Made by a program: the position numbers and the translations under genes | Notes under the pieces: generated by a model | Told to the model about the DNA's origin: nothing | The model's input: only the letters and a program-made list of their open reading frames with translations | Databases searched by the model: none | Assembly (NCBI GenBank): GCA_024685775.1 | Contig: JAIKVL010000029.1 | Coordinates: forward strand, 1-49,671 | Direction: 5' to 3' | DNA: 49,671 nt | Origin: Clostridia bacterium | GTDB lineage: Bacteria; Bacillota; Clostridia; Christensenellales; CAG-1252 | In this document: piece by piece, positions 1-49,671 of the stretch | Numbering within the stretch: position 1 is the stretch's first letter | Layout of the letters: each line of letters begins with the position of its first letter

Positions 1-1
1 G

Positions 2-142
2 GTCTTGGACGGGTTCTTCGAAGTGAATCCGCAGTCCGTCGTCGCGGAGATTCGGGTGGACAGCGTGGGGACTTACGAGATCAAGCTGTCGGCAAGGGCG
101 TTTCGGGTGCGCGGCACCCGAAGCAGAATCGAGCGAGCATAA
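2..142 (+). CDS. C-terminal fragment of an unidentified protein, possibly MinE-like
   Basis: This open frame enters from the left edge and ends at TAA 140-142, giving 46 residues without a start. The text alternates short hydrophobic strands with charged turns (FFEVNP, VVAEIRV, YEIKLSA). That resembles the C-terminal half of MinE, in which a helix runs into a beta strand that forms the dimer. In many Clostridia minC-minD-minE lies just upstream of spoIVF genes and the TIGR03960/TIGR03936 pair, so the position also fits. The similarity is weak and judged by eye, so the MinE label is inference. The last codons overlap the left arm of the palindromic element at 128-255. Confidence 0.35.
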   Translation, partial: VLDGFFEVNPQSVVAEIRVDSVGTYEIKLSARAFRVRGTRSRIERA

Positions 143-255
143 CGGCGCAATTGCTTCGTTTACTGCCTGCGGGTCGGCGAAATCTCGTACGAGAAGTACG
201 CTCAATCGCCGCCCCCTTGTCGAGCCTCGCACTTGCGCGGTTCTTCTCGCTCGAT
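128..255. repeat. Dispersed palindromic element, copy 1
   Basis: The outer arms ATCGAGCGAG (128-137) and CTCGCTCGAT (246-255) are perfectly complementary. Inside them is a box A like GGCGCA-TTGCTTCGTT (about 143-161). An inner variable stem follows (GGGTCGGCGA against TCGCCGCCCC) and encloses the conserved loop GTACGAGAAGTACGC (about 188-202). Box B (CTTGTCGAGCCTCGCA) comes next. The same plan recurs at 5688-5812, 10020-10125 and 23309-23385, always just after a stop codon. It may serve as a terminator or be a REP-like mobile palindrome. Confidence 0.75.
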
Positions 256-304
256 AGATAATGTTGCGGTTCTTTTGGGGAGTCGGTGCGGCATATCCTT
301 TTCT

Positions 305-490
305 ATGAAGGTCATTCGCGGCGAGGGGTACGAGGGGAAAAATATCATCGTTCGGAAAGGGGAAAAGGTCGGCGCGTTCGTTTGCGGTCTTTTGCTGTTC
401 GGCGCGGCGGTATATCTCGTTTCCACTGTCCTTTTCAAAGGGCTGTTCGGCGATTTTATTTCGATCGACGCGTTTTCGGTTTCCTTTTGA
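305..490 (+). CDS. Small single-span membrane protein in the spoIVFA position
   Basis: This frame of 61 residues from ATG 305 has a basic N-terminus and one clear membrane segment at about residues 25-45 (VCGLLLFGAAVYLVSTVLF), then a short tail. It ends with TGA 488-490, which overlaps the TTG start of the SpoIVFB-like gene in the arrangement TTGA, so the two are probably translationally coupled. In spore formers this position is normally taken by SpoIVFA, a membrane protein with a C-terminal LytM domain that holds SpoIVFB inactive. No LytM domain is present here. It could be a reduced SpoIVFA-like partner, but that rests on position only. The Shine-Dalgarno signal is weak and the start is uncertain. 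Confidence 0.5.
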   Translation: MKVIRGEGYEGKNIIVRKGEKVGAFVCGLLLFGAAVYLVSTVLFKGLFGDFISIDAFSVSF

Positions 491-1260
491 AAGTTCGCGT
501 TCACCCGTCGTTTATCGCATTTATATTCGCGTACACTCTTTTCGGCGGGGTGCTTTCTTATCTCGTGGCGTTTCTTGCGGTTTTGGCGCACGAATTTTCC
601 CACCTTTTGATCGCCGTGATTTCGGGCGAAAGAGATCTTTTGATCACCTTGATGCCGTACGGCGCGTCGCTTCGGATCGAAGGGGAGAGCGGCAAGACGT
701 CGGCGATCTTGCTGGCGGGTCCTTTCGGAAGCGTCGTCGCGGCGTGCGTTTCTCTTGCGATCGCATGGCTTTTCCCCGAATCGTACGGATTTTTGAAAGG
801 CTTCGTCCGCGCGAACGTTTCCGTCGCTCTCGTCAATCTTCTTCCCGCCTATCCCTTGGACGGCGGAAGATTGCTCCGCGAATGGTTTCCCGTAAAATGG
901 GTGAGGCGCGTAACGTCCGTGACGCCGCTTTTTCTCGCGTTTGCGTTTTTCGCGCTGTTTTTCTTCGAAAAAGTGAAAAATCCCACGCATTTTACCTTTG
1001 CGCTTTTTATGCTCGTTTACTTTCTTTCCTTTTCCGTGCGCCGCCCCTTGAAAGTCGAAAAAGACGCGCCTCTTTTCTCGGTCGTTCGGGCGGACGAAGA
1101 GGGCGCGTTTCGCTCGGTGACCGTCACGGACGGCGGAAAGAAAATCGCGAAGATCCGAGGCGAAGAGATCGCGAGGTTGGTTCTTCGCTATCCGCGCGAG
1201 CTTTCGGTCAAGAACGTCCTTAAAAAGGAGAGAGAAAGCCGCCGCGACGTGATTTCTTGA
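487..1260 (+). CDS. spoIVFB: SpoIVFB-type site-2 intramembrane metalloprotease
   Basis: This is a polytopic membrane zinc protease of the S2P (M50) family. SpoIVFB in Bacillus cleaves pro-sigma-K in the outer forespore membrane, so the same role in the mother cell is likely. The zinc motif HEFSH is at residues 35-39 and the third ligand is in LLPAYPLDGGR (D125). Several hydrophobic segments surround both. The tail after about residue 190 is shorter than the CBS domain of Bacillus SpoIVFB. The start chosen is TTG 487, giving 257 residues. Upstream the same frame encodes only arginine-rich text typical of an out-of-frame shadow, while the true N-terminus reads KVRVHP as in the family. The start overlaps the stop of the small membrane gene. 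Confidence 0.85.
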   Translation: MKVRVHPSFIAFIFAYTLFGGVLSYLVAFLAVLAHEFSHLLIAVISGERDLLITLMPYGASLRIEGESGKTSAILLAGPFGSVVAACVSLAIAWLFPESYGFLKGFVRANVSVALVNLLPAYPLDGGRLLREWFPVKWVRRVTSVTPLFLAFAFFALFFFEKVKNPTHFTFALFMLVYFLSFSVRRPLKVEKDAPLFSVVRADEEGAFRSVTVTDGGKKIAKIRGEEIARLVLRYPRELSVKNVLKKERESRRDVIS

Positions 1261-1343
1261 AACGAACCGCCGATCGACGGTATAAAACGTAAGTCAAACG
1301 GGAAAAGCGCCGTTTTCTTTCCCGCGCGCGTTGAGATTACGTC

Positions 1344-1372
1344 TTGTTATTTTTTTATTCCTATGATATAAT
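1344..1372 (+). promoter_or_regulatory. Sigma-A type promoter of the radical SAM pair
   Basis: TTGTTA (1344-1349) and TATAAT (1367-1372) are 17 bp apart. They lie 18 bp before the start codon at 1391, so the leader is very short. A GAGGA Shine-Dalgarno begins at about 1380. Confidence 0.6.
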
Positions 1373-1390
1373 CGTAATGCGAGGACACAA

Positions 1391-3154
1391 ATGAATCTCA
1401 AAGAAATATTACTGAAAGCGGAAAAACCTGCGCGTTACAGCGGCGGCGAAGTCAATACGCCCGATATGAATAAGCCCTGCGACGTGCGTTTTTGCATTTG
1501 TATGCCCGACTTATATGAAGTCGGGATGTCCAATCTCGGGCTGAAAATCCTGTATCACGTTTTGAATCGGCAAGAAGGAACGGTTTGCGAGCGCGCGTTT
1601 GCGCCCGCGCTTGATTTCCGCGCGCTCTTAAAAGAGAACGGATTGCCTTTGATGAGCCTTGAAACGAAGACTCCCTTAAAGGATTTCGATATGATCGGTT
1701 TTTCCGTCCAGTACGAGATGCTCTATACCGGAATTCTGTACGTTATGGAAGCGGCGGGGATCCCCTTCCGCGCGAAAGATCGCTCGGACGATTTCCCCGT
1801 GATCTGCGGCGGCGGACCTTCCGCGATCAACCCCGAACCGATCGCCGATTTCTTCGATCTGTTTATGGTGGGCGAGGGAGAAGAAACCATCGTGTCGCTG
1901 ACCGAACTCTATAAAAAATGCAAAAAGGAGAAAAAGACGAAAGCGGAGTTTTTGGCGCTTGCGGAAGATATCGAAGGGGTCTACGTTCCCTCTCTCAACA
2001 CGCCGGAGCATCGGAAGACGGTGAAAAAAGCCGTCGTCCGCGATTTCGATTCCTGCTTTTATCCGACCGCGCAATTGATGCCGACTTTGGAAGTCGTCCA
2101 CGACCGCGCGATGCTCGAATTGTATCGCGGCTGTCAAAACGGTTGCCGCTTCTGTCAAGCGGGATACTATTATCGCCCGATCCGCTATCGTAAAAAAGAG
2201 ACGGCGAAAAAACTGCTCCTTGATCTGATCAAGGAAACGGGATACGACGAGATCAGTCTCGGCTCGCTTTCGACGGGGGATTATCCCTATCTCGAAGAAT
2301 TGCTTTCCGAGATCAAGCCGATCGCCGCGAAGGCGAGGGTCAATCTCGCGCTTCCGTCCCTTCGCCTCGATTCCTTCAAAAAGGAATATGCGGAGAGCAG
2401 TCGAAAAAGCTCGTTGACTTTCGCGCCCGAAGCGGGGACGCAACGCCTTCGCAACGTCATCAATAAGAACGTTACGGAAGACGATATTCGAAGCGGGCTT
2501 TCCGCCGCGTTCGATCAAGGGTATAACAGCGTCAAACTCTATTTTATGCTCGGGCTTCCGACCGAGACGGACGAAGACCTTTTGGGGATCGCGGATCTCG
2601 TTCGCTTGATCCGCTCGATCTATTACGAAAATCATCGGGGCGCGATCAATATTTCGGTCAGTTGCTCGGTCTTTATCCCGAAACCCGGGACGCCTTTCCA
2701 ATGGGAAGCGCAGATCGATATTCCCGAAATGCGCCGCAGGCAGTTCCTCGTTAAGGACGAACTTCGAAAGATCAAAGGCGCGTCTTTCCATTATCACGAC
2801 CGCGAAACGAGCGAACTCGAAGCGATCTTCGCGCGCGGCGACCGCGATCTCGCGGATCTCATCGAGCTTGCCTATAAAAAAGGCGCGATGTTCGACAGCT
2901 GGACGGAGCATTTCCATTACGAAATTTGGGAAGAAGCGATGGCGGAGCTCAAAATCGATAAAGAGAGGTATCTCGGCGCGCAGCCCTTGGACAAGCCTTT
3001 GCCTTGGGAATTCATCGACATCGGCGTAACGCGGAAATATCTTTTGCGAGAGCGGGAAAAAGCCTATCGCGCCGAGACGACCAAAGGATGCGATAAGGGC
3101 TGTCAAGGGTGCGGCGCGATGAGTTTCGCCCCTTGTGACGAGGTAGCGAGATGA
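1391..3154 (+). CDS. TIGR03960 family B12-binding-like radical SAM protein
   Basis: The protein has 587 residues. Its N-terminal part resembles a cobalamin-binding fold (PDLYEVGMSNLGLKILY, near residues 38-55). A radical SAM domain follows with the cluster motif CQNGCRFCQAG (three cysteines spaced CX3CX2C) at about residues 248-258. The C-terminus carries extra cysteines in CDKGCQGCGAM. This family is widespread in Clostridia, and its substrate is not known to me; a role in RNA or cofactor modification is often assumed. The next gene overlaps by four bases (ATGA at 3151) and encodes the TIGR03936 partner that almost always accompanies it. In many relatives rng and rplU follow, but here a carrier gene does. 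Confidence 0.92.
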   Translation: MNLKEILLKAEKPARYSGGEVNTPDMNKPCDVRFCICMPDLYEVGMSNLGLKILYHVLNRQEGTVCERAFAPALDFRALLKENGLPLMSLETKTPLKDFDMIGFSVQYEMLYTGILYVMEAAGIPFRAKDRSDDFPVICGGGPSAINPEPIADFFDLFMVGEGEETIVSLTELYKKCKKEKKTKAEFLALAEDIEGVYVPSLNTPEHRKTVKKAVVRDFDSCFYPTAQLMPTLEVVHDRAMLELYRGCQNGCRFCQAGYYYRPIRYRKKETAKKLLLDLIKETGYDEISLGSLSTGDYPYLEELLSEIKPIAAKARVNLALPSLRLDSFKKEYAESSRKSSLTFAPEAGTQRLRNVINKNVTEDDIRSGLSAAFDQGYNSVKLYFMLGLPTETDEDLLGIADLVRLIRSIYYENHRGAINISVSCSVFIPKPGTPFQWEAQIDIPEMRRRQFLVKDELRKIKGASFHYHDRETSELEAIFARGDRDLADLIELAYKKGAMFDSWTEHFHYEIWEEAMAELKIDKERYLGAQPLDKPLPWEFIDIGVTRKYLLREREKAYRAETTKGCDKGCQGCGAMSFAPCDEVAR

Positions 3155-3837
3155 TCGTCGTTTTGAAACATTTTAAGCGTGGGAATATGGTTTACGTGTC
3201 GCATATCGATCTGTTGCGACACTTTACGCGCGCCTTTCGGAGAGCGGGGCTCGAAATCGAATTTTCGGAAGGGTTCAACCCGCATATGCTGATCAATCTC
3301 GGGACGCCGCTGCCGCTCGGAATGAATAGTTCCGCGGAGTATTTGACCGTCCGCGCGAACGTCTCTTCCGCCGAAGAATTTTTGGAAAAGTACAATGCGG
3401 TCGCGCCCGAAGGGGTAGACGCGATTCGCGCGTTCGCGCCTCCCGTCGATCCCAAGCTCGCGGCTCGGGTCGTGGCGGCGGATTATTCGGTCAAAGCCGA
3501 AAACCATCTCGATAAAAAGAAGGAGATCGAATCCTTCGTAAATCTGCCTTCGATCGAAATGCCCGTTACGAAAAAGGGAGAGACCAAGATCAAAGAGGTC
3601 GCGCCCCTCGTCAACGGGATTCGGGTCTATCCCGACAGCGTCAACGTCTGCCTCGCCGCTGGGAACACCACTTTGCGCGCGGACGCTTTTCTTTCTTTCC
3701 TCGCGGAAAAGATCGGTTTTACGGCGCACGTCGAAGACCTTTGGAAGTACGAGCAGTACGTCCGCGTAGGCGGCGCGTTACTTGAAACGGACGAATATCT
3801 GAATCAACTCGAAAGCGGGCTTTCCGCAAAGGAGTAA
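3151..3837 (+). CDS. TIGR03936 / DUF2344 radical SAM-associated protein
   Basis: The protein has 228 residues and begins within the last codons of the radical SAM gene (ATGA overlap). The family signature is clear at the N-terminus: KRGNMVYVSHIDLLRHFTRA, then the FSEGFNPHM segment with a glycine-proline-rich turn (TPLPLGMNS). No catalytic motif is visible. In other genomes this domain is either fused to or encoded next to the TIGR03960 protein, so it is probably a substrate- or RNA-binding partner of that enzyme. The pair appears to form an operon driven from 1344-1372. The biochemical function is unknown. Confidence 0.9.
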   Translation: MIVVLKHFKRGNMVYVSHIDLLRHFTRAFRRAGLEIEFSEGFNPHMLINLGTPLPLGMNSSAEYLTVRANVSSAEEFLEKYNAVAPEGVDAIRAFAPPVDPKLAARVVAADYSVKAENHLDKKKEIESFVNLPSIEMPVTKKGETKIKEVAPLVNGIRVYPDSVNVCLAAGNTTLRADAFLSFLAEKIGFTAHVEDLWKYEQYVRVGGALLETDEYLNQLESGLSAKE

Positions 3838-3840
3838 GCT

Positions 3841-5688
3841 ATGAAATTGAATTACAAACGCACGATCAAAGTCGGACTTGCGTTCGCGATCATTATGCTG
3901 TTTTGGACGGCGTACGATTTCGTGATCCCGCTCCTTCTCGAAAGGGCTTTCGGTCTATCCAACAGCTTGCGCGGCGTCGTTATGGGGATCGATAACATCC
4001 TCTCGCTGTTCTTGCTTCCGATCTTCGGAAAATGGTCGGACAATATCAATACGAAGAGGGGGAAAAGGACGCCGTTCGTCTTTATCGGGACCATCCTCTC
4101 CGTCGTCATTATGATCTTCGTCCCGATCTCGGCGAGCCGTCAGCTCAAAGACGCGAACGCGCTTCGCTCGGAGATCTACCGCATCGAAGAAGTCGCTTCC
4201 GAGAATTTCTCCTACCGCTCCTCCTCGGGCGAGACCTACGAGTCCGGCGAGGCGTTTTATACGATGATGTATTCCGCCGAAGCCAAATCCGGCGTCGGCT
4301 ACGCGTATTCCGATCACGACTACTTGAAACTCAACGATAAAAACACCCTCGAAAAGTATCTCGAAATCGCGAAAAAGGGCAAAACCGAGATCGAAAAGAA
4401 AAATAATAAGTATTACGCCTACGTCATAACTTCGGAAAGCGGTTCGGTCGCGACGGGCGACTACGCTTATACGCTCGGCCGCACGGAGATCACCAAAGAG
4501 GAATACGACGCGTTTAAGGCGCAAAACGAAGAATACGAGAAATTCGTCGAGCCCGGAATCGCGGTCTTCGCGAGTGAGGAAGTCAATTCCAAGATCACGA
4601 AAAAACACCCAGAACGCATCGGCATCTATCTCGCGATCCTCTTCCTCGTCCTCGTCGCGATGGCGTCTTTCCGTTCGCCCGCGGTCGCTTTGATGCCCGA
4701 CGTTACGCCCAAGCCGCTCCGCTCCCAAGCGAACGCGATGATCAACCTGATGGGCGGGATCGGCGGCGCGTTTGCCTTCGTCATCTACACCGTCGGTTTC
4801 ATCATATCCGAGAACAGTTTCATTCAGATCTTCGCGATCTGCGCGGCGACGATGGTCGCGCTGCTCGTCGCGTTCCTGTTCTTGGTGGACGAGAATAAGT
4901 ACGTCGAAGATTGCAAAAAAGAATGCGAAGCGCACGGCATCAGTAATGACGACGAAGCGACCGAGATTCCGCATCACCAATCGGAAAAAGCGGAAGAGGG
5001 CGGCGAATCCGCTCCCGCGGCGCTTTCCGCCGAGGCGATCGCGGCTGAGAAGAAAAAGCACGAAAGAGCTTATCGCCGCAGTTTCTTCTTTATCCTCGCT
5101 TCCACCTTTATGTGGTTCATGGGTTATAACGCGATCTCTTCGAACCTTTCGGTTTATTGCACGAAGGTCTTGAATCAGTCCGCTGCGATCGCGTCCGTGA
5201 TCTCCGGCGCGTCGATGGCGGTTTCGGCGATCGCGTTTATCCCGGTCGGGATCCTCGCGGTCAAGATCGGAAGAAGGAAGAGCGTCCTGCTCGGGTTCTC
5301 CCTCGCGATCGTCTCCTTTGTCCTCGTCTTCCTCTTCGTCAAGCCCGATCATATGGCGAAATATCTCTTCGCGATCTTCTATCTGATCGCAGGCTTCGGC
5401 TTGATCATAACGAACGTCAATACCTTCCCGATGGTCTTGGAGCTTTCCTCTTCTTCCAGCGTCGGAAAATATACGGGATATTACTATATCTCCACGATGA
5501 GCGCGCAGGCGATCACCCCCTTTATTTCGGGTCTCGTTATGGATTATTTCGAGGATCAGTACTTGTTTCTTTATTCCGCGATTTGCGTCGTCGCGGCGTT
5601 CGTGTTTATGTTCTTTACGAGATACGGCGATTCGAAGCCCGTGCCTGCGGCGTCGGCGTTGGAATATTTAGGCGCGGGCGACGACTGA
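3841..5688 (+). CDS. MFS transporter, SLC45/GPH-like, with a long extracytoplasmic insertion
   Basis: This is a twelve-helix carrier of 615 residues. Helices 1-3 occupy about residues 10-100, with the loop motif GKWSDNINTKRGKRTPF typical of the sucrose/hexuronide-like branch. Residues 100-255 form a hydrophilic insertion rich in tyrosine, serine and charged residues, predicted outside the membrane, between helices 3 and 4. The segment RSPAVALMPDVTPKPLRSQA after helix 4 is characteristic of SLC45-like bacterial carriers. A second charged loop (about 355-415) separates the two halves. A sugar or glycoside, probably with a cation, is the likely substrate but is not proven. The gene starts three bases after the DUF2344 stop, so it may share that transcript. 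Copy 2 of the palindromic element follows its stop. Confidence 0.85.
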   Translation: MKLNYKRTIKVGLAFAIIMLFWTAYDFVIPLLLERAFGLSNSLRGVVMGIDNILSLFLLPIFGKWSDNINTKRGKRTPFVFIGTILSVVIMIFVPISASRQLKDANALRSEIYRIEEVASENFSYRSSSGETYESGEAFYTMMYSAEAKSGVGYAYSDHDYLKLNDKNTLEKYLEIAKKGKTEIEKKNNKYYAYVITSESGSVATGDYAYTLGRTEITKEEYDAFKAQNEEYEKFVEPGIAVFASEEVNSKITKKHPERIGIYLAILFLVLVAMASFRSPAVALMPDVTPKPLRSQANAMINLMGGIGGAFAFVIYTVGFIISENSFIQIFAICAATMVALLVAFLFLVDENKYVEDCKKECEAHGISNDDEATEIPHHQSEKAEEGGESAPAALSAEAIAAEKKKHERAYRRSFFFILASTFMWFMGYNAISSNLSVYCTKVLNQSAAIASVISGASMAVSAIAFIPVGILAVKIGRRKSVLLGFSLAIVSFVLVFLFVKPDHMAKYLFAIFYLIAGFGLIITNVNTFPMVLELSSSSSVGKYTGYYYISTMSAQAITPFISGLVMDYFEDQYLFLYSAICVVAAFVFMFFTRYGDSKPVPAASALEYLGAGDD

Positions 5689-5812
5689 TGCGCGCGGATA
5701 AAGGCGCATCTGCTTCGTTAACTATCTGCGCCGCCGCGCGTCACGTACAAGGAGTACGCTCGCACGCGTCGGCTTGATGAGCCTCGCATCTACTACCTTT
5801 CTCCGCGCGCAT
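5688..5812. repeat. Dispersed palindromic element, copy 2
   Basis: The outer arms ATGCGCGCGG (5688-5697) and CCGCGCGCAT (5803-5812) are perfect complements and differ from those of copy 1. Box A is GGCGCATCTGCTTCGTT (5703-5719). The inner stem is GCCGCCGCGCGT against ACGCGTCGGC, enclosing GTACAAGGAGTACGC (5745-5759). Box B follows (GAGCCTCGCATCT). It starts directly at the stop codon of the carrier gene and marks the left border of the AT-rich accessory block. Confidence 0.8.
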
Positions 5813-6075
5813 AGCCCGCGAACGCATATAAAGGCGACTACCGATAGGGATTTTATGAAAAATTAAAATTCGATGATAATTGCACTTTCGAGCGGTCAAC
5901 AAATTAGGATTTGGAGAATATCCGAGTCCTTTTTGTTTGTAACACGTGAATTTTGCGGGAAATAATAAATTTTTTAAAACTTGTAATAAAACTCTTGACA
6001 AGTGCACTTGTAATGCCATACAATACAAGTGCAATCGGAAATTGCAAATAATTATCATGTCGGAGGAATAGAAAA
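5813..6075 (+). promoter_or_regulatory. Leader region of the SnoaL-like gene with promoter and operators
   Basis: No gene is seen in this AT-rich stretch. The promoter is TTGACA (5995-6000) and TACAAT (6019-6024) with 18 bp between. The 15-mer TAAAACTTGTAATAA at 5975-5989 sits 5 bp before the -35. TGCACTTGTAATG (6003-6015) and CAATACAAGTGCA (6021-6033) form a 13-bp inverted repeat with one mismatch pair and a 5-bp spacer, covering the -10. The palindrome ACAAGTGCACTTGT (5998-6011) overlaps the -35. These look like binding sites for the Rrf2 regulator at 6914. GGAGGA precedes the start at 6076. Confidence 0.7.
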
Positions 6076-6846
6076 ATGACAAACATTGAAAAAGCAAAGG
6101 CTCTTATCGGAACTTTCAATTCGGGAGATCTCAAATTGGCGGACAGTATGCTTGCCGAAAAGTACACGCAACACAACTTGGCGTTTGCGGACGGAAGAGA
6201 CGCTTTTATCGCCGCAGTCGCAGGATTGCAACAAGCACCCGTGAAAACTACGGTCAACGTAGTGCGAGAGTTTGCAGATGGCGAGTATGTAGTGCTACAG
6301 GTCGTATATAACTTTGCGGGCGCGGGCGAACAAATCAATTTCGACGTGTTCCGTTTTGAAAACGGTTTGATCGCAGAGCATTGGGATAATGCAACGTCCA
6401 AAGCACCGGCAAATCCGAGCGGACACACCCAAATCGACGGCGATACGGCTATTATTCCCAACGGAAATACCGAGAAAACGAGAGCCATTGTTTCGGGCTT
6501 CATCGGTGATGTGCTTCGTGGTGAGAACCCCGATAAACTCACTTCTTATTTTGATGGGGACAAGTATATTCAACACAATATCGCCATTGCAGACGGATTG
6601 TCCGGTTTAGGCGCAGCACTCGGCGAGATGGCGAAAGCGGGCATTCAAATGATCTATAACCGCACGTTCAAAGTTCTTGCTTGCGGCAACTATGCGCTTG
6701 GTATGAGCGAAGGCACGTTCGGAGGCAAACCCACCGTTTACTATGATCTTTTCAGAGTGGAAAACGGTTTCATTGCCGAGCATTGGGACGTTATGGAAGA
6801 AACAATGCCGAAAGAAAAATGGGCGAACCTGAACGGGAAGTTCTAA
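6076..6846 (+). CDS. Tandem SnoaL-like (NTF2 fold) protein
   Basis: The protein has 256 residues built from two copies of a small alpha-beta barrel domain. Domain 1 (about 1-115) contains YTQHNLAFADGRDAF and later ENGLIAEHWD. Domain 2 (about 130-250) contains YIQHNIAIADGLSGL and ENGFIAEHWD. This HN-plus-AEHWD pattern is typical of bacterial SnoaL-like proteins, which often bind small hydrophobic molecules or act as isomerases or hydrolases. No substrate can be assigned. There is no signal peptide, so it is cytosolic. It has its own promoter with strong operator-like repeats and lies just upstream of an Rrf2 regulator gene, which suggests regulated, stress- or ligand-responsive expression. Base composition is more AT-rich than in the genes outside the block. 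Confidence 0.82.
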   Translation: MTNIEKAKALIGTFNSGDLKLADSMLAEKYTQHNLAFADGRDAFIAAVAGLQQAPVKTTVNVVREFADGEYVVLQVVYNFAGAGEQINFDVFRFENGLIAEHWDNATSKAPANPSGHTQIDGDTAIIPNGNTEKTRAIVSGFIGDVLRGENPDKLTSYFDGDKYIQHNIAIADGLSGLGAALGEMAKAGIQMIYNRTFKVLACGNYALGMSEGTFGGKPTVYYDLFRVENGFIAEHWDVMEETMPKEKWANLNGKF

Positions 6847-6892
6847 AACTTGTAATAAGCCAGGTGACATCTTCGTCTTTTTGTGATATACT
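6844..6892 (+). promoter_or_regulatory. Promoter and operator of the Rrf2-sirtuin operon
   Basis: The -35 is GTGACA (6864-6869) and the -10 is TATACT (6887-6892), 17 bp apart. The 15-mer TAAAACTTGTAATAA (6844-6858) begins inside the TAA stop of the SnoaL-like gene and sits 5 bp before the -35. Both its sequence and its distance match the site at 5975-5989. A GGAGG Shine-Dalgarno at about 6902 precedes ATG 6914. Confidence 0.7.
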
Positions 6893-6913
6893 ATTTATGA
6901 CGGAGGTGTTATT

Positions 6914-7351
6914 ATGCAAATAACGAGTAAGTTTACCATTGGCGTACATATCATCGCCGCTTTGGAATATTTCAAAAACGACTATAACGTGACAAGTGGA
7001 TTCCTTGCGGGAAGCGTCGGTGCCAATCCCGTTCTTATTCGCACGATCATGAGCGAATTAAAAGACGCCGGATTTATCAAAATCAGTCAAGGGAAAACGG
7101 GCATCTGCCTTGCTAAACCGATAGAAGAAATCTCTTTTTACGATATTTACAAAGCGCTCGATTGCGTGGAGGAAAACGGACTGTTCCATTTCCACGAGAA
7201 CCCGAATATGAATTGCCCCGTTGGAAAGAACATTCATAAGACAATGGACGAGCGCCTTGCCGCTATTCAGGATTCAATGGAATCGGAAATGAAGAAAATA
7301 TCGGTCGGCGACGTGTATAAAGACATCAAAAAAGAAATGAACTTGCAATGA
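6914..7351 (+). CDS. Rrf2 family transcriptional regulator (YwnA-like)
   Basis: The protein has 145 residues. A winged helix covers about residues 1-70 (IGVHIIAALEYF, then NPVLIRTIMSELKDAGFI as the recognition part and QGKTGICLAKP as the wing). A coiled dimerisation tail follows. It has cysteines at 65, 84 and 101. The last lies in NMNCPVGKNI, a motif typical of YwnA-like members rather than the three close cysteines that hold an iron-sulfur cluster in IscR or NsrR. A thiol-based redox or electrophile response is therefore possible but not shown. It is the first gene of a tight operon ending in macrodomain and sirtuin genes and probably controls both its own promoter and that of the SnoaL-like gene. 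Confidence 0.88.
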   Translation: MQITSKFTIGVHIIAALEYFKNDYNVTSGFLAGSVGANPVLIRTIMSELKDAGFIKISQGKTGICLAKPIEEISFYDIYKALDCVEENGLFHFHENPNMNCPVGKNIHKTMDERLAAIQDSMESEMKKISVGDVYKDIKKEMNLQ

Positions 7352-7360
7352 GGTGAAAAG

Positions 7361-7762
7361 ATGAACAAAGTCGTAGAAGAACTGAAAAAGGTCGGAGTGT
7401 TTTATATCGCCACCGTTGAGGGCGATCAACCGAGAGTTCGCCCATTCTCTTCGGTCGCGGAGTTCGACGGAAACGCCTATATTTGTTGCGGAAATCATAA
7501 GGAGATATATAAACAGATATCAGCAAATCCAAAAATCGAACTTTGCGGAATGTATGACGGCGGGACGTGGCTTCGCGTATCCGCCGTTGCCGTGGAAGAT
7601 AACCGCGCGGAAGTACAACAAGCGGTACTCGATGATCCCACGGGACCGAAACAACTCTATAAAGCGGGCGACGGACGGTTTGTGACCTATCGTTTGACCG
7701 AGATCAAAGCATTGAAGTATAACTTCTACGCCGCGCCTGAAAAGATAAAAGAAAATGAGTGA
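7361..7762 (+). CDS. Pyridoxamine 5'-phosphate oxidase-fold flavoprotein
   Basis: The protein has 133 residues and matches the small split-barrel FMN-binding family. It opens with a helix and a strand (VGVFYIATVEGDQPRVRPF), typical of the flavin pocket, then AYICCGNHKEIYKQISANPKIELC. Such proteins bind FMN, heme or F420 and commonly act in redox or detoxification reactions. The exact substrate is unknown, and I would not call it PdxH. It starts nine bases after the Rrf2 stop and overlaps the next gene, so it belongs to the same operon. Within a redox-linked sirtuin operon it may supply an oxidoreductase activity. Confidence 0.82.
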   Translation: MNKVVEELKKVGVFYIATVEGDQPRVRPFSSVAEFDGNAYICCGNHKEIYKQISANPKIELCGMYDGGTWLRVSAVAVEDNRAEVQQAVLDDPTGPKQLYKAGDGRFVTYRLTEIKALKYNFYAAPEKIKENE

Positions 7763-7778
7763 TAAAGGAATCGGTGAA

Positions 7779-8372
7779 ATGAGCGAAAAAACGAAAATGC
7801 TATCAGGAGAACTGTACGACCCGAGCGACGAAGAATTGCTTGCGCTACGAAAGAAGTGCCACGGTCTTTGTTTGAAATATAGTCAAACCACGGAAGAAGA
7901 CGAGGAGATTAGAGAATCCTTGTTGAAAGAAATGGGTATTGTGCGGGGAAAGAACGTCTATTTGCAGGGACCGATCTATTTTGACTACGGCTGTTTTACT
8001 TCCATAGGGGAAAACACCTATGCGAATTTCAATCTGACCGTCTTAGACGTCTGTCCCGTTACGATAGGAAAGAACGTTTTTATGGGAACGGGCGTCAGCA
8101 TAGTTGCGCCGCTTCATCCTATGAAGTATCAAGAGCGGAATATATTTATGAATGACAAAGGGATAATGACCGACAAGGAATACGGAAAGCCGATCACGAT
8201 AGAGGATAATTGTTGGATCGCTTCAAACGTTACGATATGCGGCGGAGTAACGATCGGCGCGGGCTCGGTAATAGGGGCGGGCTCGGTCGTAACGAGATCT
8301 ATTCCGGCAAATTCGTTTGCGGCGGGGAATCCCTGTAAGGTCATTCGTTCGATCGACAACAACGAATTATAA
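7779..8372 (+). CDS. Maltose/galactoside O-acetyltransferase-like hexapeptide transferase
   Basis: The protein has about 197 residues. An N-terminal Mac-type helical segment (MLSGELYDPSDEELLALRKK) is followed by left-handed beta-helix hexapeptide repeats (IGENTYANFNLTVLDV, CPVTIGKNVFMGTGV, GVTIGAGSVIGAGSVVTRSIP). The catalytic histidine is in APLHPM. The family uses acetyl-CoA to acetylate sugars or other acceptors. The ATG at 7755 overlaps the preceding gene but has a weak Shine-Dalgarno, while the ATG at 7779 has AAAGGA nine bases before it, so I prefer the latter. Its presence between a flavoprotein and an ADP-ribose system is unusual. The physiological acceptor is not evident. Confidence 0.85.
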   Translation: MSEKTKMLSGELYDPSDEELLALRKKCHGLCLKYSQTTEEDEEIRESLLKEMGIVRGKNVYLQGPIYFDYGCFTSIGENTYANFNLTVLDVCPVTIGKNVFMGTGVSIVAPLHPMKYQERNIFMNDKGIMTDKEYGKPITIEDNCWIASNVTICGGVTIGAGSVIGAGSVVTRSIPANSFAAGNPCKVIRSIDNNEL

Positions 8373-8385
8373 GGCGGATAAGAAA

Positions 8386-9129
8386 ATGGTCGGCACAAAG
8401 TGGTGCATCGAATATCTGAAAAAATATAACGGGATCGACGCTTTGCCCGATATGCCGGACGAGGCGCTTTTCCGCGCGCTTCAAAATATCACGATGCCCT
8501 ATGCGTTGTCCGAGGAGTTTTATCAAAAACAGGATGCCGTACTGCAAGAGATACTATCTCGTAAAGATATTACGAACGTCGCCGATTTTCCGGATGGTAT
8601 CTCTCTTTGGAAAGGTGATATTACTCTTCTGAAAGCGGATGCTATCGTCAATGCTTGCAACAATAAAATGCTCGGCTGTTTCGTGCCGGGACATCATTGT
8701 ATCGACAATGCCATTCATTCTTTTGCCGGTTTGCAAGTCAGACGGGATATGATGGCGACAATGAAAGAACAAGGTCATGACGAGCCTAACGGCGATTGCA
8801 AAGTGACGAAAGGATATAATTTGCCGTCCGAATACATTTTTCACACGGTCGGTCCGATTTATTCGGGGAAGAAACAAGACGAGATCGACCTTGCTGCCTG
8901 CTACCGTGCGTGTCTGAAAAAAGCGGACGAGATGGAATTGACTTCCCTCGTCTTTTGCTGTTTGTCCACAGGTATCTTTGGGTATCCGATAGAGGAAGCG
9001 ACGTCCATAGCGATACGAGAAGTCAAGACTTATTTGTCGGAGAAAAACAAGAATCTTCGTAAAGTGGTATTCAACGTGTTCAGAGGACAGGATTATGACG
9101 TATATCAAAGACTACTCGCAAGAGATTGA
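8386..9129 (+). CDS. Zinc-type macrodomain, protein ADP-ribose hydrolase
   Basis: The protein has 247 residues. The first about 75 residues are a helical cap (KWCIEYLKKYNGIDALPDMPDE), as in sirtuin-linked macrodomains. The macro fold follows: ISLWKGDITLLKADAIVNACN, then the hallmark zinc segment GCFVPGHHCIDNAIH (about residues 97-111) and later CCLSTGIFGYPIEEAT. Enzymes of this class remove ADP-ribose from protein side chains modified by the partner sirtuin. The start is ATG 8386, preceded by AAGGCGG; codons further upstream belong to the end of the acetyltransferase gene read in another frame. It overlaps the sirtuin gene by 35 bases, which suggests coupled translation. Confidence 0.93.
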   Translation: MVGTKWCIEYLKKYNGIDALPDMPDEALFRALQNITMPYALSEEFYQKQDAVLQEILSRKDITNVADFPDGISLWKGDITLLKADAIVNACNNKMLGCFVPGHHCIDNAIHSFAGLQVRRDMMATMKEQGHDEPNGDCKVTKGYNLPSEYIFHTVGPIYSGKKQDEIDLAACYRACLKKADEMELTSLVFCCLSTGIFGYPIEEATSIAIREVKTYLSEKNKNLRKVVFNVFRGQDYDVYQRLLARD

Positions 9130-9988
9130 AAAGATAAAGGTAGCCATAAACGGAGCGGACGCTGTATTGATCGGCGCAGGCGCGGGACTATCCACCTCCG
9201 CAGGATTGACGTATAGCGGAGAACGATTTGAGCGGTATTTCTTCGACTTTGCTGAAAAATACGGCATAACCGATATATATTCGGGCGGGTTTTATCCCTT
9301 TTCCGATGAAGAAACTCGTTGGGCGTGGTGGGCAAGGCATATCTATTTCAATAGATATATCGACGCGCCGAAACCCGTTTATAGCAAATTGTATTCCCTT
9401 GTCCAAAACAAGGAGTATTTCGTTTTAACGACCAACGTCGATCATCAATTCCAACGAGCGGGATTCGACAAGAATCGTTTGTTTTATACGCAGGGCGATT
9501 ATGGGTTGTTCCAAAGTACGAATCCAAGAATAAAAAAGACGTTTGACAACGAAGAATGGACGATGAAAGCGATGGCGGCGCAAGGCTTTGTCCGTGACGA
9601 AAACGGCGTGTTTACCGTGCCGGAAGACAAAAGAATCTCAATGCGCATCCCTACCGAACTGATACCGCGCTGTCCGATAACAAACGGTGCGGTAACAATG
9701 AATCTCCGCTCGGATGATACCTTTGTCGAAGATGAAGGTTGGCACGAAGCAAGTCACCGTTATGCGGAGTTTGTCGGGAAATGCGCCGACAAGAAGATCG
9801 TTTTTCTCGAACTCGGCGTCGGTGGCAATACGCCCGTGATTATCAAATACCCGTTTTGGCGTATGACCTATGCAAACAAAAACGCAACCTATATTTGCAT
9901 TAACTACGGCGAGGCGATATGCCCTGACCAAATCAAGGAGAGATCTATTTGCATTGATGCGGATATAGAAGCGGTACTATCCAAATAA
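9095..9988 (+). CDS. Class M sirtuin (SirTM), putative protein ADP-ribosyltransferase
   Basis: The protein has 297 residues. The NAD-binding motif GAGAGLSTSAG is at residues 27-37. The catalytic region reads TTNVDHQF (N114) and YTQGDYG (Q133). Ordinary deacetylase sirtuins have HG at the second place; Gln there, 19 residues after the Asn, is the class M arrangement. Class M sirtuins ADP-ribosylate a lipoylated GcvH-L carrier in pathogens; no such carrier or lipoate ligase lies nearby, so the target here is unknown. In the small zinc module only one cysteine of the expected CPxCG remains (RCPITNG, about residue 190). The start has GAGGA seven bases upstream. This is the last gene of the operon and copy 3 of the palindromic element follows. 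Confidence 0.92.
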   Translation: MTYIKDYSQEIEKIKVAINGADAVLIGAGAGLSTSAGLTYSGERFERYFFDFAEKYGITDIYSGGFYPFSDEETRWAWWARHIYFNRYIDAPKPVYSKLYSLVQNKEYFVLTTNVDHQFQRAGFDKNRLFYTQGDYGLFQSTNPRIKKTFDNEEWTMKAMAAQGFVRDENGVFTVPEDKRISMRIPTELIPRCPITNGAVTMNLRSDDTFVEDEGWHEASHRYAEFVGKCADKKIVFLELGVGGNTPVIIKYPFWRMTYANKNATYICINYGEAICPDQIKERSICIDADIEAVLSK

Positions 9989-10019
9989 TCGTTACTATCC
10001 GCAAATGGGAAAGTGTCTC

Positions 10020-10125
10020 AAAAGGCGCATCTGCTTCGTTTGCTGATTTCGAATCGCGCAGTTATGTACAAGGAGTACACGCCTGCGCGATTCTTTGTCG
10101 AGCCTCGCATCTGCGCCCTTCTCCG
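10020..10125. repeat. Dispersed palindromic element, copy 3
   Basis: Box A is GGCGCATCTGCTTCGTT (10024-10040). The inner arms GAATCGCGCAG (10051-10061) and CTGCGCGATTC (10083-10093) are perfectly complementary and unlike those of other copies. The loop holds GTACAAGGAGTAC (10066-10078). Box B is CTTTGTCGAGCCTCGCATCTGCGCCCTTCTC in outline (10093-10123). No matching outer arms were found. It lies in the same orientation as copy 2 and forms the right border of the accessory block, about 30 bases after the sirtuin stop. Confidence 0.8.
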
Positions 10126-10220
10126 AATTCTCGGGTGAATGTGCGTTAGGTTCGTTGGCGCGATCATTGTTTGCCCGAATTTGCGGAAAAACGGCGATTT
10201 TTTTCGTTTCGTTTTTACGT

Positions 10221-10249
10221 TTGCTTTTTTTTCGCGCGAAAGATATAAT
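10221..10249 (+). promoter_or_regulatory. Sigma-A type promoter of the kinase gene
   Basis: TTGCTT (10221-10226) and TATAAT (10244-10249) are 17 bp apart. GAAGGAG precedes ATG 10303. The stretch 9989-10302 holds only this promoter and element copy 3; I see no gene in it. Confidence 0.6.
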
Positions 10250-10302
10250 AAGAATAGGATAAGAAAGGCTTCGGGCTTTTTTTTCGAGACGAAGGAGAAA
10301 AA

Positions 10303-11127
10303 ATGAAATTCGATTGTGAACTTGTTGGAAAAGTCGGTTCGATGGCGCTCATCGATAAAAAGAGAAACGCGCTGAGTTACGACGCCGTCGCGCGCATTTC
10401 GCAGGATCTCAGACCGGGCGATATTTGGGTCACGAGCGGCGCGGTGGAAGTCGGCAGGCTGGACTATATCCAAAGAAACGGCAGGGAGATCGACGGAGAC
10501 GACGAGGACGTTAAGACCGATTACAGCGCGCAAGGGCAAACCGTCCTTATGAACACCTATCGCCAATTCATCGATCCGAAGTTCAGCGTTCGTCAGATCC
10601 TCGTCGAGCATCAGCATTTCAACGATCCCGAAAAGCGCGAGCATCTTCGCGCGATGCTTCTCCGCGCGAAAGAGCAGGGCGCGATCCCCATCATCAACTA
10701 TAACGACGCGGTCAGCTGCGAAGAGACGCGCAACCTCGAAATCCGTAATTTGAAGCTCAAATCGGCGCACGTCGTCCAATGCGTGGATAACGACGAGACG
10801 GCGAGTCAGATCGCTTGCTTGATGAAAGCGGAGACCCTTTTGATCCTGACTTCGACCGAGGGGATCTATACGGACAGCAAAGATAAATCCACCCTCGTTC
10901 CCTTGATCGGCGGAAAAGATATCGAAGAGCTTATCAAAAACGTCGAATATTATCAAACGCTTTGCGAAGGCGCGAGCCGCAAGGGCGCGAACGGCGCGAA
11001 AGCCAAACTCGAATACATCAAGGAGCCTCTCTATAACGGAACGAAAGTCATTATCGCATCCTCGCAGTACGGGATCCGAGAGATCCTTTCGGGTAGCGTC
11101 CCCTGCACGGTCATTAAGACGTACTAA
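10303..11127 (+). CDS. Amino acid kinase family protein, glutamate-5-kinase-like without PUA domain
   Basis: The protein has 274 residues. The fold markers follow ProB in order: GKVGSMALID at the N-terminus, VTSGAVEVGR, AQGQTVLMNTYRQF, IPIINYNDAVSCEE, CVDNDETASQIACL and LTSTEGIYTD. ProB phosphorylates glutamate with ATP in proline synthesis. The glycine-rich GTGGM segment of true ProB is replaced here by RKGANGAKAK, and the C-terminal PUA domain is missing. No proA is adjacent; the gene stands alone between a promoter and a clear terminator. It may be a compact ProB or a kinase for another acidic substrate. I am confident of the family but not of the substrate. Confidence 0.8.
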   Translation: MKFDCELVGKVGSMALIDKKRNALSYDAVARISQDLRPGDIWVTSGAVEVGRLDYIQRNGREIDGDDEDVKTDYSAQGQTVLMNTYRQFIDPKFSVRQILVEHQHFNDPEKREHLRAMLLRAKEQGAIPIINYNDAVSCEETRNLEIRNLKLKSAHVVQCVDNDETASQIACLMKAETLLILTSTEGIYTDSKDKSTLVPLIGGKDIEELIKNVEYYQTLCEGASRKGANGAKAKLEYIKEPLYNGTKVIIASSQYGIREILSGSVPCTVIKTY

Positions 11128-11132
11128 AAACA

Positions 11133-11175
11133 AAAAAACGGTTTCGCCTTCTTAGGGTGAGACCGTTTTTCCTTT
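11133..11175 (+). terminator. Rho-independent terminator after the kinase gene
   Basis: AAAAACGGTTTCGCC (11134-11148) and GGTGAGACCGTTTTT (about 11155-11169) form a stem with a G-T pair and a short loop, followed by T-rich DNA. Confidence 0.85.
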
Positions 11176-11187
11176 ATTCGAGTTTTA

Positions 11188-11216
11188 TTGACATTTGAGC
11201 GGGGTTGTAATATAAT
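11188..11216 (+). promoter_or_regulatory. Strong sigma-A promoter of the SPFH/zinc-ribbon operon
   Basis: A perfect TTGACA (11188-11193) and a perfect TATAAT (11211-11216) are 17 bp apart. The leader of about 85 bases holds a small hairpin (CGAGTCG against CGGCTCG, about 11230-11252). Confidence 0.8.
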
Positions 11217-11305
11217 ATTACAAGTCTGTAACGAGTCGGTTTTTCGGCTCGAAAAAATTTCAATCGTGTGCGCGCTTTTGCGGCGAGACACAAAAGGAGA
11301 ATACC

Positions 11306-12631
11306 GTGGGACTGATTAAAGCGATAGCAGGGGCAACTTCCGGCGCGTTTGCCGACCAATGGAAAGAATTTTTCTATTGCGAATCGATGGACAGAGACGT
11401 CCTCGTTTGCAAAGGCGTAAATAAGATCAACAGAAAGCGTTCCAGCAACTATAAGGGAAGCGAGAACGTCATTTCGAACGGTTCCGGCATCGCCGTCGCG
11501 GACGGACAATGCATGATCATCGTGGAGCAAGGCGCGGTCGTCGAGCTCTGCGCGGAGCCCGGTCAATACACCTATGACAAATCGTCCGAACCCAGCATTT
11601 TTTACGGCGGACTCGGAAAGGGCATCGTCGGCATCTTCAAAACCATCGGAAGGCGTATCGGTTACGGCGGCGACACCGGCAAAGATCAACGCGTCTACTA
11701 TATCAATTTGAAAGAGTTGATCGATAATAAATTCGGGACGAGGAATCCCGTTCCTTTCCGCGTCGTGGATCACAATATCCGCCTCGATATCGACGTCTCC
11801 GTCCGCTGCTCGGGCGTCTTCTCCTATAAGATCACCAACCCTCTTTTGTTCTATAAAAACGTCTGCGGAAACGTGACGGATAATTACACGAGAAGCGAGA
11901 TCGACGCGCAACTCAAAGAGGAATTCATCAGCGCGCTGCAACCCGGTTTCGGAAAGCTTTCCGCGATGGAAATGCGCCCGAACCAGATCCCCGCGCACGT
12001 CGCCGAACTCGAACAGGCGATGAACGAGGCTCTTTCCGAAAAGTGGCGCGATCTCAGAGGTCTCGAAATCGTGTCCATCGCGCTCGGAAGCGTGACTTTG
12101 CCGAAAGAGGACGAGGATCTTATCAAGGAAGCGCAGCGTCAATCCATTTATCGCGACCCGTCGATGGCGGCGGCTTCTCTCGTCGGAGCGCAAGGCGACG
12201 CGATGCGCGCCGCAGCCGCAAACCGCAACGGCGCGATGATGGGCTTTATGGGGATGGGTATGGCGCAATCCGCCGGCGGAATGAACGCGAACGCGCTTTT
12301 CGGAATGGCTGCCGAGCAGAATAAAATGCGCGCGCAGGAAGCTCCGAAAGCCGCAACGGCGCCCGCCGGAAGCTGGAAATGCTCTTGCGGCGCGATTTGC
12401 ACGGGAAAATTCTGCGTCGAATGCGGCGCGAAGAAACCCGAAGAGGGCTGGAAATGCTCCTGCGGCGCGATCAACAAAGGAAAGTTCTGCGCGGAGTGCG
12501 GAGCGAAAAAGCCCGCGGGCGAGCCGCTCTATCGCTGCGATAAATGCGGATGGGAGCCCGAAGACCCGAAGCATCCCCCGAAGTTCTGCCCCGAATGCGG
12601 CGATCCCTTCGACGGCGACGATATCAAATGA
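11306..12631 (+). CDS. YdjI-like SPFH domain protein with three C-terminal zinc ribbons
   Basis: The protein has 441 residues and starts at GTG 11306, with AAAGGAG seven bases before. Residues about 20-270 form an SPFH (virion-core-like) domain, including GVFSYKITNPLLFYKNV and a helical end (PAHVAELEQAMNEAL). A methionine- and alanine-rich linker follows (about 290-345). The tail carries three zinc ribbons: WKCSCGA..KFCVECGAKKP, a near copy of it, and YRCDKCGW..KFCPECGD. In Bacillus, YdjI belongs to the ydjFGHI operon, whose PspA protein protects membranes. The next gene resembles YdjG, so the two probably act together at the membrane. No pspA gene is present here. The domain assignment is firm; the stress role is inference. 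Confidence 0.85.
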   Translation: MGLIKAIAGATSGAFADQWKEFFYCESMDRDVLVCKGVNKINRKRSSNYKGSENVISNGSGIAVADGQCMIIVEQGAVVELCAEPGQYTYDKSSEPSIFYGGLGKGIVGIFKTIGRRIGYGGDTGKDQRVYYINLKELIDNKFGTRNPVPFRVVDHNIRLDIDVSVRCSGVFSYKITNPLLFYKNVCGNVTDNYTRSEIDAQLKEEFISALQPGFGKLSAMEMRPNQIPAHVAELEQAMNEALSEKWRDLRGLEIVSIALGSVTLPKEDEDLIKEAQRQSIYRDPSMAAASLVGAQGDAMRAAAANRNGAMMGFMGMGMAQSAGGMNANALFGMAAEQNKMRAQEAPKAATAPAGSWKCSCGAICTGKFCVECGAKKPEEGWKCSCGAINKGKFCAECGAKKPAGEPLYRCDKCGWEPEDPKHPPKFCPECGDPFDGDDIK

Positions 12632-12645
12632 GTTTGAGGTAGATT

Positions 12646-13938
12646 ATGCCCGAAGTTAAAAATTTGACCTGTCCTTGCTGCGGCGGTTCGCTCCGTTTCG
12701 ACGCCGCGTCGCAAAACGTCAAGTGTCCTTATTGCGACAGCGAATTTTCCGTGGACGATTTGAAATCGTACGACGAAGAACTCGAAAAAGATTTCAAGGA
12801 CGAAACCGATCTCCATACCGGATCCGAATCCGAATTATCCGCGGAAGACCTCGAAGGACTGAACGTCTTTTTATGCGAATCCTGCGGCGGTGAGATCATC
12901 GCGGGGGAAAACACTTCTGCGACGATTTGCCCGTATTGCTGCAATCCCGTCGTGATCCAAGGCAGATTGACCCAAGGTTACAAGCCGAGATATATTATTC
13001 CGTTCAAGAAGGATAAAGCCGCCGCGGTCGCCGCTTTATCCGAACACTTGAAGCATAAGCCGCTCCTTCCGCGCGTCTTCAAATCCGAAAGCAAACTGAA
13101 CGAGATCCAATCGCTTTACGTTCCTTTTTGGCTGTACGACGCGGACGTCGACGCGAGACTCAAATTCTCGGGAACGAGAGAGCGCACTTGGTCCACGGAG
13201 TCCTACGATTATAAAGAAGTCAGCTACTATTCTTTGATCCGCGCGGGAAAGATCGGATTCGAGCATTTGCCGGTGGACGCGTCTTCTTCCATTCCGAATA
13301 ATCTTTCCGAATCGGTGGAGCCCTACGATTTCTCGGGTGCGGACGATTTTAAGACCACCTATCTCGCGGGATATCTGTCGGATAAGTTCGACGTCAGCGC
13401 GGAAGATAATTCCGAGAGGGCGGTGCAACGCATGAAGGAAACCACCGTTACCGCCTTCCGCTCCACGACGAGGAACTTTGACAACGTCAGGACGGAAAGC
13501 TGCAACGTTAAACTGTCGAACACCAATCACGATTACGCGCTTTTCCCGATGCACGTTCTGAACGCGACTTGGCGCGATAAAAAGTTTACCTTCGGGATGA
13601 ACGGACAAACGGGGAAATTCGTCGGAGACCTTCCGACTTCGCCTTTCCTTTTCGCGCTGTGGCTCGTTCTCTCTTTCGTCGTCCTCGGCGCGCTCTTCGG
13701 CGTGATCGGGTTCTTTGCGTCGGATCGGTCGGCGGGAGGAATCGTGATCGGCTTGATCTTCGCGCTGATCGTTTCCCTGATCATCGTCTTCGCGATGAAA
13801 AAGAAGAATAAATCGATCGCGTTTCGATACGGCTCGGCGGATTACATAAAACCGAACAGTTGGATCGTCGAGGAAGCAAGAGATATTTTCCTTTATAAGA
13901 AGATCACGAAAAAGCCGCGTAACAACGGTTCGAAATAA
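12646..13938 (+). CDS. YdjG-like TFIIB-type zinc ribbon membrane protein
   Basis: The protein has 430 residues. Two zinc ribbons open it (CPCCGGSLRF..VKCPYCDSEF at about 9-33 and CESCGGEI..TICPYCCNPV at about 78-103), with an acidic segment between. A long beta-rich soluble domain follows (about 110-325), including IQSLYVPFWLYDADV, typical of this family. Two membrane helices lie near the end (about 328-352 and 360-383), then a short basic tail. In Bacillus the related YdjG sits in the operon with the SPFH protein YdjI and helps recruit PspA to the membrane. Here it starts 14 bases after the SPFH gene and ends at a terminator, so the two form a closed operon. Exact function is unproven. Confidence 0.8.
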   Translation: MPEVKNLTCPCCGGSLRFDAASQNVKCPYCDSEFSVDDLKSYDEELEKDFKDETDLHTGSESELSAEDLEGLNVFLCESCGGEIIAGENTSATICPYCCNPVVIQGRLTQGYKPRYIIPFKKDKAAAVAALSEHLKHKPLLPRVFKSESKLNEIQSLYVPFWLYDADVDARLKFSGTRERTWSTESYDYKEVSYYSLIRAGKIGFEHLPVDASSSIPNNLSESVEPYDFSGADDFKTTYLAGYLSDKFDVSAEDNSERAVQRMKETTVTAFRSTTRNFDNVRTESCNVKLSNTNHDYALFPMHVLNATWRDKKFTFGMNGQTGKFVGDLPTSPFLFALWLVLSFVVLGALFGVIGFFASDRSAGGIVIGLIFALIVSLIIVFAMKKKNKSIAFRYGSADYIKPNSWIVEEARDIFLYKKITKKPRNNGSK

Positions 13939-13944
13939 TTAACC

Positions 13945-13983
13945 GAAATCGCTCTCTCCGAAAGGGAAGAGCGATTTTTCGTT
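13945..13983 (+). terminator. Rho-independent terminator after the YdjG-like gene
   Basis: AAATCGCTCT (13947-13956) pairs with AGAGCGATTT (13968-13977) around a short loop, followed by a T run. Confidence 0.85.
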
Positions 13984-14007
13984 TCTCACGGCGGTACGGG
14001 TGGGTTT

Positions 14008-14054
14008 TGAATATTTTTCCTTTTTTTTACATACTACCCTGCGGAGGTAGTATG
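14008..14054 (+). promoter_or_regulatory. Sigma-G/F-like promoter of spoVT with an inverted repeat over the start codon
   Basis: TGAATA (14008-14013) and CATACTA (14030-14036), 16 bp apart, match the forespore sigma-G consensus. In Bacillus spoVT is a sigma-G gene. The -10 lies within CATACTACC (14030-14038), which is repeated inverted and perfectly as GGTAGTATG (14046-14054), including the ATG. Transcription from this promoter would begin close to the GGAGG, leaving almost no leader. Confidence 0.65.
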
Positions 14055-14570
14055 AAAGCAACGGGAATACTCAGAAGAATCGATGAACTCGGCAGGGTCG
14101 TCATCCCCAAAGAGATTCGGAAAAGCATGAAGATGAGAGAGGGCGAAGAGCTCGAAATCTATACGACCGATCAAGAGGTCGTCCTGAAAAAGTACAGCGA
14201 ACTCGCCTCGATGGAAAATTTCGCGCGATCCCTTGCGGACGCGATCAAAAAGGTGACGGGGAAAAGCGTCGTCATCGCGGACGCGGATAAGGTTATCGCG
14301 TCTTCCGGAAGGGGCGCGATCGCGGAAGGCGAACCCGTCCCCGAAGGGCTTACGAAGATTTCGGAATCGCGCCGAAAGTCGGTCTTGGAGGGGGAGAACC
14401 TTTTGCCGCTCGGCGTGGAAGGCGTCCGCGCGCAGATCGTTCAGCCTATTCTCGCCGCGGGCGACCTGTTTGGGACGTTCGTTTTGCAGTCTTTCGATCC
14501 GCCCGTCAAAGCGGATGAGCAATTGGCGGCGACGGGAGCAAGTTTTTTTGAAAGCCAGATCAATCGATAA
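14052..14570 (+). CDS. spoVT: Stage V sporulation protein T, AbrB-type regulator
   Basis: The protein has 172 residues. An AbrB swapped-hairpin DNA-binding domain fills residues 1-50 (MKATGILRRIDELGRVVIPKEIR is the family signature in outline), and a GAF-like domain fills about 56-172. SpoVT switches genes on and off in the forespore late in sporulation. The start at 14052 is chosen because it gives the exact family N-terminus and has GGAGG upstream; a longer in-frame extension to 14007 would cover the promoter. The gene overlaps spoVB by 23 bases, in the order spoVT-spoVB-mazG known from Bacillus and many Clostridia. Confidence 0.95.
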   Translation: MKATGILRRIDELGRVVIPKEIRKSMKMREGEELEIYTTDQEVVLKKYSELASMENFARSLADAIKKVTGKSVVIADADKVIASSGRGAIAEGEPVPEGLTKISESRRKSVLEGENLLPLGVEGVRAQIVQPILAAGDLFGTFVLQSFDPPVKADEQLAATGASFFESQINR

Positions 14571-16089
14571 AAGCTACGCGAAGCGGGCGGGAATCTTGAC
14601 TGCCGTCAGCTTGCTTGCGAAGGTGATCGGCGCCTTATATCGCATTCCGCTGACCAACGTCATCGGCGCGGAAGGCGTCGGGTTGTATCAACTCGTTTTC
14701 AGCATTTACGCGCTTTCGATCGCCTTTACGTCCGCTTTTACTTCTACTTTGATCTCGCGCGGCGTTTCTTCTTTGAACGCGATGGAAGAAAACGGGAAAG
14801 CGAGAGGCTATTTTCGGAAAGCGACGGCGGAAAGCGTCCTTTCCGCAGCCCTTGCGGCGGCGATCCTCTTTGCGTTCGGCGAGGCGATCGCTTCTTTCCA
14901 AGGCGCGCCCGAAGGCGGGCTCGGGTATCGCGTGATCGCTCCCGCGGTCGTCCTTGTCGCGATTCTCTCTTCTTTGAAGGGTTGGTTCGGCGGGAACCTG
15001 AATCTTTTGCCGACCGCTTTATCCATCGTCATCGAACAGGTCGTAAAACTCGGGGCGGGGATCTCGCTCGCGCTTCTCTTTCGAGGACGCGGGGTCGCGA
15101 CTGCCGCCGCGGCGGCGCTCGGCGGCGTCACGATCTCCGAAGCGGCGGCGACGCTCGCATTGGCTTTGACCTATCTGAAAAAGCGGGGCGGCGGGGCGAT
15201 CGAGCGAGTCCCTTTGCGATCCGTTCTGAAAGAAGGGCTTCCGCTTCGGCTGAACGGGCTTATTCTCCCTTTCGCCGCATTTGCGGACGGGCTTTTGATC
15301 GTCCGTCTTTTGATGCGCTACGGGCTTTTCCGCGCGCAGGCGATCTCCTACTACGGGATCTATTCGGGCGCGATGGGCTCGATCGTCAATTTCCCTGTCG
15401 TCCTCGTTCTTTCGCTCGCGATCGCCGTGATCCCGCTTTTGTCGCGGGCGAAGGCGACGAGAGATATGCTTTCCCTGAAAGAAAAAAGCTCGCTTACGGT
15501 CAAATTGACGATCGCGGTCAGCTTGCCTTTCGCGCTTGCTTTGACCGTGCTTGCGCCGCAGATCGTTACGCTCCTGTATCCCGTCTTTACGGACGAGCAG
15601 GCGGCGGTCGCTTCTGCGCTGCTCTCGATCGGCGGCGGGATCGTCCTCTTTTTATCGTTGACGCAGATCTACGCTTCGCTCCTGCAAGCCGTGGATAAAG
15701 CGGACGTCGCGGCGGAAAGTTTGGCGATCGCGATGCTTGCGCGCGTCCTTTTGCTTCTCGCCCTCGTCCCGCGGATCGGAGCGATCGGGATCGCGCTTTC
15801 GACTTTGATCTCCTACGCGATCGCGACGCTTTTGAACGTCCTGAAATGGGTCGCGTACACGGGCAGGGCGAAAAACGCGCTGAAAACCCTTGCCTCGCTG
15901 ACCGCTTCGGGTGCTATAATGATACTGGCGATCCTTGCGCCCGTCTTGCTTTTGAAGAGCGCGATTCTTTCTCTCGCGGTATCGGCGGCGGTCGGATCGA
16001 TCGTGTATTTTGCGTCGGTCGCTCTTTTCAAAGTCTTTTCGATCGGAGAGCTTCGGTCGATGGGTCTGCGGAAGGGAGCGGAGCGATAG
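14548..16089 (+). CDS. spoVB: SpoVB/MurJ family polysaccharide flippase
   Basis: This membrane protein of 513 residues has about 14 helices and belongs to the MOP/MVF superfamily. It opens with AKRAGILTAVSLLAKVIGALYRIPLTNVIGAEGVG in outline, characteristic of SpoVB and related lipid II flippases. SpoVB is needed for the spore cortex, probably by flipping a cell-wall precursor across the membrane. The start is TTG 14548 with GGGAG nine bases before it, inside the end of spoVT. The longer frame to 14470 reads arginine-rich text and is rejected. mazG follows after eight bases with a strong AGGAGG. Confidence 0.88.
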   Translation: MKARSIDKSYAKRAGILTAVSLLAKVIGALYRIPLTNVIGAEGVGLYQLVFSIYALSIAFTSAFTSTLISRGVSSLNAMEENGKARGYFRKATAESVLSAALAAAILFAFGEAIASFQGAPEGGLGYRVIAPAVVLVAILSSLKGWFGGNLNLLPTALSIVIEQVVKLGAGISLALLFRGRGVATAAAAALGGVTISEAAATLALALTYLKKRGGGAIERVPLRSVLKEGLPLRLNGLILPFAAFADGLLIVRLLMRYGLFRAQAISYYGIYSGAMGSIVNFPVVLVLSLAIAVIPLLSRAKATRDMLSLKEKSSLTVKLTIAVSLPFALALTVLAPQIVTLLYPVFTDEQAAVASALLSIGGGIVLFLSLTQIYASLLQAVDKADVAAESLAIAMLARVLLLLALVPRIGAIGIALSTLISYAIATLLNVLKWVAYTGRAKNALKTLASLTASGAIMILAILAPVLLLKSAILSLAVSAAVGSIVYFASVALFKVFSIGELRSMGLRKGAER

Positions 16090-16097
16090 GAGGAAAT

Positions 16098-17159
16098 ATG
16101 GCGGATAGATATTCTTTGGAAGCAAAGTCGTTTTTGGCGCATCGCGCCTTCTCGATCCCGTTCGGAGCGGAAGTCGAGATCAAGAACGTAACGGGGGAAG
16201 ATCTTGCCCCCGTCGCGGTAAAACTGTTACATAGCGCGGGCGACGGCGCCGTCCTTTTGACGCAAAACGGAGCGCAAAAAGAGGTCGCGCTTTCTCGTCT
16301 CGCAGAAGAGCGTTTGAGCGGCGCGGCCGAGATCCTTCTTCCCGCGCGCGATTTTCTCACGCAAACGCGTTTTTCTTTTTCCGATTTGATCTATATCATT
16401 CATCGCCTGCGCGACGAGGACGGTTGCGAATGGGATAAAGCGCAGACCCACGAGAGCATTCGCTCGAACGCCGTCGAAGAAGCGATGGAACTCATCGAAG
16501 CGATCAACAATAAAGACGTAGACAATATGAGAGAAGAAACGGGCGACGTCCTTCTCCAAGGCGCGTTTCACGCCGTGATCGCGGAAGGAAACGGGGAGTA
16601 CGACGTTTCGGACGTGATGAGCGAGCTTTGCGCGAAACTTATTTTCCGCCATCCCCATGTCTTCGGGACGGTCAAAGCCTCGAATCAGGAAGAGGCTCTC
16701 GCCGCTTGGGAACAGGCGAAAATGAAAGAGAAAAAGCAACAGACCACCGCGGACAGAATGGAGCACGTCGCGAAGACGCTTTCGGCGGCGATGCGCGCGC
16801 AAAAGGTGCAGAAGTACGCGCGAAAGGTCGGATTCGATTTTCCGACGGCGGAGGAAGCGTCCGAAAAAGTTACGGAAGAACTGAACGAATTTTTGGCGGC
16901 TTCGCCCGAAGAGGCAGAGCTCGAAGGCGGCGATCTTTTGTTTGCCGCGGTAAACGTCCTTCGGATGAAAGGCGTCGATCCCGAAATGGCTTTGACGCGC
17001 TCGGTGGATAAATTCGTCGCTCGGTTTACGAAAGTCGAAAACGCCGTCCTTTCTTCGGGAAGGAAGATGCAAGACCTTTCGATCGAAGAACTCGACGCGA
17101 TCTACGAAGAAGTTAAGAAAGAAGAAAGGAGCGCGCTTTCCGCGCGGAAAGACGGTTGA
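16098..17159 (+). CDS. mazG: MazG nucleoside triphosphate pyrophosphohydrolase with unusual N-terminus
   Basis: The protein has 353 residues. Two MazG-type helical modules are visible. The first (about 95-220) has LRDEDGCEWDKAQTHESI, the EEAMELIEAI metal site and EETGDVLLQ. The second (about 235-335) is degenerate but keeps EELNEFL and EGGDLLFAAVN. MazG hydrolyses NTPs, including damaged or alarmone-linked ones, to NMP and pyrophosphate. In Bacillus the neighbour YabN carries a tetrapyrrole-methylase domain of over 200 residues before MazG; here the first 90 residues are too short for that and show no methylase motif. ATG 16098 has AGGAGG just upstream. The gene overlaps the dihydrouridine synthase gene. 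Confidence 0.88.
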   Translation: MADRYSLEAKSFLAHRAFSIPFGAEVEIKNVTGEDLAPVAVKLLHSAGDGAVLLTQNGAQKEVALSRLAEERLSGAAEILLPARDFLTQTRFSFSDLIYIIHRLRDEDGCEWDKAQTHESIRSNAVEEAMELIEAINNKDVDNMREETGDVLLQGAFHAVIAEGNGEYDVSDVMSELCAKLIFRHPHVFGTVKASNQEEALAAWEQAKMKEKKQQTTADRMEHVAKTLSAAMRAQKVQKYARKVGFDFPTAEEASEKVTEELNEFLAASPEEAELEGGDLLFAAVNVLRMKGVDPEMALTRSVDKFVARFTKVENAVLSSGRKMQDLSIEELDAIYEEVKKEERSALSARKDG

Positions 17160-18109
17160 CGGGGCGGGCGATCCGAATCGGAAACGTAGAGCTTTCCTCC
17201 AACGCGGTTTTCGCTCCGATGGCGGGATATTCCGACCTCGGCGCGCGCTATCTCGCCAGACTTTACGGCGCGGGGCTGACCTATACCGAGATGGTCAGCG
17301 CGAAAGGTCTTATTTATCAAAACGCGGAAACGAAAAAACTTCTCGATAAAAGCGAGATCGAATCGCCGTTTGCGGCGCAGCTCTTCGCGTCTTCGCCCGA
17401 CGTCGTCTTCGCCGCGGTCAAACTCTTGCCCGAGACGGTCGATATCGTCGATCTCAATATGGGGTGTCCCGCTCCGAAAATCGTAAAAAACGGGGAAGGG
17501 AGCGCGCTTTTGAAAGATCCCGTTTTGGCGGGCGAACTCGTCCGCGCGGCGGTCGAAGCCTCTTTCCGCCCCGTGACGGTCAAGATGCGGCTCGGGTTCG
17601 AAAAGGGGAATTTTACGGCGGATCGGGTCGCGCGGGAAGCGGAAAAAGCGGGCGCGAAAGCGATCACCGTCCACGGGCGATATCGCGAGGAAATGTACTC
17701 GGGCGTTTCGGACAGGCAGGCGATCAAGCGCGTGCGCGACGCATTCGGCGGGACGTTTTTCGCGAACGGCGACGTTAAGTCTTTTCGCGATTACGAAAGA
17801 ATGCTCTCGGAGACGGGCGCGGACGGCGTTATGATCGGGCGCGGCGCGCTCGGGAATTACAAGCTCTTTTCGGAGATCGCGGGGATCGAACTCGATCGCA
17901 CCGAAAAGCAGGATATCGAAACGCAGATCGCGTTTTTGAAAAAGGAGTATCCGGAGCGCATCGTCGTGAATTTGATGAAATCTCACGTTTGCGCGTATGC
18001 GTCGGGGAAGGCGGGCGTCGCGAAAGAGATCCGCGAAACCGTCCACCGCGCGACGAGCTACGAAGACCTGCAAGCGGTCGTCGAAACCTATTTCGGAGGA
18101 GAAAAATGA
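17156..18109 (+). CDS. dusB: tRNA-dihydrouridine synthase
   Basis: The protein has 317 residues and is a flavin TIM barrel. The N-terminal FAPMAGYSD, the DLNMGCPAPKIVKNGEGSALL segment with the catalytic cysteine, VTVKMRLGF, ITVHGRYREEMYSG and FFANGDVKS, and the phosphate-binding GADGVMIGRGALGN are all present. It reduces uridines in the tRNA D-loop with NADPH and FMN. Translation begins at TTG 17156, sharing bases with the TGA of mazG (TTGA) and lacking its own Shine-Dalgarno, so it depends on coupling. It ends with ATGA overlapping the start of the cotH gene. The subfamily (DusB) follows from bacterial distribution and is less certain than the family. Confidence 0.92.
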   Translation: MTGRAIRIGNVELSSNAVFAPMAGYSDLGARYLARLYGAGLTYTEMVSAKGLIYQNAETKKLLDKSEIESPFAAQLFASSPDVVFAAVKLLPETVDIVDLNMGCPAPKIVKNGEGSALLKDPVLAGELVRAAVEASFRPVTVKMRLGFEKGNFTADRVAREAEKAGAKAITVHGRYREEMYSGVSDRQAIKRVRDAFGGTFFANGDVKSFRDYERMLSETGADGVMIGRGALGNYKLFSEIAGIELDRTEKQDIETQIAFLKKEYPERIVVNLMKSHVCAYASGKAGVAKEIRETVHRATSYEDLQAVVETYFGGEK

Positions 18110-19557
18110 AGAAGTTTATTTGGATTGCGCTTATCTTGTGTTTCGCGGCGGTCGGGATGTTTGCCTGCGCGAAGAAAGAAAAAACGCCTCGCCCCGATTC
18201 TTCGACCTGCGTTCACGAGGACGCGCTGACTTCTTTCGTCACGAATCGAACGAAAACCCCGTTCGCCGCCGAATACACCTGCTCGATTTGCGGCAGAAAA
18301 GAGATCCGCTCGTTCGGATACGAAGAGATCGAGATCCCCCTCGTCGAGATCAAGGGGAATCTTGACGGCATATCGAAAGAAGATAAGGTTCGGGCGACGA
18401 TTCGATACCAAAGCGCGGGACTCTCTTTCGAAAAGAACGCGACGCTGAAATGGCAGGGCGATTCAAGTCTGGAATATCCGAAAAAGAATTATTCGGTAAC
18501 GCTATATGACTCGAAATACAATAAAAAAGAAAAAATCGCTGTCAAAGAGGAATGGGGCGTGCAGAGCAAGTATTGCCTGAAAGCGAATTATCTCGATCCG
18601 AGCGGCGCGAGAAACTTGGTTCTCTCCGATCTTTACGGCGAAGTCGCAGGGACGCGCGCTGCGGACGATCCCTTCAAGGATCTTCCGAACGGCGGCGCGG
18701 TGGACGGATTCTTGATCCTTCTTTATCACGACGGACAATACCTCGGGCTGTATAACTGGAATATCCCGCGGGATAAGTGGCTTTTCGGAATGGGCGACGA
18801 GGACGCGGGCGAAGCAATCCTTTGCGGCGATATCGTTGAAAAGGACGGAGTGCCGGGGATTACGCTCGACGAAAACGAAAAAGATCATTGGGAAATCGAA
18901 TACTGTAACGAAAAATTTTCGGAAGGAAAGGGTGAATCTTGGTGTGTGGATTCTTTTAACGAAATGCTTTCTTTCGTTAAAAATGCGGATAGCGAAACTT
19001 TGCGAGCGCAGGGGAACGCCTATTTGAATATGGAAAGGACGTTAGACGTGTTGCTCTTTCTTTGTGTTTTCGGTGTGTGCGATAATCTTCATAGCAATAT
19101 GGTCTGGTGCACTTACGACGGAAAAGCGTGGGCGCCGATTCCCTACGATTTGGATCGGACTTTGGGGCGAGATGGAACCAGACTTTATAAAGCGAAGGGA
19201 CTTGACGATTTTAAAGGATTGTTTCTTTACGGCAATATTTTCGTGACATTTTACGAAGAATTAAGAACTCGCTATTTTGCTTTTCGAGAGACGCTCTTTA
19301 CGACGGAACACATTTCTTCGTTGATATCGGAAAACATAAAGGGTGTGGATGATCGCTATTTTCGAAGCGAGTTTGAAAAATGGGAGGAAGCGGGCTGGCG
19401 CGAGACTTTGTCGGTGTTACCGATCGGATCCTTTGACGATGAATTAAAGTATATCAAAGACTATCTTGATCAAAGATTCGCTTTTTGCGACGAGATTTTC
19501 GCAAGGGAAGAACTAATGTTCGATAAAGAAGGAAGGCTGTTTTTCGGAGAGAATTAA
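18106..19557 (+). CDS. cotH: CotH kinase family lipoprotein
   Basis: The protein has 483 residues. A signal peptide ends in a lipobox with C21 (VGMFAC), so it is probably lipid-anchored outside the membrane. A cysteine-containing region (about 35-70, CVHED..CSICGRKE) precedes the CotH domain. That domain has LKWQGDSSLEYPKKNYSV, WGVQSKYCLKANYLD, a substrate segment GLYNWNIPRDKW and the metal-binding core PYDLDRTLG. CotH proteins phosphorylate spore coat proteins in Bacillus, although exported clostridial relatives may have other targets. The ATG overlaps the dus stop and GGAGG precedes it. From about 18880 onward the gene becomes more AT-rich than its first half. Confidence 0.85.
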   Translation: MKKFIWIALILCFAAVGMFACAKKEKTPRPDSSTCVHEDALTSFVTNRTKTPFAAEYTCSICGRKEIRSFGYEEIEIPLVEIKGNLDGISKEDKVRATIRYQSAGLSFEKNATLKWQGDSSLEYPKKNYSVTLYDSKYNKKEKIAVKEEWGVQSKYCLKANYLDPSGARNLVLSDLYGEVAGTRAADDPFKDLPNGGAVDGFLILLYHDGQYLGLYNWNIPRDKWLFGMGDEDAGEAILCGDIVEKDGVPGITLDENEKDHWEIEYCNEKFSEGKGESWCVDSFNEMLSFVKNADSETLRAQGNAYLNMERTLDVLLFLCVFGVCDNLHSNMVWCTYDGKAWAPIPYDLDRTLGRDGTRLYKAKGLDDFKGLFLYGNIFVTFYEELRTRYFAFRETLFTTEHISSLISENIKGVDDRYFRSEFEKWEEAGWRETLSVLPIGSFDDELKYIKDYLDQRFAFCDEIFAREELMFDKEGRLFFGEN

Positions 19558-19598
19558 AACTCCTCTTTTCGCCTTTCAAAAAAATCGGCGTTTTTCAT

Positions 19599-19628
19599 TT
19601 TACAAGCGCGCGCGCGAGGGTTTATAAT
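19599..19628 (+). promoter_or_regulatory. Promoter of the pgk-tpiA-gpmI operon
   Basis: TTTACA (19599-19604) and TATAAT (19623-19628) are 18 bp apart. GCGAGGTG precedes ATG 19658. Confidence 0.55.
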
Positions 19629-19657
19629 AAAGAAAAATAAAAGCGAGGTGCTTTGTT

Positions 19658-20971
19658 ATGGATAAACTTACCGTAAAAGACATTGACGTAAAAGGCAAGA
19701 GGTGTTTGGTTCGCGTGGATTTCAACGTCCCGATGAAGGACGGCGTCATCACCGACGAAAACCGCATCAACGGCGCGCTCCCCACGATCAAATATCTCGT
19801 GGATCAAGGCGCGAAAGTCATTTTGTGCTCCCATATGGGCAAACCGCATAACGTGCTTTCCGCGGGATGGGGCTTGAACAAGAAGGAAAAAGCGAAGCTC
19901 GAAGCTCTTCCCGAAAGCGAAAGAGCGGCGGCGGAAAAAGAAATGATGGAGAAAGCCGCGAAGGACAGAACCAAACTTTCTTTGAAACCCGTTGCGATCG
20001 CGCTTGCCGCGAAACTCGGCAAGGAAGTCAAGATGAGCGACGATTTCGTCGGTCCCTGCTCCGATAAGCTCGTTGCCGAAATGAAAGACGGCGACGTCGT
20101 CCTTCTCGAAAACACCCGTTTCGATAAAGGCGAGGAAAAGAGAGACGAAGCTCTCTGCAAGAAGCTCGCTTCTTACTGCGACGTCTACGTAAACGACGCG
20201 TTCGGAACCGCGCACCGCTCTCACGCGACGACCGCGGCGATCGTCGAATACGGTTTCGTCAAGACCGCGGTTTGCGGCTTCCTGATCGAGAAAGAGCTCT
20301 CCGTTATGGCGGACACCCTCGAAAATCCCGCCCGTCCCTTCGTCGCGATCCTCGGCGGAGCGAAAGTCGCGGATAAGCTCAACGTCATCGACAACCTTCT
20401 CAATAAGTGCGACACCTTGATCATCGGCGGTGGCATGAGCTACACCTTTATGAAAGCTTTGGGCTATGAAGTCGGAACCTCTCTTCTCGACGAGAGCAAG
20501 ATCGATTATTGCCGCGAGATGATGGAGAAAGCGAAGAAGCTCGGAAAGAAATTCCTTCTCCCGCTCGACGTCGTTACGACCAAGGAATTCCCCGATCCGA
20601 TCGACGCTCCCGTCGAAGTCGAAGTCTATGACTGCGACAAGATGCCCGCCGACAGAATGGGTATGGATATCGGACCCAAGACGAGAAAACTCTATGCGGA
20701 CGCGGTTGCGAACGCAAAATCCGTCATTTGGAACGGACCGATGGGCGTCTTTGAGAACCCGACCCTTGCGGAAGGAACGATGAGCGTCGCGAAAGCGCTT
20801 GCGGAAGCGAAAGACGCGATCACGATCATCGGCGGCGGCGACAGCGCAGCTGCGGTCAACCAGCTCGGCTTCGCGGATAAGATGACCCACATCTCGACGG
20901 GCGGCGGCGCGAGCCTCGAACTCTTCGAAGGAAAGGTCCTTCCGGGTATCGCTTGCCTTAACAACAAATAA
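19658..20971 (+). CDS. pgk: Phosphoglycerate kinase
   Basis: The protein has 437 residues. It transfers the phosphate of 1,3-bisphosphoglycerate to ADP in glycolysis. The substrate motifs [31 protein letters not shown] and GGAKVADKL are all present, as are the nucleotide-binding GPMGVFENP and GGGDSAAA. The protein is longer than the usual about 395 residues because of an insertion of about 35 charged residues after HMGKP (about 72-108), a variant seen in clostridial enzymes. It leads a compact glycolytic operon with tpiA 31 bases downstream and gpmI after that. Confidence 0.97.
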
Positions 20972-21002
20972 TTCAATCGAAAACATTATAAGGAGAAAAA
21001 AT

Positions 21003-21752
21003 ATGAGAACTCCCATTATCGCAGGAAACTGGAAAATGAACAACACGATCGCGGCGACCAAGGCTTTGATTACCGATCTCATCCCCCTCGTCAAAGACGC
21101 GAAGGCGGAAGTCGTCATCTGCACGCCGTATACCGATCTCGCGACCGCGGTCGAACTCACCAAAGGAACGAACATTAAGGTCGGCGCGGAGAACGTCCAC
21201 TGGGCGGAAAAAGGCGCGTTTACCGGAGAAATCTCCGCGGATATGCTCGTCGAACTCGGCGTGACCTACGTCATCATCGGTCACAGCGAGCGCAGACAGT
21301 ACTTCGGCGAGACCGATCAGACCGTCAACGCGCGCGTCAAAGCGGCTCTCCAAAAGGGTTTGAAGCCCATCATCTGCGTCGGTGAAACCTTGGAAGAAAG
21401 GGAAGGCGGCAAGGTTGAAGAAGTCCTCGTCCGTCAAACCACCGAAGCCTTGAAGGACATCGCGGAAGCGGAACTTATGAACATCGTCGTCGCGTACGAA
21501 CCCGTTTGGGCGATCGGCACCGGCAAGACCGCGACCGCCGAAGTCGCGAACGACACGATCAAGATCATCCGTGACACCATCGCGAAACTTTATTCCAAAG
21601 CGACCGCGGAAGAAGTCGTCCGCATCCAATACGGCGGCAGCATGAATCCGAAGAACGTCAAAGAGCTTATGGCAATGCCTGAGATCGACGGCGGTTTGAT
21701 CGGCGGCGCGAGCCTCAAAGCTCCCGATTTCAGCCTCGTGGTGAATTATTGA
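21003..21752 (+). CDS. tpiA: Triosephosphate isomerase
   Basis: The protein has 249 residues, the normal length. The catalytic lysine is in NWKMN near the N-terminus, the histidine is in GHSERR and the glutamate is in AYEPVWAIGTGKTAT; the phosphate-binding loop is YGGSMNPKN. It interconverts dihydroxyacetone phosphate and glyceraldehyde 3-phosphate in the cytosol. AAGGAG stands close before the ATG. The gene lies between pgk and gpmI with a three-base gap to the latter, so the three are cotranscribed. Confidence 0.98.
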   Translation: MRTPIIAGNWKMNNTIAATKALITDLIPLVKDAKAEVVICTPYTDLATAVELTKGTNIKVGAENVHWAEKGAFTGEISADMLVELGVTYVIIGHSERRQYFGETDQTVNARVKAALQKGLKPIICVGETLEEREGGKVEEVLVRQTTEALKDIAEAELMNIVVAYEPVWAIGTGKTATAEVANDTIKIIRDTIAKLYSKATAEEVVRIQYGGSMNPKNVKELMAMPEIDGGLIGGASLKAPDFSLVVNY

Positions 21753-21755
21753 TCT

Positions 21756-23306
21756 ATGGCTAAATTACACGCAATCGTCATAATGGACGGTTTCGGGATC
21801 AATCCCGAAGTTAAAGGAAACGCCATCAAGGCGGCCGGAACTCCTTTCATCGATTCTTTGATGGCGGAGTATCCTTCCGTTCAGATCGGCGCGAGCGGTC
21901 TTTCCGTCGGACTCCCGGACGGGCAGATGGGAAACAGCGAAGTCGGACATACGAACATCGGCGCGGGCAGGGTCGTCTATCAGGAACTCACGAGGATCGG
22001 TCTCGCCGTTAAAGACGGTTCGATCAATGAAAACCCCGCGATCGTCGCGGCGATGGACAGCGCGATAAAGGGCGGCAAAGCGCTCCATTTTATGGGGCTT
22101 TTGTCCTCCGGCGGCGTCCATAGTCATATCGATCATCTGAAAGGACTTTTGAAAGCGGCGAAAGAAAAGGGCGTCGAGAAAGTCTTCGTCCATTGCTTTA
22201 TGGACGGTCGCGACGTCTCTCCGACGAGCGGCGTCGGCTTTATGCAAGAGATCTGCGATTATATCAAAGAGATCGGCAGCCCCGCGAAGATCGCTTCGAT
22301 CACCGGTAGATTTTACGCGATGGATCGCGATAACGCGTGGGATCGCGTCCAAAAGGCTTTCGATATGATGACGCTCGGCGAGGGTATCAAAGAAAAATGC
22401 CCCGTCGAAGCGATGAAGAAGAGCTACGAAAACGGCGTTACGGATGAGTTCGTCCTCCCGACGGTCCTCGTCGGCGAAGACGGCGAAGCGGTCGGAAAGG
22501 TCGGAAGAGGCGACAGCATCGTCTTCTATAACTTCCGCCCCGATCGCGCGAGAGAGATCACCCAAGCCTTTATTTACGAGGATTTCTCCGCTTTTCCGAG
22601 AGCTTGCGGATTCCTCGCTCCGAAGTTCGTCTCGATGACGAGTTATAAAGCGGAATTCGAAGGAAAGCTCGAAGTCGCGTTCAAACCGACGAGCCTCGAA
22701 AATACCTTCGGCGAGTACGTTTCTTCGCTCGGACTGAAACAGCTCCGTATCGCGGAAACGCAAAAATACGCGCACGTTACCTTCTTCTTTAACGGCGGAA
22801 ACGAGACCCCGTATAAAGGCGAAGACCGCGTCTTGATCCCGTCGCCCCAAGTCGCGACTTTCGATATGAAGCCCGAAATGAGCGCGGTCGAGATCACGGA
22901 TAAGGCGATCGAACTCATCGAAGCGGAAATGTACGACGTTATGGTCCTGAACTACGCGAACTGCGATATGGTCGGGCATACCGGTATTATGGAAGCCGCG
23001 GAAAAAGCGGTATCCACCGTCGACGCTTGCGTTAAGAGACTCATCGAAGCGATCAAGAAGGCGGGCGGTATGGCGATCGTCACCGCCGACCACGGCAACG
23101 CGGACGAGATGATCGCGGCGGACGGTTCTCCGATGACCGCGCACTCTTTGAACCCCGTTCCCTTTATTTTGGTGGACGATCGTTATAAGGGGTATTCCTT
23201 GAAAGAGGGCGGCGTCCTCGCGGATATTACGCCGACGCTTCTCGACGTGATGGGTATAGCTAAGCCTGAGGAGATGACCGGTCACTCTTTGATCGAGCGC
23301 AAATAG
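21756..23306 (+). CDS. gpmI: 2,3-bisphosphoglycerate-independent phosphoglycerate mutase
   Basis: The protein has 516 residues and belongs to the alkaline phosphatase superfamily. The first metal aspartate is in VIMDGFGIN, and the catalytic serine lies in MGNSEVGHTNIGAGR. Substrate residues are in HCFMDGRDVSP and FYAMDRDNAWDR, and the second metal site includes ANCDMVGHTG and TADHGNADEM. It converts 3- to 2-phosphoglycerate using two divalent metal ions, commonly manganese in spore formers. It completes the pgk-tpiA-gpmI operon. A hairpin terminator built from copy 4 of the palindromic element follows its stop. Confidence 0.97.
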   Translation: MAKLHAIVIMDGFGINPEVKGNAIKAAGTPFIDSLMAEYPSVQIGASGLSVGLPDGQMGNSEVGHTNIGAGRVVYQELTRIGLAVKDGSINENPAIVAAMDSAIKGGKALHFMGLLSSGGVHSHIDHLKGLLKAAKEKGVEKVFVHCFMDGRDVSPTSGVGFMQEICDYIKEIGSPAKIASITGRFYAMDRDNAWDRVQKAFDMMTLGEGIKEKCPVEAMKKSYENGVTDEFVLPTVLVGEDGEAVGKVGRGDSIVFYNFRPDRAREITQAFIYEDFSAFPRACGFLAPKFVSMTSYKAEFEGKLEVAFKPTSLENTFGEYVSSLGLKQLRIAETQKYAHVTFFFNGGNETPYKGEDRVLIPSPQVATFDMKPEMSAVEITDKAIELIEAEMYDVMVLNYANCDMVGHTGIMEAAEKAVSTVDACVKRLIEAIKKAGGMAIVTADHGNADEMIAADGSPMTAHSLNPVPFILVDDRYKGYSLKEGGVLADITPTLLDVMGIAKPEEMTGHSLIERK

Positions 23307-23308
23307 GG

Positions 23309-23385
23309 GCGCGTCTGCTTTGTTACAATAAAAAGAATACCGCAGTAACATACGCTTAGTATGCGCCTGCGGTATTTTTTCGTCG
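23309..23385. repeat. Dispersed palindromic element, copy 4, acting as terminator
   Basis: Box A reads GGCGCGTCTGCTTTGTT (about 23309-23325). The inner arms AATACCGCAG and CTGCGGTATT are perfect complements around ATACGCTTAGTATGCGC, the counterpart of the GTAC-loop in other copies, which itself folds (CATAC/GTATG). The 3' arm runs into six T residues, so this copy makes a good rho-independent terminator for gpmI. Box B is degraded. Confidence 0.65.
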
Positions 23386-23420
23386 TGCTTCGATTCGCCA
23401 ACCCCTCTTTGCACTCGGGC

Positions 23421-23476
23421 GTCATCCTGAGCCGCGAGAGAAGCGAGGGTGCCGAAGGGTCCCCGGGCGAGGATGA
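23421..23476. repeat. Second type of intergenic palindrome
   Basis: The ends TCATCCT (23422-23428) and AGGATGA (23470-23476) are inverted copies, and the interior holds GAGCCGCGAGAGAAGCGAG and GCCGAAGGGTCC. It resembles the widespread GTCATCCTGAGC-type intergenic repeats seen in many bacterial genomes. Only one copy is in this window. It lies between the converging gpmI and M23 genes. Confidence 0.5.
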
Positions 23477-23492
23477 TTTTTTTGAAATCGTC

Positions 23493-24134
23493 CTATTTAT
23501 TCGAACTTTCGAAGAATTCCGCGGGATCTGTTTTTACTCCCTTTGCGTTGTAAAGTTCGAGGTGGAGATGCGGACCTTTATGCTTTTCGAACGTTCCCGT
23601 TTCGGCGATCTTTCCGATCACGTCGCCTTTTTTGATCGCTTGTTCCTCTTTGACAGAGACGTCGCTGCCGAGCAGACTGTAAACGGTTTTCGTTCCGTTT
23701 GCGTGAGCGACGACGACTTCCGTTCCGCGAAGGACGCTCGTCGTGATGCTTTTGACCGTGCCGTCGTAGACGCATTTTACTTCCGTTCCGACGGGCGCGG
23801 CGAGATCGATCGCTTCGTGCGTGCTCCATTGATTCAAAGTCGCGTTGTAGACGAGCGTGTCGTTACTGAAAACGCCGACGACTTCGCCTTCGAGGGGCAT
23901 CGAGAAGACGACTTCGCTCGCCGCCGTCTCGGTCGAGGATTCGGACGGCTTCTCTTGTTCCTTTTCTTTCGCGGCGGCGTCAACCGCTTCGTTTAAGCTG
24001 CGGTGTTTGGTCGCGTACGTTACGGCGACCATCGTCGCGATCGCGATCACGCAGACGATCATTAAGATTAAGTATAAGTTTTTCCTGATGAACGACGCGA
24101 ATTTTGCGTTGCCTTGTTTCTTTGCTTTTTCCAT
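23493..24134 (-). CDS. SpoIIQ-like LytM/M23 family membrane-anchored protein
   Basis: The protein has 213 residues. A basic N-terminus, one membrane helix (about 20-42) and an acidic, Ser/Thr-rich linker (about 45-75) are followed by a LytM domain. The zinc ligands look intact: H106 and D110 in THEAIDLAAP, and H189 and H191 in GPHLHLEL. SpoIIQ of Bacillus lacks a full set, but clostridial SpoIIQ keeps it. SpoIIQ in the forespore membrane joins SpoIIIAH to bridge the two cells during engulfment. The start at 24134 has GGAGG eight bases upstream; longer starts would run through that site. A general M23 endopeptidase is the alternative. Confidence 0.78.
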   Translation of the reverse strand: MEKAKKQGNAKFASFIRKNLYLILMIVCVIAIATMVAVTYATKHRSLNEAVDAAAKEKEQEKPSESSTETAASEVVFSMPLEGEVVGVFSNDTLVYNATLNQWSTHEAIDLAAPVGTEVKCVYDGTVKSITTSVLRGTEVVVAHANGTKTVYSLLGSDVSVKEEQAIKKGDVIGKIAETGTFEKHKGPHLHLELYNAKGVKTDPAEFFESSNK

Positions 24135-24155
24135 TTTCATTACCTCCGTCACGGT

Positions 24156-24184
24156 GATTATGGACGGTTCGTTTTTCTTTATAC
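24156..24184 (-). promoter_or_regulatory. Possible forespore promoter of the SpoIIQ-like gene
   Basis: On the minus strand GTATA (24180-24184) and CCATAATC (24156-24163) are 16 bp apart, resembling sigma-F/G sites. A sigma-A-like TATAAA overlaps the same place, so this call is weak. Confidence 0.35.
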
Positions 24185-24239
24185 TCGCCCTTTCGAAATT
24201 TTGCGAAAAAGGTTTCGGCGAAAGGAAATCCGATATTTC

Positions 24240-24268
24240 TTGACTAAAAGTAAGATCTTTCTTATAAT
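24240..24268 (+). promoter_or_regulatory. Sigma-A promoter of the aromatic operon
   Basis: TTGACT (24240-24245) and TATAAT (24263-24268) are 17 bp apart. The start codon at 24275 is only six bases past the -10, so either the leader is absent or translation of the first protein begins further in. Confidence 0.6.
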
Positions 24269-24274
24269 AAAAAT

Positions 24275-25159
24275 ATGAGAAAAATAAGCGTCAGCGGATA
24301 CGGATATATCGAAAGATTGGGGTATGATAGGAGTTTTGAGCTCATCGGCAAGGCGGGCTTCGAGGCGATGGATTTTCCTTTATATCCCGAAAAGAACCGA
24401 CTCGACTTTTTGACGGGCGAAAAACTCGACCGCGGCTTTTTCGCGCGGCTGAAAAAGAAAGCGGAAAAAAGCGGATTTGCGATCGGGCAAACGCACGCGC
24501 CTTTCGGCTATCGGGAAGACGACGGAAGCACGCTCGACGGCATCCTTTCGATCTATGAGCGCGCGGCGATCGCGACCGCCGAACTCGGGGCGGATAAAAT
24601 GGTCGTTCACCCGATCAAATTCGAAAACTGCATCGGGGATTTCCGTCGCGAAGAGTGCTTCGAGCTCAATCTTCGCCTTTTTGAGCGACTGGTCCCGACG
24701 CTTGAAAAATGCGGCGTAACGGCGCTGCTCGAAAATATGTTTATCAAAAAAGTCAGCGGGGAATTCAAAAAGCTGTATCCGACGATCTATTCTTCGGCGG
24801 CGGAACTCGCCCGCGCGGCGGACGCGCTTGGGACTTCGTTCGGCGTTTGCCTCGATTCGGGTCACGCTTTGATCACGAAAGAGGATATCCCGGCGGCGGT
24901 TCGCATTCTCGGCGGCAGACTTCTCGCCCTTCATTTACACGACAACACCGGCGACCGCGACGATCACTTGATCCCCTATTTCGGGAAGGTTCCCTTCGCC
25001 GAAACGGTGGCGGCGTTGAAAGAGATCGACTACAAAGGCAATATCAATTTCGAAGTGCATTTCGGAAACGTTCCCGAAGCGCATATCCCGACGGTTTTTT
25101 CCTATATTTATGAAGTCGGCGCGTCGTTCAGGCGCGTTCTGGACGGAGAAGAACAATGA
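24275..25159 (+). CDS. Sugar phosphate isomerase/epimerase-like TIM barrel (AP_endonuc_2 family)
   Basis: The protein has 294 residues. It has the alternating barrel pattern and metal-binding elements of the xylose-isomerase-like family: GQTHAPFG, KMVVHPIKF, ALLENMF, GVCLDSGHA, LALHLHDNTGDRDDHLIPYFG and NFEVHFG. The family includes sugar epimerases and isomerases and also 3-dehydroshikimate dehydratases. It overlaps aroB by four bases (ATGA at 25156) and heads the aromatic gene run, which makes a link to shikimate intermediates conceivable, but that is inference. The start at 24275 is the first ATG; it has no visible Shine-Dalgarno and sits right behind the -10, so the message may be leaderless. 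Confidence 0.78.
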   Translation: MRKISVSGYGYIERLGYDRSFELIGKAGFEAMDFPLYPEKNRLDFLTGEKLDRGFFARLKKKAEKSGFAIGQTHAPFGYREDDGSTLDGILSIYERAAIATAELGADKMVVHPIKFENCIGDFRREECFELNLRLFERLVPTLEKCGVTALLENMFIKKVSGEFKKLYPTIYSSAAELARAADALGTSFGVCLDSGHALITKEDIPAAVRILGGRLLALHLHDNTGDRDDHLIPYFGKVPFAETVAALKEIDYKGNINFEVHFGNVPEAHIPTVFSYIYEVGASFRRVLDGEEQ

Positions 25160-26199
25160 TTATACCGATAAATGCTTCCGAAAAATACGACGTCATCGTG
25201 GAACGCGGCGCGAAAAACAAGATTGCGGATTACCTGAAAGAGCTTGGGCTCAAAGGAAAAGTCGCGGTTGTTTCGGATTCGCACGTCGCTCCTTTATACT
25301 CCGAAGAGATCTGCGATCTTTTGGTCTACGGGGGATTCGAACCTGCGGAATTTATCTTCGAAGCGGGCGAGGAATCCAAGAATCTGACCGTCTATTCCGA
25401 GATCCTTTCTTTTCTTGCGGACGAAGAATTCACCCGCACGGACACCGTCCTTGCGCTCGGCGGCGGCGTAACGGGGGATATGGCGGGCTTCGCGGCGGCG
25501 ACGTATATGCGCGGCGTTCATTTCGTAAACGTCCCGACGACGCTGCTCGCGGCGATCGATTCTTCGGTCGGCGGAAAAACCGCGGTGGATCTTCCCCAAG
25601 GAAAGAACCTCGTGGGCGCGTTTTACCAGCCCGATCTCGTCGTCATCGATCCCGATTTTTTCACTTCGCTTCCCTATGAAGAGATCCGAAACGGTCTCGG
25701 CGAAGGAGTGAAGTACGCCGTCCTCGAAGGGGGCAAAATCTTTACCATTCTTTCCGAAGGACTGACGAAACAAAACCTCGAAGAATTCATCGCGCTTTCG
25801 GTGGACGCGAAACGCCGCGTCGTCGAAGCGGACGAAAAAGAAAGCGGAACGCGCAAATTCCTGAACCTCGGACACACCGTCGCGCACGCGATCGAAAAGG
25901 AATCGAATTATTCGGTGCCGCACGGCGTCGCCGTGGCGTACGGAGTGGGAGAGATGGCGCGCCTCGCGTATAAGAGGGGCGAGCTCGAAAAGAAAGAGCT
26001 GGACGCGATTCTCGCTTTGCTCGAAAAAAACGATCTTTCCCTGTCGCTGCATCCCGTAAAGGAATTGATCCCGCATTTCGCGGCGGATAAAAAGCGCGCG
26101 GGCGGGGTCCTGACACTCGTTACGATCCGCGGGATCGGCGATTGCCGCCTGACGGATATTCCGCTTTCGGAAGCGGCGAGCTATTTTGAGGTGGAATAA
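25156..26199 (+). CDS. aroB: 3-dehydroquinate synthase
   Basis: The protein has 347 residues, the normal length. The NAD site appears in LALGGGVTGDMAGFAAATYMRG, the active-site segment in PTTLLAAIDSSVGGKTAVD, and zinc ligands in NLGHTVAHAIE and the later VPHGVAVAYG. It converts DAHP to 3-dehydroquinate, the second step of the shikimate pathway. It overlaps the barrel protein gene upstream and the aroE-aroK fusion downstream (TAATG), so the run is translationally coupled. Confidence 0.96.
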   Translation: MIIPINASEKYDVIVERGAKNKIADYLKELGLKGKVAVVSDSHVAPLYSEEICDLLVYGGFEPAEFIFEAGEESKNLTVYSEILSFLADEEFTRTDTVLALGGGVTGDMAGFAAATYMRGVHFVNVPTTLLAAIDSSVGGKTAVDLPQGKNLVGAFYQPDLVVIDPDFFTSLPYEEIRNGLGEGVKYAVLEGGKIFTILSEGLTKQNLEEFIALSVDAKRRVVEADEKESGTRKFLNLGHTVAHAIEKESNYSVPHGVAVAYGVGEMARLAYKRGELEKKELDAILALLEKNDLSLSLHPVKELIPHFAADKKRAGGVLTLVTIRGIGDCRLTDIPLSEAASYFEVE

Positions 26200-27425
26200 T
26201 GGCGGATTATTGTTTGATCGGAAAACGCTTGAATTACAGTTTTTCGAAGATCGTCCATAATAAACTCGGTTACGATTACGACCTTACCGAAGTCGCGGAG
26301 GGCGATCTCGAATCTTTCGTCAAAAGTCGCCGCTACAAGGGCTATAACGTAACCATCCCTTATAAAAGCGCGATTATGGAGTTTTTGTCCGAGATCTCGC
26401 CCGAAGCGAAAGCGCTCGGCGTCGTCAATCTCGTGATCGACGAAGGCGAGGCGGGGCTTCACGGCTACAATATGGATATTCGCGGAATGGAATTCGCGCT
26501 GAAAAAATCCGGCGCGAACCTTCTCGGGAAAAAAGTGTTGATCCTCGGGACGGGGAACACTTCGAGCACGGCGGAATACCTCGCGCGCGAAAACGGAGCG
26601 CGGGAGATCGTCAAGATCAGCCGCACGGGGGAGAATTCCTACGAAAACCTTTCCCGTCACGCGGACGCGGAGTTTATCATCAACACGACCCCGGTCGGGA
26701 CTTTCCCCGGGAACGAGGATTGCCTCGTCGATCTTTCGGCTTTTCCGTCCTTGATCGGCGTGCAGGAAGTCATCTATAATCCGATCCGCACGCGCCTCGT
26801 CCTGCAAGCGGAGGAAAGGGGACTCGCCGTCGCGACGGGACTGGATATGCTCGTCGGGCAAGCCGCTTACACGGCGGAGAAGTTCCGCGGCTTTTTGCTT
26901 TCCTTCGAGGAGATCGACCGCCTTTCGGAAGAGATCAAGCGCGAGCAAAGCAATATCGTCCTCGTCGGAATGCCGTCTTCCGGGAAAAGCACGGTCGGTT
27001 CCGCACTTCAAAAACTGATCGGCGGGACCTTCGTCGACACCGATAAAGAGATCGAAAAGATGCGTGGCGTAACGATCCCAGAGATCTTCGCGCGCGAAGG
27101 GGAAGCCGCGTTTCGCGCCTATGAAAGCGACGTGATCGCGGAAGTCTCCAAATTGCACGGCGCGGTGATCGCGACGGGCGGCGGGGCGATCAAAGAAAAA
27201 AGAAATCGATCGAATTTGAAACAGAACGGCGTGATCGTCTATTTGAAGCGAGATCTTTCTCTGCTCGTCAGCGACGGCAGACCGCTTTCCGCGGGCGGAA
27301 GGATCGAGTCTCTCTATAAAGAGCGCGCGCCGATCTATGAAAGTTTTTCGGATTTTTCCGTCCGAAACGACGGTTCCGTCGAGGACGCGGCGCGGGAGAT
27401 CGCGCAAAAAGTGAGGGGATTATGA
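26199..27425 (+). CDS. aroEK: Shikimate dehydrogenase-shikimate kinase fusion
   Basis: The protein has 408 residues. Residues 1 to about 240 form an AroE domain: YSFSKIVHN, the catalytic lysine in NVTIPYKSA, GYNMD with the catalytic aspartate, and a dinucleotide loop GTGNTSST. Some usually fixed positions differ (GVVNL for GAVNT, GYNMD for GYNTD). After a short linker, residues about 252-408 form a shikimate kinase: GMPSSGKST as the P-loop, FVDTDKEIE, and ATGGGAIK. It should reduce 3-dehydroshikimate to shikimate and then phosphorylate it. The fusion saves one diffusion step. It overlaps aroB and aroQ on either side. Confidence 0.93.
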   Translation: MADYCLIGKRLNYSFSKIVHNKLGYDYDLTEVAEGDLESFVKSRRYKGYNVTIPYKSAIMEFLSEISPEAKALGVVNLVIDEGEAGLHGYNMDIRGMEFALKKSGANLLGKKVLILGTGNTSSTAEYLARENGAREIVKISRTGENSYENLSRHADAEFIINTTPVGTFPGNEDCLVDLSAFPSLIGVQEVIYNPIRTRLVLQAEERGLAVATGLDMLVGQAAYTAEKFRGFLLSFEEIDRLSEEIKREQSNIVLVGMPSSGKSTVGSALQKLIGGTFVDTDKEIEKMRGVTIPEIFAREGEAAFRAYESDVIAEVSKLHGAVIATGGGAIKEKRNRSNLKQNGVIVYLKRDLSLLVSDGRPLSAGGRIESLYKERAPIYESFSDFSVRNDGSVEDAAREIAQKVRGL

Positions 27426-27868
27426 AAAAGTTTTTGGTGATCAACGGCGTTAATCTCAATATGCTCGGTATCCGCGAAAAGGAACTGTACGGCGATAAAA
27501 GTTACGCCGCGCTCGTAAAATCCGTCAAGGCGCACGCGAAAGAGATCGGCGTCAAGGTGAAATGCGTGCAGTATAATTACGAAGGCACGATCGTCGTCGA
27601 GATCCAGCGCGCGCGCGGGAAATACGACGGGATCGTCATCAATCCCGGCGCGTACACGCATACGTCGGTCGCGATCTTGGACGCGTTGAAAGCCGTCTCG
27701 ATCCCGACGGTGGAAGTCCATATCACGGACGTGGATTCCCGCGAAGAATTCCGCAAAGTCAGTTACGTTTCCCTTTATGCGTTCGATCGCGTGATCGGGA
27801 AGGGATTCGAGGGATATTCGATCGCTCTCGACAAACTCAAAGCGTTTACGGAGGAAGAATCGAAATGA
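27422..27868 (+). CDS. aroQ: 3-dehydroquinate dehydratase, type II
   Basis: The protein has 148 residues, typical for the type II enzyme. The family signature NGVNLNMLGIREKELYG carries the active-site loop tyrosine, followed by INPGAYTHTSVAI and EVHITD. It removes water from 3-dehydroquinate to give 3-dehydroshikimate, so together with aroB and the fusion it covers steps two to five of the pathway. It overlaps aroE-K by four bases (ATGA) and the following phosphodiesterase gene by four more. The usual GPNLN is changed to GVNLN, without loss of the catalytic residues that I can see. Confidence 0.95.
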   Translation: MKKFLVINGVNLNMLGIREKELYGDKSYAALVKSVKAHAKEIGVKVKCVQYNYEGTIVVEIQRARGKYDGIVINPGAYTHTSVAILDALKAVSIPTVEVHITDVDSREEFRKVSYVSLYAFDRVIGKGFEGYSIALDKLKAFTEEESK

Positions 27869-28401
27869 AGATCGCGATCGCTTCCGATCTTCACGGATCG
27901 CTTTCTTTTGCGCGGGAGTTTTTCGAGAGAGCGGAAAGCCTCGGCGCGGAAAAGATCGTCCTGCTCGGCGATTTGTATTATCACGGCGCGCGAAATCCTT
28001 TGCCCGAGGGCTACGATCCGAAAGCTCTTTCCGCGTTTTTGAACGAAAATAAAGACCGACTCATCGCCGTTAAAGGAAACTGCGACAGCGCGGTCGATCA
28101 AACCGTTTCGGATTTTACGCTCGCGGAAAGCGCGGTCTTATTCCTCGGCGGGAAAACCGTCTTTTGCACGCACGGCGACAAATTCAATAAAGACGAACTT
28201 CCGAAAGGGAGATTTGATCTCGTTTTATACGGGCATTTTCACACGGGCTTTGTCGAGAGAATCGGCGACGTGATCTTCGCGAATCCCGGTTCGACGAGCC
28301 TTCCGAAAGGGGGAACGCCGAGAAGCTTTCTGCTTTTGACCGAAGAAAAGATTTCGCTGTACGATCTTTCGGGCGAACTCCTGCGCGCTCTTTCGCTATG
28401 A
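27865..28401 (+). CDS. YfcE/MJ0936-type metallophosphodiesterase
   Basis: The protein has 178 residues. The calcineurin-like metal motifs are in order: ASDLHGS (D8, H10), LLGDLYYHG, KGNCDSAVD, THGDK and YGHFHTG. This family hydrolyses phosphodiesters with manganese or nickel; the natural substrate is not established. It overlaps both neighbours by four bases, so it is expressed with the aromatic genes and the adenosine deaminase. No direct pathway role is evident. The substrate could be a cyclic nucleotide or a nucleotide damage product, which would fit the adjoining deaminase, but this is a guess. Confidence 0.88.
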   Translation: MKIAIASDLHGSLSFAREFFERAESLGAEKIVLLGDLYYHGARNPLPEGYDPKALSAFLNENKDRLIAVKGNCDSAVDQTVSDFTLAESAVLFLGGKTVFCTHGDKFNKDELPKGRFDLVLYGHFHTGFVERIGDVIFANPGSTSLPKGGTPRSFLLLTEEKISLYDLSGELLRALSL

Positions 28402-29336
28402 TCGACCTGCACCTGCATTTGGACGGATCGCTGACTCCCGAGGACGTTCGAACGCTCGCCTCGCTTTCGGGCGTGACTCTTCCGACGAAGAATGACGAAG
28501 AACTTTTTTCTCTTTTGACCGCGCGCGACACGCGGTCGCTATCCGAATATCTCGAAAAATTCGAATTGCCGCTCTCCGTTTTGCAAAGCGGGGAAGCGGT
28601 CGGGCTCGCGGTCGAAAGGCTCGGGGATCGCTTGTTCGATCTCGGTTATTCGTTCGCGGAGATCCGCTTCGCGCCTCTTTTGCATCTTCGCCGCGGCGCG
28701 TCGATGCGTTCGATCGCGGAAGGCGCGCTCGAAGGCGTAAAACGGTCGCGCTTGCCGATCGGATTGATCTTTTGCTGTATGCGCGGCGCGGAAAAAGCCA
28801 AAAACGAAGAGACGATCGAATGCGCCGCGGAGTATAAAAACGCAGGCGTCGTCGGGGTGGATCTCGCGGGCGCGGAGGCTCTTTATCCGACCGAGAACTA
28901 TCGAGACATCTTCCGCTTGGCGGCGAAGGAAAACTTGAATATAACGATCCACGCGGGCGAAGCCGCGGGGGCGGACAGCGTCCGCGCCGCGCTGGATTTC
29001 GGCGCGAAACGCATCGGACACGGCGTGGCGGCGGCGGGGGACGACGCTTTGCTCGAACGCATAAAAACCGCGGGCGTAACGATCGAGATCTGTCCTACGA
29101 GCAATTCGCAAACGGGAGCGATCCCTTCGATCGCGGCGCACCCCGTTCGCACCTTCCTCGAAAAGGGCGTCCACTGCGCGCTATCGTCGGATAATATGAC
29201 CGTTTCGGATACCGACGTCTTCCGCGAATGGGCGAAAATCAAAGCCGCGTTCTCTTTCGACGACTCCGTTAAAGAACGGCTGATTCGTTCGGCGGAAGCG
29301 GCGTCTTTTATCAACGGGCGCGAAAAAAACGCATAA
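28398..29336 (+). CDS. add: Adenosine deaminase family protein
   Basis: The protein has 312 residues and is an amidohydrolase-type barrel. The zinc histidines are in DLHLHLDGSL, the proton-shuttle glutamate is in IHAGEAAG, and RIGHG follows. The usual TDDP segment appears here as LSSDNMTVSDTD, a form found in bacterial members. It converts adenosine or deoxyadenosine to inosine, feeding purine salvage; punA and guaB lie 12 kb downstream. It is slightly shorter than the about 330-residue norm. It overlaps the phosphodiesterase gene by four bases and ends the aromatic operon. Confidence 0.88.
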   Translation: MIDLHLHLDGSLTPEDVRTLASLSGVTLPTKNDEELFSLLTARDTRSLSEYLEKFELPLSVLQSGEAVGLAVERLGDRLFDLGYSFAEIRFAPLLHLRRGASMRSIAEGALEGVKRSRLPIGLIFCCMRGAEKAKNEETIECAAEYKNAGVVGVDLAGAEALYPTENYRDIFRLAAKENLNITIHAGEAAGADSVRAALDFGAKRIGHGVAAAGDDALLERIKTAGVTIEICPTSNSQTGAIPSIAAHPVRTFLEKGVHCALSSDNMTVSDTDVFREWAKIKAAFSFDDSVKERLIRSAEAASFINGREKNA

Positions 29337-29362
29337 ATGCGCGATATTTGCGAAAACGCCTA

Positions 29363-29392
29363 TTGCAAAACGCGCGCCGATTAGTATATAAT
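29363..29392 (+). promoter_or_regulatory. Promoter of the three-repeat protein gene
   Basis: TTGCAA (29363-29368) and TATAAT (29387-29392) are 18 bp apart, within a very AT-rich stretch. AGGCGG precedes ATG 29427. Confidence 0.55.
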
Positions 29393-29426
29393 ATATATAA
29401 TATTTTTCTTTATAGGCGGAGCGTTT

Positions 29427-31844
29427 ATGGAAAAAGATACCGTTAAAAAATCCACGAATATCATTATCAAAGGAAAATCGAAAGGGGGAAAGATCCTCGT
29501 TTTGAAATCCGATCGCAGCTTTTTGGCGCTGATCATTCAAAATCCCAAACTCAAAGAGTTATATTCGAAAATCAAAAACTACTGTTTGTCCTTTTCCGGG
29601 GTAAAAGCCCGCTCGTCTTGGGGCGCGGAAAGTTTTACCGCGGGCAAGGATAATCTCGTTAAATTGATCGTTCGCGGCGGCGCGCTTTGCGCTTGTTTCG
29701 CGCTCTCGCCGGACGATTACGATCCCGCGGAGTATCCGCATAAAAATTGCGCCGATCTCAAAACGTTCGAAAATACGCCGATGCTCGTCCCCATTCGGAA
29801 CGGCGCGGATTATAAGATCGCGAGACGCCTTGCGGCGGATGCTTTTACGACGCATTTTATCTATCCCGTCGAATTCCCCGAAGTCGTCGATTACGCCGCG
29901 AAACTCCGTTTCGAACCGGACGAAGTCTTGGTCAAAAAGAATTTGATCAAAGTGACCGAATCCTTTATGAACGTTTCCGACGCGGAAAAAATGTTTATCG
30001 ACGACGTCGTGAACGAAGAGATGGCGGCGCGCGAGATCAAGGAGATCTGGTCTTCTTACGGGAAAGAACCCCGCAAAAAGAAGCCGAAGCCCGAGCCGCC
30101 CAAAGCGGAACCCATCTACGTTATGCGTTACGATCGCAGCTTTGTTTCCCGCATTATTCAAAACGAAGGTGCAAAGCACTTTTATTCCGAGATCAAGAAT
30201 TTCTGCGCGGCGCTCGGCTTGAAACCCCGTATGTCTTGGGCGGGCGAGAGCTTCTATCACGGCAGAAAGACGTATATGAAAGCCAAAGTCCGCGGAAAGA
30301 CGCTTCGCCTTTTCCTCGCGCTCGATCCTTCTCGCTTTGACGTAAAGAGATATCATCAAAAGGATTTCTCGGACAAAAAGTCCTATCGGCAATTCCCGAT
30401 GATGATCAAAGTCAAATCCGAACTCGGCGTAAAGAAAGCGAAACGCCTGATCGCTTTCGCGGTCGCGGAGAGAGGATTGATCGAAAGAGAGATCGAGAGA
30501 GTCGATTACGCCGCGATGTATCCCTACGAGGAGACGAAAGCGCTTCTCGATAAGGGTTTGATCAAACTCGTTAAGAGCAAAGTCACCGAGGGGATGTTTA
30601 TGCCGAAGAGCGTTCTTGCTTCGGCGGAAGAATTCTCGCTCGAAAAAGCAAAAGAAGAGGCGAAAGCCGAGCCGACGGCTGAAACCCCGATCGAGGAAGC
30701 TCCCGTCGAAGAAACGCCCATCGAAGCCCCTGTCGAAGAAGTCTCGGAACAGCCCGCAGAGGAGATAGCAGAGGAAACCACAGAGGAAGCCACGGAAGAA
30801 CCTATCGAAGAGCCTGAGGCAGAACCGATCGAGGAAGCGGAAACGCCCGCGGAAGAGACGGAGCAAGAAGAATCCGCTCCCGAAGAAGCGATCGCGCCCG
30901 AAGAGGAGATCCCCGAGCAAGTCGCCGAGCAACCCGAAGAACCGACCGAAGAACCGATCGAGGAAGCCGTCGAGGAAGAGCCTGCGGAAGAACCGATCGA
31001 GGAAGAATCCGCTCCCGAAGAGGAAGACGAGATCGAAGACGTCGATTTCGAACTCGACGAGGAAGAGAAAGACGAAGAGTCCGAAGAGGAAGATATCGAG
31101 GATATCGAATTCGAACTTGCGGAAGATGAAACAGAAAGCGAGGACGACGTGGAAGACGTCTCCTTCGAACTCGCGGAGGACGATGACGTCGACGAGGACG
31201 TGACCTTCGAGCTCGTCGAAGAAGAAAAGCCTGCCGAGGAAGAAACGCCCGCCGCGCACGAAGCACTGAACTTCGATGAAAACGGCGACGCTTCGGCATA
31301 CGACTCGGTCGACAAGATGGGCAGATACGTTACGCTTAAAAAATACGTTCGCGGCTTTACCGCGAAGATGAAGCAGGGTTCGCCCGAGCGGAAAGATTTT
31401 TATTCCGAAATCAAATCGACCCTTCTTTCGCTGAAAGGCGTCAAACTTCGCGACAGTTTCTCGGGAGAGACTTTCTACAAAGGGCGCGTCTCCCTCGTCA
31501 AATCGAGGATCCGCGGAAAGACGCTTTGCCTGTTCCTCGCTTTGAACGTGGACGATTACAAGCAGACCGTCTATCATCAGCAGTATAAGGGCGAGACCAA
31601 AGCCTACGCCGACACGCCGATGCTGATCCGCGTCAAAAGCGAGCAGGGTCTGCAAAGGGCGTTGCGTTTGATCGACGAGATCGCGCGCGTTTATTCCCTT
31701 GCGAAAGGAGAAAAGCAATCGTATCGGAAAGAATACAATTACGAAGAGACGCCCGAACTCGTCGAGAAAGGGCTTATCAAGACCCGCCTCGTTTCCGTTC
31801 CTTACTACGAAGCGCAGGAACTTTTGAAAAAACAGAATAAATAA
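29427..31844 (+). CDS. Three-repeat protein with long acidic linker, function unknown
   Basis: The protein has 805 residues with no signal peptide or membrane segment, so it is cytosolic. I see three copies of one domain of about 150 residues, at about 27-178, 232-385 and 635-790. Each starts with an R-F-hydrophobic segment (RSFLALII, RSFVSRII, RGFTAKMK). Each then has FYSEIKNF-like, SWxxESFYxGR-like and RGKTLxLFLAL-like strands, a TPMLxxIKS-like step and a KGLIK end. Between copies 2 and 3 lies a stretch of over 200 residues made mostly of Glu, Asp, Pro and Ala (about 400-625) with EEPIEE-like units. I do not recognise a named family with certainty. It stands alone between a promoter and a terminator, next to spoIVA. 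Confidence 0.75.
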   Translation: MEKDTVKKSTNIIIKGKSKGGKILVLKSDRSFLALIIQNPKLKELYSKIKNYCLSFSGVKARSSWGAESFTAGKDNLVKLIVRGGALCACFALSPDDYDPAEYPHKNCADLKTFENTPMLVPIRNGADYKIARRLAADAFTTHFIYPVEFPEVVDYAAKLRFEPDEVLVKKNLIKVTESFMNVSDAEKMFIDDVVNEEMAAREIKEIWSSYGKEPRKKKPKPEPPKAEPIYVMRYDRSFVSRIIQNEGAKHFYSEIKNFCAALGLKPRMSWAGESFYHGRKTYMKAKVRGKTLRLFLALDPSRFDVKRYHQKDFSDKKSYRQFPMMIKVKSELGVKKAKRLIAFAVAERGLIEREIERVDYAAMYPYEETKALLDKGLIKLVKSKVTEGMFMPKSVLASAEEFSLEKAKEEAKAEPTAETPIEEAPVEETPIEAPVEEVSEQPAEEIAEETTEEATEEPIEEPEAEPIEEAETPAEETEQEESAPEEAIAPEEEIPEQVAEQPEEPTEEPIEEAVEEEPAEEPIEEESAPEEEDEIEDVDFELDEEEKDEESEEEDIEDIEFELAEDETESEDDVEDVSFELAEDDDVDEDVTFELVEEEKPAEEETPAAHEALNFDENGDASAYDSVDKMGRYVTLKKYVRGFTAKMKQGSPERKDFYSEIKSTLLSLKGVKLRDSFSGETFYKGRVSLVKSRIRGKTLCLFLALNVDDYKQTVYHQQYKGETKAYADTPMLIRVKSEQGLQRALRLIDEIARVYSLAKGEKQSYRKEYNYEETPELVEKGLIKTRLVSVPYYEAQELLKKQNK

Positions 31845-31862
31845 GCGAACGTAAAACGCGGT

Positions 31863-31897
31863 AAGCCCGCTTCCCTATGTCGGAGGCGGGCTTTTTT
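31863..31897 (+). terminator. Rho-independent terminator after the three-repeat gene
   Basis: AAGCCCGCTTCC (31863-31874) pairs with GGAGGCGGGCTT (31882-31893), followed by T residues. Confidence 0.9.
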
Positions 31898-31916
31898 CGT
31901 CCGTCGGAAAAACGGC

Positions 31917-31948
31917 GTGTCATAGATCGCTTCCTCGGCGCGTATAAA
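31917..31948 (+). promoter_or_regulatory. Possible sigma-E promoter of spoIVA
   Basis: GTGTCATAGA with CATAGA at 31921-31926 and CGTATAAA (31941-31948) are 14 bp apart, close to the mother-cell sigma-E pattern. The gene is sigma-E-dependent in Bacillus. TTGGAGG (31964-31970) is the ribosome site. Confidence 0.5.
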
Positions 31949-31975
31949 TTACGGAGATTTTTTTTGGAGGCGCAT

Positions 31976-33454
31976 ATGGACAGATTCGATCTTTATAACG
32001 ATATTGCCACGAGGACGAACGGCGATATTTATCTTGGGGTCGTGGGACCCGTCCGAACGGGTAAATCGACTTTTATCAAAAGATTTATGGAGACGCTCGT
32101 GATCCCGAATATCTCCGATCCGAACGATCAAAAGCGCGCGACGGACGAGATGCCGCAATCGGCGGCGGGTAAGATCGTTATGACGACGCAACCGAAATTC
32201 GTTCCCGCGGAAGCCGTCAAGCTCGATCTCGGCGGCGGTTTGCAAGCGAAGATCCGCCTCGTGGACTGCGTCGGCTTTATGGTGGAAGGCGCGGAAGGGG
32301 GAAAGGACGGCGAGACTCCGCGCATGGTTCGAACGCCTTGGCAGGAAGAAGAACTTCCTTTTGAAAAGGCGGCGGAGATCGGGACGGAAAAAGTCATTCG
32401 GGATCACGCCACGATCGGCGTCCTCGTTACGCAGGACGGCTCTTTGACCGAGATCCCGCGCTCGGCGTTCGTCGAAGCGGAAGAAAGAGCGGTCAAAGAA
32501 ATGAAAGAGATCGGGAAACCTTTCGTTATGATATTAAACGCGAAAGACCCGTCGAATGCGGATACCGCGAAACTAAAAGACGCGCTGTGCGAGAGATACG
32601 GCGTAACGGTCGTCGCGAAAAACGTCCTTTCGATGGGCGAAGAGGACTTCTCCGAGGTTCTGGAAGACGTCTTGTACGAATTCCCCGTCAAGACCGTCGA
32701 TTTTACTCTCCCCGATTGGATCCGCGCGCTCGGCGAAGAGAGCAAGATCGTTCGACACTTGTTCGACGCGATCGGGAACGGGATCGAGAGCGTCCGCGTC
32801 ATGAAGGATGCGGCGAAGCTCGGCGCGCTTCTCGACGGAAGCGAGTATTTTGAGGGCGCGACCGTTCGCTCGATCGGCGCGGCGAACGGAAAGATCACGG
32901 TGGAACTTTCTCCGCGCGAGGATCTCTTCTATAAGGTTCTTTCCGAAGAAACGGGCGTGGCGATCGACGGGGAATACGGGATGATGACTTACGTCCGTTA
33001 TCTCTCGAAAGCGGGCGAAGCGTATGACAAACTGAAAACCGCGCTGGCGGACGTCGAGGAAAAAGGGTACGGCGTCGTGGCGCCTTCGATCGACGAGATG
33101 GTCCTCGAAGAACCGGAGATCTTCAAGCAATCCGGACGTTGCGGCGTTCGATTGAAAGCGTCCGCGCCTTCGCTTCATATTATGCGCGTGGACGTCAACA
33201 CCGAGGTCAATCCGATCGTCGGAACGGAGCAGCAAGGGGAAGAACTCGTAAAATATCTGCTTTCCGAGTTCGAAACGAACAAGAAAGGGATTTGGGAAAC
33301 CAATCTTTTCGGAAAATCTTTGAATATGCTCGTCCGCGAAGAGATCGCGAGCAAGCTTTCGGGAATCCCCGAGGACGCGCAAAACAAGGTCCGCAGGACG
33401 CTCGGAAAGATGGTGAACGAGGGAAGGGGCGGAATGATCTGCATTTTGTTATAA
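31976..33454 (+). CDS. spoIVA: Stage IV sporulation protein A, spore coat scaffold ATPase
   Basis: The protein has 492 residues, the same length as in Bacillus subtilis. The N-terminal TRAFAC-type ATPase domain has YLGVVGPVRTGKST (P-loop) and RLVDCVGF. The middle domain and a C-terminal amphipathic end closing in GMICILL complete the family pattern. SpoIVA polymerises with ATP hydrolysis on the outer forespore membrane in the mother cell and anchors the coat. The start at 31976 is fixed by the TTGGAGG site and by the family N-terminus DRFDLYNDIATRTNGDIY. An upstream extension to 31877 would cross the terminator and is rejected. Confidence 0.97.
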   Translation: MDRFDLYNDIATRTNGDIYLGVVGPVRTGKSTFIKRFMETLVIPNISDPNDQKRATDEMPQSAAGKIVMTTQPKFVPAEAVKLDLGGGLQAKIRLVDCVGFMVEGAEGGKDGETPRMVRTPWQEEELPFEKAAEIGTEKVIRDHATIGVLVTQDGSLTEIPRSAFVEAEERAVKEMKEIGKPFVMILNAKDPSNADTAKLKDALCERYGVTVVAKNVLSMGEEDFSEVLEDVLYEFPVKTVDFTLPDWIRALGEESKIVRHLFDAIGNGIESVRVMKDAAKLGALLDGSEYFEGATVRSIGAANGKITVELSPREDLFYKVLSEETGVAIDGEYGMMTYVRYLSKAGEAYDKLKTALADVEEKGYGVVAPSIDEMVLEEPEIFKQSGRCGVRLKASAPSLHIMRVDVNTEVNPIVGTEQQGEELVKYLLSEFETNKKGIWETNLFGKSLNMLVREEIASKLSGIPEDAQNKVRRTLGKMVNEGRGGMICILL

Positions 33455-33467
33455 TAAAACCGAGAAA

Positions 33468-33504
33468 TAAAAATCCCGCTTCGAGTAAGCGGGATTTTTA
33501 TTTT
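33468..33504. terminator. Bidirectional terminator between spoIVA and the glycan operon
   Basis: AAATCCCGCTT (33471-33481) pairs with AAGCGGGATTT (33487-33497), with A-rich DNA on the left and T-rich on the right. It can serve both converging transcripts. The last codon and stop of the minus-strand glycosyltransferase (33498-33500) lie at its edge. Confidence 0.88.
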
Positions 33505-35357
33505 ATGCCGAGCCGCGCTTTCCAATGATCGGAAGAGGTCAGCGCGTCGAACCTTTTGCGATAGGAGTTCTTTGCGTGCGGGAACTTGAAGAGCATCGAG
33601 AAGAAGCAAAGGATGAGTCTCCAACCCGTTTGCAGGACGCGCCATCGTTTTTGCTTTGTGACGAACGCCATTTTCGTCTCGGGGTTGTATTGGACGACGC
33701 GATACGCGCGGAAAAAACTTTTGGGTCTCGGCTCCATCATATTGATGAGGCGGAAGGTTCTGCGCTCCTTGCGGTTATACGTCCAGCTCGGCAGAAGATA
33801 GCCGTTCAAGGTGATGACCTGCTGAAATTTCGTCTTTTTCGATTGGTGTTTCGCGGGCGTAAAGATCTGGTGTTTGGAAACGTCGTAGCCCATTTGGATG
33901 AGCTCTTCGAGCGTCTTTTGCTTTTGGACGACGGCGCGGATCTCTCCGTGAAGTTTTTCGGCGTCCAACGTGTCGAGGTAATTCGCGCCGCGGATAAAGT
34001 CCTTATAGGCTTTGAAGATCAGGTCGACTGCGAAATAGCGTTGGTAGACGAGCTGTTTTCCGACGGCGATCACGAGCTTTTTGAAATGGAAAAACCAATT
34101 CAGATCGGGGCGATACAGGCAGTTGATGATCGCTTCGTTTCGTTTGATGTAGTATTCGAGTTCGCCGCTGTATTTCATTTCGAAGCGTTCGTGCCAGACG
34201 CCGATGCCGTTCATCAAAAGGACGTCGTTTTCGGCGCGCAGTCCGTACTCGATGTCGTCTCCTTTGATAAAGAAGGGAAGCGGCAGACCTTTCGTCATCG
34301 GAAGTGCGAGCGAAAAGCAGTTGAACCACCAAGCCGTGTAATCGGGAAGCCCGCTTTCGGCGTTCATCAAAAGCGCGAGTTTGTCGCGGAGATCGAAGCC
34401 GTTATTGCGCGAAGTCAGCGTGTAGCCCATCCAGTCCGCGCCGTACTCGTGTTGATAATAGGTTTGATCCAGTCGGATCATCGAAGCGCCGATCGTCAGT
34501 TTTTCGGGCGAAACGGCGTAACGGATCACGGCGAGCGTCCGCAAAAACACTTCGGTGTGGAAGCGAATATCGTCGTCCGTCAAAAGGACGTGCGTGTATT
34601 CGTCGTTTCGTTTCAAAACTTCCATAATGCCGCGGGTAAATCCGCCCGATCCGCCGACGTTCTTATTCGGGAGCAGGGTCGCGCCGAGGACGTCCTCTTC
34701 CGAGAGCGTCCGCCCGTTGTCGATGACGAAGATCCCGAAGTTTTCGCAGGGGAGCGCGGACACGAGTTTTTGCACGTTCGATTTGACGTATTCTTCGCGC
34801 TTGAACGTCGTTATGACGATCCCGATCTTCACCTTTTCGGAGATCGGCTCATCCGTCGCGTCGATATGCCCGCCGAAATACGCGCCGTCTTCCTTCGCGG
34901 TCAGTTCGGCGAAGACGAAGCCTCGCCCTTTGAGCGCGCAGAGGTCCACGCCGATTTGCATCTCCTTTTTCGTCTCGGAAGAGAAATCTCCCTCGTACAG
35001 GATGCGGTTGGACACGCGGACGGGGACGTCCTGCTTCCCGCGCTTAAAGGTGAAAATTTCCTCGCGTTCGCCTTCGCCGTCTGCGGGAGAACGGAACGCC
35101 CAAAGAATGCGGACGTGAAACTTGCCGCGCAAAAAAAGACTCAGCGCGACGGAATTCAGCGCGGTGAAACGCTTGTAAGCGTCGTAATCGAAGGAATTGA
35201 AATAGGTGTCGAAAGAAACGGTCGTCCCCGCGGGGATCGAAAGAAACCCGTTTTCCATGCGGCAAGAATCGGCTTTATCGCGATAATAAAGTCCGCTTTC
35301 CGTGGATAGTCCTTCTTCGGGAAGAAGGAAGGTCAGGAGACGCCCTTTCGGATTCAT
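33498..35357 (-). CDS. GlfT2-like galactofuranosyltransferase (GT2 fold)
   Basis: The protein has 619 residues. An N-terminal beta-sandwich (about 1-165) precedes a GT-A catalytic domain with VITTFKREE, the NKNVGGSGGFTRG loop, the metal triad in LLTDDDI, AWWFNCF, GDDIEYGLR and the catalytic-type WHE. These are hallmarks of GlfT2, which polymerises galactofuranose from UDP-galactofuranose in mycobacteria. The C-terminal third is basic and helical. Here it likely builds a surface galactan in the cytosol for export by the neighbouring ABC transporter. UDP-galactopyranose mutase is not in the window. The ATG overlaps the galU stop (TAATG). Confidence 0.85.
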   Translation of the reverse strand: MNPKGRLLTFLLPEEGLSTESGLYYRDKADSCRMENGFLSIPAGTTVSFDTYFNSFDYDAYKRFTALNSVALSLFLRGKFHVRILWAFRSPADGEGEREEIFTFKRGKQDVPVRVSNRILYEGDFSSETKKEMQIGVDLCALKGRGFVFAELTAKEDGAYFGGHIDATDEPISEKVKIGIVITTFKREEYVKSNVQKLVSALPCENFGIFVIDNGRTLSEEDVLGATLLPNKNVGGSGGFTRGIMEVLKRNDEYTHVLLTDDDIRFHTEVFLRTLAVIRYAVSPEKLTIGASMIRLDQTYYQHEYGADWMGYTLTSRNNGFDLRDKLALLMNAESGLPDYTAWWFNCFSLALPMTKGLPLPFFIKGDDIEYGLRAENDVLLMNGIGVWHERFEMKYSGELEYYIKRNEAIINCLYRPDLNWFFHFKKLVIAVGKQLVYQRYFAVDLIFKAYKDFIRGANYLDTLDAEKLHGEIRAVVQKQKTLEELIQMGYDVSKHQIFTPAKHQSKKTKFQQVITLNGYLLPSWTYNRKERRTFRLINMMEPRPKSFFRAYRVVQYNPETKMAFVTKQKRWRVLQTGWRLILCFFSMLFKFPHAKNSYRKRFDALTSSDHWKARLGIK

Positions 35358-36211
35358 TAAAGTTTGGAAGAAAGGTCCTTCAAGTAGGATTTGACTTTGT
35401 CGCCGAACGGGGAACGCAACGCGTATTCGACGTTCGCTTGCAGAAAGCCGAATTTATCGCCGATGTCGTAGCGAATGCCCTTGAATTCGTAGGCGTACGC
35501 GCCTTCGGTCTTTAAGATCGAGCGGATCGCGTTTGCGAGAATGATCTCGCCGCGGTCGAAAGGCGTTACGGCGAGCGTGTCGAACATCGAATAAGGAAGG
35601 ACGAAGCGACCGAGCGAGCAGAGGTCGGAAGGAAGCTCTTCGATCGGGGGTTTTTCCACGATGTCGTCGATCTTCGCGAGACCTTCGTCGATCGAGGAAT
35701 AGGAGATGACTCCGTATTTGATCGCTTCGATCGGTTCACGCCTTTGGCAACCGACGATCGTCTTGCCGCCCGTCTTGATAAAAGCGTCCACGAGTTGCTT
35801 GGTCGCGGGGTATTCGGGATTATAGATGATATCGTCGCCGAAGAGGACGGAGACGGGATCGCCGTCCGCGAAGTCTTTGGCGAGCAGGATCGCGCTTCCG
35901 TTTCCGTTTAAGACCTTTTGCGTCGCGTAATGGAATTTGACGCGGGAAAGAAGATCGTTCAGTTCTTCCAGCGCGGGTTTTTTGAGCGCGTCGTAGATCT
36001 TATTCGGCGCGAAATAATGATTGATGCATTCTTTTCCGTCGTTGACGACGATCAGGATCTCTTCCGCGCCGGACAAGACCGCTTCTTCGACGATGTAATG
36101 AAGAGTGGGCTTGTCGACGATGGTCATCATCTCTTTTGGCACGGCTTTGGTGGAGGGCAGGAATCTCGTCCCGAGTCCCGCCGCGGGGATAACGGCTTTC
36201 GTAACTTTCAT
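35357..36211 (-). CDS. galU: UTP-glucose-1-phosphate uridylyltransferase
   Basis: The protein has 284 residues and a nucleotidyltransferase fold. The signature AAGLGTRFLPSTKAVPKEM is at the N-terminus, with VFGD-like metal site LFGDDIIYNPE and later EKPPIEELPSD. It makes UDP-glucose from UTP and glucose-1-phosphate, the precursor for UDP-galactose and the surface glycan. Its place between the exporter and the GlfT2-like gene fits supply of the sugar donor. The start at 36211 has AAAGGAGG upstream; the longer frame to 36292 runs into the end of the ATPase gene. Confidence 0.96.
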   Translation of the reverse strand: MKVTKAVIPAAGLGTRFLPSTKAVPKEMMTIVDKPTLHYIVEEAVLSGAEEILIVVNDGKECINHYFAPNKIYDALKKPALEELNDLLSRVKFHYATQKVLNGNGSAILLAKDFADGDPVSVLFGDDIIYNPEYPATKQLVDAFIKTGGKTIVGCQRREPIEAIKYGVISYSSIDEGLAKIDDIVEKPPIEELPSDLCSLGRFVLPYSMFDTLAVTPFDRGEIILANAIRSILKTEGAYAYEFKGIRYDIGDKFGFLQANVEYALRSPFGDKVKSYLKDLSSKL

Positions 36212-36227
36212 AGCGTTCCTCCTTTTT

Positions 36228-37016
36228 TTATTGGTGGTTGCAGTCCGCGGCGTATGCGTCGCTGACTTTTTCCGCTTCGTCGTACAAGACAATCTCTCCG
36301 TCTTTGATCCAGAGAGCGGTTTTACAGAGTTTTTTTACCTGAGGCGCCGAGTGCGAAACGAGGAGCAGGGTCGTCCCGTTTTTTTGGAGTTGCTCGATCT
36401 TGTCGGCGCATTTTTTCTGGAAGGGCGCGTCGCCGACCGCGAGGATCTCGTCTATGATCAAAAGATCGGGGTTAACGTCCACGGCGATCGAGAAGCCGAG
36501 CCTTGTCAGCATACCCGACGAATAGTTTTTGAGGGGCATATTCATAAAGCGCCCGAGCTCGGAGAATTCCACGATGCTGTCGTAACGCGCTTGCATTTCT
36601 TTTTTGGAAAAGCCCATGATCGCGCCGTTCAAAAAGACGTTCTCTTTTCCCGTCGCGTTCATATCGAATCCCGCGCCGAGTTTTAAGAGGGGGACGATCG
36701 AACCGCGCACGCGGATGCTGCCGCTCGTCGGTTCCACGATCCCGGAAATAAGTTTCAAGAGGGTGCTTTTGCCCGCGCCGTTTCTGCCGAGGATGCCGAC
36801 GCTTTCTCCGCGGTGTATCTCGAAGGAAATATTTTTCAAGACCCAAAAATCTTCGTATTTGAGTTTGCGTTGCACGAGTTTGATGAAAAATTCCTTTACG
36901 TTGTCGATCTTTTCGGTCGGCATGCGGAAGCGCATCGAAACGTCCTTCACTTCGACGAGAGGAAGATCGGATTTGGCTTTTTGTTCGGTTACGGGAGCAA
37001 GAATTTCGTTTTCCAT
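36228..37016 (-). CDS. ABC transporter ATPase, Wzt/TagH type
   Basis: The protein has 262 residues. The ATPase motifs are GRNGAGKST (Walker A), the NYSSGMLTRLGFSIA signature and LLIIDEILAVGD (Walker B). The DEILAVGD and LGAGFDMNATGKENV segments mark polysaccharide and teichoic acid exporters. It energises export of a lipid-linked glycan together with the permease eight bases upstream. There is an N-terminal extension of about 25 residues, but no C-terminal carbohydrate-binding domain, so it is closer to the simple TagH/KpsT form than to Wzt of O-antigen systems that read a chain cap. Confidence 0.93.
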   Translation of the reverse strand: MENEILAPVTEQKAKSDLPLVEVKDVSMRFRMPTEKIDNVKEFFIKLVQRKLKYEDFWVLKNISFEIHRGESVGILGRNGAGKSTLLKLISGIVEPTSGSIRVRGSIVPLLKLGAGFDMNATGKENVFLNGAIMGFSKKEMQARYDSIVEFSELGRFMNMPLKNYSSGMLTRLGFSIAVDVNPDLLIIDEILAVGDAPFQKKCADKIEQLQKNGTTLLLVSHSAPQVKKLCKTALWIKDGEIVLYDEAEKVSDAYAADCNHQ

Positions 37017-37024
37017 ACCTTTCC

Positions 37025-37849
37025 TCAAATGTACAGCAAGAATTTCTTCTTGGAGAAGTGGAAGATCAAGAACCCGACGAGAAACATTCCCGCGCCCCAA
37101 GCGTAGATCATCGCGTGGGAGAAAAGAGAGGGAACGGTCCCCGTCAGAAGCGATCTGAAATAGGTGACGTAATGAAACATCGGGTTGAGCTTTAAGATGT
37201 AAGTGGCGGTCTTATGACCTTTGATGAGCTCCAAAGAATAGAACAAAGGCGTCAGATACATCCAAAGGGTCAGGACGATGTCGTAGATATGTTTGATATC
37301 GCGGAAACGAATGTAGATCGTGGACAGAATAAAAGAGACGCCGAGGCAGAACAGGAGAAACGCGGGCAAAAGGGGCGCGACGGTCATCAGAATCGTGGGA
37401 TGGAAGCCGACGCCCGGTTTGTTGATGAAAATGACCATAACGATAAACAGCGCGATCATCGAAAAGAAGAAATTCACGGTCGCGGAGAGGACGTTCGACA
37501 GAGGAAAGATCTCGTGTACGATGCGGGTTTTGGACAAAAGATCGTAGTTATTGACGATGCAGGGCAGAGAATTGATCGTCGCGTTGCGGAGAAGCCCGAA
37601 GACGATATTGCCCGACAAAATGTAGACGGGGTAGTAAATGCCGTCCATCTGGTTGCGATTAAAGAGCATCGAGAAGACGAGCGCGATGACGATCATATTC
37701 AAGAGAGGATTCAAAACCGTCCATAAAATGCCGAGCACGGAATTGCGGTACTGGTTACGGACGTTTCGATTGACCATGGATAACAGCGTGTTCACCGAAC
37801 GGCGGAACTTTTTGTTGTTATCGGTCACCTCCACGTATTTTTTTTGCAT
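37025..37849 (-). CDS. ABC-2 type permease, Wzm/TagG type
   Basis: The protein has 274 residues with about six membrane helices. The N-terminal cytoplasmic part contains RNVRNQYRNSVLGILWTVLNPLLNM, in outline typical of polysaccharide exporter permeases. The end is basic (HFSKKKF). With the ATPase it moves a lipid-linked polymer to the outer face. It is the first gene of the minus-strand operon that continues to the ATPase, galU and the GlfT2-like gene. The promoter lies 60-90 bases upstream at 37911-37939. Confidence 0.92.
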   Translation of the reverse strand: MQKKYVEVTDNNKKFRRSVNTLLSMVNRNVRNQYRNSVLGILWTVLNPLLNMIVIALVFSMLFNRNQMDGIYYPVYILSGNIVFGLLRNATINSLPCIVNNYDLLSKTRIVHEIFPLSNVLSATVNFFFSMIALFIVMVIFINKPGVGFHPTILMTVAPLLPAFLLFCLGVSFILSTIYIRFRDIKHIYDIVLTLWMYLTPLFYSLELIKGHKTATYILKLNPMFHYVTYFRSLLTGTVPSLFSHAMIYAWGAGMFLVGFLIFHFSKKKFLLYI

Positions 37850-38040
37850 ATATACCTCATGACGAAGCGCGCGGAGCGCGAACCGTATTTTATCGTTGTC
37901 AATTTATGATACTATATCATACTTTTATTATTATGTCAAGATAGGGAGAGAGATATTCGGGGATTAAAAGGCTTCGCGCGCCACGCGGGAAAAACCGCGG
38001 TTTCTCGCCTTTCGCCGCGATTTATTCGCGATTCGGGATC
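37850..38040 (-). promoter_or_regulatory. Promoter and operator of the glycan export operon
   Basis: On the minus strand TTGACA (37934-37939) and TATAGT (37911-37916) are 17 bp apart. TATGATA (37905-37911) and TATCATA (37915-37921) form a perfect 7-bp inverted repeat with a 3-bp spacer over the -10, a candidate operator. A second TTGACA at 37897-37902 has no matching -10. I see no gene in 37850-38040. Confidence 0.7.
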
Positions 38041-38074
38041 AAAAAAAGAAAAAAGCGCGAAGAACTCTTCGCGC
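38041..38074 (-). terminator. Rho-independent terminator of the lipid kinase gene
   Basis: On the minus strand GCGCGAAGA and TCTTCGCGC (38055-38074) form a stem with a tight loop, followed by a T-rich run at 38041-38054. Confidence 0.88.
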
Positions 38075-38095
38075 GCGAAAGTTTTCAGGGGGCGA

Positions 38096-38938
38096 TTATT
38101 CTTTTACGATGCGGACGCGGGCTTTATGCGGGAATTTGCCGATATTGAGTTCGCCCGAAAGGTCTTTGTATTCGCCGTCCACGCAAAAAGGCGTGGGATC
38201 GGGGAGGGTGATCTTTGCGGATCTGACGGAAACGAAGGTGATGGTTTTTCCGATTTTTTCTTTGGAAAATCCGAGGAAAAAGACGCGGAAGAAGGGGAAA
38301 AACATTTTGATTCTGCCGAGAAGATTATCCTTTTTCGGGGCTTTGATCGCGATGAGTTGGAGTTCGTCCGAATTATCCCGATAGAGTTTGTTGAAGCGGA
38401 AACCGAAGCAACGGCGCGCGTTGGAGAGCATCAAAAGGGTAAAGACGCCTTCTTCGGAAACTTTGTCGCTTTCGATCTTCGCTTTGATGCGGTGAACTTT
38501 ATAAGAGGAGACGACTTTGGAGAAATAGGCGAAGATCTTGAAGCGGCGCTTGCTCTTCGCGCTCGGGGCTTGCCCGATCCCCGTAAAGGAGCCCGCCGCC
38601 GCGACGTAGGCAAAGTCCGTTCCTTGAATTCTTCCGAGCATCGCGAGTTTTTTTTCTTTTTTGTTCCACCTGCCGTCCGCCGCTTCGTTAAAGGTTCCGA
38701 ACGGAAGATAAATTACGTCCATCTCTTTGTCGCGGCAAAGGTTGAGGGCGTGATTCAACGTCCCGTCGCCGCCGCAGACGATGAGTTTATCGACGTTTTC
38801 CACGGAATAGGAGTCGGCGGGGTCGCGAATATATTTGACCGTGACCGAGTCTTCCGGAGCGTATTTTCGAATGAGTTCGTCTTCACGCACTTTGCACGCG
38901 TTTCCGCTGAGCGTGTTGACAAGGAGCAAACAGTTCAT
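38096..38938 (-). CDS. Diacylglycerol kinase-like lipid kinase
   Basis: The protein has 280 residues. The catalytic domain is marked by LLVNTLSGNA at the start and CGGDGTLNHALN (about residues 56-67), with LPFGTFNEAADG in place of the usual PLGTANDFA. The C-terminal beta-rich half ends in PTPFCVDGEYKDL, which fits the family. Members phosphorylate diacylglycerol, undecaprenol or ceramide-type lipids with ATP. The change GTANDF to GTFNEA suggests a variant substrate pocket. It is transcribed away from the glycan initiation gene from an overlapping divergent promoter, so lipid carrier recycling for glycan synthesis is a possible role. The true start is 38938, with a GAGGT site. Confidence 0.87.
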   Translation of the reverse strand: MNCLLLVNTLSGNACKVREDELIRKYAPEDSVTVKYIRDPADSYSVENVDKLIVCGGDGTLNHALNLCRDKEMDVIYLPFGTFNEAADGRWNKKEKKLAMLGRIQGTDFAYVAAAGSFTGIGQAPSAKSKRRFKIFAYFSKVVSSYKVHRIKAKIESDKVSEEGVFTLLMLSNARRCFGFRFNKLYRDNSDELQLIAIKAPKKDNLLGRIKMFFPFFRVFFLGFSKEKIGKTITFVSVRSAKITLPDPTPFCVDGEYKDLSGELNIGKFPHKARVRIVKE

Positions 38939-39001
38939 TTGACCTCGAAAGAAAAAAGGTTTATAATAAATTATTATACACGTTTCCCTCGCTTTATGCA
39001 A
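38939..39001. promoter_or_regulatory. Overlapping divergent promoters
   Basis: Plus strand: TTGACC (38939-38944) and TATAAT (38962-38967), 17 bp apart, for the sugar transferase gene. Minus strand: TTGCAT (38996-39001) and TATAAT (38973-38978), 17 bp apart, for the lipid kinase gene. The two -10 boxes are only five bases apart, so the polymerases should compete. Confidence 0.7.
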
Positions 39002-39033
39002 CGGAAAACGCGCATTACGCATACTGAGGTTAT

Positions 39034-40791
39034 ATGTATAAGGCTTTTAAGTGGTTTATGGATCGATTGCTTGCTTTGATCGCGCTGACGATCCTTTTCC
39101 CGCTTCTGTTGATTCTGACCATCCTTGTCGCCGCGGATAGCCCCGGCGGTCCGTTTATCGTCCAAAAGCGAGACGGATATAAAAAGAAAACGATCAAAGT
39201 CATAAAATTCCGCACGATGTATTCCAAAAACGTCGCGTTCGACGTGGATCACGCCGTCATCGACGGGAAGAATAAGAACGTGACCCGCATCGGTCGCTTC
39301 CTTCGCGCGAGCAAGTTCGACGAACTTCCGCAACTCGTCAACATTCTGAAAGGCGATATGAGTTTCGTCGGTCCGAGACCCCTTCTTCCCGTCTATACCC
39401 CGCGTTATGAGCGCTGGGAGTTTCAAAAGTTCGCCTGCCATCCCGGTTTGACGGGGCTTTCGCAAGTCAGGGGAAACGGCTATCTCGCCGTCCACAGCCG
39501 CAGTTATTACGACGTCTTGTATACCGAAAAGATCTCGCTTTTCCTCGATTTCAAAATCCTTTTGATGACGGTCGGCGTCGTCCTCAAAGGCGAAAAAGCC
39601 TTTTTGAAAGAAGTAGACGACGAGGAGATCGCGAAAATGAAACGCCGATATCAATCCCCGGAAGGGGTCGTCACGGTCGGCGAAGTGATCGGAAACGCGA
39701 AGAACGGCGGGGTCAAAGCCGTCGTCGCGAATTATCTTTCGAATATGGATCTTTCGGGGCTGGAAGTCCATCTCTTTACCTACGGTCCTTCCGATTCGGA
39801 CGCGTTCTTCGCGGAAAAGGGGTGGACCGTCCATTATATCCCGAATTTCATCAAATTTCCGCTCGCGATGCGGGCGTTTCGAAAAGAACTTCGCTCGTTA
39901 AAGTTCGACGTGATCCACAGCCATTTGACCTCGCTTTCCGTCTTTCCGTTGAAGGTCGCGATGCAAGAAGGAGTCCCCGTTCGCATTTGCCACGCGCACA
40001 GCACGACTTCTCCCGAGGAAAAGACCGCACCCGTCAAAAACTTTTTGAAAAAGTTCGCCGCGAAGTACGCGACGAGGCTGCTTGCATGCGGCAATCTTTC
40101 CTCTTCGTGGTTGTACGGAGAGCGCGCGAAAGAAGCGACGATTCTTTCCAACGCGATCGACCTCGAAAAGTTCGCGTTTTCCGAAGAAAACAGGAAAACC
40201 GTCCGCAAGGAACTCGGGATCGAAGAGGGCGCGTTCACGATCGGATGCGTCGCGCGATTCGTCTATCAAAAGAATATCCCGCTCCTCTTAGAGTCCTTTA
40301 AGGAAGTCTTATCCGAAGAAGAAAACGCGCGCTTGATCCTCGTCGGCAGCGGCAAGGAGCAAGGGAATATCGAAAAGCGGATCGAGGAACTCGGCGTCAA
40401 AGAAAAAGCGATCGTCGTTCCGGAGACCTCCGCACCCGAAAAGTACTATTCGGCGATGGACGTCTTCGCGCTGACTTCGAGATACGAAGGACTTCCCGTC
40501 GTCGCGATCGAAGCGCAGGCGTCGGGGCTTCCCTGCGTCCTTTCTTCGGCGGTGACGGAAGAAGCGAGGATCGCGGATAACGTCCGTTTCGTCTCGGGCG
40601 GCGCGAAAGAATACGCGGAAGCGATCCTTTCCGTCGATCGGAAAAGAGCGGATAACCTCGAAAAACTCCGCGCCGCGGGTTTCGATATCAAAGAGCGGGC
40701 GGCGGATCTGAAAGCGATCTACGAAGAAGAGGTCGCGCGATCCAAACAAGCCGCGCGAATCAACCTCGGAAAAACCGAAAAGGAGGATTGA
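39034..40791 (+). CDS. Fusion of a phosphoglycosyltransferase and a GT4 glycosyltransferase
   Basis: The protein has 585 residues. Residues 1 to about 200 form a monotopic sugar-1-phosphate transferase: an N-terminal membrane element (about 8-30), IKFRTMY, and the catalytic DE in [24 protein letters not shown]. Residues about 213-575 form a GT-B fold GT4 enzyme with [22 protein letters not shown] and the donor site [19 protein letters not shown]. It would load a first sugar phosphate on undecaprenyl phosphate and add the second sugar. The two steps are normally separate proteins. It starts a plus-strand operon with the DUF4422 gene, four bases downstream. Confidence 0.92.
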
Positions 40792-40794
40792 AAG

Positions 40795-41646
40795 ATGCGG
40801 GTTAAACTCCTCGTTGCCTGTCATAGCGAAAGCGAAAACGGAAAGGGGATCGCGGTGACCGTTCGGGCGGGCGCGGCGATCGCGGATAAAGAAGTCGTTT
40901 GCGATTTTTGCGACGACGAAGGCGAAAACATTTCCGCGCTGAATCCGACCTATAACGAAATGACCGTCGCCTATTGGGCGTGGAAAAACTATGCGCTTCT
41001 CGGGGATCCCGAGTACGTCGGGCTGATGCATTATCGCCGCTATTTTTATTTCGACGCGCGCATTCGAGACGCGGTCCTGCGCACCGACGTTCCGAAAGAA
41101 AGATTTGCGGAAAAAGCGAAGTTATCCGAAGAATACGCGGAACTTTTATTGAGCCACTGCGACTTCATCGCGCCGCGTCCCGCGCGCCGTCGTTCGGTGG
41201 AAAAGCAGTACGCGCTCCTTCACGACAAAAGGGATCTCGACCTCGTCAAAGAGATTATAAAGGATCTCTCACCCGAATATCTCGAAGCGGCGGAAACTTA
41301 TTTCAAAGGGAAAGATTGCTTCTTTTTCAATATGTTCGTTTTGCCGAAAGAACTCTTTTTCCGCTATGCGGAATTCGTCTTCCCGATCCTCGCGGAATTT
41401 CAAAAAAGAAAGGACGGGGACGGACGGCTTTTTATTTCCGAAAGATTGACGGGCGTCTTTTTCGAGAAGCTTTTGCTCGAAGGCAAAAAGGCGACCTATC
41501 TCCCCATTCTCTATCGCGAGGGTCGAGGCGAAAACCGATTCCGCGTCTTCAAAAACGAGTGGAGAACGAGTAAGGGGATCAAAGCGAAGGCGCTGAGTTT
41601 TCGAAGACTGATCGCCTTTCGGCGGCATGAAAGCAGGAGGATATGA
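40795..41646 (+). CDS. DUF4422 domain glycosyltransferase
   Basis: The protein has 283 residues. The DUF4422 pattern is plain: CHSESENG, DEGENISALNPTYNEMTVAYWAWKN in outline, GLMHYRRYF and near the end ISERLTGVFF. Proteins with this domain are found in capsule and exopolysaccharide loci and are thought to be glycosyltransferases. It follows the phosphoglycosyltransferase fusion after three bases with GGAGG, so it likely adds a later sugar of the same repeat unit. The basic C-terminus could touch the membrane. The donor and linkage are unknown. Confidence 0.86.
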   Translation: MRVKLLVACHSESENGKGIAVTVRAGAAIADKEVVCDFCDDEGENISALNPTYNEMTVAYWAWKNYALLGDPEYVGLMHYRRYFYFDARIRDAVLRTDVPKERFAEKAKLSEEYAELLLSHCDFIAPRPARRRSVEKQYALLHDKRDLDLVKEIIKDLSPEYLEAAETYFKGKDCFFFNMFVLPKELFFRYAEFVFPILAEFQKRKDGDGRLFISERLTGVFFEKLLLEGKKATYLPILYREGRGENRFRVFKNEWRTSKGIKAKALSFRRLIAFRRHESRRI

Positions 41647-41647
41647 T

Positions 41648-42466
41648 ATGAACGCGTTCGATAAAGTCAGAGAATCCGTAAAGAGCGTTCGGGCGATCAC
41701 TTCGTTCGAGCCGGAGATCGCGCTCGTCCTCGGAAGCGGACTCGGATCTTTCGCGGATGAGATCGAAGTCGAGACGGTGATTCCCTCGGACAAGATCGCT
41801 TTTTATCCGGGAAGCACGGTCAGCGGGCATAAAGGAAATCTCGTCTTCGGGCGAGTCGAAGGGAAAAAGGTCGTGATTCAGCAGGGGCGCGCGCATTATT
41901 ACGAGGGCTACGCGCCGGACGAGGTCGTCTTACCCGTCCGATTGATGGGCGCGCTCGGCGCGAAAAAGGTGATTCTGACGAACGCGGCAGGCGGCGTCAA
42001 TCCCGCGTTTCACGGCGGAGATTTTATGCTGATTACGGGGCAGATCGCGCAATTCGTCCCCTCTCCGCTTCGCGGGGAGAACGACGAAAGTTTCGGCGCG
42101 CGTTTTCCCGATATGAGCGAGATCTATTCGCGCCGTTTGATTGAAAAAGCCGAAGCGGCGGCGAAAAGGATCGGCGTGAAAACGCAAAAGGGCGTCTACT
42201 TGCAGGCGAGCGGTCCGAACTATGAAAGCCCCGAAGAGATCCGCGCGTTCTCCGTCCTCGGCGCGGACGCGGTCGGGATGAGCACCGCCGTCGAAGCGAT
42301 CGCGGCAAGGCATATGGGAAAGGAGATCCTCGGCGTCAGTTTGATCAGCAATATGGCGGCGGGAATCCAAAAAACGCCGTTGTCGCACGAAGAGGTGAAA
42401 GCCGCGGCGGATAAGGCGTCGAGAGACTTCGTCCGCCTCGTTCGGGAGATCGTTAAAGATATTTGA
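41648..42466 (+). CDS. punA: Purine nucleoside phosphorylase
   Basis: The protein has 272 residues of the trimeric type. The phosphate and base sites are visible: LVLGSGLGSFADE, GSTVSGHKGNLVFG, QGRAHYYEGY, LTNAAGGVNPAF, and GVYLQASGPNYESPEEIR with MSTAVEAIAA. It splits inosine and guanosine with phosphate to the free base and ribose-1-phosphate. The start at 41648 has AGGAGG eight bases upstream, one base after the DUF4422 stop. It probably shares a transcript with the glycan genes by position only. A terminator and a separate promoter follow. Confidence 0.95.
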   Translation: MNAFDKVRESVKSVRAITSFEPEIALVLGSGLGSFADEIEVETVIPSDKIAFYPGSTVSGHKGNLVFGRVEGKKVVIQQGRAHYYEGYAPDEVVLPVRLMGALGAKKVILTNAAGGVNPAFHGGDFMLITGQIAQFVPSPLRGENDESFGARFPDMSEIYSRRLIEKAEAAAKRIGVKTQKGVYLQASGPNYESPEEIRAFSVLGADAVGMSTAVEAIAARHMGKEILGVSLISNMAAGIQKTPLSHEEVKAAADKASRDFVRLVREIVKDI

Positions 42467-42472
42467 CGGAAG

Positions 42473-42515
42473 AAGGGAAAAACGCTTGCTTTTTCCCTTT
42501 TTTTAATTGTATTAT
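42473..42515 (+). terminator. Terminator after punA overlapping the guaB promoter
   Basis: AAGGGAAAAA (42473-42482) pairs with TTTTTCCCTT (42490-42499), followed by T residues. TTGCTT (42486-42491) and TATTAT (42510-42515), 18 bp apart, could be the guaB promoter; if so its -35 lies within the terminator hairpin. Confidence 0.65.
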
Positions 42516-42547
42516 TTACGTAATAAAATACGTTTAAGGAGACAATT

Positions 42548-44050
42548 ATGGCGCGTTTTTATGATGAACCTTCGAGAACCTTCGGCGAATATTTGCTCGT
42601 CCCGGGCTACTCCTCTTCGGAGTGCACCCCTGATAAAGTCAGCTTGAAAACGCCACTCGTAAAATTTAAGAAAGGCGAAACCGGCCCGATCAATCTGAAT
42701 ATTCCGATGATTTCCGCGATCATGCAATCGGTTTCGGACGATAAGCTCGCGATCGCTCTCGCGAAAGAAGGCGGAATGAGCTTTATCTTCGGTTCGCAGA
42801 GCGTGGAAAGCCAAGCGGAAATGGTTCGCAAAGTCAAGTCCTACAAAAAGGGCTACATCGTTTCCGATTCCAACTTGAAACCTTCTTCCACCTTGCAGGA
42901 CGTCCTTGATCTCAAAGAGGTCACCGGTCACAGCACGATGGCGGTCACGGAAGACGGGACTTCTTCCGGGAAACTCCTCGGTATCGTCGCAAGCCGCGAT
43001 TACAGAATCAATCACACGCCGTACGACGCGAAAGTCGAGACCTTTATGACTCCGCTCGACAAGCTCGTCACCGCCGACGAGGACACGACGCTTTCGCAGG
43101 CGAACGACATCATCTGGGCGAATAAGATCAACACTCTTCCGCTCGTCGATAAAAAGGGCAACCTCAAATATCTCGTCTTCCGCAAGGATTACGATTCCCA
43201 TAAAGAAAACGTTAACGAGCTTCTTGACAAGCATAAAGCCTATATGGTCGGCGCGGGCATCAATACCCGCGATTACGAGACCCGCGTCCCCGCTCTCGTG
43301 GAAGCCGGCGCGGATTGCTTGTGTATCGACTCGTCGGAAGGCTATTCCGATTGGCAAAAGAACACGATCAAATTCATTCGCGACAACTACGGCGACAGCG
43401 TAAAGGTCGGCGCGGGTAACGTCGTCAGCGCGGAAGGTTTCCGCTTCCTCGCGGAGTGCGGCGCGGACTTCGTCAAAATCGGTATCGGCGGCGGCTCGAT
43501 CTGCATCACGCGCGAGACCAAGGGCATCGGCCGCGGGCAGGCGACGGCGGTCATCGAAGTCGCGAAAGCGCGCGACGAGTACTTTAAGGAGACGGGAATT
43601 TACGTCCCGATCTGCTCGGACGGCGGTATCGTCCACGACTATCATCTGACCCTCGCCCTTGCGATGGGCGCGGACTTCGTGATGCTCGGAAGGTATTTCT
43701 CCCGTTTTGACGAAAGCCCGACGCAAATCGTCAAGATCAACGGGCAATATATGAAAGAATACTGGGGTGAAGGCAGCGCGAGAGCGAGGAACTGGCAACG
43801 CTACGATCTCGGCGGGAAGAAAAAAGGGCTTTCCTTCGAAGAAGGCGTGGACAGTTACGTTCCTTACGCGGGAAAACTCAAAGACGGAGTCGCCGTCACG
43901 ATCGCGAAAGTCAAAAGCACGATGTGTAACTGCGGCGCTTTGACGATCCCCGAATTGCAGGAAAAGGCGAACTTGACCGTCGTCTCCGCGACGAGTATCG
44001 TCGAGGGCGGCGCGCACGACGTCATTCGGAAAGGCAGCGCAGGGAATTGA
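42548..44050 (+). CDS. guaB: Inosine-5'-monophosphate dehydrogenase
   Basis: The protein has 500 residues. The barrel is interrupted by a CBS pair (about 105-225, [22 protein letters not shown] in outline). The catalytic cysteine lies in [20 protein letters not shown], with [12 protein letters not shown] and a long flap ([16 protein letters not shown]). It oxidises IMP to XMP with NAD, the rate-limiting step of GMP synthesis. With punA just upstream and add at 28.4-29.3 kb, the window covers much of inosine handling. The gene has AAGGAG before the ATG and a strong terminator behind it. Confidence 0.96.
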
Positions 44051-44083
44051 GAACGAAATAGCGTGATACTATTTGGGTTTGGA

Positions 44084-44120
44084 AATAAAAGGTTCGGATG
44101 TCTCCGAACTTTTTATTTCT
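44084..44120 (+). terminator. Rho-independent terminator after guaB
   Basis: AAAGGTTCGGA (about 44088-44099) pairs with TCCGAACTTT (44103-44112) and a T-rich tail follows. Confidence 0.88.
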
Positions 44121-44167
44121 CGATCCGCGAGACCTCGGCGCGACAGCTTGCTTGAAAATGCGAAAAG

Positions 44168-44196
44168 TTGCACTGAACGGAATAAAGTGTTATAAT
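44168..44196 (+). promoter_or_regulatory. Sigma-A promoter of the large lipoprotein gene
   Basis: TTGCAC (44168-44173) and TATAAT (44191-44196) are 17 bp apart, 46 bases before the start codon. Confidence 0.7.
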
Positions 44197-44241
44197 GAAT
44201 TTACCGCTCGAAAGCTATGCTTTCGTTAAAGAGATGGAATA

Positions 44242-47200
44242 ATGAAAAAGAAAACGCTTTTGCTTTTATGGATCTGTTTGATCGTCTGCTTTTTCGCAGC
44301 GTTTTTTTCTTGCTCGTTATTCGGCAAAAAGACGGAGGAAAAGGCGCAGTTTACGGCGGATATGGTTCGCAAACCCACCTTTGACGGCGTCTTCATTTAT
44401 ACCGGTGAACCGATCGTCTTATCCGAATGGGCGTTTGAGATCTTTTTTGACGGGTGTTTCGTCCAGAGAAAGTACTTTGAATTCGAGTATAAAGACAACA
44501 CGAACGTCGGCACGGCGACGATCATCGTCAAAGCGACGAGTGATAACCCCGTCCTCAAAGGACAAGTTGAACTTCATTTTACGATCGCTGCGTGTCCGGA
44601 TTATGAATACCACGGTGAATCGGTTGCCGAACTCAATGCGATTCTCTCCGATCCGAATATCGCTTCCGTCGAACTTTGGTCACATTTGACGGTCGAAGAG
44701 GGTGAAAAATTATACGTTCCGGAAGGGAAAGGGTTGTATTTGTCCGGCGCTTATACCTTGACCGTTTACGGCGATTTCGAGAACGACGGAAGGGTCGATG
44801 TCTCTTCGCCGTACGAGTATAACGGCGTAAAGCGAGAAGCCGTAATCTATAACAAAGGAAGAATCCTTAATCACGGAAAAATGGAATTCAAAAGCGGGGG
44901 GTTTTTGAATTCTTTCGGTTTGATCGAGAGTGACTCCGAGATCTCCGTCGGCGGAAAAGTCTGCGTGAACGACGAAAAACCTTCGTTCTTCCGTGAGCAC
45001 GATGAAGGCGTCGTCTTCGTGCGCGTGCCCGTTTCGGGAAGGTTCGTTAAGATCTCGGAAGAAAATAGGACGTGCGCTAAAGGAAAAGCTTTTTACGAGC
45101 CGCAGGTCACGCTTATGGGCGAGAAAGACGATAATTTTACCGTCGAATATCGAAATAACGATCACGCCGGCGAAGCGAGCGTTATCGTTACCCTGCGCGA
45201 AGACAGCACGGCGTATTACGGAACCGCCTCGGTCTCCTTTGAGATTTATCGGGGTTACGTCTCCGTTTCGGATTTTTCGGAACTCAAAACCTATTCGGAA
45301 AGCGGTGATTTTGTCCAATATGGAATTATGAATTTGACGATCGGCGAAGGTGAAACCTTTTCTTTGAAGCCCGAAGAAACTTTGACGGTCGGGGATCGAC
45401 TTACCGTAAGCGGTACGCTTGAAAATGCGGGAACGATTTTAGTCAGAAAGAATCAAACGGTGATCCAAGGCGTTTTTAGGAATTCGGCGAACGCTTCTTT
45501 TACGGCAGAGGACGGTTTGCGCTTCGAGGGATCGTCCGCATCCGTAAACGAAGGGAGCATTCTTTCTAAGGGAACTTTGACCCTTAGCGGCTGTTTTGAA
45601 AATCGGGAAAGCGGATCGCTCGAATCAAAAATGTCGTGCGGTCAATACGGCTCCGTCGAAAACGCAGGTTCGATCACACTTCAAGGCGAGGCTCATTTCT
45701 ACGCTTCGTCGACGCTCCGTAACGCAGGCGGTTTGATCGATATGAAAAAGAACTCCGTTTTTTACGATATGAACGTAGTCAATACCGGAAAGATCGTAAA
45801 CGGAGGCGATCTCGTCTGTTTAAAACTGACGCGCTTTGAAAACATCCCGAACGGTTTCGATAATGAAAACGGATGTATTTGGACGTTCGATCCTTTTCCT
45901 TACGTTACGAAAAACGTGACCATCCGAAAGTATCTGACGGACGAATCCGTCGATTTCTCTCCCGAATATACCGAAATCTTTTACGACGGAACGAGAAAAG
46001 AGCCCAAGTTTACGGTGAACGGTGAAAATATTCCACAAGATGAATATTCAAAAAGTGCAGTATATCTCGATCGAACCGATGCGAACCTGTATCTCAATGA
46101 GCCGGGGACTGTCGAAGTAAAGATACGGATCAAAACGAATTATTCGAAATATGCGGGCGAATATTCGTTTACCTACGTCATTAAACGCGCTACGATCGAA
46201 GTCTCGAATTATTCCGAATTGAGCAGAGTGCTTTTGAGAGAAGGATACGACAAAATCTATTTGACGGACGATATCGTTTTCCCCGTTTACGGGGATTGTT
46301 ATCTGCGTCCGGATACCGCGCTGTACTTAAACGGGCATTCGATCGTTTTCGGCAGAACGTTCGATAATTACGGGACAATCGTCTCCGATTCGCCTCTTCC
46401 GACCGATTACGCACCTAAGAAAGATACCGCCGCGATCGTTATTCTTTCCGGAACTACGTTCAGGAATTTCGGTTCGATCCAAAATGATAACTTCCTTTAC
46501 GCCGAGGGCGGATCGATTTTCCAAGCGAATGCGAAAGAAAGTTCGGCGGTAGAAGGCGGCGCCGTCGTCAATAACGGATTGATCTATGCGAATAACGAGT
46601 TGACCGCCACGGGAGAGGGGCGGGCGTACGTCCGAAAAGCCGTCTCCGAAATCGCGTCGACGTTTACGATCGCCGAATCGGTTTATACGGGTTCTCCTCT
46701 TTTCCCCGAGGTGGTCTGCCTTTACGGCGGCGAACCGATGGATGCTTCGCGCTTCGAATTGTCGTATTCCGATAACGTAAACGCGGGAACGGGGCTCGTT
46801 ACGGTCAAAGTTGCGGACGAATTCGACGAGACGCTGTACGGTTCGACCGAATTGTCTTTCCTCATCGCGCGCGCCGAGTTCAAAGTCCCCTCCTTCGGGC
46901 ATCTTCGTCTCGCCGCGCAAAACGTGAATTACGAAAGGATCTTCTTGGATAGCCCGATCGAAGTCATCGAAAACGTTACGCTTTCGGAAGCGCAGACCCT
47001 CGATATCGGTCCGTGGGCGCTTTCGTTCGCGCAAGGGTGCTCCTTGACGATGGGTAAGGATTGCCGTTTGATCGTCGAGGCAGACACGAAAGAGCGGTTT
47101 ATGCAATACGTTTACGTCGCGGACGAGATCACGTTGACCGCCGATCTCGCGGATCGGATCGAGATCTTATTCTATCCGTTTGGCACAGCCGGAATCGAAG

Positions 47201-47904
47201 GGGGAAATCTCCGTTCGACCGTCGTCCATACGAACGGTCATAGTTTCTTGGGCGGGCTCACGTTCAGTAACACGATATTACAGGATTTCTCGATCGAATT
47301 CGAGAATTCTTCCGACGCGGTGAGTAAGATCGGCACCGAAGTCGGAGGCTACGCTTTGGATATCGGATCTTGCACCAAACCCACGAGTTTCTCTATGCGG
47401 AATCTTACGGTTTACGGTTGCAGCGTCAGCGGTGAATTGGTGGAAGAATTCTGTTTTTCGGCGGATGGTTGCGAATTTCTAGCATCGCGCGAAACGCAAG
47501 AGGCTTATGCGATCAAGATTTGGTCGACTTCCGGAGGAGGTTTTCGCGGGACGTTTAACGATTGCGTTTTCGACGGGGCAAACGGTTTTTATGTAAATAA
47601 GAGCGCAGGGTACGATCGCGATACCCAAAAAGTGCTTCCCGGGATTTTCCTCGATCATTGCGCGATCCGCGCCTACGGTCCGGTCGACAACTATCGCCAG
47701 CAGTACGGAAACGCGATCATTTTGGATCGAAGTAATGGGCTTGGGAGAATCGCCTTAAAGATGACGGCTTCGAGTGTGTACAGTCAAAACGGAAACGCGA
47801 TCCGATTGCTCGGCACGGGGAACTTTTATCCCGACTTCGATTCGGACACGACCTTTGAATTCCCCCAAGGTCGATCCCGAATGCTTTGGGATTCCACCAC
47901 CTAA
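44242..47904 (+). CDS. Very large modular surface lipoprotein, Ig-like plus beta-helix repeats
   Basis: The protein has 1220 residues. A signal peptide ends at a lipobox with C24 (AFFSC). Four units follow, each an Ig-like module and then a parallel beta-helix section. The Ig-like modules are at about 36-112, 266-335, 557-644 and 800-873. The common pattern of a module is YTG-x-P-x-V, later Y-DN-N-x-G-x-A-x-V-x-V and Y-G-x-x-x-x-x-F-x-I. The helix sections open with a SFSELxx-like strand and carry many N-x-G-x-I turns. Units are diverged, so the duplication is old. It is probably an outer-surface stalk or adhesin, or a structural protein of the envelope or spore. There is no LPXTG or membrane end. 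Neighbours give no clue to its function. Confidence 0.82.
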   Translation: MKKKTLLLLWICLIVCFFAAFFSCSLFGKKTEEKAQFTADMVRKPTFDGVFIYTGEPIVLSEWAFEIFFDGCFVQRKYFEFEYKDNTNVGTATIIVKATSDNPVLKGQVELHFTIAACPDYEYHGESVAELNAILSDPNIASVELWSHLTVEEGEKLYVPEGKGLYLSGAYTLTVYGDFENDGRVDVSSPYEYNGVKREAVIYNKGRILNHGKMEFKSGGFLNSFGLIESDSEISVGGKVCVNDEKPSFFREHDEGVVFVRVPVSGRFVKISEENRTCAKGKAFYEPQVTLMGEKDDNFTVEYRNNDHAGEASVIVTLREDSTAYYGTASVSFEIYRGYVSVSDFSELKTYSESGDFVQYGIMNLTIGEGETFSLKPEETLTVGDRLTVSGTLENAGTILVRKNQTVIQGVFRNSANASFTAEDGLRFEGSSASVNEGSILSKGTLTLSGCFENRESGSLESKMSCGQYGSVENAGSITLQGEAHFYASSTLRNAGGLIDMKKNSVFYDMNVVNTGKIVNGGDLVCLKLTRFENIPNGFDNENGCIWTFDPFPYVTKNVTIRKYLTDESVDFSPEYTEIFYDGTRKEPKFTVNGENIPQDEYSKSAVYLDRTDANLYLNEPGTVEVKIRIKTNYSKYAGEYSFTYVIKRATIEVSNYSELSRVLLREGYDKIYLTDDIVFPVYGDCYLRPDTALYLNGHSIVFGRTFDNYGTIVSDSPLPTDYAPKKDTAAIVILSGTTFRNFGSIQNDNFLYAEGGSIFQANAKESSAVEGGAVVNNGLIYANNELTATGEGRAYVRKAVSEIASTFTIAESVYTGSPLFPEVVCLYGGEPMDASRFELSYSDNVNAGTGLVTVKVADEFDETLYGSTELSFLIARAEFKVPSFGHLRLAAQNVNYERIFLDSPIEVIENVTLSEAQTLDIGPWALSFAQGCSLTMGKDCRLIVEADTKERFMQYVYVADEITLTADLADRIEILFYPFGTAGIEGGNLRSTVVHTNGHSFLGGLTFSNTILQDFSIEFENSSDAVSKIGTEVGGYALDIGSCTKPTSFSMRNLTVYGCSVSGELVEEFCFSADGCEFLASRETQEAYAIKIWSTSGGGFRGTFNDCVFDGANGFYVNKSAGYDRDTQKVLPGIFLDHCAIRAYGPVDNYRQQYGNAIILDRSNGLGRIALKMTASSVYSQNGNAIRLLGTGNFYPDFDSDTTFEFPQGRSRMLWDSTT

Positions 47905-47911
47905 AAAATCC

Positions 47912-47940
47912 TTGCCTTTTGCGCGCGTTATGTATATAAT
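47912..47940 (+). promoter_or_regulatory. Sigma-A promoter of the LysR gene
   Basis: TTGCCT (47912-47917) and TATAAT (47935-47940) are 17 bp apart; GGGGAGG at 47959-47965 precedes the start at 47974. Confidence 0.7.
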
Positions 47941-47973
47941 TCTTTATAGACATTAAACGGGGAGGTGCGCAAG

Positions 47974-48870
47974 ATGGTCAAATTGGAATTTTACAGAGTC
48001 TTTTACGTCGTCGCGAAGACGGGTAATCTTTCCAAAGCTTCGAAAGAGCTTTTTATTTCGCAACCCGCCGTTTCTTATGGGATCAAGCAACTCGAAGAGC
48101 AGCTCGGCGGCAGGCTTTTCGTCCGCACCGCGAAGGGAATGGAGCTGACTCCCGAAGGAAAAATGATCTATTCCTACGTTTCCCGCGCCTACGACGAACT
48201 CACTGCAGCCGAAAATAAGTTTTCTCAAATGCGCGCCCTCGAAGAAGGGACGGTCCATATCGGCGCGTCCGATACCGTCAGCAAATATTTTCTTTTGCCG
48301 CGCCTCGAAGGTTTCCGCAAAAACTATCCGAAGATCACGATCAAGATCACGAACCGCACGACGGATGAGCTCGTCGCTTTGCTCAAAGCGGGCAAGGTCG
48401 ATATCGGGTTTATCAATCAATCCGAAGGGAAGGAAAAGCCCGGATTGGATCTCGTCTCCTGCGCGGAGATCGGCGAATGCTTCGTCGCGAAAAAAGGAGA
48501 GAGTTTTTCTCATCCGTTATCCGTTGGCGAGCTTACCGCGCTCCCTTTGATCGTCCTTGAAGACAAAGCCAGCACGCGCCGCGCCGTGGAAAAGGCGATC
48601 GAGGTCGCAGGGGGGACGCTTTCTCCCGCTTTCGAGCTTTGCAGCGTGGATCTCATCGCGGATTGCGTCAAAGCGGGTCTCGGGGTCGGATGCATTACGA
48701 AAGAGTATTTCGAAAAAGACATCGCGTCGGGCGCTTTGACGGAAGTTCCGCTCGCGTTCCCGCTCCCGCGCCGCTCGATCTCGATGGCGACGCTTTCGGG
48801 AATGCCGCCTTCTTTCGCGACGCAGAAACTCAAAGAATATTTCGAAACATTCGCGCAAAACGCGCGTTAA
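47974..48870 (+). CDS. LysR family transcriptional regulator
   Basis: The protein has 298 residues. The N-terminal winged helix is typical ([44 protein letters not shown] in outline). A periplasmic-binding-like effector domain of about 205 residues follows, with [16 protein letters not shown] at its start and GLGVGCI near its end. The effector is unknown. LysR proteins often regulate a gene on the opposite strand, but here nothing is divergent; the large lipoprotein gene lies upstream in the same direction and alaS follows. The ATG at 47974 is preferred over the in-frame GTG at 47965 because that GTG overlaps the Shine-Dalgarno. Confidence 0.92.
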
Positions 48871-48893
48871 AACTAAAAAAGGAAGTCATTTTT

Positions 48894-49671
48894 ATGGATT
48901 CGATCACGTTACGCAAACTTTATCTTGACTTTTTTAAGGAAAGAGGACACGCCGTTATTTCGGGCGCTTCCCTGATCCCGGAAAACGATCCTACCGTCCT
49001 GTTTACGACGGCGGGTATGCACCCCCTCGTCCCCTATCTCTGCGGTGAAAAGCACCCGCAGGGCACCCGCCTGACGGACGTCCAAAAATGCGTCCGTACC
49101 GGCGATATCGACGAAGTCGGCGACGCCACGCACTGCACCTTCTTCGAGATGCTCGGAAACTGGTCGCTCGGCGATTATTTCAAAAAGGAAGCGATCTCTT
49201 GGAGCTATGAATTCCTGACGAAAGTTTTGAAGATCGACGTAACCCGTCTTGCGGTTTCCGTCTTCGCGGGCGACGAGACCGCCCCGCGCGACAGCGAAGC
49301 GGCTTCCATTTGGGAAAGATGCGGCATTCCGAAGGACAGAATCTTCTATCTCCCGAAGAAAAATAACTGGTGGGGACCCGCGGGTCAGACCGGACCTTGC
49401 GGCACCGATACCGAGATGTTTATCGACACGGGCAAGCCCAAATGCTCCGAAGAATGCTCTCCGGCTTGCGATTGCGGCAAGTATATCGAGATCTGGAACG
49501 ACGTCTTCATGCAGTACAATAAGCAGGCGGACGGCAGTTTCGCTCCCCTCGCGCAGAAGAACGTGGATACCGGTATGGGTCTCGAGCGCACCCTTTGTAT
49601 CCTGAATGGATACAAGTCCGTCTATGAGACCGACCTCTTTGAGGATGGGATCAAGAAGCTCGAGGAGCTCT
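48894..49671 (+). CDS. alaS: Alanyl-tRNA synthetase, N-terminal part
   Basis: The frame is open to the right edge, so only about 259 residues of the catalytic domain are present. The N-terminal [14 protein letters not shown], then [26 protein letters not shown] and [17 protein letters not shown] (class II motif region), fit Ala[18 protein letters not shown] and the cysteine-bearing insertion [15 protein letters not shown] follow, a form typical of the shorter clostridial branch. It charges tRNA-Ala. AAGGAAG precedes the start. The gap to the LysR gene is only 23 bases, and I see no T-box leader there, so cotranscription with the regulator is likely. Confidence 0.93.

Follow-up and report, generated by a model that had tools for sequence, protein, structure and literature searches.

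Two copies of a 15-bp element, TAAAACTTGTAATAA, in 49,671 nucleotides of contig sequence from an uncultured Clostridia bacterium (the whole stretch analysed, hereafter the window) each form, with high probability, the left arm of an operator for the Rrf2 family protein encoded at position 6914, a putative single-cysteine repressor of its own operon and of a preceding SnoaL-like gene, from which an electrophile or oxidant would relieve both. The sites, their placement in the promoters, their conservation and the conserved cysteine of the protein can be read from the sequence and from comparison with related genomes. The element had been reported in a sequence-only reading of the same DNA at 5975-5989 and 6844-6858, in both cases exactly 5 bp before a -35 hexamer, and both its coordinates and this spacing (-35 hexamers starting at 5995 and 6864) were borne out. 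The features of the locus are as follows:

5975-5989, + strand: first copy of the 15-mer (left arm of O1 plus flanks)
5982-6000, + strand: candidate operator O1, TGTAA-N9-TGACA; its right arm is the -35 box of the SnoaL promoter
5995-6024, + strand: SnoaL promoter, TTGACA-18-TACAAT (11/12 consensus)
6009-6027, + strand: candidate operator O2, TGTAA-N9-ATACA, over the spacer and -10 box of the SnoaL promoter
6076-6846, + strand: SnoaL-like protein of 256 aa (Pfam SnoaL_2, 2.3e-15)
6844-6858, + strand: second copy of the 15-mer (left arm of O3), starting with the SnoaL stop codon TAA (6844-6846)
6851-6869, + strand: candidate operator O3, TGTAA-N9-TGACA; its right arm is the -35 box of the Rrf2 promoter
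6864-6892, + strand: Rrf2 promoter, GTGACA-17-TATACT (10/12 consensus)
6914-7351, + strand: Rrf2 regulator, YwnA/SifR-like (PF02082, 91 bits; Cys101 in HENPNMNCPVG)
7361-7762, + strand: pyridoxamine 5'-phosphate oxidase-like (PNPOx-like) protein (Pfam PNPOx_N, 1.3e-7)
7755-8372, + strand: hexapeptide-repeat acetyltransferase (by Pfam; none of the NCBIfam matches listed exceeds its cut-off)
8386-9129, + strand: Zn-Macro type protein-ADP-ribose hydrolase (PDB 8rsi, 2.1e-64; PRK04143, 280.8 bits against a cut-off of 272)
9095-9988, + strand: SirTM-like sirtuin (PDB 5a3a, 1.9e-48; no Pfam match at 0.001)

The repeated 15-mer and the candidate operators

An exact search of the genome (1,705,931 bases, 97% complete), which the sequence-only reading had proposed, returned exactly two copies of TAAAACTTGTAATAA and hence no random scatter, and the exact 15-mer was not found in 60 relatives, among them those carrying the orthologous loci L013 and L014. 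The identity of the two copies is in itself little evidence, since 53 exact 15-mers are repeated in the window (+ strand, overlapping 15-mers counted separately), against 1 to 14 in 20 first-order Markov simulations. When the two promoters were aligned with those of the close loci L012-L015, the conserved unit was found to be AACTTGTAA with the following bases through the -35 box, not the whole 15-mer. At the Rrf2 promoter, AACTTGTAA and its place before the -35 box were kept in five of five close loci; at the SnoaL promoter the same placement was seen in four of five, and the fifth (L015) has AACCTGTAA instead, a replacement found at one of the ten promoters aligned. Because only the core is kept in orthologous loci and the exact 15-mer is absent from relatives, the outer letters of the element are, on this comparison, partly a coincidence.

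All three candidate operators are one mismatch away from TGTAA-N9-TTACA, which PMC9218516, the only paper that a literature search returned for the operator in this form, describes as recognised by two Rrf2 repressors, HypR and SifR, and to which SifR binding was measured there by anisotropy (Ka about 1e8 per molar). Deviations in the window lie in the right arms, which read TGACA in O1 and O3 and ATACA in O2. The equal distance from both 15-mers to the -35 hexamer is explained by the -35 box supplying the right half-site TGACA; part of the operator match is likewise forced, the -35 box requiring TGACA in its own right. Described as a site upstream of the -35 box, the 15-mer was placed correctly, but it makes up only the left half of an inverted repeat that the -35 box completes on the right. 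The inventory of one site per promoter named two of the three candidate sites and overlooked O2, which lies over the -10 box of the SnoaL promoter at a distance of 27 bp from O1.

The core TGTAA-N9-TGACA of O1 was kept in five of five close loci. Wider inverted repeats of 25 bp surround O1 (5979-6003, ACTTGTA-N11-GACAAGT) and O2 (6006-6030, ACTTGTA-N11-TACAAGT, with perfect 7-bp arms), and these two are the best matches to the 25-bp ACTTGTA repeat in the genome. The wider repeat of O3 (6848-6872, ACTTGTA-N11-GACATCT) is weak beyond the core, agreeing at 11 of 14 positions. With two sites, the SnoaL promoter may be controlled more tightly than that of the regulator. As a more general lesson of the case, a compelling repeat may be one half of a known operator, with the -35 box as the other half.

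Distribution of the sites within and between genomes

Of 396 genomes surveyed from the order, 40 had Rrf2 homologues. Among the homology matches extracted as loci (with G078:C30 added later as L106), a site with at most one mismatch was present within 120 bp upstream at 25 of 26 Rrf2 loci, 17 of these sites being perfect, against 0.29 expected from dinucleotide shuffles of these upstream regions, the species being related and the loci hence not independent events. The exception, L048, has a two-mismatch site only. The count of 26 leaves out L004, L005 and L031, which share their contigs with L013, L014 and L015, together with eight weak matches or fragments (L008-L011 and L051-L054). In three of these eight a site lies no more than 120 bp from the inferred start (L008 with one mismatch, L011 and L051 perfect), and no site was found within this distance at L009, L010, L052, L053 and L054.

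SnoaL orthologues were found in 12 of 396 genomes (E up to 1e-20). At 13 of 13 SnoaL loci, comprising those of the 12 genomes and L012 and again belonging to related species, a site was located within 150 bp, and 12 of the loci had two sites (0.15 and 0 expected, respectively, from Markov simulations). The spacing of the pair was 26-27, 42 or 47 bp, depending on lineage. Ten of the 12 SnoaL genomes had an Rrf2 match, compared to 40 of 396 overall; the two without were G366, where SnoaL is at a contig end, and G202. As judged by eye, SnoaL and Rrf2 promoters of one lineage tend to carry matching arms: ACTTGTAAT prevails in the group of the window and ATGTAAC in L035-L037 and L059-L062, with L037 and L061 among the exceptions.

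Collectively, these data support both the earlier proposal that a single regulator serves the two promoters, which have in common a HypR/SifR-like motif at one mismatch, and the choice of the adjacent Rrf2 protein, whose own homologue loci and the SnoaL loci carry the motif and whose gene co-occurs with SnoaL across genomes. Judged in this way, the adjacent Rrf2 is very probably the regulator of both promoters.

The genome-wide regulon that the earlier reading had hoped to define is not indicated. The 19-bp core with at most one mismatch occurs 27 times in the genome, that is at the three window sites and 24 others, compared to 18 times for the pattern read backwards. The 25-bp repeat was also tried as a route to a wide regulon and rejected, as its matches with up to three mismatches were near background (23 against 26 backwards). 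Seven of the 24 non-window core sites were viewed in context, and none was convincing: three overlap promoter-like TTGACA sequences (C34:5361, C16:19501 and C7:35785), three are inside long predicted ORFs and one (C25:28324) is ambiguous. The promoters at C34:5361-5379 (L092) and C16:19501-19519 (L094) are very similar to each other, have TGTAA-N9-TGACA over the -35 box and precede ORFs with hydrophobic N-termini (by eye).

The Rrf2 protein and its probable mode of action

Membership of the protein in the Rrf2 family is clear from its PF02082 score, given a Pfam gathering score of 30. Its best relatives in the PDB were 1ylf (5.7e-33), with which it has the stretch NPV.IR.IMS.LK.AG in common, and ywnA 1xd7 (1.3e-21). 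Cys101 was present in 26 of 26 comparable Rrf2 proteins (27 rows, of which the incomplete L050 was left out). By its sequence, including HENPNMNC at the position of the class motif and the class operator at one mismatch in each of the three window sites, we assign the protein to the YwnA/SifR single-cysteine type.

SifR of Streptococcus pneumoniae and YwnA of Bacillus subtilis resemble the window system in the TGTAA-N9-TTACA operator and in the cysteine within an HxxPN.C motif. Gene content offers two further likenesses. The link of SifR and YwnA to YwnB-like genes (ywnB being a direct SifR target according to PMC9218516) has a counterpart in loci related to the window, where 5 of 25 Rrf2 loci had a YwnB-like neighbour, and the SnoaL gene of the window recalls a SnoaL2-family gene of S. 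pneumoniae in an operon described as partly SifR-regulated (PMC9732360). In contrast to SifR and YwnA, the window combines SnoaL with PNPOx, acetyltransferase, Zn-Macro and SirTM genes, has two tandem candidate operators at the SnoaL promoter, and carries M where HxxPNPxC, the cysteine motif given for the class in PMC9218516, has its second P. HypR of Staphylococcus aureus likewise shares the core operator, as quoted in PMC9218516, and a weak NCBIfam match. Unlike HypR, which has the cysteine pair C33/C99, the window protein has no cysteine near position 33; identification as HypR was rejected, with 53.4 bits against a cut-off of 180 and cysteines only at 65, 84 and 101.

With SifR as the model for binding, repression and chemical signal, we infer the following course of events. 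An Rrf2 dimer would bind TGTAA-N9-TTACA-like sites, covering the -35 box from O3 at its own promoter and occupying the tandem O1 (-35) and O2 (spacer and -10) at the SnoaL promoter, and the bound protein would exclude RNA polymerase. A quinone-like electrophile or an oxidant would then modify Cys101, quinones at the equivalent cysteine being the signal reported for SifR, and the repressor would be released. Release would induce the five-gene operon (Rrf2, PNPOx-like, acetyltransferase, Zn-Macro, SirTM) and, along with it, the SnoaL-like protein.

It is improbable that another regulator uses these sites, with the adjacent Rrf2 as a bystander, although two observations point that way. The genome G202 (L063/L119) has SnoaL and macro/SirTM genes with an HxlR-family gene divergent to SnoaL; a search there found no Rrf2 of the window type, only one weak Rrf2-domain match (C14), and its SnoaL gene has one site instead of two, a perfect TGTAA-N9-TTACA. 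The motif, therefore, need not mean Rrf2, and a swap of regulator from Rrf2 to HxlR is possible in G202. Additionally, the genome of the window encodes a second Rrf2 protein (C37:30283). Against these stand the motif upstream of nearly all homologue loci of the adjacent Rrf2 and the absence of any HxlR family match in the window's own genome (G000, 97% complete), on which ground HxlR was rejected as regulator here. The C37 protein, for its part, is without the HxxPN.C motif (by eye), and its gene has no such site upstream, the best match having five mismatches.

Activation, which the sequence-only reading had considered alongside repression, is more doubtful still. Rrf2 bound upstream of the -35 box could recruit polymerase, and the 15-mers themselves do lie upstream; the complete operators, however, include the -35 box and, for O2, the -10 box, a placement that argues for repression, and SifR, which uses the same class of operator, is a repressor (PMC9218516). 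Least probable of all is that an AT-rich promoter stretch was copied once, or coincides, with no regulator involved, since, common as repeated 15-mers are in the window, the core sequence and geometry are kept where the DNA farther upstream has diverged, and the core recurs at every SnoaL locus and all but one of the Rrf2 loci.

The probable operon and its SirTM/Zn-Macro pair

Judging by gene spacing, the five genes from Rrf2 to SirTM probably form one operon under the control of the proposed Rrf2 repressor. The assignment of the fourth gene to the Zn-Macro type is based on similarity to 8rsi, a Zn-Macro structure, and on a PRK04143 score over the cut-off; that of the predicted SirTM is based on similarity to 5a3a, deposited with the SirTM paper (PDB entries), and on the overlap of its gene with the macro gene. 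Overlapping genes and best PDB matches of this kind liken the window to a lone SirTM/Zn-Macro pair, and no lipoate ligase or GcvH-L was found in the operon by Pfam scan or among the NCBIfam matches listed. Unlike a lone pair, the window operon is headed by a redox-type Rrf2 gene.

A survey of neighbouring genes at 25 Rrf2 loci and at L119, where Rrf2 is absent, revealed a macrodomain and/or SirTM gene near Rrf2 in at least 14 of the 25, a lower bound given that several stretches end early (e.g. L013, L107, L114, L115 and L120). In L101, L110 and L113, Rrf2 is followed by other redox-looking genes (FMN-reductase-like by eye, PNPOx-like and YwnB-like, respectively), and SirTM lies beyond them. 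What follows Rrf2 seems to be a modular cassette.

Compared in 100-base steps, the window and L013 are 74-84% identical over SnoaL and Rrf2 (5950-7350); between 7350 and about 8650, where L013 ends, the figure is 98-100% (PNPOx, acetyltransferase and the start of the macro gene). The abrupt, mosaic-like change of identity where Rrf2 meets PNPOx would come either from a chimeric assembly or from a recent exchange of the cassette downstream. Similarity to L012-L015 at the nucleotide level starts shortly before the SnoaL promoter (5841-5970); it stops at 7390, just past Rrf2, in L012 and close to where the sirtuin gene finishes (9968) in L015. With such limits, seen at both ends in L015, the block behaves like an exchangeable island.

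SirTM/Zn-Macro has been tied to oxidative stress (PMC4518038, PMC11490716), and its physiological role is called elusive in PMC11490716. A literature search, mostly outside subscription journals, turned up nothing on control of SirTM/Zn-Macro by a SifR-type Rrf2, and the relevant passages of PMC12710355 treat rrf2, sirtuin and macrodomain in separate places. We lean slightly towards the view that, throughout this order of Clostridia, lone SirTM/Zn-Macro pairs have a SifR-type electrophile sensor as their dedicated switch, through which quinone-like or oxidant stress would call up reversible ADP-ribosylation together with the SnoaL-like enzyme. The operator class was already known, and what is new and of most use is the connection between a SifR-type sensor and the SirTM/Zn-Macro pair: a conserved redox-type repressor with defined candidate operators in front of the pair would provide a concrete class of inducers to test.
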